This document shows positions 1 through 23,241 of a stretch of 23,241 nt of DNA, piece after piece (within the stretch, counting starts at the first letter, position 1; each line of letters begins with the position of its first letter). The notes under the pieces were generated by a model that was not told the origin of the DNA, did no database searches, and was given only the letters and a program-made list of their open reading frames with translations. Both the position numbers and the translations under genes were made by a program. Origin of the DNA: a virus; the IMG/VR virus record IMGVR_UViG_3300027668_000107, positions 1 to 23,241 of that record, one strand, 5' to 3'.

Positions 1-4
1 ATAA

Positions 5-2173
5 TTAACTTTTAATCTGTCCTTTTAGTTGCCCCTCCATTTGGTTTAGGGCTGCGTCTGCTCGCTTGTTTCCGTAGGAATCATCAGACAATATCTCTGC
101 TGTATCGAGCTTAGATTGGTACTGGATTTCAGCAACCTTAATTCTAGTTTCGTTATCTAGCTTATTCATATCAACTTCAATCTGCTGTTCTTGAGCTTTA
201 GCTTCTGCCTCTGCTTGAGCTTGTTGCCCCATAGCTTCTTGTTGTTGTGCTTGCATTTCTTTAGCAGCTTCCAATCCTCTTTCAAGTATATGTTCAGATT
301 CAGTTAATGTATCAGCCTTAAATATTCTAATAACATCTAACATATCTATCTGACCACCTTGTAGGGCTGTCTGAGCTAACTGAGCAACAGCAGCTTTCAT
401 TTCCTCGTCTTTACCACCATCACCTAAGAATACACCATAGTCATTAAGGGATACATCTGGTAGTATGGAGATGAACTTGTATGTTCCATCACCGAATACC
501 GTAGCAGTCTTCTTACCTTCAGCCCATGCGATCTTCATTAGGTTAGCGCAACGCATTAATACATCTTGCTTAACCATATCATGCGACCAGAACCAAGACC
601 TAGTAACTGTAGCTGACTGTACAACAGCTCGCTTAGCGTTACCTACCTGTTCGTACTGCTCAACCTGACCTTCACGTTGTTTAGTAACACCAGATACCTG
701 CCCAGCCATGTCTTCCAACATCACTTTGAGGTTTATTAGTTGTTGTACCGAACTAGATAATGTAAAGTCAATCTGCTGGAATTGATTAAAGGTTTGGGCT
801 TGCATACCCTCATCCTTAGAGTTTATAGGGATAATACCATCATTCTTAATGTGGTACATTACATCCTGCATATTCATACCTAAGTTAGCAGGCATCTGAG
901 CTACATCGTAGACAACAGCTTTACCACCAGCACGAGCCATAGATAATTCTATGTGATACATTACTATATTGTAAAGCATCTGTACATTCTTAAGTAAATC
1001 TACCATAGATACAGGGTTTCCTGTAGTATGATTTCTTATAACCCCAACATAACTTAAATTGGCAGCTCCAGGATCATCTAATGCTCTTATTTGATTAGGC
1101 ACTCTCTGTGCGTTAACCATCATGGTGCCAGCAATCTTAGTTGCTTGCCATATATCATCAACGACAACCTTACGAACTTCTTCGCCTTTACGTTTCTTGT
1201 ATTTATCAGAAACCATCTTTCTAAATGGCTTATCGTCGTCGTGCTTATTCTTACTAATCTTATATTGTATCTTTCTTAAAGACCTCCACTCTGCGTGAAT
1301 AACTTTAACCCTAAGATCACCAGCAATACCTCTATCAAACCATGTTCTGTTTGAATCATTAAGATTATCACCTCCACCTTGCTGAGCTATAGACTCTATA
1401 AGCCTCATGTCCTCGTCAGACAACTCTTCACCAAACTCATCTATTACATCACTAGGAGATAACCATCGCTCTTCAGCAATCCAGTTAGCCTCACCTAAAT
1501 CATCAGTCTCACTAGACAAGTCAAAAGTTAAAGCTCTAGGATCAACTCTTCTTACTTGAGGATCGCCATCTCGTATCTCTATACGATAACATTCCTTTCC
1601 TGTAATAAGTAAATCCCTAAATCCTTCTTTAAACTTATTCTTAACCTTATATTTGTTGGTTAAAAACTCTAAACCATCTTGAACAGACTCCTCTATAGAC
1701 TCTCGGTAATTATAACGCATGAAAGTATCTATGTCTTCTGGAATTGGAATGTCCTGCCCTTCAGCATTAACGTCCATGCCTTGTTCCTTCATCTGATCTC
1801 TAACCTCTTCAAGCAGCTTGTTCATAACCATAGTGACCTTATGGTCTTCCTTACGGTTTATAGCTTCTTGATTTATCGTAACTACCTTAGTATCAAGAGG
1901 TCTGTGTAAGTCCTCTCCTAATAGTAAATCTATCTTAGGTTGAACGATAGGATAGTTAACTAGTCTAGCTGGATAACTTGCTCCGTACTGCTCTGTTAGA
2001 TATTTATAATCTTCTTGATTGAACTCACCATTATATATCTGGTAGTTCTTTACATCTTTAGCTACGGTAGCCTTTAAGTGTGATGAGCTATAAACCATAG
2101 CGTCAAGCATTTGCTCGCACCACTTCTCGTCCTTCTTAGAATCTGCTATCAGTTGACTAGGGAAATTCTTCAT
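5..2173 (-). CDS. Portal protein of a short-tailed-phage type
   Basis: This 722-residue protein is the likely portal, the dodecameric ring at the capsid vertex through which DNA is packaged and ejected. It lies directly downstream of the large terminase, the usual place for a portal. The N-terminal half is a mixed alpha/beta head completion-type sequence with an early YPIVQPKIDLLLGED stretch (around residue 75), which resembles portals of podoviruses and crAss-like phages. Around residues 495-560 there is a helical segment with EGQVEQYEQVGNAKRAV, typical of the portal stem and crown. The last 100 residues are Gln/Ala/Glu-rich and probably coiled coil. The start ATG overlaps the terL stop as TAATG, so translation is probably coupled. 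The stop lies 4 nt from the window edge. The portal assignment is an inference from context, size and general pattern. Confidence 0.85.
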   Translation of the reverse strand: MKNFPSQLIADSKKDEKWCEQMLDAMVYSSSHLKATVAKDVKNYQIYNGEFNQEDYKYLTEQYGASYPARLVNYPIVQPKIDLLLGEDLHRPLDTKVVTINQEAINRKEDHKVTMVMNKLLEEVRDQMKEQGMDVNAEGQDIPIPEDIDTFMRYNYRESIEESVQDGLEFLTNKYKVKNKFKEGFRDLLITGKECYRIEIRDGDPQVRRVDPRALTFDLSSETDDLGEANWIAEERWLSPSDVIDEFGEELSDEDMRLIESIAQQGGGDNLNDSNRTWFDRGIAGDLRVKVIHAEWRSLRKIQYKISKNKHDDDKPFRKMVSDKYKKRKGEEVRKVVVDDIWQATKIAGTMMVNAQRVPNQIRALDDPGAANLSYVGVIRNHTTGNPVSMVDLLKNVQMLYNIVMYHIELSMARAGGKAVVYDVAQMPANLGMNMQDVMYHIKNDGIIPINSKDEGMQAQTFNQFQQIDFTLSSSVQQLINLKVMLEDMAGQVSGVTKQREGQVEQYEQVGNAKRAVVQSATVTRSWFWSHDMVKQDVLMRCANLMKIAWAEGKKTATVFGDGTYKFISILPDVSLNDYGVFLGDGGKDEEMKAAVAQLAQTALQGGQIDMLDVIRIFKADTLTESEHILERGLEAAKEMQAQQQEAMGQQAQAEAEAKAQEQQIEVDMNKLDNETRIKVAEIQYQSKLDTAEILSDDSYGNKRADAALNQMEGQLKGQIKS

Positions 2174-4002
2174 TATCTTATGTGTTTAATAGGTGTACCA
2201 TTACTGTCGTTTTTGTAGTATGAGAATCCGCTCTCTTTTATAGCATCAGTCTCTATGTTCTTAACTTCGATTGCAAAGTTATCATTTTCATGTATAAGAC
2301 ACAAACCAAAAGCTACAGCCCTATCGGTGTTCCTTGAACCCCAGTCGCATAGCTCATCTAAGAGGTCTATGAACCATATGTCATCAGCCTTTTCCTTAAT
2401 ATAATCATACATCAATGACTCCATATACGCCTTAACTTGCTTATTCATGTGCACTCCGTAGTTATTTCTTGTCTTAGTTCCTGGAGAGTGTGCGCTACGA
2501 GGTTTTGCCTTTAAGTACCTCTTAGCCTTGTTTCTAAGGAAATAATCTAGTATACCTATCTTAGTATACTCCACTAGCATTTGTGCGTTGTAATATACAG
2601 CTAATTTTAGACATCCTTCGAAAAACATGTCAGCAGTTTCAGGTCTATCTGTATATTCTGCTATTGGTAGCCTGTATGGTACGTTAGTATTCTCTATTCT
2701 ACGAAATATCATAGCACAACCTAAAGAGGGTGCAGCACCAGCTTGATCTTGATCATAACTGTCAATACCTCCAATATCTAGTCCAGATAAATGAGGTTTA
2801 GGTTTATGCAGTATCTTATAGGGACCGAATGGATGAGGAGTAAATACAACCTTGTTAGTTATACCAGTATCATCTATTACCCAATCAAGATTACCCTTTG
2901 TTATATGCTGCTCAGGATCCTTCAGGTCTTGCACGCGACCTCTTTGTTGATTAAGCAATGCTATATCAAACCTTGAGCCTTTAGTCTTTAAGAACGCCTC
3001 CTGTATAGTTAGTGGATAATTTTGTATATGTAAATTATATGCCTTACTATCCCCACCACCTTCGAGTATCTTCTCTCTTGCGTCTTCGATAAACTTACGA
3101 GCTGCTGGTTCGTCATCGACACCTGTTATAGGGCTAAAGTACCCATGCAAAGCAACAGACGCAGGAATAAACATAGGGATAAGGCTAAATGCATCAGCAT
3201 TATAATACATATCCATAAAATCAGCAGAGGCAGCATCAATATCACCACCAGTACCACCAACCACAGGAACACCGAATTGCTTAGATCCATCCATGAAACA
3301 AGCCATAGAAGACATATAAGCATTCTTCAATCTCTTGAACTCTCCAGCCTCCTCAAATATCATTATAGATAAACGCTCTCCTTTATAAACTTCAGGATCA
3401 TCCATCGTTCTACAGTGTATCACAGATTGATAACCACTTATATCCCAACGACCTTCAGCATTCTTCTGCTTATACCCAGCTCTTAGCGTATCTTTAGTAT
3501 CCTTTAACCAACCATGCCTAAAATTAGGATGCTGATTCATCAACCCCTTCTTAACCTTATCAAAAAATGAATTCGCAGTAACCCCTAATCCCGCCGCAAT
3601 TCCGACCTCGGAATGCGGAAAGAATGTAAACTCATGCGCCACCAACCCTGAGTTCATATAACTAAACCCTTTATCACGAGCCTTAATAACGATCATCCCT
3701 TTACCTTCCTTCCTACAGGCATCAAAGAGCATAAAATACTCAAGATCCATATCTCTATACCACGGATATATAAGTGTCTTACGATTACCGTCTGTACCGT
3801 CGTTACCTAATATCATATAGTAGTTAAGGTACCAATAGTAGTTTCCAGGTATCCACTCTCCACCAATAGGTTTATAGCCATGAATACATCGGTGCATTTC
3901 CTCTTCCCAGTAGTCTTGATATATTAAACTATCGGTGTCGAGTTTGGGATGCCCATGATTGGGTATAGGTCTATATTGTTGTACGTCGAATCTAGCAGCC
4001 AT
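2173..4002 (-). CDS. terL: Terminase large subunit (TerL)
   Basis: This is the packaging motor: an ATPase that pumps DNA into the prohead and a nuclease that cuts concatemers. In the 609-residue product the N-terminal ATPase shows a non-canonical Walker A, KARDKGFS, at residues 107-114. The Walker B strand IMIFEEAGEF is at 213-222, with E217/E218 as the acidic pair, and a coupling-motif candidate VVGGTGGD is at 247-254. The RNase H-like nuclease follows, with D409 in SGLDIGG, E478 in MLVEYTK and acidic residues in WFIDLLDELCDW (D546, D549, D553). The early GNYYWYLNYYMI stretch is common in TerL proteins of Bacteroidota phages. Start and stop both sit in one-base TAATG overlaps with neighbours. 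All expected catalytic elements are visible, so the gene looks intact. Confidence 0.93.
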   Translation of the reverse strand: MAARFDVQQYRPIPNHGHPKLDTDSLIYQDYWEEEMHRCIHGYKPIGGEWIPGNYYWYLNYYMILGNDGTDGNRKTLIYPWYRDMDLEYFMLFDACRKEGKGMIVIKARDKGFSYMNSGLVAHEFTFFPHSEVGIAAGLGVTANSFFDKVKKGLMNQHPNFRHGWLKDTKDTLRAGYKQKNAEGRWDISGYQSVIHCRTMDDPEVYKGERLSIMIFEEAGEFKRLKNAYMSSMACFMDGSKQFGVPVVGGTGGDIDAASADFMDMYYNADAFSLIPMFIPASVALHGYFSPITGVDDEPAARKFIEDAREKILEGGGDSKAYNLHIQNYPLTIQEAFLKTKGSRFDIALLNQQRGRVQDLKDPEQHITKGNLDWVIDDTGITNKVVFTPHPFGPYKILHKPKPHLSGLDIGGIDSYDQDQAGAAPSLGCAMIFRRIENTNVPYRLPIAEYTDRPETADMFFEGCLKLAVYYNAQMLVEYTKIGILDYFLRNKAKRYLKAKPRSAHSPGTKTRNNYGVHMNKQVKAYMESLMYDYIKEKADDIWFIDLLDELCDWGSRNTDRAVAFGLCLIHENDNFAIEVKNIETDAIKESGFSYYKNDSNGTPIKHIR

Positions 4003-4538
4003 TAAGCGTCTTTTAATCTAACAGCTCTATCCTCTAGGAAGCTAAGCTTTTGTTCACCACTAATAACCTTTCTTTCTCCACGTCTCTCTATAGCTTCTAT
4101 CAAAACAGTACGGGTACCTAATAGCTTTTCAATACCTATCATTACCTTCTGTAAGTCTTCAGCAGTCTCTTGGTCTAATACCCAATTATTAATAAGTGTA
4201 GTGTATTGGTCTAGCTTTCTATTAAACGCTCCTAGTTGATCATCTAAAGGATCTCTTTGTAATTTCTTATACTTGTCAATAGCTGCGAGCATCAAAGGGT
4301 GTTTAATGTCAGCCCATTCAGGCTTCCCAGTCAAGTCCATGCAGATTTGCCTATTCCTATCCCTTTCATTCAAATACCTATATGGAGAATCGTAATCCTG
4401 ACTCAATGCTATATACCTAATAGCTCTATCACCAAGCTTCTTATCCTTTAAGACCTTGAAGAATTCTGGTACTCCCAAAACCCCATTATCCTCAATAGAA
4501 ACATCATCTCCCTTCTTTCCTAACTTTAATAAATACAT
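4002..4538 (-). CDS. TerL-adjacent protein, possible small terminase
   Basis: This is a 178-residue, mostly helical, highly charged soluble protein encoded just before terL. I do not recognise a family with certainty. The central segment YDSPYRYLNERDRNRQICMD (around 49-68) has a pattern I associate with conserved proteins next to terL in Bacteroidota phages. The second half is heptad-like and could oligomerise. Position and size would suit a small terminase, but no helix-turn-helix is obvious, so this is inference only. The start is well supported: AGGAG lies 4 nt upstream of the ATG, a clear Shine-Dalgarno that most genes here lack, and the ATG overlaps the previous stop as TAATG. Confidence 0.7.
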   Translation of the reverse strand: MYLLKLGKKGDDVSIEDNGVLGVPEFFKVLKDKKLGDRAIRYIALSQDYDSPYRYLNERDRNRQICMDLTGKPEWADIKHPLMLAAIDKYKKLQRDPLDDQLGAFNRKLDQYTTLINNWVLDQETAEDLQKVMIGIEKLLGTRTVLIEAIERRGERKVISGEQKLSFLEDRAVRLKDA

Positions 4539-4861
4539 TAGCTCCTTTCTAGTTTATACTTCAACATGAAACTGCCAACATCTATATCGTCATAATGACT
4601 CACTGGAACATCAACCTCCTCGTAGTCCTGTGTCTCTTGATTAAAGTATATATAGTTTAATGTCTTTACTATCGGATCGTTAAAGTATATAGCCCTATCC
4701 AGTATCCTGTAACCATTATCTATTAACCATAAATCTATCTCCCCATCTATAGGATCCTCTGGTGAAAACTCAACGAAGTCAAGCGTCTCATACTCTAAGG
4801 TTAAATTACCCATCTCATCACGGAATATCTCCCCGTATGGAGTCTCAATACATCTCTTCAT
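4538..4861 (-). CDS. Hypothetical protein, first gene of the late cassette
   Basis: This is a 107-residue acidic protein of unknown function and the promoter-proximal gene of the leftward packaging operon. The sequence is rich in Asp, Glu and Tyr and predicted to be mostly beta, with no membrane segment or cysteine cluster. It begins MKRCIETPYGEIFRDEMGN, which suggests an extended or ferredoxin-like fold, but I cannot name a family. Its stop codon forms a TAATG overlap with the next gene, so it belongs to the same coupled unit. About 60 nt separate its ATG from a leftward promoter box at 4923-4930. Confidence 0.75.
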   Translation of the reverse strand: MKRCIETPYGEIFRDEMGNLTLEYETLDFVEFSPEDPIDGEIDLWLIDNGYRILDRAIYFNDPIVKTLNYIYFNQETQDYEEVDVPVSHYDDIDVGSFMLKYKLERS

Positions 4862-4922
4862 CTATACGCTTTTAAAATGACTCCCCAGCAGGTCTTACGG
4901 GATGCACAGGAAGTTCGTTAGG

Positions 4923-4944
4923 CAAATATAATATTTTTTATTTA
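4923..4944 (-). promoter_or_regulatory. Leftward promoter candidate for the packaging operon
   Basis: Read on the minus strand, 4930-4923 is TATATTTG, a full match to the Bacteroidota -7 box TAnnTTTG. About 20 nt further upstream is TTCTG (4944-4940), only a weak version of the expected TTG element. The long A/T stretch between them is typical spacer. Transcription would start near 4916, about 55 nt before the ATG at 4861. It is the only good box seen facing left in the divergent gap. A coincidence in AT-rich DNA is possible. Confidence 0.5.
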
Positions 4945-4988
4945 TATATCAGAATTGTTTTTATTTATGAGAGTGTGAGGCCCTCTCC

Positions 4989-5105
4989 TGTACACCCCCT
5001 ACCCATACTAATCTTTTAGGCTACGCCACCTATTCTATCAAAAGCAAGTTGGTTTTCACCTTGTACAATCTATATGGAGCATCCACTACCTAGTGTGGAA
5101 GTATT
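4989..5105 (+). promoter_or_regulatory. Structured leader of the first rightward gene
   Basis: This is the right half of the divergent gap. TGTACA at 4989-4994 can pair with TGTACA at 5062-5067, enclosing about 67 nt that hold a small GGC/GCC hairpin near 5019. Four bases after the closing strand comes ATATGGAGC. GGAG (5076-5079) is followed by 3 nt, then a hairpin with stem CCAC (5083-5086) and GTGG (5095-5098), then 7 nt and the ATG at 5106. A short reading frame from ATG 5074 (MEHPLPSVEVL) stops in an ATGA overlap with the gene. The same arrangement recurs before the genes at 6175 and 6457. No TAnnTTTG box facing right was seen in the gap, so the early promoter is unidentified. Confidence 0.55.
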
Positions 5106-5405
5106 ATGACATTCTTCGAAACAGTAAAGCAAACAGTATCCGATATGCCAACAGCAGTAGAGGCAATGGTAGTCAAAGGACACATAGAGTACATTAGAAA
5201 CAGAGTAAAGACAGGTAGAAAAGTAACCAAAGAAGAGAACGAAGAGGTGCTAAACAAAGCAAGAGTCTTCCATAGTAAGTGTAAAGACAAAGGAATTACA
5301 CAAGAAAGAATCATCAAGTCAGCTAAAACAATTAAAGCAGCAGTTGTAGTTACCGAACTAACCGTGTTCGCATCAATCATCTGGGCTGTAGTCGCTGAAG
5401 ACTAA
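5106..5405 (+). CDS. Small protein with C-terminal membrane helix
   Basis: This 99-residue product is the first rightward gene. Residues 1-70 are Lys/Glu-rich and helical (for example GRKVTKEENEEVLNKARVFH). Residues about 76-96 form one hydrophobic segment (KAAVVVTELTVFASIIWAVV), probably a tail anchor. No family is recognised. The start is fixed by the structured leader, whose hairpin ends 7 nt before this ATG. Being first after the divergent region suggests early expression, and a host-envelope target is possible but unproven. An opposite-strand reading frame across the same DNA is a shadow. Confidence 0.7.
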   Translation: MTFFETVKQTVSDMPTAVEAMVVKGHIEYIRNRVKTGRKVTKEENEEVLNKARVFHSKCKDKGITQERIIKSAKTIKAAVVVTELTVFASIIWAVVAED

Positions 5406-5431
5406 TATAAACTAAACTAAACACATACATT

Positions 5432-5683
5432 ATGACTTACAAAGTAGAAACATACATCAACGGAGTAATATCAACTGTTAAATTACTTAACGAAGAGAAA
5501 GTATTAGAGTCTGTTAAGCTAACTATAGAAGACGGAAACCTTACAATATTCAATACTGGTGTCTTAATAGAAGACAACGAAGCTAGTGCGGAGGCTATAC
5601 TAGAAAGAAACGGAGTTACGTACTCATATATATACTATAAACTACCACTAACCGAACTAATGGTACTACTAGAAAGGTATTAA
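5432..5683 (+). CDS. Hypothetical protein, 83 aa
   Basis: The product is 83 residues, acidic, with alternating hydrophobic residues that suggest a small beta-rich fold (TYKVETYINGVISTVKLL, later VTYSYIYYKLPLTELMVLLERY). There are no cysteines, membrane segments or known motifs. The start context acatacattATG is the common one in this genome. It shares a general character with the 88-residue product at 7064, which also starts with short beta strands and ends in a hydrophobic LMLIF segment. I see no alignable identity strong enough to call them paralogs. Confidence 0.65.
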   Translation: MTYKVETYINGVISTVKLLNEEKVLESVKLTIEDGNLTIFNTGVLIEDNEASAEAILERNGVTYSYIYYKLPLTELMVLLERY

Positions 5684-5860
5684 TACCCAAGTACAAGGGA
5701 GCGATTCACCCTACTCTGCCTATAATTCACTAAAACGTGGCTACTAACGTCACACAACCCATACTATAGTACTGTTAAGAAAACGGTGCGGCTGAGAACT
5801 ATGTTCGAATCTACCCGTCAAAGCAGTACAATCATTTAGTATAACAATACATCATTCATT
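5684..5860 (+). other. Non-coding gap with a long-stem RNA candidate
   Basis: These 177 nt contain no convincing gene. The second half can fold into one elongated hairpin. GTACTG (5769-5774) pairs with CAGTAC (5824-5829), ACGG (5783-5786) with CCGT (5815-5818), and an apical GAAC (5796-5799) with GTTC (5803-5806) around a TAT loop. The first half holds weaker pairings such as GGG with CCC near 5697-5712. The 9-mer CCCATACTA near 5758 also occurs near 5000, before the first leader. The string TTCGAAT resembles a tRNA T-loop, but the flanking bases do not pair. Function is unknown; processing site or leader for the gene at 5861 are options. Confidence 0.4.
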
Positions 5861-6079
5861 ATGGAACTTACTTATATCGAAACCGTAAAATGCATAGAAG
5901 ACAAGATCAACGATCTAAAAGCGTCTCACGAAGAAGCGTGTAAAGAGAAGTGTAACTCAACTGAAGAAAGAAAATATATGGCAATCTATAAGTTATACTT
6001 AGAGAAGGACATCAACCTACACGCAGTAATTGCTGACAACATTAAACTACGAAAACAAATAGAAGAAATAAAAGAATAA
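5861..6079 (+). CDS. Small helical Lys/Glu-rich protein
   Basis: The 72-residue product is almost entirely charged and helical, with heptad-like spacing (ETVKCIEDKINDLKASHEEA, ending NIKLRKQIEEIKE), so it is probably a coiled coil. Three cysteines (at about 11, 27 and 31) are present, but not in a standard zinc motif. No family is recognised. The start is chosen from the catcattcattATG context. A structured non-coding gap precedes it and the three-helix RNA element begins 5 nt after its stop codon. Confidence 0.6.
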   Translation: MELTYIETVKCIEDKINDLKASHEEACKEKCNSTEERKYMAIYKLYLEKDINLHAVIADNIKLRKQIEEIKE

Positions 6080-6084
6080 TACTA

Positions 6085-6174
6085 CCTCTTGAAGACATCG
6101 GTCTTATCGTGTTCGCTACACTAAAGAGGAACTAACTAATATGGAGCAACCACTACCTTAGTGTGGTAAACATT
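6085..6174 (+). promoter_or_regulatory. Three-helix junction plus SD-hairpin leader, copy A
   Basis: An outer stem CCTCTT (6085-6090) with AAGAGG (6124-6129) encloses two hairpins: AAGAC (6092-6096) with GTCTT (6101-6105), and GTGT (6109-6112) with ACAC (6118-6121) around a TCGCT loop. Eleven bases later comes ATGGAG (6141), then 3 nt, a hairpin CCAC (6150-6153) with GTGG (6163-6166), 8 nt and the ATG at 6175. A mini-frame MEQPLP runs from ATG 6141. The element is intercistronic. Copy B at 6369-6456 keeps every helix with different bases, which argues for a conserved RNA structure. Confidence 0.6.
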
Positions 6175-6363
6175 ATGAGAAACAACAATTCAATTCCAGT
6201 AGAAGAGTTTAGCGATATAGCATTAGCTGTATCTATTTACAACCTAGAGGTTGAATACGCTAGACGTAGAACGGAGAAGTATAACCTTACGGAAACAGAA
6301 GAACTAGACGATCGAGTAATGGACGCATTACTAAGAATGAATCTAGAAATAGATAAAGAATAA
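6175..6363 (+). CDS. Hypothetical acidic protein, 62 aa
   Basis: This is a soluble, helical, acidic 62-residue protein with no recognised family. A longer frame could begin at GTG 6163, but that codon lies inside the conserved leader hairpin. By alignment with the leaders of 5106 and 6457 the true start is ATG 6175, 8 nt after the hairpin. Its stop is followed within 6 nt by the second three-helix RNA element. There are no cysteines or membrane segments. Confidence 0.65.
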   Translation: MRNNNSIPVEEFSDIALAVSIYNLEVEYARRRTEKYNLTETEELDDRVMDALLRMNLEIDKE

Positions 6364-6368
6364 CAATA

Positions 6369-6456
6369 CCTCTGGAACAAGTGTTCGTAACATTCATCGC
6401 TGAATGCAGAGGAACTAACTAAATGGAGATTGAACTACCTCAGTGTTCTAATCATT
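6369..6456 (+). promoter_or_regulatory. Three-helix junction plus SD-hairpin leader, copy B
   Basis: An outer stem CCTCTG (6369-6374) with CAGAGG (6407-6412) encloses GAAC (6375-6378) with GTTC (6383-6386), and CATTC (6391-6395) with GAATG (6402-6406) around ATCGCT. The sequence GGAACTAACTAA following the junction is the same as in copy A. ATGGAG (6423) is followed by 3 nt, a hairpin GAAC (6432-6435) with GTTC (6445-6448), 8 nt and ATG 6457. Compared with copy A the last base pair of the outer stem changes T-A to G-C, both inner stems are rewritten but still pair, the second hairpin keeps TCGCT in its loop, and the start-proximal stem changes from CCAC/GTGG to GAAC/GTTC. Confidence 0.6.
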
Positions 6457-6636
6457 ATGGTAAATCCTACCGAAGAAGATTTAAAAAGAATGGCTGAAGA
6501 GATGTTAAAGGAAGCTAAAGAACAAGAGAAGTTTAACTACTCTGGAGCCGAAATGTGGAGGGATACTAAGAAGGCTGCGGTCTATACCTCAACGACATTA
6601 CTTATTATACTGTCTTGTTTTACAAGCGGAGAGTAA
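6457..6636 (+). CDS. Small protein with C-terminal membrane helix
   Basis: The 59-residue product has a charged helical N-terminus (EEDLKRMAEEMLKEAKEQEK) followed by a hydrophobic segment at about 40-55 (AAVYTSTTLLIILSCF), so it is likely tail-anchored like the product at 5106. A longer frame from TTG 6430 was rejected because it would translate through the leader hairpin. ATG 6457 has the same spacing to the hairpin as the ATGs at 5106 and 6175. No family is recognised. Confidence 0.65.
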   Translation: MVNPTEEDLKRMAEEMLKEAKEQEKFNYSGAEMWRDTKKAAVYTSTTLLIILSCFTSGE

Positions 6637-6770
6637 TATAGTGTGGTAGCAACGTAGGGCTGCCATCAACAACTTTAAATTCTGAGTGCTCACTGTAAAC
6701 TAGTCACTACGATTAGTATACAGCTGGGCAGCCAGAAAGTTGTAAAGAAACAACTGTGCTATATCATATG
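6636..6770 (+). ncRNA. Candidate multi-helix structured RNA
   Basis: The gap after 6636 folds by hand into five nested, mutually compatible helices. P1 is ATATAG (6636-6641) with CTATAT (6759-6764). A hairpin is GGTAGC (6645-6650) with GCTGCC (6659-6664). P2 is ACAACTTT (6669-6676) with AAAGTTGT (6736-6743). Inside P2 sits a nine-pair hairpin with one A-A mismatch (6693-6702 with 6714-6723) and, directly abutting it, CTGG (6724-6727) with CCAG (6732-6735). An alternative local hairpin, 6738-6742 with 6751-6755, would disrupt P2, so a two-state switch is conceivable. Three bases after P1 comes ATGGAG (6768), as in the other leaders. No known riboswitch or ribozyme core was recognised. Confidence 0.45.
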
Positions 6771-6800
6771 GAGCAAAGTATCTGATCCAAGCACATCCCT

Positions 6801-6887
6801 ATGCAAGTCTTCAATCATAATTGGAAGACAAATATAGTAAAAGAATCGCAAAGAATTTGCGGATCGTCAAAACCTTATAAACATTAA
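6801..6887 (+). CDS. Possible 28-aa peptide, doubtful
   Basis: A 28-codon frame (MQVFNHNWKTNIVKE then SQRICGSSKPYKH) starts 31 nt after the fourth GGAG and ends 11 nt before the next gene. The DNA also holds two hairpins that could be its real purpose: 6807-6815 with 6820-6829 (nine pairs, one bulged G), and CGCAAA (6847-6852) with TTTGCG (6856-6861). No hairpin clearly bridges GGAG and this ATG, so it differs from the other leaders. It may be non-coding leader of the gene at 6899. Confidence 0.25.
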   Translation: MQVFNHNWKTNIVKESQRICGSSKPYKH

Positions 6888-6898
6888 AGAGTATTACT

Positions 6899-7051
6899 AT
6901 GATTAAAAAACTAGAGTTCGTGATATTATTCACGTTGCTATTAGCTATGAACGTAACAATATTGTTCGTGTTCGCAGCTACATCAGAACTATTCATATTA
7001 GCATTACTACCATTCAGTGTGTATGCTATGCATTTAATCTTAAACAAATAA
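6899..7051 (+). CDS. Two-helix small membrane protein
   Basis: This is a 50-residue, very hydrophobic product starting MIKKLEFVILFTLLLAMNVT. Two membrane segments are likely, at about 7-27 and 31-47, joined by a short ATSE turn, with Lys at both ends. The basic N-terminus predicts it in the cytoplasm. Holin-like size and shape are possible, but nothing nearby supports lysis, so no function is assigned. It follows the structured region 6636-6898. Confidence 0.65.
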   Translation: MIKKLEFVILFTLLLAMNVTILFVFAATSELFILALLPFSVYAMHLILNK

Positions 7052-7063
7052 TCAACAAACATC

Positions 7064-7330
7064 ATGAGCAAACTAACAATCAAATACGCAGGTCAATCAT
7101 TATCAATTCAAGTGACCAAGGATACATTAAAAGAAACAGTTAACAAGGGTTCAGAATTACTACTAGGCGATAGCTTAGAGTATGCTGACAAACACGAACT
7201 AGGAGAGATGTCAATAAGTAAAGGGAACGTTTACGTTTCATATCTCATCGGAGCATTAAAGACAGAGCTAACCGTAGAATATGACGGAAGTTTAAGTGCT
7301 AACGACCTTATGTTAATATTCATAGGATAA
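7064..7330 (+). CDS. Hypothetical protein, 88 aa
   Basis: This is a soluble 88-residue product with alternating hydrophobic strands (KLTIKYAGQSLSIQVTKDTL at the start, NVYVSYLIGALKTELTVEYDG near the end), suggesting a small beta-rich domain. It ends in a hydrophobic LMLIFIG tail. No family is recognised. It starts 12 nt after the preceding stop with an A-rich context and no Shine-Dalgarno. Confidence 0.65.
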   Translation: MSKLTIKYAGQSLSIQVTKDTLKETVNKGSELLLGDSLEYADKHELGEMSISKGNVYVSYLIGALKTELTVEYDGSLSANDLMLIFIG

Positions 7331-7346
7331 AACTAAACAAACAATT

Positions 7347-7580
7347 ATGAAGACGCCAACAGAGTACAAAAACGCAGTCTATAGAGTAGCTGCATTTAAA
7401 GACCTTCTAGCAACACTAGAAAAGGAGAGAGATAACTACACAGTAGGTAGGAACCTCGACACTTACGAAGACATACTAGATACCATCGAAAGCACAGAGC
7501 AGTCGATAGAGGAACTAGAATCATTCATAAAAGTAGGCTATCCAGCTTGCCTTACTACTAACTCATCAATGATAAACTAA
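7347..7580 (+). CDS. Hypothetical helical protein, 77 aa
   Basis: The 77-residue product is largely helical with Glu/Asp-rich heptads (FKDLLATLEKERDNYT, YEDILDTIESTEQSIEELES), so a coiled-coil hairpin is likely. The last 12 residues are polar and probably unstructured. No known family. It is packed 1 nt before the RadC-like gene, suggesting cotranscription, and has the common acaattATG start. Confidence 0.65.
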   Translation: MKTPTEYKNAVYRVAAFKDLLATLEKERDNYTVGRNLDTYEDILDTIESTEQSIEELESFIKVGYPACLTTNSSMIN

Positions 7581-7581
7581 T

Positions 7582-8025
7582 ATGAAAGCAAGTGAAATAA
7601 AAATAGTCTACAAGACTAAAGTAAAAGCTAAGGATAGAATAAAGCTCACATCTTCAAAGTGTGTGCATAGATTCCTTAGAAGCATATTCGACAAAGATAC
7701 AATCGAGCATATCGAGAGCTCGTATCTAGTAATGCTAAACAGGAGAAACGAAATCTTAGGATACACAAAGTTATCCGAAGGTGGAGTATCATCGTGTATA
7801 ATGGACGCTAAAGTAGTGTTTCAATACGCACTAAAAGCAAATGCCTCTGCAATAATACTAGCACATAATCACCCAAGTGGTAATATGGAGGCTAGTCCAG
7901 CAGACGTAGGAATTACTACTAAGATTAAGACTGTAGGTACAGCGTTGGACTTACAATTAATCGATCACTTGATATTATCACCATCAGGAGCCTACTACTC
8001 ATTCGCAGACGAAAGTCTATTATAA
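7582..8025 (+). CDS. radC: RadC-like JAB/MPN metalloprotein
   Basis: This 147-residue protein consists of the RadC-type JAB/MPN domain alone, without the helix-hairpin-helix region of full-length bacterial RadC. The zinc signature is complete: H95 and H97 in AHNHPSG, S105 and D108 spaced as HxHx7Sx2D, and E45 as the candidate general acid in the IEHIESSYLV strand. Family members occur widely in mobile elements and phages; their biochemical role is unsettled and the old link to DNA repair is not firmly supported. The motif suggests a peptidase or deubiquitinase-like hydrolase fold. Start ATG 7582 lies 1 nt after the previous stop. Confidence 0.9.
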   Translation: MKASEIKIVYKTKVKAKDRIKLTSSKCVHRFLRSIFDKDTIEHIESSYLVMLNRRNEILGYTKLSEGGVSSCIMDAKVVFQYALKANASAIILAHNHPSGNMEASPADVGITTKIKTVGTALDLQLIDHLILSPSGAYYSFADESLL

Positions 8026-8037
8026 ACAAAAGAAACT

Positions 8038-8211
8038 ATGAACAGACCAAGAATCAAAATGTTACCGATCAGATCGAGTAACCCAAACAAGAAAACCTTC
8101 ATTAAAACCCTTACTCAGTTAAAGGTTGAAACTATGAAGAGAGAATTAAGAACGTATAAAAGAAATATGTCTGTATGGGATAAGATCCTAGCAGACGTTG
8201 CTAAGCTGTAG
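8038..8211 (+). CDS. Small basic protein, 57 aa
   Basis: The 57-codon frame starts at ATG 8038, 12 nt after the radC stop. The product is strongly basic (MNRPRIKMLPIRSS, KKTFIKTL, KRELRTYKRNM) with a helical C-terminus, so nucleic-acid binding is plausible but unproven. Codon use and start context match its neighbours. Its stop overlaps the first strand of a structured leader. Confidence 0.6.
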   Translation: MNRPRIKMLPIRSSNPNKKTFIKTLTQLKVETMKRELRTYKRNMSVWDKILADVAKL

Positions 8212-8273
8212 AACTTGAGTTCGTTGGGCTATTCGTTATAGCCTACGGCAACTAATCTATTAAAGATAACCTT
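8208..8273 (+). promoter_or_regulatory. Two-hairpin intercistronic leader
   Basis: The 62-nt gap has a GAAC (8211-8214) with GTTC (8219-8222) hairpin around TTGA. A longer arm follows: GTTG (8223-8226) with CAAC (8249-8252), enclosing GGCTAT (8227-8232) with ATAGCC (8238-8243) around a TCGTT loop. GTAG (8208-8211) could alternatively pair with CTAC near 8243. It resembles the two-hairpin design of the elements at 6085 and 6369, including a TCGNT-type second loop, but lacks ATGGAG and the start-proximal hairpin. The next ATG is 8274. Confidence 0.4.
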
Positions 8274-8564
8274 ATGAATGAACAAGAAAAATTCTATGAG
8301 AGTCTAGAAGATTCTAGTAGACCAGTAATCATTCCTACTAACGGAGCAGACTTGCCCGATGGAATATACGATTACGTAAAAAAGCTACTATTTATGGAGC
8401 TAAACGGTGGATTCTACGAACCCGACCTAATAATACTACCTCTTACGGTGGATTCAGAACACGAAAGAGAAAATCTATACAGTACATTCAACTATGGATG
8501 TAAAGAGTATAACGTCAAGTACAAAAAAGAAATGTTCAACGTAATAATCGCAACCAACGATTAA
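8274..8564 (+). CDS. Hypothetical acidic protein, 96 aa
   Basis: The 96-residue product is soluble and acidic, mixed alpha/beta, rich in Asp, Glu, Tyr and Pro. A hydrophobic strand EPDLIILPLTVD lies near residue 50 and FNVIIATND closes the chain. There is no catalytic motif I recognise. It is preceded by the two-hairpin leader and followed by a 51-nt gap that can form a GTCTT with AAGAC hairpin (near 8574-8592). Confidence 0.65.
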   Translation: MNEQEKFYESLEDSSRPVIIPTNGADLPDGIYDYVKKLLFMELNGGFYEPDLIILPLTVDSEHERENLYSTFNYGCKEYNVKYKKEMFNVIIATND

Positions 8565-8615
8565 ACTTAAACTGTCTTACTGGTTAAAAGACGTTAAACT
8601 TCCCAGAACTAGCTT

Positions 8616-8870
8616 ATGGCAAAAATCAAAGTAATGCAATGGAACAAGAGAAGAGTGTTAAACACTACTTCCAAAACAGGTAAGAGCGTGATTATCTTCA
8701 CAAATAATCATGCCAAAGTACCTCAAAACATAATCAACTTAGGAACGGATGCGTTCAAAGGTTGGTTAAAGAAACAAGTCAACATTCAATTAGTGAAGGT
8801 TAAAGAAACTGCACTAAACATAAATTACTCACTGGTATCTAACGACTATGTTAGTAACTATAAACAATAA
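8616..8870 (+). CDS. Small basic protein, 84 aa
   Basis: This is an 84-residue, strongly basic product (MAKIKVMQWNKRRVLNTTSK at the start, later AFKGWLKKQVNIQLVKVKE). The fold appears mixed, with strands at both ends. Nucleic-acid binding is a reasonable guess from charge only. Its stop is 4 nt before a small membrane protein gene, indicating the same transcript. Confidence 0.65.
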   Translation: MAKIKVMQWNKRRVLNTTSKTGKSVIIFTNNHAKVPQNIINLGTDAFKGWLKKQVNIQLVKVKETALNINYSLVSNDYVSNYKQ

Positions 8871-8874
8871 AAGC

Positions 8875-9039
8875 ATGAAACAATTAGGTAGAATTATAAG
8901 GGTGACTACAGTAGTTGCCCTTTCAATCGTTGCTGTATGTTCAGTAACAGGATTGATAGTAGCAATAGCAACAACGCTAGCACCACTATTAATAATATTA
9001 ATAATAATAGGGTTAGGAATCTTGGCAATCAAGTCATAA
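8875..9039 (+). CDS. Two-helix small membrane protein
   Basis: The 54-residue product begins MKQLGRIIRVTTVVALSI and consists of two long hydrophobic helices (about 9-30 and 32-51) with hardly a turn between them; it ends AIKS. The upstream in-frame ATG at 8848 would overlap the previous gene by 23 nt. ATG 8875, 4 nt after that stop, is preferred. The basic N-terminus predicts a cytoplasmic start. Family unknown. Confidence 0.65.
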   Translation: MKQLGRIIRVTTVVALSIVAVCSVTGLIVAIATTLAPLLIILIIIGLGILAIKS

Positions 9040-9096
9040 CGCTACTATTATGAACGATAAAACAAGTTAAACAACTAAAAACTAACACATTAAGTT

Positions 9097-9348
9097 ATGG
9101 AAGGGATAAAAATGACAACCGAAGAAGGCTTACAATCACTAGTAGACTCTCTATCAAAAAGAGTGGAAGAGGTTGGTAATAAAACCTGGTCAGTCTGCAA
9201 TGCAAGTCATTATGGCTGGAGTAAAGATGAGTGGGATTATAGGCACGATATAATGGATACTCTAAGGAATAGAGGGTACAACGTATCGAGTGCTACAAAC
9301 CACGGAGTATTAGATATAACTATAACTAAGAAAATAACACTTAAATAG
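9097..9348 (+). CDS. Hypothetical protein, 83 aa
   Basis: The 83-residue product has a helical N-terminal half (EEGLQSLVDSLSKRVEEVGN) and a Trp/Tyr-rich centre (HYGWSKDEWDYRHDIMDTLRNR). It then has a short C-terminal strand pair, VLDITITKK. The pattern of a helix leading into NRGYNVSS and a final strand hints at a small alpha/beta fold. No family is recognised. A second ATG at codon 6 is possible, but the acattaagttATG context favours 9097. Confidence 0.6.
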   Translation: MEGIKMTTEEGLQSLVDSLSKRVEEVGNKTWSVCNASHYGWSKDEWDYRHDIMDTLRNRGYNVSSATNHGVLDITITKKITLK

Positions 9349-9355
9349 CAAAGAT

Positions 9356-9586
9356 ATGTCACATCAAGAAGAACAAAAAGAATACCTAACCATAGCAAAC
9401 GAAGCTTTGATGGTAAAGGTTGCAGAACAGGAGATTATAATCAATGCTTGCATTGGAAGTAACAACGCTCTAGTTGAGGTTATAAATCAATCATCTGAAA
9501 GACTGAGAGATATGACTCTATGGTCAGATTGTATCGGAAGCGATGAAAGAGATGAAATCGAGCGTATTATACACTTATTAAACTAA
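9356..9586 (+). CDS. Hypothetical helical protein, 76 aa
   Basis: This is a 76-residue acidic, helical product with a likely long coiled coil (EYLTIANEALMVKVAEQEII, then VEVINQSSERLRDMTLW). Two cysteines (about 32 and 59) are isolated. No family is recognised. It sits 7 nt after the previous gene and 4 nt before a small zinc-binding protein, in a compact run of genes. Confidence 0.6.
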   Translation: MSHQEEQKEYLTIANEALMVKVAEQEIIINACIGSNNALVEVINQSSERLRDMTLWSDCIGSDERDEIERIIHLLN

Positions 9587-9590
9587 AGCT

Positions 9591-9728
9591 ATGGAAAGCC
9601 CAGAAGAAATTAAAGATGTTATCTGTACTATGTGCGGAAAACTAACACCATCAGACGAGCTACACGATATAGATCACGATTACGGTATCTGTGAGTATTG
9701 CGTAGAGTCTAACCACGAAAAAGAATAA
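9591..9728 (+). CDS. Small zinc-knuckle protein, 45 aa
   Basis: The 45-residue product (MESPEEIKDVICTMCGKLTP at its start) carries CxxC at 12-15 and CxxC at 34-37, a minimal zinc ribbon. The spacer SDELHDIDHDYGI between them resembles small treble-clef or DksA-type knuckles. A role in binding nucleic acid or RNA polymerase is possible but not shown. It starts 4 nt after the previous stop and ends 3 nt before the next ATG. Confidence 0.65.
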   Translation: MESPEEIKDVICTMCGKLTPSDELHDIDHDYGICEYCVESNHEKE

Positions 9729-9731
9729 ACT

Positions 9732-9965
9732 ATGATGACAAATCACGAACTATTACCTTCAGGTGAATATGACTCAGTAGCCGTAGGTATATGTAGAGGT
9801 AATAACAAAGAGTATACAACCTCAGCATTCAATACGGCAGGATACCACAAGTGGAGGAGCAGAGAAGCTCTAATACAAGACTGCCTACCTAACCTAAGTC
9901 AAGAGGATAGAGAATTCCTCATCTCAGGAATATCTCCTGAAGGATGGAAAGAGCTATTTGAATAA
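9732..9965 (+). CDS. Conserved phage protein, 77 aa
   Basis: This acidic soluble protein of 77 residues has the C-terminal stretch SQEDREFLISGISPEGWKEL. I recall this pattern (LS.EDREFLISGI.P..W) from small uncharacterised proteins of Bacteroidota phages, so it is probably conserved. There is no catalytic motif. Two ATGs are adjacent at the start (MM) and the first is used here. Function unknown. Confidence 0.65.
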   Translation: MMTNHELLPSGEYDSVAVGICRGNNKEYTTSAFNTAGYHKWRSREALIQDCLPNLSQEDREFLISGISPEGWKELFE

Positions 9966-9980
9966 CCTAAAAACTAAACT

Positions 9981-10190
9981 ATGAAGATTGTAATCACAAA
10001 ACACGAAGGGAAAGCCATTGGATACACAATGGAAGGAGAAACAGACGAAGAGAAGTATGCCGTAAACACCGTAAGGAATCTAATCTTCCACGGATTCGAT
10101 GATACTGCATTAGAATATGCTGGTAGAAGCGAAGGAGACGATAAATTCGCAGGAAAACTTAACTGGATACAAAAAAAACATCACAAATGA
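9981..10190 (+). CDS. Conserved phage protein, 69 aa
   Basis: This 69-residue soluble protein has the central motif VRNLIFHGFDDTALEYAGRS, reminiscent of small conserved phage proteins of unknown role. It begins with a strand MKIVITKHEGKAIGYTM and ends in a basic tail (KKHHK). Its stop overlaps the next start as ATGA, indicating translational coupling with the gene at 10187. Confidence 0.65.
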   Translation: MKIVITKHEGKAIGYTMEGETDEEKYAVNTVRNLIFHGFDDTALEYAGRSEGDDKFAGKLNWIQKKHHK

Positions 10191-10369
10191 AGACAAAACT
10201 ATCAAAGAAAGACAGAGCAGAACTTGTGGAGCGTGTAGTGTTAATACAACGCCTCGCACATGACGTAACTGCGACCTACATAGACCTATCAGGTGAGAAT
10301 GTAGAGATCGAAGACAACGATTTGTTGTTAACAATTCAACTCTTAAAAGACAGAATCAATGAATTATAA
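10187..10369 (+). CDS. Hypothetical protein, 60 aa
   Basis: This is a 60-residue helical, charged protein (KLSKKDRAELVERVVLIQRL at 4-23, then a second helix LLLTIQLLKDRINEL). No family is recognised. It is coupled to both neighbours: ATGA with the gene before, and an 11-nt overlap with the gene after. Such packing suggests expression as one unit. Confidence 0.6.
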   Translation: MKTKLSKKDRAELVERVVLIQRLAHDVTATYIDLSGENVEIEDNDLLLTIQLLKDRINEL

Positions 10370-10931
10370 CGAAGGAAATAAGTTAATCGCAGAATTTATG
10401 GGATACGAATCTTATGAGTTTAGAGAATATACAATGTTCGTGTACGAAGAGGATAATCACAGGACACATATAGACCTACATTATCACACCTCCTGGAGCT
10501 GGTTAATGCTTGTAATTAATAAATGCTTAATTGGCGAGGCAGAGCAAGATGATGACACTAAAACTATAATTAGTGAGATATACGATGCTATGTGTAGTCA
10601 GAATATATCATACGCACATACGGCGGTAGTAGATTTCATTAAGAAACAAACTAAAAAGAGCTCAAAAACAATATCAAAACACAGGTGTATCCACTTACCA
10701 GATGGGGGTTATATACAAATCAAGTATGGCGAAGAAGGAGTTATATTCGACAGATACGATGAGTATGACGAACACCAAGAGTGTTATGGCTACGATATGT
10801 ATGAAGAGATAAATTTAAAACCTAGTCATTATTGCAGCAGGTGCAACGGAGAAATGAGGATTGAAGATCTAGAGCATGGAGATAGATACTCAGAAGACGG
10901 AATGCTTCCTTGCCCTAATTGTCAAGAATAA
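10359..10931 (+). CDS. Conserved phage protein with C-terminal zinc ribbon
   Basis: The 190-residue product looks like two parts. Residues about 1-95 contain HYHTSWSWLMLVINK (41-55), matching a pattern (YH.SWdWLM.V) I recall from uncharacterised Bacteroidota phage proteins, followed by a helical segment ending HTAVVDFIKK. After a basic linker the C-terminal part ends in a zinc ribbon with C159/C162 (CSRC) and C185/C188 (CPNC). The zinc ribbon suggests nucleic-acid or protein binding. Homologous proteins usually have only the first part, so this may be a fusion. Confidence 0.7.
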   Translation: MNYNEGNKLIAEFMGYESYEFREYTMFVYEEDNHRTHIDLHYHTSWSWLMLVINKCLIGEAEQDDDTKTIISEIYDAMCSQNISYAHTAVVDFIKKQTKKSSKTISKHRCIHLPDGGYIQIKYGEEGVIFDRYDEYDEHQECYGYDMYEEINLKPSHYCSRCNGEMRIEDLEHGDRYSEDGMLPCPNCQE

Positions 10932-10945
10932 AACCTAAAACCATT

Positions 10946-11179
10946 ATGAAGAAAACATTCAAAAACCTATTCAACAGTCAGACTGGAGACCTAAAAGATC
11001 TTAGAAACTTTATGTTCGCTAAGGACTATTGGAAGGCAGTAGACAAAAACAGTGACTCTGTAAAGAGTGCTATTAATAATGCATTAGACATAGGCAGAAA
11101 GTCTGTCAAGACTACAGCAGTCATAGCTGTAACTGTAGGTACTATAATTGGCACAGCCATAGGTACAATCTTTGAGTAA
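10946..11179 (+). CDS. Small protein with glycine-rich membrane helix
   Basis: From ATG 10946 the product has 77 residues: a basic amphipathic N-terminal part and a C-terminal hydrophobic segment at about 58-76 (TTAVIAVTVGTIIGTAIG). This has the GxxxG-like repeats of a self-associating helix. A TTG 9 codons upstream extends the frame into the previous gene, but ATG 10946 has the common accattATG context. It could be a tail-anchored or membrane-lytic-like peptide. Function unknown. Confidence 0.65.
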   Translation: MKKTFKNLFNSQTGDLKDLRNFMFAKDYWKAVDKNSDSVKSAINNALDIGRKSVKTTAVIAVTVGTIIGTAIGTIFE

Positions 11180-11199
11180 TAACTATAAACCTATCACAA

Positions 11200-11370
11200 A
11201 TGACAATAACTATTTGGATTAACCACGAATATGTTATAGATTGGCGGTATTATAAAGACCACCTAGAAGACATATATAGAGTGTGTACAAAAGAGCCAGG
11301 AGGCATGGACTACGTTCAAGTAAACATAACTCCTGAAGACTATCTAAAAATCATAAAAACAAAGGAATGA
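11200..11370 (+). CDS. Hypothetical protein, 56 aa
   Basis: The product has 56 residues, with an N-terminal strand MTITIWINHEYVIDW, a Tyr-rich centre, and a C-terminal strand-helix (VQVNITPEDYLKIIKTKE). It is probably a tiny alpha/beta fold. Its TGA overlaps the next start as ATGA, so it is coupled to the gene at 11367. No family is recognised. Confidence 0.6.
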   Translation: MTITIWINHEYVIDWRYYKDHLEDIYRVCTKEPGGMDYVQVNITPEDYLKIIKTKE

Positions 11371-11651
11371 AGAAGATAGGACGACCAATAAATAAGAATA
11401 AGAGTAAAAACGGAGTGCAATCCTTCGAAAGGAACTACGCTCAAGGAGCCACTCTTAGGAAACTAAAGTCAATCCCAGAGAAGCCAATCGGCTATCTAAT
11501 AAACAACGGAGATATAATACAGATTACAGACGATAAAGGTAACATAGATGTTAATAACTTTATCCTCATGTACGGAACGTCTGCTCCTAAGTTTGGCGTA
11601 CAAAAAGCAGACTCAGACATAAAGACTCACGCTATACCTAGAAGGTTTTAA
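11367..11651 (+). CDS. Hypothetical basic protein, 94 aa
   Basis: This is a 94-residue product with a strongly basic N-terminus (MKKIGRPINKNKSKNGVQSF), followed by a strand-rich part with a GDIIQITDDKGNIDV hairpin. KKIGRP resembles an AT-hook core (GRP flanked by basic residues), which would suit minor-groove binding to AT-rich DNA, but there is only one copy. The start overlaps the previous stop. No family is recognised. Confidence 0.6.
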   Translation: MKKIGRPINKNKSKNGVQSFERNYAQGATLRKLKSIPEKPIGYLINNGDIIQITDDKGNIDVNNFILMYGTSAPKFGVQKADSDIKTHAIPRRF

Positions 11652-11652
11652 C

Positions 11653-11937
11653 GTGGAAACCAAGACGATATGGCTGTGTAAGTACAGAGTAAGAGCGTGG
11701 AAAGAGGTTTATCATAATAAATCTAAAGGAACCAAGCTGTCTCACTTATATACAGACTATTCGGTTGAGGGATTACTCAAAGGTAACTGCCCAAACGATT
11801 TAAAAGATCGAAAAATAAACAAGTATGCTTTTGATAGCCTCATTGAAAAATTCTCTGGTAAATACTCTGCAAAGATAGAAGTTATCGGAGATATAACAAG
11901 GCTTTCGTCTCATGGTCAAACTCAATATGAGACATAA
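11653..11937 (+). CDS. Hypothetical protein with GTG start, 94 aa
   Basis: The frame opens with GTG at 11653, 2 nt after the previous stop; no in-frame ATG lies near the beginning. The product has 94 residues, is basic and has mixed structure (TIWLCKYRVRAWKEVY at the start). Two cysteines (8 and 46) are isolated. Close packing supports it as a real gene despite the unusual start. Function unknown. Confidence 0.55.
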   Translation: METKTIWLCKYRVRAWKEVYHNKSKGTKLSHLYTDYSVEGLLKGNCPNDLKDRKINKYAFDSLIEKFSGKYSAKIEVIGDITRLSSHGQTQYET

Positions 11938-11952
11938 CCAAAAACAAAGACT

Positions 11953-12225
11953 ATGAAAGTAAATGACTTCGTAGAGCAGCGCACAATTAAACCATTTGAA
12001 GACATTGAGCCCAACTTTAAGCTCACGAAAAGAATCGACATAGACGCATTAAACCATGAAGGATGCTTTAACTGTAACGATACTTGTAATCAAATGAGAT
12101 TAAAGTCTGAATCATGGACAAGTGTACAACACTGCTGGAAGTGCAACCATTTAAACGTAACATACATTCAAGATAGAATGGGAGGCATTCACATGGATGT
12201 GGTAGAATGCTACACAGACAAGTAA
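11953..12225 (+). CDS. Zinc-binding protein candidate, 90 aa
   Basis: The 90-residue product has a cysteine-rich centre: CFNCNDTC at 38-45 and HCWKC at 61-65, with another Cys near the end. The CxxCxxxC and CxxC arrangement is consistent with one or two zinc sites of ribbon type. The N-terminal third is charged and without clear motif. A nucleic-acid or protein-binding role is inferred from the zinc site only. Confidence 0.65.
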   Translation: MKVNDFVEQRTIKPFEDIEPNFKLTKRIDIDALNHEGCFNCNDTCNQMRLKSESWTSVQHCWKCNHLNVTYIQDRMGGIHMDVVECYTDK

Positions 12226-12271
12226 TTTTTATCGTGGGTAACACAAAAACTAACAACTAAACCAAATCATT

Positions 12272-13198
12272 ATGAAAAATCAAGATTTAATTTCAATCGG
12301 ATTAGACTTCACCGTATCAAAAAGAGAGTTGTACAGAGCTGACGAAAGAGTTAGTGTAAACGAAGAAGGGCAAATAGCAACACACTCAGAGTTTGTTGAA
12401 ACGCCATGGTTCGCAACAGTAAACGACTCAACAGATGAGTCACTAGGAGTGGTAAGCGATGCATATCACGTCACTCAAAACCAATCTATCATAGAAACCA
12501 TTGAAAAGGTAGCTAAAGATAACAACTACACTATAAGTCATTCAGGACCCATTAACGGAGGGAAACAATGTTTCGTTCAGTTAAGGCTAGAGGACGAAGT
12601 TAAGATCGCAGACGACACGCTAGTGAAGTTTGTAATAGCAACCTGGGGGCATGACGGAAAGCATGGTGTAAGAATAGGCTTTGGTAACAAAGTGGTAAGT
12701 TGTGCTAATCAATTCTACCAATTCCATAACCAAGCTCAGTTCAAGATGCGTCACAACAGTACCATCGAAGAACAACTACTATCCATACCTCAACGTATAG
12801 CTGCCAATCAAGAAGCAGAAGAAGAGGTTTATAGTAAATTTAAAGAATGGAGTAACATAGAAATCTGGCAAGACAGAAAGCTAATAGACTTCAAAGATAA
12901 TATGTGGAAAGACCTTTCAGGTATTGACAGAGCGATGAGTCGTAACGAATATGAAGAGCATTACTCATCTAGAAAGATCAACGCAGCGATGGACTTACAA
13001 CAGTCTATCAATACAGAGATGGGCGTTCACGGACAAACCTTATGGGGATTATTCAACGGAGTAACACACTTCGTAAACCACAAGAAGTCAGTACCTAACA
13101 GAGCATTCGGTAGAGACGAATCACTTATGATAGGTGGTGGAGCTAAGATGTCTAGTAAGGCATTCGCTAAGATAGACGCATTTGTAGAGGCACTTTAA
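12272..13198 (+). CDS. DUF932 phage/plasmid-like protein
   Basis: This is a 308-residue protein of the DUF932 family (phage/plasmid-like proteins), identified from the overall pattern: N-terminal ETPWFATVNDSTDESLGVVS, then YHVTQNQSIIETIEKVA, GGKQCFVQLRL, a GHDGKHGVRIGFGNKVVSC core, and a Trp-rich helical C-terminus ending in NGVTHFVNH. Length is normal for the family. The molecular role is unknown; members occur in phage, plasmid and conjugative-element accessory regions and are often well expressed. The start has the recurrent aaatcattATG context. A hairpin follows its stop. Confidence 0.85.
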   Translation: MKNQDLISIGLDFTVSKRELYRADERVSVNEEGQIATHSEFVETPWFATVNDSTDESLGVVSDAYHVTQNQSIIETIEKVAKDNNYTISHSGPINGGKQCFVQLRLEDEVKIADDTLVKFVIATWGHDGKHGVRIGFGNKVVSCANQFYQFHNQAQFKMRHNSTIEEQLLSIPQRIAANQEAEEEVYSKFKEWSNIEIWQDRKLIDFKDNMWKDLSGIDRAMSRNEYEEHYSSRKINAAMDLQQSINTEMGVHGQTLWGLFNGVTHFVNHKKSVPNRAFGRDESLMIGGGAKMSSKAFAKIDAFVEAL

Positions 13199-13205
13199 TA
13201 ATAAT

Positions 13206-13225
13206 GGGAGGGTTCACGCTCTCCC
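13206..13225 (+). terminator. Hairpin after the DUF932 gene, weak terminator
   Basis: GGGAGGG (13206-13212) pairs with CTCTCCC (13219-13225), seven pairs including one G-T, around TTCACG. It begins 7 nt after the stop of the DUF932 gene. There is no T-run (TATAAC follows), so it could instead protect the 3' end of the message or mark a processing site. A sequence-similar hairpin with a T-tract stands at 20085. Confidence 0.4.
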
Positions 13226-13241
13226 TATAACAACCAAACTT

Positions 13242-13388
13242 ATGTTTAAAATAGTAGGAAGTTACAAAGGTAGACCGTTTGAGGAAATAGATATAGCTAA
13301 AGACGAAGAAGAAGCTACTTACATGAAGGAGCAGTACGAGATAGCCTACGGCAACGAATGGGTTATACTATACTATAACAACGAATAG
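13242..13388 (+). CDS. Small acidic protein, 48 aa
   Basis: The 49-codon frame starts at ATG 13242 (aaacttATG). The product is acidic, with a strand MFKIVGSYKGRPFEEI, a Glu-rich helix DEEEATYMKEQYEIAYG and a final strand NEWVILYYNN. This beta-alpha-beta order resembles very small phage proteins of unknown role. The 247-nt structured non-coding region starts right after it. Confidence 0.55.
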   Translation: MFKIVGSYKGRPFEEIDIAKDEEEATYMKEQYEIAYGNEWVILYYNNE

Positions 13389-13635
13389 AGAGCAAGCTAC
13401 TAGAACGCTGCATAACAAGTCCTAGCTCCACAACTGCTAGAGTGAATGGAGTTAGGCAGACCTACGAGAGGTAACTGCGTGAGTGTTACCAAATTATTTC
13501 CTTAATCGGGATTTAAAAGTCGGTGTTGGGGAGGGCGGGATTCCTTCCCAACCATGGACTAGGTACCACTAGGATAGAGATAAATTCTTGTCTCAAATAT
13601 AGGAGATAATAGAGACAATTGAAATAAATTAGGCG
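13389..13635 (+). ncRNA. Structured non-coding region, four strong hairpins
   Basis: No gene is seen in these 247 nt, but four good stems are in order. A: CCTAGCTCC (13421-13429) with GGAGTTAGG (13448-13456). B: GGTAAC (13470-13475) with GTTACC (13485-13490). C: GTTGGGGAGG (13525-13534) with CCTTCCCAAC (13543-13552), ten pairs. D: TTGTCTC (13588-13594) with GAGACAA (13612-13618). Stem A competes with AGCTA/TAGCT (near 13394) and TAGG/CCTA (13453-13464). Hairpin C is G-rich in an otherwise AT-rich genome. It may be a small RNA, a long leader of the gene at 13636, or an origin-type element. No promoter box or T-run was seen. Confidence 0.45.
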
Positions 13636-13722
13636 ATGTATACAGAAATAGCAGGAGCAATATCAGGAATACTTACAATAGTATTCTTTATTTTCATTAT
13701 TTACCAACTAAAACAAGACTAA
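13636..13722 (+). CDS. Single-helix membrane peptide, 28 aa
   Basis: The 28-residue frame encodes a short polar N-terminus (MYTEIAGAISG) and one hydrophobic helix (ILTIVFFIFIIY), then QLKQD. It follows the structured region directly and ends 1 nt before the next ATG. The last codons and the downstream junction are repeated at the end of the next gene (21-nt identity), so both proteins end in QLKQD. A real gene is likely from packing and the clean membrane pattern. Confidence 0.55.
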   Translation: MYTEIAGAISGILTIVFFIFIIYQLKQD

Positions 13723-13876
13723 GATGGACTTACGAAATATTACACTACGAATTGAGGCTTACGTTAATGAACGAGTAGTAGAGGAGTTGGAGAGTGTTTT
13801 GAATCGAACAGATAAAGGTAGCATCTTAGAGGAACACTTAATAGAAAGAATTCAACAACTAAAACAAGACTAAGAT
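13705..13876 (+). repeat. Pair of 21-nt direct repeats across two gene ends
   Basis: The same 21 nt stand at 13705-13725 and 13856-13876. Each copy starts CAACTAAAACAAG and ends ACTAAGAT, codes for QLKQD plus stop and runs into the next ATG. The copies are 151 nt apart. They look like the trace of a local duplication, or a site where small gene cassettes are exchanged. The gene bodies between them are unrelated. Confidence 0.7.
13724..13873 (+). CDS. Small helical protein, 49 aa
   Basis: The product has 49 residues: a strand NITLRIEAYVNERVV, then a helix-turn-helix-like pair ending ILEEHLIERIQQLKQD. The ribbon followed by two helices is the shape of ribbon-helix-helix DNA-binding proteins (strand LRIEAYV, then helices), which makes a small regulator a possibility, but the fold is a guess. 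It shares the QLKQD end and flanking DNA with the gene before it. Confidence 0.55.
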   Translation: MDLRNITLRIEAYVNERVVEELESVLNRTDKGSILEEHLIERIQQLKQD

Positions 13877-14083
13877 ATGAACAAAATGAATTATTATGCT
13901 AGTCAATATAAGCACGTTGCTAGTATTAAACCTAATGACTGTAGACAATGGTATGTAAATATGAAAGGAGTTAGTAGAAGTAAGTTTAAAACAGAACGAG
14001 AAGCTGCGATTGCAGTAGACAAACTACTAATAGGACGAGGTAAAGAACCTGTAAATATATTAACTAGAGCTAGGAGAAATTAA
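13877..14083 (+). CDS. AP2-like DNA-binding domain protein
   Basis: The 68-residue product matches the general AP2/ERF layout: basic strands with W25 (RQWYVNMKGVS), FKTEREAAIAVDKLLI (about 37-52, compare the family's F.TEEEAA.AYD), then a G-rich turn and a basic tail. In phages AP2 domains usually occur attached to HNH homing nucleases; here the domain stands alone, with no nuclease motif. It probably binds DNA and may be a remnant or a regulator. Identification by pattern, moderately sure. Confidence 0.65.
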   Translation: MNKMNYYASQYKHVASIKPNDCRQWYVNMKGVSRSKFKTEREAAIAVDKLLIGRGKEPVNILTRARRN

Positions 14084-14084
14084 G

Positions 14085-14303
14085 ATGAGCGAAAGAGATA
14101 TAGACCACTTACTAAGTATTGGCTATTGGATACAGATAAGCCCTCTAGCAAACGCAAGTTCAGGTTGGATTTGTGGTGTGTATAAGAGAGGTAAAAAGAC
14201 AGGTAATTGGATTACAGAATCTTCTAAACAATTCGCTACACCACACGAGTGTTACAATTGGGCTGACGAAGAGATAAACGAATTACGAATCAAATATAAA
14301 TGA
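14085..14303 (+). CDS. Hypothetical protein, 72 aa
   Basis: The product has 72 residues with several Trp and Tyr (IGYWIQISPL, GWICGVYKRGKKTGNWITE, YNWADEEINELR). The order of strand, basic turn, strand and C-terminal helix suggests a small AP2-like or dsRBD-like alpha/beta domain. It starts 1 nt after the AP2-like gene, so a shared ancestry is possible but not demonstrated. Confidence 0.6.
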   Translation: MSERDIDHLLSIGYWIQISPLANASSGWICGVYKRGKKTGNWITESSKQFATPHECYNWADEEINELRIKYK

Positions 14304-14304
14304 T

Positions 14305-14487
14305 ATGCCAGATATAGCGATGTGTGAAGGTGGTATGTGCCCTATAAAAGAGACATGCTACAGATTTACTGCTGATCCTAGCGATTATCAATCATATTTT
14401 GGTAACCCGCCATTTAAAGAGTTAAACGGAAAGCCCACGTGTGAGTACCACTGGGAAAGAGAAAAATTAACACCTAAAGACAAGTAA
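14305..14487 (+). CDS. Small Cys-rich phage protein, 60 aa
   Basis: The 60-residue product has four cysteines in the pattern C7-x4-C12-x4-C17 (CEGGMCPIKETC), then C46 near EYHW. I recall this kind of short protein (C.G..CP.K..CYR...) in many phages of Bacteroidota, uncharacterised. A metal site is likely. It starts 1 nt after the previous stop and ends 1 nt before the next start, so it is cotranscribed. Confidence 0.65.
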   Translation: MPDIAMCEGGMCPIKETCYRFTADPSDYQSYFGNPPFKELNGKPTCEYHWEREKLTPKDK

Positions 14488-14488
14488 A

Positions 14489-14998
14489 ATGACACAAGAA
14501 AACATTAATGACCAAATTACAAAAGCATTAGACCAAATTACAGAAGCTTTGGTAGGTGGAGGTAAAACTAGAGATGCACTATACCAACTCATACAGCTTG
14601 AGAGTGCTAGAGTAGACTCAGTCGAGGATAAATTAGATATTCTTATGGGTGAGAGAGGTGCACGTATAGCGGACGAAGATACAGATGAACAGCTAGAGAG
14701 TAGGGTTAAATCTTTTGAAGAGTCTATAAGTTGTTATCTAGATGAGGAACTTGACTTAATAGCTGATGCCACTATAACACCTAAAGCATTATTAGACTTA
14801 GGATTTACAGAAGAGTACCAACCACCTATAGATGGGATGGCTGGGTTTATTTACTACAACTTCTCTAAACATGGAATAGATTTACTATCTAATGCCGTAA
14901 GTAATGAAGAGCCCTTGTATGTATTCTTTGAGAATCAATTTGAGATACATAACCTACGAAAGCTAGGAGATTTTATATTATCACTAAACGAATTGTAA
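14489..14998 (+). CDS. Hypothetical acidic protein, 169 aa
   Basis: This is a 169-residue acidic, soluble protein. The N-terminal 60 residues are helical with repeats of INDQITKALDQITEAL type and are probably coiled coil. A charged middle part follows, then a mixed C-terminal domain from about 95 (TPKALLDLGFTEEYQPP onwards). No catalytic motif or known family is seen. It is one of the larger unknown genes of the central block. Confidence 0.65.
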   Translation: MTQENINDQITKALDQITEALVGGGKTRDALYQLIQLESARVDSVEDKLDILMGERGARIADEDTDEQLESRVKSFEESISCYLDEELDLIADATITPKALLDLGFTEEYQPPIDGMAGFIYYNFSKHGIDLLSNAVSNEEPLYVFFENQFEIHNLRKLGDFILSLNEL

Positions 14999-15016
14999 CC
15001 AACTAAACCAAATCAT

Positions 15017-15496
15017 ATGAAAACTATTGCAGAGTACAACCTAAATCAGTACCTAGACTACGAGGTAGATGCCTACATGAGTGAGAAACCCGAATTCATA
15101 GAGAGGTATGAACACTACAGGTCAAAAGAACTTGACAAGCTAATAGGAAGCCTTCAGGTATCAGAGATTACTAGAGAGATTATAGAAGATATTATCTGGC
15201 AAGATGAGAACCTACCTGGAGATGCTTATGAATACTTCGAAGAAGAAATGAACAATTACTTCGGAGATTACCAAGGAAAAACTGCCAAAATAGAAGGTAA
15301 GAACATGGGCTGGAGAAATAGGACTGGAGAGAAGGAGATAGAGATCGACGATGGCGTAGACATATTCAAGGCTATAGCTGTCAATTCAGACCTAACATTC
15401 AAGATCTGGAGCGAAGACGAAGAGGGCGTGTATTACGCAACAATGAGTCATCACGATTCACCTATGGGAGAGTCATATACAATAATCATTAAATAA
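15017..15496 (+). CDS. Hypothetical acidic protein, 159 aa
   Basis: The product is 159 residues, very acidic and Tyr-rich. A helical N-terminal half (residues 1-85, ending YEYFEEEMNNYFGDYQGK) leads to a strand-rich C-terminal half (EIEIDDGVDIFKAIAVN, then VYYATMSHHDSPMG). Acidic phage proteins of this sort can mimic DNA and block host enzymes, but nothing proves that here. The start has the aaatcatATG context. Confidence 0.65.
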   Translation: MKTIAEYNLNQYLDYEVDAYMSEKPEFIERYEHYRSKELDKLIGSLQVSEITREIIEDIIWQDENLPGDAYEYFEEEMNNYFGDYQGKTAKIEGKNMGWRNRTGEKEIEIDDGVDIFKAIAVNSDLTFKIWSEDEEGVYYATMSHHDSPMGESYTIIIK

Positions 15497-15501
15497 CCGA
15501 T

Positions 15502-15672
15502 ATGAAAACTTACGCAGTAACATTCATTCCAACTAGATATTCAAACGAAGACGATCCATGTGACTACAAAGAGTGGAAACCTGTAGATGCTGACTCTGAG
15601 AAAGAGGCGGCTCAGATTGGAAGAGAAACTCTAGGAAATGTAATACGAGTATCAGAATTAACAAACTATTAA
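15502..15672 (+). CDS. Hypothetical protein, 56 aa
   Basis: The 57-codon frame from ATG 15502 encodes a strand MKTYAVTFIPTRYS, an acidic loop, a helix DSEKEAAQIGRETLG and a final strand NVIRVSEL. This beta-alpha-beta plan recurs in other tiny genes here (13242). It starts 5 nt after the previous stop. Family unknown. Confidence 0.6.
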   Translation: MKTYAVTFIPTRYSNEDDPCDYKEWKPVDADSEKEAAQIGRETLGNVIRVSELTNY

Positions 15673-15695
15673 CAACCAATTAAAACCAAACAATT

Positions 15696-16037
15696 ATGGG
15701 AGCATGTGATTTTTCAAGATTACAATTAGGCAAATTCAAAACAGCTAGAGAAGCTTATCGTGAAGCAGTAGAAGATGCAGAGTACGAAGACGGACACGAC
15801 TCGTACAACGGTACTATAAGTACTACAGATGGATTTTATACTAGAACAGACAACCCAAGATACGGAACGGCAGCGTTTGATAAATGGGAGGAAAAAAAAC
15901 TATCAAGCTTAGATAAACGTGATTGTGTATGCGTAGAAATAACAGGAGCCGTACTCAAGCGAATGAAAGAGCGTAGAGGCATGAAAGGAAAGAAAGGTAT
16001 AAGAGCTTTCTATTTCTTTGGAATGGCAGCCTGCTAA
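15696..16037 (+). CDS. Conserved phage protein, MGACDF family
   Basis: The 113-residue product opens MGACDFSRLQLGKFKTAREA and continues with AEYEDGHDSYNGTISTTDGF, a pattern I know from a widespread, uncharacterised phage protein group (MGA.DF ... YE.GH..Y.GTI). Its C-terminal 40 residues (VCVEITGAVLKRMKERRGMK, then an aromatic FYFFG strand) are shared with the product at 18517. This suggests a separate small domain. Function unknown. Confidence 0.75.
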   Translation: MGACDFSRLQLGKFKTAREAYREAVEDAEYEDGHDSYNGTISTTDGFYTRTDNPRYGTAAFDKWEEKKLSSLDKRDCVCVEITGAVLKRMKERRGMKGKKGIRAFYFFGMAAC

Positions 16038-16105
16038 ATACTTACACCAATAGCATAGACTACTATCATTATAAGTGCGTAAACTAGTTTAGTGAATTTA
16101 TTCAT
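16034..16105 (-). CDS. Possible antisense membrane peptide, 23 aa
   Basis: On the minus strand of the gap, ATG at 16105-16103 opens a 23-codon frame. It starts MNKFTKLVYALI and continues MIVVYAIGVSI: a basic N-terminus and one clean membrane helix, like many small phage peptides. The stop overlaps the 3' end of the plus-strand gene by 4 nt. Its upstream bases form half of a 10-bp inverted repeat whose partner lies inside the frame. No clear promoter faces this way (TATATTGG near 16120-16113 is a poor match), so expression is unproven. Confidence 0.35.
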   Translation of the reverse strand: MNKFTKLVYALIMIVVYAIGVSI

Positions 16106-16131
16106 ACCACCAATATAGTGTATAGTAGTCT
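16057..16131. repeat. 10-bp perfect inverted repeat in an intergenic gap
   Basis: AGACTACTAT (16057-16066) and ATAGTAGTCT (16122-16131) are exact reverse complements separated by 55 nt. A second short pair, CATAG (16054-16058) with CTATG (16135-16139), lies just outside. On the plus strand it would form a long-loop stem in the leader of the gene at 16165. On the minus strand it would sequester the region before a 23-codon frame. Confidence 0.65.
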
Positions 16132-16164
16132 TCTCTATGTTAACTAAACATTAAATAACCAATT

Positions 16165-16524
16165 ATGGGAGAGATAGTATTAACTCCATTTGAATTAATA
16201 TTCAAAGTAATAAGGACAGAACTTAAAGTTCAAATCCAAGAGATGAAAAGCAAGGATAGACGCAGGGATATAGTAGAGGCAAGACAGATGTTTTGCGTAC
16301 TAGCCAGGCGGTACACAATCGAAACAACCACAACCATAGGTGCAGCTGTAAATAGAGACCATTCAACGGTTCTTTATTCTATACACGCAATGCTAGGATT
16401 GTGCGCTTCAAACGTTAGACTAGGAAGAGCTAAGTCTCGTATGGAAAAAAGTGTATTAGCTCAGCTAAGAAACTCAGTCAAGATAACCATATGCGATCAC
16501 TGTAAGCAACCTATTCACGATTAA
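16165..16524 (+). CDS. Stand-alone DnaA domain IV-like DNA-binding protein
   Basis: The 119-residue protein matches the C-terminal DNA-binding domain (domain IV) of the replication initiator DnaA: EARQMFCVLARRYTIETTTT, then IGAAVNRDHSTVLYSIH at 58-74, with the DHSTV signature that contacts DnaA boxes. The AAA+ ATPase domain of full DnaA is absent. After a basic stretch it ends in a CxxC (C110, C113) plus H117, perhaps half of a metal site. It may recognise DnaA-box-like sites of host or phage origin, either for replication or to interfere with the host. Start chosen from the ccaattATG context. Confidence 0.8.
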   Translation: MGEIVLTPFELIFKVIRTELKVQIQEMKSKDRRRDIVEARQMFCVLARRYTIETTTTIGAAVNRDHSTVLYSIHAMLGLCASNVRLGRAKSRMEKSVLAQLRNSVKITICDHCKQPIHD

Positions 16525-16533
16525 AACTAAAAG

Positions 16534-16818
16534 ATGCGAGATACAAGCATAATAGCGTACAAGGAATTAAAGGAAAGCGGAGAGATAAATCGAATGGAGG
16601 GCTTAGTCCTCTTGGCTTTAGCAGACCTAAACGGAGCGGCAACCAACGCTCAATTAGCAATTCATCTTGATATTCCAATCAACCAGGTAACTGGTAGAAC
16701 CAACAGTCTTGAGAAGAAGAGTATTATCGAAGCTCACAGGCAAGTTAGAAACCCTGTTACTAAAAAGCTTAACTGGGAATGGAAAATCAAAATCAACCTA
16801 CAATTATCAATTAACTAA
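16534..16818 (+). CDS. Winged-helix DNA-binding protein, MarR-like fold
   Basis: The 94-residue product has the order of a winged helix: helix GLVLLALADL, helix TNAQLAIHL, a turn with P (DIPINQ) and a recognition helix VTGRTNSLEKKSIIEA. A basic wing follows (HRQVRNPVTKKLNWEWKIKI). Such small proteins in phages act as regulators or replication accessory factors. It follows the DnaA-like gene by 9 nt, so the two may be coexpressed. No ligand site is evident. Confidence 0.65.
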   Translation: MRDTSIIAYKELKESGEINRMEGLVLLALADLNGAATNAQLAIHLDIPINQVTGRTNSLEKKSIIEAHRQVRNPVTKKLNWEWKIKINLQLSIN

Positions 16819-16837
16819 CCAACTAAACAACCAAATT

Positions 16838-17659
16838 ATGCCAAACTGGTGCTACAACAGCCTGAACATTTCAGGAACAAAAGAGGATATGACAAAGTTT
16901 TACAACGCACTGTCTATCAAATTAGAATCAAACATGGACGGAGACACCGTTGAGAAAGAAGGAGTTAGACTCTTCGACTTCAACGACTTCGTAGAGATGC
17001 CTGAAGTATTAGAAATAACATCTGGATCCAACACAAACGAAGCTGTAGCTTGTATAAAAGCAGAAAGCTTTGACGATTGGACTGAGATAGATAGATACTT
17101 AGGTTGGGATGCCTGGACGGAGACGGCAAACGTAAACCCCGAAGACGAACTAAGCGTTCGTAGACAAACAATGCTAGATCATTGCCTTGGCGAGCTTAGT
17201 AAAGTAGACTTCGAGAATGGATTACAGTTCCTTGAGAACGTAAAGACTTACGGGGCTGGAACATGGTACGACTGGTGCTGTAACAACTGGGGTACTAAGT
17301 GGAATGCTTGTTCCGTATATGTACATCACGCAGTCGAAGACGAGTTAAGCCTTTCATTCGAGACAGCATGGAGTCCTCCAATCCCTGTAATCGAAGCTCT
17401 TATAGAGCAACACCCAAATCTATTTGTAGAGATGGAATATAGCGAAGAAGGTATGGAATTCGCAGGGAGAATGGGTTCAGACGGCGGAGTAGCATTCTAT
17501 CACGATGCAGAGATTAAGTACTTAAGCTCTTGCTGTAAATCAGACATGCAAGCAGAAGGCTGGACTGAGAAAGCTGAGGAACTAAAGCTAGAAGAGTACG
17601 AGAACTGCCCTAAGTGCCACGAAGAGTGCGATCAGGAAACAGAATTTATTTACGACTAA
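16838..17659 (+). CDS. Api92-like protein with C-terminal zinc motif
   Basis: From ATG 16838 the product has 273 residues. It starts MPNWCYNSLNISGTKEDM, typical for the Api92-like (DUF1281) phage/mobile-element family with a ferredoxin-like domain, and has the family's WCCNNWGTKWNA (147-158) and FETAWSPP (175-182) motifs. A 40-residue C-terminal extension carries CC (232-233) and CPKC (257-260) plus C264, a likely zinc ribbon. A longer frame from 16709 was rejected because it overlaps the previous gene and lacks the ccaaattATG start. Biological role unknown. Confidence 0.8.
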   Translation: MPNWCYNSLNISGTKEDMTKFYNALSIKLESNMDGDTVEKEGVRLFDFNDFVEMPEVLEITSGSNTNEAVACIKAESFDDWTEIDRYLGWDAWTETANVNPEDELSVRRQTMLDHCLGELSKVDFENGLQFLENVKTYGAGTWYDWCCNNWGTKWNACSVYVHHAVEDELSLSFETAWSPPIPVIEALIEQHPNLFVEMEYSEEGMEFAGRMGSDGGVAFYHDAEIKYLSSCCKSDMQAEGWTEKAEELKLEEYENCPKCHEECDQETEFIYD

Positions 17660-17675
17660 CCAAACCAACCAAATC

Positions 17676-17900
17676 ATGAAGAATTTTAATCTAATGAGGT
17701 TAATGGACTCTTGCTGTGTAGATATAGACAGAGAGTACTACGACGAACTATTCGACTACCTAATAGACATAGATGTAGACTTGAACGAGTTAAACATCGA
17801 TGATTTAGTAGTTAACGGAATCCAATTCCTAGAAGACGGAGAAGATACCGAAGACTACTACGTCCTAAAAGAAACGGACGACGGAAACTGGGTAATATAA
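17676..17900 (+). CDS. Very acidic protein, 74 aa
   Basis: The 74-residue product is dominated by Asp and Glu (YYDELFDYLIDIDVDLNELN, later LEDGEDTEDYYVLKETDDG). Two adjacent cysteines lie near residue 13. The net charge is strongly negative, as in DNA-mimic or anti-host proteins, but that is only charge-based. Start context ccaaatcATG. Family unknown. Confidence 0.65.
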   Translation: MKNFNLMRLMDSCCVDIDREYYDELFDYLIDIDVDLNELNIDDLVVNGIQFLEDGEDTEDYYVLKETDDGNWVI

Positions 17901-17922
17901 CTAACAACTAAAAACCAAACCA

Positions 17923-18312
17923 ATGAATAACTTAAAGTTTATTAAAGGAAACGTTACGGCGGTAGACACAACAGGGATTGACTTATTGTTAACCCCAGAA
18001 GATGTCAAAAATCTAAGTACTAAGAATGGCTTTCTTGCTGTATCCGTAAGGATCGGTAAAGATGGCAAGCCTTACGCTTATAAAGCAACGAAGAGGTTAG
18101 CCCCACTGAAGGTGGATATAGTGGATGAAATCTACGACCTGGCTAGAATCTCCGTAGAGGAGATGCCTCACAATCAATTAGACGCAGTATCCGAAGCTAT
18201 ACATCAACAAGAACACAAAGAGGTCAACGACCATCTTAATATTGAGGTAGTAAAGATGTCAGACTTTATTTCGGACTTTAACAGTAATTATAAACCAGAA
18301 AATCAACAATAA
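17923..18312 (+). CDS. Hypothetical protein, 129 aa
   Basis: This 129-residue soluble protein has an N-terminal strand-rich half (NVTAVDTTGIDLLLTPEDVK, LAVSVRIGKDGKPYAYKATK) and a helical C-terminal half (AVSEAIHQQEHKEVNDHLN, then DFISDFNSNY). I recognise no family. Its stop is in a one-base TAATG overlap with the next gene, a small membrane protein, so the two are probably coupled. Confidence 0.65.
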   Translation: MNNLKFIKGNVTAVDTTGIDLLLTPEDVKNLSTKNGFLAVSVRIGKDGKPYAYKATKRLAPLKVDIVDEIYDLARISVEEMPHNQLDAVSEAIHQQEHKEVNDHLNIEVVKMSDFISDFNSNYKPENQQ

Positions 18313-18515
18313 TGATCTACGCAATAAACATAGTGATATTCGTGTCAATAGCAATAGCAATCTATCAGACGATGGATTTTATAGTAGAACTAGGAAATGC
18401 AATCATCGGCGCCATGAAAAGTGAAGATGAAAATGCATACCTAGATAATAGACACTTACTATCTAGTTGGCTATTAGTGCTTGTTTGCTTATTCGTTAAA
18501 TCTGTAACACTTTAA
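18312..18515 (+). CDS. Two-helix small membrane protein
   Basis: The product is 67 residues. Helix 1 lies at about 3-20 (YAINIVIFVSIAIAIY), an acidic loop at 37-45 and helix 2 at about 51-66 (SSWLLVLVCLFVKSVTL). No positively charged N-terminus, so the orientation is unclear. The start overlaps the previous stop (TAATG). The next gene starts 1 nt after it. Function unknown. Confidence 0.65.
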   Translation: MIYAINIVIFVSIAIAIYQTMDFIVELGNAIIGAMKSEDENAYLDNRHLLSSWLLVLVCLFVKSVTL

Positions 18516-18516
18516 A

Positions 18517-18858
18517 ATGAAGGAGGTAGTAGCAATATCATACTTAGGGGCATTACGCCAAGCAGGATTGGAAGACGAGCTAATATACGACTCTTACAAG
18601 CCTAAAAGGGGTAATGTTTCTATATGGTGTGATAGACTAGAACGTATAAATAGAAATACAGGAATGACTCCTAGACTACGTGGTTTACACGGAGAAGTAA
18701 AGGCTAGATATGGCAAACTTCTACTTAAGGATTATCATAACGCTAAAACTAAATACGTTGTAGTAGAAATGCTTGGAGCAGAGCTAAAACGCTTCAAGGA
18801 AACCCACGGAATGAAGTGGAGTAGGCAGAAAGTCTACAGATTTGTAACCTTTAAATAA
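18517..18858 (+). CDS. Hypothetical basic protein sharing a domain with 15696
   Basis: This is a 113-residue basic protein. Its C-terminal 45 residues (YVVVEMLGAELKRFKETHGM, ending VYRFVTFK) align by eye with the end of the product at 15696: hydrophobic strand, G-A-x-L-K-R helix, GMK turn, basic stretch, aromatic strand. The N-terminal part (AISYLGALRQAGLEDELIYD) is unrelated. Possible role in nucleic-acid binding from charge only. Confidence 0.65.
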   Translation: MKEVVAISYLGALRQAGLEDELIYDSYKPKRGNVSIWCDRLERINRNTGMTPRLRGLHGEVKARYGKLLLKDYHNAKTKYVVVEMLGAELKRFKETHGMKWSRQKVYRFVTFK

Positions 18859-18864
18859 CCAATT

Positions 18865-19053
18865 ATGTTCAAAGAAATCATGTCAAACCCCGTATCAAAG
18901 CTTTTAATTCAAATAGGAGTAGCTTATATAGGGGTAACGCTTGTAAGTCAGCTGATGTTAGTGATAACGGCTATCTACGCACCCTACGTAATAGGTGTGC
19001 TACTAGTAATTATAGCCATACTAAACGTGAAAGTTCAAGGCTTGTCTAAGTAA
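18865..19053 (+). CDS. Two-helix small membrane protein
   Basis: The 62-residue product has two hydrophobic stretches, at about 13-33 (LLIQIGVAYIGVTLVSQLML) and 36-54 (AIYAPYVIGVLLVIIAILNV), and a Lys-containing tail. It is one of several tiny predicted membrane proteins in the window. The ccaattATG start lies 6 nt after the previous stop. The TTG of a promoter candidate for the next gene lies inside its 3' end. Confidence 0.65.
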   Translation: MFKEIMSNPVSKLLIQIGVAYIGVTLVSQLMLVITAIYAPYVIGVLLVIIAILNVKVQGLSK

Positions 19054-19072
19054 CCAATAATTCGTATCTTCA
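19042..19072 (+). promoter_or_regulatory. Promoter candidate before the HU-like gene
   Basis: TTG (19042-19044), 20 nt, then TATCTTCA (19065-19072), one mismatch from TAnnTTTG. Transcription would start about at 19079, so the message for the gene at 19080 would be nearly leaderless. The gap between genes is only 26 nt, which fits a short promoter. A chance match is possible. Confidence 0.35.
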
Positions 19073-19079
19073 CGTGCCT

Positions 19080-19349
19080 ATGAAAAAGTCAAAGATAAAC
19101 CAGATATGCGAAGAAGTTGCTTACGACTTAGAGATTGACACTAAGCTAGTTAAGCAAGTAATAGCTGAATTATTTGTAGAAATATCATCGACAATTGTCC
19201 TCAAGAAGCAACACATATTACTCAGAGGCTTTGCAAAGATAGTCATACAGGGAATAGCTAAGACTAAATACAAACCATTCGATCCTATGCAGTACGAAAC
19301 TCGTGCTGAAGAAGATTGGGTAAAAACAAATAAGAATGATAAAGAGTAA
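19080..19349 (+). CDS. Possible HU/IHF-like DNA-binding protein
   Basis: From ATG 19080 the product has 89 residues: two N-terminal helices (SKINQICEEVAYDLEIDTKL, VKQVIAELFVEISSTIVLKK) followed by a strand ILLRGFAKIVIQG. This resembles the helix-helix-strand opening of HU/IHF proteins, where GFG.F is typical. The expected basic beta-arm is short or missing and the C-terminus (KTKYKPFDPMQYETRAEEDW) is atypical. The alternative GTG 19074 adds two residues and has no better context. The assignment is tentative. Confidence 0.5.
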   Translation: MKKSKINQICEEVAYDLEIDTKLVKQVIAELFVEISSTIVLKKQHILLRGFAKIVIQGIAKTKYKPFDPMQYETRAEEDWVKTNKNDKE

Positions 19350-19494
19350 CGATGATTTAATTAAAGCATCAGCAGAGAGAGCTGAAGAATCTAAACAAGA
19401 TACATTAGACTCCTGGATAACAGACCTTGAAACTAAGGATCAACCAGAAGCTTGTAGTATCGACAACGAAGATTGCGAGGCGTGCGGTGCATAA
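19336..19494 (+). CDS. Small acidic protein ending in CxxC, 52 aa
   Basis: The frame from ATG 19336 overlaps the previous gene by 14 nt and encodes 52 residues. The product is acidic and helical (MIKSNDDLIKASAERAEESK), with cysteines clustered at the end (EACSIDNEDCEACGA: C40, C47, C50). It could bind a metal or act as a short adaptor. No family is recognised. Confidence 0.55.
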   Translation: MIKSNDDLIKASAERAEESKQDTLDSWITDLETKDQPEACSIDNEDCEACGA

Positions 19495-19538
19495 GCTACG
19501 CTAACAAACTATTTAACTAACCATTAAAAACCAATATC

Positions 19539-20075
19539 ATGGCTAAAACTAAAGCAGAATTGATGAATGACCTGTTTAAAAAGTGCAACCTCACAGGAGA
19601 AGATGTACATAAACATAAATTCTATACCATAATCACAAGGTCAGGTATAGAGAAGGTTCAAGCAGCTTATAATATAAACATCTGCTACGACATCGTAAAG
19701 TTATCCGACGACCACAAACACTGTCTAATAAAGGCAGTAGGTATTATGGGCGATGCTAGAACGGAGACATACGGAGAGTGTTCACCTAGTAACAATCAGA
19801 ATGGCTATCCAGTCGCTATGGCTGAGAAACGCGCCTTATCCCGTATCGTACTTAAACTTGCAGGTCTATACTCGCAAGGTGTCTTCGGAGAAGATGAAGC
19901 AGAGGACTTCGCTGCGTCTAAGAACGTAAAGATTAAGCTAGACAAGAAGACTTTCGATGCTATGATTAGTGCTGCATCAACTCATCCAGAAAGAGTGTCT
20001 GAGGCTATGGCTAAGTACTCTATGACGGAGAGTCAAGAGGCAGAGCTACTCAAAGAAGTTCACGAGAATATATAA
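19539..20075 (+). CDS. Putative single-strand annealing protein, SAK3/Rad52-like
   Basis: The 178-residue protein has YGECSPSN (78-85) followed by YPVAMAEKRALSRIVLKLAG (90-109), a signature of phage annealing proteins of the SAK3/Rad52-like group as I recall it. These proteins anneal complementary single strands during recombination-dependent repair and replication. The position before an SSB, a RusA resolvase and (3 kb on) a RecE-like exonuclease fits an exonuclease-annealase pair. The N-terminal part carries IEKVQAAYNINICYDIVKLS. The C-terminal 50 residues are helical. A strong terminator follows directly. Confidence 0.65.
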   Translation: MAKTKAELMNDLFKKCNLTGEDVHKHKFYTIITRSGIEKVQAAYNINICYDIVKLSDDHKHCLIKAVGIMGDARTETYGECSPSNNQNGYPVAMAEKRALSRIVLKLAGLYSQGVFGEDEAEDFAASKNVKIKLDKKTFDAMISAASTHPERVSEAMAKYSMTESQEAELLKEVHENI

Positions 20076-20084
20076 ACATTACCT

Positions 20085-20114
20085 GGGAGAGGGATAATCT
20101 CTCTCCCTATTTTT
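20085..20114 (+). terminator. Rho-independent terminator after the annealing gene
   Basis: GGGAGAGGGA (20085-20094) pairs fully with TCTCTCTCCC (20098-20107), ten pairs with one G-T, around a TAA loop, followed by TATTTTT. The hairpin lies 10 nt after the stop of the annealing gene. It would end or attenuate transcription into the SSB gene. Confidence 0.75.
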
Positions 20115-20153
20115 AAACCGAGTCAAACATAAAAGACTCACAAACCATTTCAT

Positions 20154-20513
20154 ATGTCAAACTTACAGATTACAGGAACAATCAAATCAATCGGTGAATT
20201 ACAATCAGGTGTATCAAAATCCACCAACAAAGAGTGGAAGAAGCTAAACTTCGTCGTTGAAACAACAGGAGAATACGCTAAGTCTGTAGCATTCAACCTC
20301 TTTGGAGGAGAGAAAGTAGATAACTTTGTTAAGTACAACAAGGTAGGTCAATTAGTAGACATCAGTTTTGATGCAGAATCAAGAGAGTATAAAGGTAAGT
20401 ACTATACAGACCTTAATGCTTGGAAGGTGTTTACCAATAAAGGAGAGAAAACAGCAGCTCCAGAGACCGCAGGTGCATCAGCTCCAGTGGATCATGGAAC
20501 AATGCCTTTCTAG
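20154..20513 (+). CDS. ssb: OB-fold single-stranded DNA-binding protein (DUF3127-like)
   Basis: This 119-residue protein covers exposed single strands during replication and recombination. The N-terminal 95 residues form an OB-type domain with the DUF3127 pattern: LQITGTIKSIGELQSGVSKS, W28 and F32 in EWKKLNFVVET, VAFNLFGGEKVDNF, VGQLVDISFDAESREYKGKY and WKVF. The C-terminus is a flexible Ala/Pro linker ending HGTMPF, close to the MPF/LPF tips that recruit partner proteins. Just upstream, GAGTC (20120-20124) and GACTC (20135-20139) form a hairpin in the leader. Confidence 0.85.
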   Translation: MSNLQITGTIKSIGELQSGVSKSTNKEWKKLNFVVETTGEYAKSVAFNLFGGEKVDNFVKYNKVGQLVDISFDAESREYKGKYYTDLNAWKVFTNKGEKTAAPETAGASAPVDHGTMPF

Positions 20514-20520
20514 ATAGATA

Positions 20521-20561
20521 TGCTCCTGAACGGTCCGCCAAGTAGGGAGCAGATTTATTTT
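20521..20561 (+). terminator. Hairpin with T-rich tail after ssb
   Basis: TGCTCC (20521-20526) pairs with GGAGCA (20546-20551) around a 19-nt loop, followed by GATTTATTTT. It begins 7 nt after the ssb stop. The long loop and interrupted T-run make it a weak terminator. TATCTTTA (20564-20571) next to it is one base off the TAnnTTTG box, and the next ATG is at 20576, so a new short transcript could start here. Confidence 0.4.
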
Positions 20562-20575
20562 CATATCTTTACAAT

Positions 20576-21001
20576 ATGGAAGAGAGAACATTTTTTATAC
20601 CACTCAGCACACCTTCATCTAAGAATGGTAAGCGCTGGACTGGCAAGCACATGATTCATTCAAAGACAGTAATGAACTACATTAAGAATACTAAACCCTA
20701 CTGGGAGCAGTACGCTGAAGAGTTTAGGTCTATCATTGACGGATTAGAAAAACCTGTACACATATCGTTCAAGTTTATACGAGGAACACGCCACAAGTTC
20801 GATTACGTTAATCCACTACAAACCGTACAAGATCAGATGACCATATACGGATGGATACACGACGACAACTGTGACGAGATAATGCCATCGTTTGGAACTT
20901 ACGTTTACGATAAGGAAAAGGCAGGGTGCCACATAACCATATTAAAAACCAATAAACCAACCAAAGATGAACCGAGAACTGATACTGAAAACTCTGGGTA
21001 A
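20576..21001 (+). CDS. rusA: RusA-like Holliday junction resolvase
   Basis: The 141-residue product cuts four-way junctions formed during recombination. It has the RusA layout: N-terminal FFIPLSTPSSKNGKRW, a strand VHISFKFI, then FDYVNPLQTVQDQM with acidic residues, and WIHDDNCDEIMP with the conserved DD. These supply the catalytic aspartates (D in FDYVN, D in VQDQM, DD in IHDD). It ends in a strand HITIL and a polar tail. The last 35 nt overlap the next gene. Position next to ssb and annealing genes fits. Confidence 0.88.
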   Translation: MEERTFFIPLSTPSSKNGKRWTGKHMIHSKTVMNYIKNTKPYWEQYAEEFRSIIDGLEKPVHISFKFIRGTRHKFDYVNPLQTVQDQMTIYGWIHDDNCDEIMPSFGTYVYDKEKAGCHITILKTNKPTKDEPRTDTENSG

Positions 21002-21377
21002 GATAATTAAGGATGCTGAATTCTTAATGAACGTAGTTACATCGAAAGATGGATACGAACCTAAAGAGAAGGTAATGTCAAGTTACACACAGGATTTCCT
21101 AGACTTCTATAAAGCCTACGGGATAAGCAAGACTAAGAGTCAATCGTTTATCAAGTGGAAACAACTAAACAACCAACAGAAAGCTACTATAATGGAGTTA
21201 ATCCCATTGTATCATAATGCTTTTGAGGAGAAGTTCAGAAAATATCCGAACAATTTCCTCGCTAATGGTAGCTGGGAAGATTATCTATATCTATTAGAAA
21301 CCAACAAAGAGTACAATGATCGAGTGCAGAAAGTCGCAGACGCTCAGAGGGAACGCTTAGATTCATATAACTTCTAA
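20967..21377 (+). CDS. Replication initiator-like protein, C-terminal type domain
   Basis: This is a 136-residue basic protein. The region WKQLNNQQKATIMELIPLYH, with FRKYPNNFLANGSWEDYL at 93-110, matches a pattern often found at the C-terminus of phage replication initiation proteins (Ip.Y.....yrk.P..yLn...WeD). Here it stands without an N-terminal winged helix. It may help load the helicase, since the ATPase gene follows with a TAATG overlap. The start at 20967 lies inside the RusA gene and has an A-rich upstream context; ATG 21027 is an alternative. Confidence 0.65.
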   Translation: MNRELILKTLGKIIKDAEFLMNVVTSKDGYEPKEKVMSSYTQDFLDFYKAYGISKTKSQSFIKWKQLNNQQKATIMELIPLYHNAFEEKFRKYPNNFLANGSWEDYLYLLETNKEYNDRVQKVADAQRERLDSYNF

Positions 21378-22351
21378 TGGAGCATAAGATAAACTCTAAG
21401 GAAGAGGTTTCCGAGTATCTAAATCATGTCTATAACAATGGATATAACAAAGGCTTGTCTACTGGGATTCCCTGGCTAGACAAACACTACACCTTCAGAA
21501 AGGGTGAGCTTGATGTTATAACAGGGTTTGCCAACATAGGGAAGACTACAGCTATTTTCTACTTAATGATGTTAGCATCGGTAAAGTATAAATGGAAATG
21601 GCTATGCTACTGCCCTGAGAATGAACCTGTTGGTGAAATGGTAATAGACCTAGCAGAGATGTTTATAGGAATGACTGCCGACAAAACTAAGTCCGAAAGG
21701 ATGGATAGGCCAGTATTTGATGCTGCCTGCGTTTGGGTAATGGAACACTTTAAAGTGGTATCGTTCCCCAACACACCAACAATCTATGATGTAATGGAAG
21801 TATTCCAATCAGAATTAGATACTGGTGATTTTGACGGATGCTATGTAGATCCAATGAATGATCTAGCCATCAACAGGTCTATGAGTAAGTACGACTACTA
21901 CTATCAAGTACTGTCAGACATACGTAGATTCAAGCAGAAGAACTTTGTAAAGTTTATACTAGTAACACATGCTGTAACTAAAGCTGCTAGAGAAAAGAAT
22001 CAAGACGGAACAACACCTGCACCATCACACTACGACGTAGAGATGGGAGGTATGTTTGCGAATAGAACGGACAACTTTATAGTTGTACACAGGAACCCAA
22101 ACTCAGATGATTGGAGCGACACACAACTTCACGTAAGGAAGATTAAGTTCCAGAAGCTTGTAGGTATTCCAACTCAGGAAGATGAGCCTGTAATACTCAG
22201 ATTTGAGCCTAAGATATGTAGGTTTAAATCTTTAAACAAAGAAAAAATGGTATGGGAAGATGTTCTACAAAAGAATACCATGGACTTTATTGATTCTAAA
22301 AAGAGTCAGATTGTGCCAGAAATCTTCGACATTAATAATTTACCATTCTAA
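21377..22351 (+). CDS. RecA/DnaB-type ATPase, helicase candidate
   Basis: The 324-residue protein is a RecA-fold ATPase of the DnaB/Twinkle helicase type. Near the start STGIPWLDKHYTFRKGEL leads into the P-loop GFANIGKT (50-57). Walker B is at 153-158 (DGCYVD, continuing PMND), and FVKFILVTHAV and the GMFANRTDNFIVVHRNP region correspond to sensor-like DnaB motifs. The primase/toprim or N-terminal domain of full-length helicases is missing, so primase would come from elsewhere. It is translated from a TAATG overlap with the upstream gene. A single-strand-annealing ATPase (SAK4/RadA-like) is an alternative. Confidence 0.8.
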   Translation: MEHKINSKEEVSEYLNHVYNNGYNKGLSTGIPWLDKHYTFRKGELDVITGFANIGKTTAIFYLMMLASVKYKWKWLCYCPENEPVGEMVIDLAEMFIGMTADKTKSERMDRPVFDAACVWVMEHFKVVSFPNTPTIYDVMEVFQSELDTGDFDGCYVDPMNDLAINRSMSKYDYYYQVLSDIRRFKQKNFVKFILVTHAVTKAAREKNQDGTTPAPSHYDVEMGGMFANRTDNFIVVHRNPNSDDWSDTQLHVRKIKFQKLVGIPTQEDEPVILRFEPKICRFKSLNKEKMVWEDVLQKNTMDFIDSKKSQIVPEIFDINNLPF

Positions 22352-22362
22352 ATAATTACGCT

Positions 22363-22722
22363 ATGGGAAAGACAAAAGAACTTGCAGCTAAGCAACAGCA
22401 AGAAGAACAATTTAGAGATTCTCCGTTAGGGAAAGCTATCACGGAATTAGAATCGCATGTAGAAGGACATCTAATAGGGATGTTTGAGGCTGCTGGAGTA
22501 ACAGTAAGCCCAACCATGAAAGAAGCTATGATGACAAACTTCATCGGAGCTAGTCATGCTGCTGGTACTATACAACGTCTTGTATGGGAGCAAATGGACT
22601 TTCAAGCCAAGCAAACAGCCGAAGTAGCTACAGCCAAACCAGAGAAGGCAGAAAGAAAAGCTGCTAAAAAAGAGGCAGTTAAAGCTAACAGACCTAGAGG
22701 AAAGATGACTGTTAAAAAGTAA
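22363..22722 (+). CDS. Hypothetical protein with basic tail, 119 aa
   Basis: The 119-residue product starts with a Gln/Glu-rich helix (AAKQQQEEQFRDSPLGKAI), has a hydrophobic central helix pair (LIGMFEAAGVTVSPTMKEAM) and ends in a Lys/Ala-rich tail (AERKAAKKEAVKANRPRGK). The tail resembles histone-like disordered basic segments that bind DNA. No family is recognised. It sits 11 nt after the helicase gene and is the last gene before a promoter and a terminator. Confidence 0.65.
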   Translation: MGKTKELAAKQQQEEQFRDSPLGKAITELESHVEGHLIGMFEAAGVTVSPTMKEAMMTNFIGASHAAGTIQRLVWEQMDFQAKQTAEVATAKPEKAERKAAKKEAVKANRPRGKMTVKK

Positions 22723-22735
22723 TCCTAGCAATAGC

Positions 22736-22765
22736 TTGACAATCTGATTATATAACCTATATTTG
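22736..22765 (+). promoter_or_regulatory. Bacteroidota-type promoter before the exonuclease gene
   Basis: TTG (22736-22738) stands 19 nt before TATATTTG (22758-22765), a full match to the TTG / TAnnTTTG promoter layout of Bacteroidota. This is the best promoter in the window. The transcript would start near 22772 and reach a terminator-type hairpin after about 65 nt, before the gene at 22867. Confidence 0.65.
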
Positions 22766-22811
22766 GTGTATGATTTGGTTGTCATAATTGTTGGTTATTC
22801 AATTGGTTAAT

Positions 22812-22838
22812 AGAAAGAGGGCTTCGGCCTTCTTTTTT
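22812..22838 (+). terminator. Rho-independent terminator with TTCG loop
   Basis: Positions 22812-22822 pair with 22827-22837 (eleven pairs, two of them G-T) around a TTCG tetraloop; the 3' side runs into a T-stretch ending TTTTTTAT. It lies 90 nt after the preceding gene, downstream of the promoter at 22736 and 28 nt before the exonuclease start. It could end readthrough from upstream or act as an attenuator in the new leader. Confidence 0.75.
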
Positions 22839-22866
22839 ATGCCTTAAACATTTTAAAACAAACACG

Positions 22867-23241
22867 ATGAAAACAACCAAAAAGTTTACAGAAAGCCTTG
22901 CTGACGATAAAGTATATTTCGCAGACAAGACACACGTTAGTTGCTCGATGCTAAAGAACTTACTTAAGTCTCCAGCAGATTTCAGAGCATACTTAGATTC
23001 TCCACCCGAAGCAACTCCTGCTATGACATTCGGTAGTGCATTTCACTGCATGGCATTAGAACCTCACAAGTTCAATGACCAATTCTACATATTAGATACA
23101 GAGCTTAGACCTGAAAAGGAAAAAGGAATGACGTCTACCATAAACAAGAAATGGAAGATGGTTGAGTTAGCCCACGCCCAGTCTGCTGGTAAGAGTATAA
23201 TAACAGTGAAAGACCTAGATAAGATTGACGCTATGTGTATG
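22867..23241 (+). CDS. RecE-like PD-(D/E)XK exonuclease, 5' part only
   Basis: 125 codons are seen and the frame runs off the window. The start resembles the RecE/DUF3799 PD-(D/E)XK exonuclease group: SCSMLKNLLKSPADFRAYL (26-44), FGSAFHCMALEPHKF (55-69), and GMTSTINKKWK near 87. These enzymes resect double-stranded DNA ends to give 3' single strands for an annealing protein, here probably the product at 19539. The catalytic PD-(D/E)XK core should lie downstream of the window end. Start ATG 22867 follows the promoter and terminator hairpin. Confidence 0.8.
   Translation, partial: MKTTKKFTESLADDKVYFADKTHVSCSMLKNLLKSPADFRAYLDSPPEATPAMTFGSAFHCMALEPHKFNDQFYILDTELRPEKEKGMTSTINKKWKMVELAHAQSAGKSIITVKDLDKIDAMCM

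Follow-up and report, generated by a model that had tools for sequence, protein, structure and literature searches.

Three-way-junction RNAs between the small genes of a marine crAss-like phage lineage

A family of compact three-way RNA junctions was found at gene boundaries in a virus record of 23,241 bases (IMGVR_UViG_3300027668_000107), which is referred to as the window over its whole length. The fold, compensatory change on the transcript strand, the position, the presence of several copies in some genomes and the independence from neighbouring genes were all obtained directly, and it is practically certain that the family is real. With regard to its role, we tentatively favour cis-acting junctions of ~45 nt that would mark cistron boundaries and be recognised by a trans-acting factor, serving message separation or stability.

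The left part of the window carries portal and large terminase genes of the crAss-like type on the minus strand, and the right part holds small early-type genes in a plus-strand array. Among the matches listed, the terminase was less than 30% identical to those of named crAss-like phages, and no DNA similarity of the window to named phages was found. By terminase identity, viral contigs formed a near group (85-94%) and a far group (~64%). The phages are marine and crAss-like, and all matches to the junction family fall inside one such lineage. As the phage belongs to the crAss-like group, its host is presumably a member of the Bacteroidota. The ORF at 7582-8025 encodes a RadC-like JAB domain (Pfam E 1.7e-33). 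About 100 nt (4944-5043) separate the divergent gene blocks; this stretch is conserved in nearly all near relatives and is likely a control region of the early operon. The features are listed in Table 1.

Table 1. Positions and parts of the junctions, start modules and small ORFs in the window
Feature	Position	Strand	Details
Start module C, no junction upstream	5076..5105	+	GGAG + hairpin UCCAC-UACCUAGU-GUGGA, then ATG 5106
Three-way junction, subtype T1 (copy 1)	6085..6129	+	P1 6085-6090/6124-6129; P2 6092-6096/6101-6105; P3 6109-6112/6118-6121; joining strand AUC 6106-6108; P3 loop UCGCU; homologues in L122 (two), L130, L131
Start module C	6143..6174	+	GGAG + hairpin ACCAC-UACCUUAGU-GUGGU + 7 nt, then ATG 6175
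Small ORF	6175..6363	+	62 aa; between copies 1 and 2
Three-way junction, subtype T2 (copy 2)	6369..6412	+	P1 6369-6374/6407-6412; P2 6375-6378/6383-6386; P3 6391-6396/6401-6406; joining strand GUAA 6387-6390; P3 loop UCGC; R2 58.8 bits, E 2.5e-17; homologues in L122, L128, L137
Start module C	6425..6456	+	GGAG + hairpin GAAC-UACCUCAGU-GUUC + 8 nt, then ATG 6457
Small ORF g2	6457..6636	+	59 aa; kept in relatives; often module C before, sometimes junction after
Small ORF g1	8038..8211	+	57 aa; directly upstream of the D copy
Three-way junction, subtype D (third copy)	8205..8249	+	P1 8205-8210/8244-8249; P2 8211-8214/8219-8222; P3 8227-8232/8238-8243; joining strand GUUG 8223-8226; P3 loop UCGUU; R2 60.8 bits, E 5.8e-18; homologues after the same gene (g1) in L122, L131, L132, L214
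Start module B, H-type pseudoknot	8574..8606	+	GUCUU/AAGAC + CUGG/CCAG, then ATG 8616

Two of the junctions, copies 1 and 2, had been proposed in a sequence-only reading as an outer stem with two hairpins, and both fold in this way when taken alone. The third copy was overlooked in that reading and turned up in a descriptor scan. Copy 2 and the third copy share one plan with their relatives: P1 of 6-7 bp, P2 of 4 bp with a 4-nt loop, the joining strand GUNA, and P3 of 6 bp with a UCG-type loop, with no unpaired bases beyond the loops and the joining strand. A hand alignment further revealed conserved unpaired bases, namely a G in the P2 loop, G-U-N-(A/G) between P2 and P3, and a C in the P3 loop. 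The folding energy of copy 2 alone was -15.3 kcal/mol (z -3.65), which was equalled by 1 of 200 shuffles.

The descriptor scan over all loci returned 38 matches, compared with 5 in shuffled sequence, and the top scorers lay nearly all within this phage group, the exception being one match in L166. In alignment A2 (11 elements, 17 pairs) 96.2% of the cells were paired. Double-sided changes occurred at 14 of the 17 pairs, against 0 to 4 when the partners were slid, and the covariation score was 0.724, against 0.295 ± 0.034 in shuffles and ≤0.14 after sliding; these covariation counts are inflated and partly circular, some A2 members having been found by the structure descriptor. For this reason model R2 was trained on ten relatives only, with neither window sequence nor 3' flank. 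In the window it picks out the third copy at 8204 and copy 2 at 6368, which are thereby placed in the family; copy 1, at 6084, scores weakly. The hand alignment comprised 12 unique elements and 16 inner pairs, and all 192 scored cells were paired, 12 of them as G.U or U.G and none as A.C. This imbalance indicates that the structure lies in the transcript and not in template-strand DNA. The stems, whose loss in related phages had been named beforehand as grounds for giving up the idea of an RNA element, are kept there.

Copy 1 resembles the other two less closely. Scored without the flank against the model of T2 and D, it stayed at 12.4 bits (E 0.06); an earlier model that included the flank gave 24.8 bits. 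It has P1 sequence, flank and a UCRYU-like loop in common with T2 and D; the joining strand differs and is not of the GUNA type. Since E is only 0.06 without the shared flank, copy 1 is classed as a separate subtype, similar to the others in its coarse plan and different in its core. The earlier description of copies 1 and 2 as one plan thus holds for the coarse outline and not for the cores. Its further claim, that the hairpins of the two copies differ by compensatory changes, did not stand: the stems have 5 against 4 and 4 against 6 pairs, the joining strands differ, and the copies are not base-for-base homologues, so that the differences between them are not compensatory at homologous positions. 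Compensatory changes do appear when each copy is set against its own homologues. In the T1 alignment (5 sequences) 98.7% of the cells were paired, with two double-sided changes that both came from one sequence and were equalled by 13 of 500 shuffles. Copy 1 alone folded with -13.0 kcal/mol (z -1.98; 6 of 200 shuffles as good).

Folding in context predicted competing folds for several copies. In its leader, copy 1 was predicted to form P1 with a probability of 0.00, since a long-range pairing to the start region competes with it. This competing fold is not conserved, since the homologues keep P1 at predicted values of 0.53 (L122) and 0.99 (L130 and L131); the long competing fold was not found in L130 or L131.

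Searches for known elements gave no relevant family. With Rfam 15 the window had no match at E up to 1, and four relatives had none of relevance at E up to 2. No intrinsic terminator (GC stem plus U run) was present at any copy in the window, where the tail is AACUAA. No description of the junction was found in the accessible literature on promoters of crAss-like polymerases, three-way junctions in phages and RNA motifs of Crassvirales (subscription literature was outside the scope), which together with the Rfam result is in keeping with the earlier view that it was not yet described.

Apart from one additional contig of the same kind (L208), all matches from the pattern scans and models lay in the near group. 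The subtype D pattern had no match in bacterial genome contigs, and R2 had none in 21 loci searched, 19 of which were distant relatives (~64% terminase identity). With model R1, the distant relatives gave only one marginal score. The sequence following the junctions had been reported as identical, and AGAGGAACTAACTAA is indeed present after both copies 1 and 2; it is weaker evidence than it looks, because AACTAA recurs as a motif in many leaders of this phage. The 15-nt flank pattern had more than 100 matches in viral contigs, and when the first 100 of these loci were searched with the model, all that matched lay in contigs of this lineage. The flank by itself is therefore uninformative.

Other structured stretches were observed as well. 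A long structured non-coding RNA lies at 6655-6870; it had no Rfam match and is 74-86% conserved in near relatives, and the fold of 6630-6900 had z -6.06 with no shuffle as good. By eye, GGCTGCC/GGCAGCC becomes GCCTGCC/GGCAGGC in L132, L139 and L142, and CAACTTT/AAAGTTG becomes CGACTTT/AAAGTCG in L128 and L145; with 9 sequences, RNAalifold showed double-sided changes at 6 pairs. The intergenic stretch 5679-5867 is 91% identical to L122 and contains the arm pair GTACTG...CAGTAC and TTCGAATC, its single-sequence fold being no better than shuffles. Several G+C-rich inverted repeats were seen by eye at 13389-13640, within a non-coding gap of ~335 nt. Upstream of the terminase in L131, L132, L139 and L142 there is a tRNA-like stretch with an intact T-arm, CTCGGTTCGACTCCGAG, which was uncalled by ARAGORN in these four and absent from the Rfam matches of L131, L132 and L142. 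The structured gaps of the distant relatives hold mostly terminator-like hairpins. Three of these relatives (L166, L198, L199) have a recurring gap element, GGTATACC(T/C)AG...CT(A/G)GGATACC followed by a second hairpin, with a fold z of about -4 to -5.

Every junction examined lies between a stop and a start codon, on the coding strand. It begins 5-7 nt past the upstream stop codon or overlaps the end of the upstream gene, as in the D copy, where the stop codon of g1 shares bases with the 5' strand of P1. The next ATG follows 20-28 nt after the junction when there is no intervening module (40 nt in one case); in some cases module C or module B lies between. In L145, L147, L153 and L208 the genes behind the D element differ and are unrelated. 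L139 and L242 cleanly lack the junction after g1, which makes it dispensable at a particular gene boundary. Whole records of up to 65 kb contain one to three copies matching the model, and the mapped copies lie in the small-gene region adjoining the terminase gene.

According to the preferred reading, a presumed polycistronic early transcript of this lineage would carry the junctions at its cistron boundaries, where one putative trans-acting factor, a phage protein or a host RNase, would recognise all copies. A single factor is proposed because loop and joining-strand bases (G, GUNA, C) are conserved besides the helices. Its binding or cleavage at the junction could separate or stabilise the upstream and downstream messages, and the folded spacer would stay clear of the ribosome that terminates and of the one that initiates next. 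Each small early gene might in this way form an expression unit of its own, with a set stability.

The same spacing could be read more simply. As a pure translational insulator, the folded spacer would part the ribosomes and keep the A-rich leader open, with no specific factor. The tight spacing to stop and start would fit, as would the many other plus-strand gene junctions in the window that have only 0-26 nt A-rich leaders; yet a plain hairpin would suffice for this task, and the conserved loop and GUNA bases would be unexplained, so we consider it rather unlikely. In a bold variant that seems improbable, an undescribed compact RNA would be cleaved beside the stop codon, by itself or by a dedicated factor, and the early message would be split into single genes. 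We think it equally improbable that the junction acts on RNA polymerase as nascent RNA in anti-termination or pausing. HK022 put RNA acts on RNA polymerase in this way as nascent transcript, and several RNA-encoded copies with conserved loops in an early-type operon would be in line with it, but the copies are at gene ends and not near a promoter.

Gene order around the copies differs, being g1-junction-C-g2-junction in L214, where g2 has junctions on both sides, and junction-C-Y-junction-C-g2 in the window. The copies could therefore be borders of mobile gene cassettes, used as homologous sites for the exchange of small genes; this accounts for turnover but not for the compensatory changes or the G.U pairing on the transcript strand, no recombinase came to light in passing, and little probability is given to it. 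Still less is given to a tRNA-like signal cut by RNase P. P1 (7 bp) would lie flush on P3 (6 bp) and be followed by ACUA, as the 7-bp end helix of a tRNA or tRNA-like RNA is stacked flush on the adjacent arm before NCCA. The junction differs, however, in having only three arms and a P3 loop of 4-5 nt that is not a T-loop, and neither ARAGORN nor Rfam gave a tRNA match in the window and relatives. The ACUA tail was dropped as an NCCA mimic, as ACTA belongs to the general AACTAA leader motif.

Two kinds of module precede start codons. Module C consists of GGAG, a short hairpin with the loop UACCUNAGU and then the ATG; its stem covaries between copies and its loop is conserved. In the alignment of the module B pseudoknot (10 sequences) 98.9% of the cells were paired, and the single double-sided change was contributed by the copy in the window. 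The loop motif UACCU of the start hairpin had been proposed to compete with the outer stem for AGAGG, giving a two-state switch or riboswitch, and the complementarity is present in the window copies, L122, L130 and L131. UACCU also occurs without an upstream junction (window 5076 and L132, with UACC kept in L121), it is kept in L214 although the 3' strand of P1 there is UACAGG and not AGAGG, and a UACCU hairpin is missing downstream of three other junctions (8205, L128 and L137). The alternative pairing is therefore not co-conserved with the junction, the chance of a switch is very slim, and the UACCU hairpin is, judging from these occurrences, an independent start-codon module. Competition of the junction with module B (UACAGG) was also dropped, since the pair in the window is not complementary.

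Least credible is a promoter for a virion RNA polymerase that, like those of phage N4, would work as a hairpin of single-stranded DNA: crAss-like phages carry such a polymerase and the copies are in an early-type region, but the coding-strand G.U pairs would leave C.A mismatches in the template strand, and the copies begin within 7 nt of stop codons.

The junction together with the pseudoknot and the GGAG-hairpin suggests that gene boundaries in these phages are built from interchangeable RNA parts. In T4 gene 25/38-type split ribosome binding sites, GGAG and the start codon are parted by a hairpin. Module C is similar in its purine-rich GGAG and in a hairpin that would bring the start codon close; it is unlike these sites in its conserved loop, and Shine-Dalgarno pairing should be rare in the presumed Bacteroidota host. 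Rare use of this pairing in Bacteroidota is stated in passages of two papers (PMC9976891, PMC8710568). If true, interchangeable parts would make expression in a Bacteroidota host with rare Shine-Dalgarno use testable with short reporters. The junctions themselves add a compact RNA family with a searchable model to the crAss-like phages, in which post-transcriptional control is little described in the literature found.

The junction resembles hammerhead-type three-way-junction ribozymes in size, in its three helices and in its conserved unpaired bases, but is unlike them in that no Rfam ribozyme was matched in the window at E up to 1. The mRNAs of T7-type phages contain intercistronic processing stems for RNase III or RNase E. 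Like these, the junction is structured, lies between early cistrons on the coding strand and is independent of the genes that it separates. The T7-type stems are long hairpins, whereas the present element folds into a compact three-way junction, has conserved loops and a conserved joining strand, and is a putative processing site.
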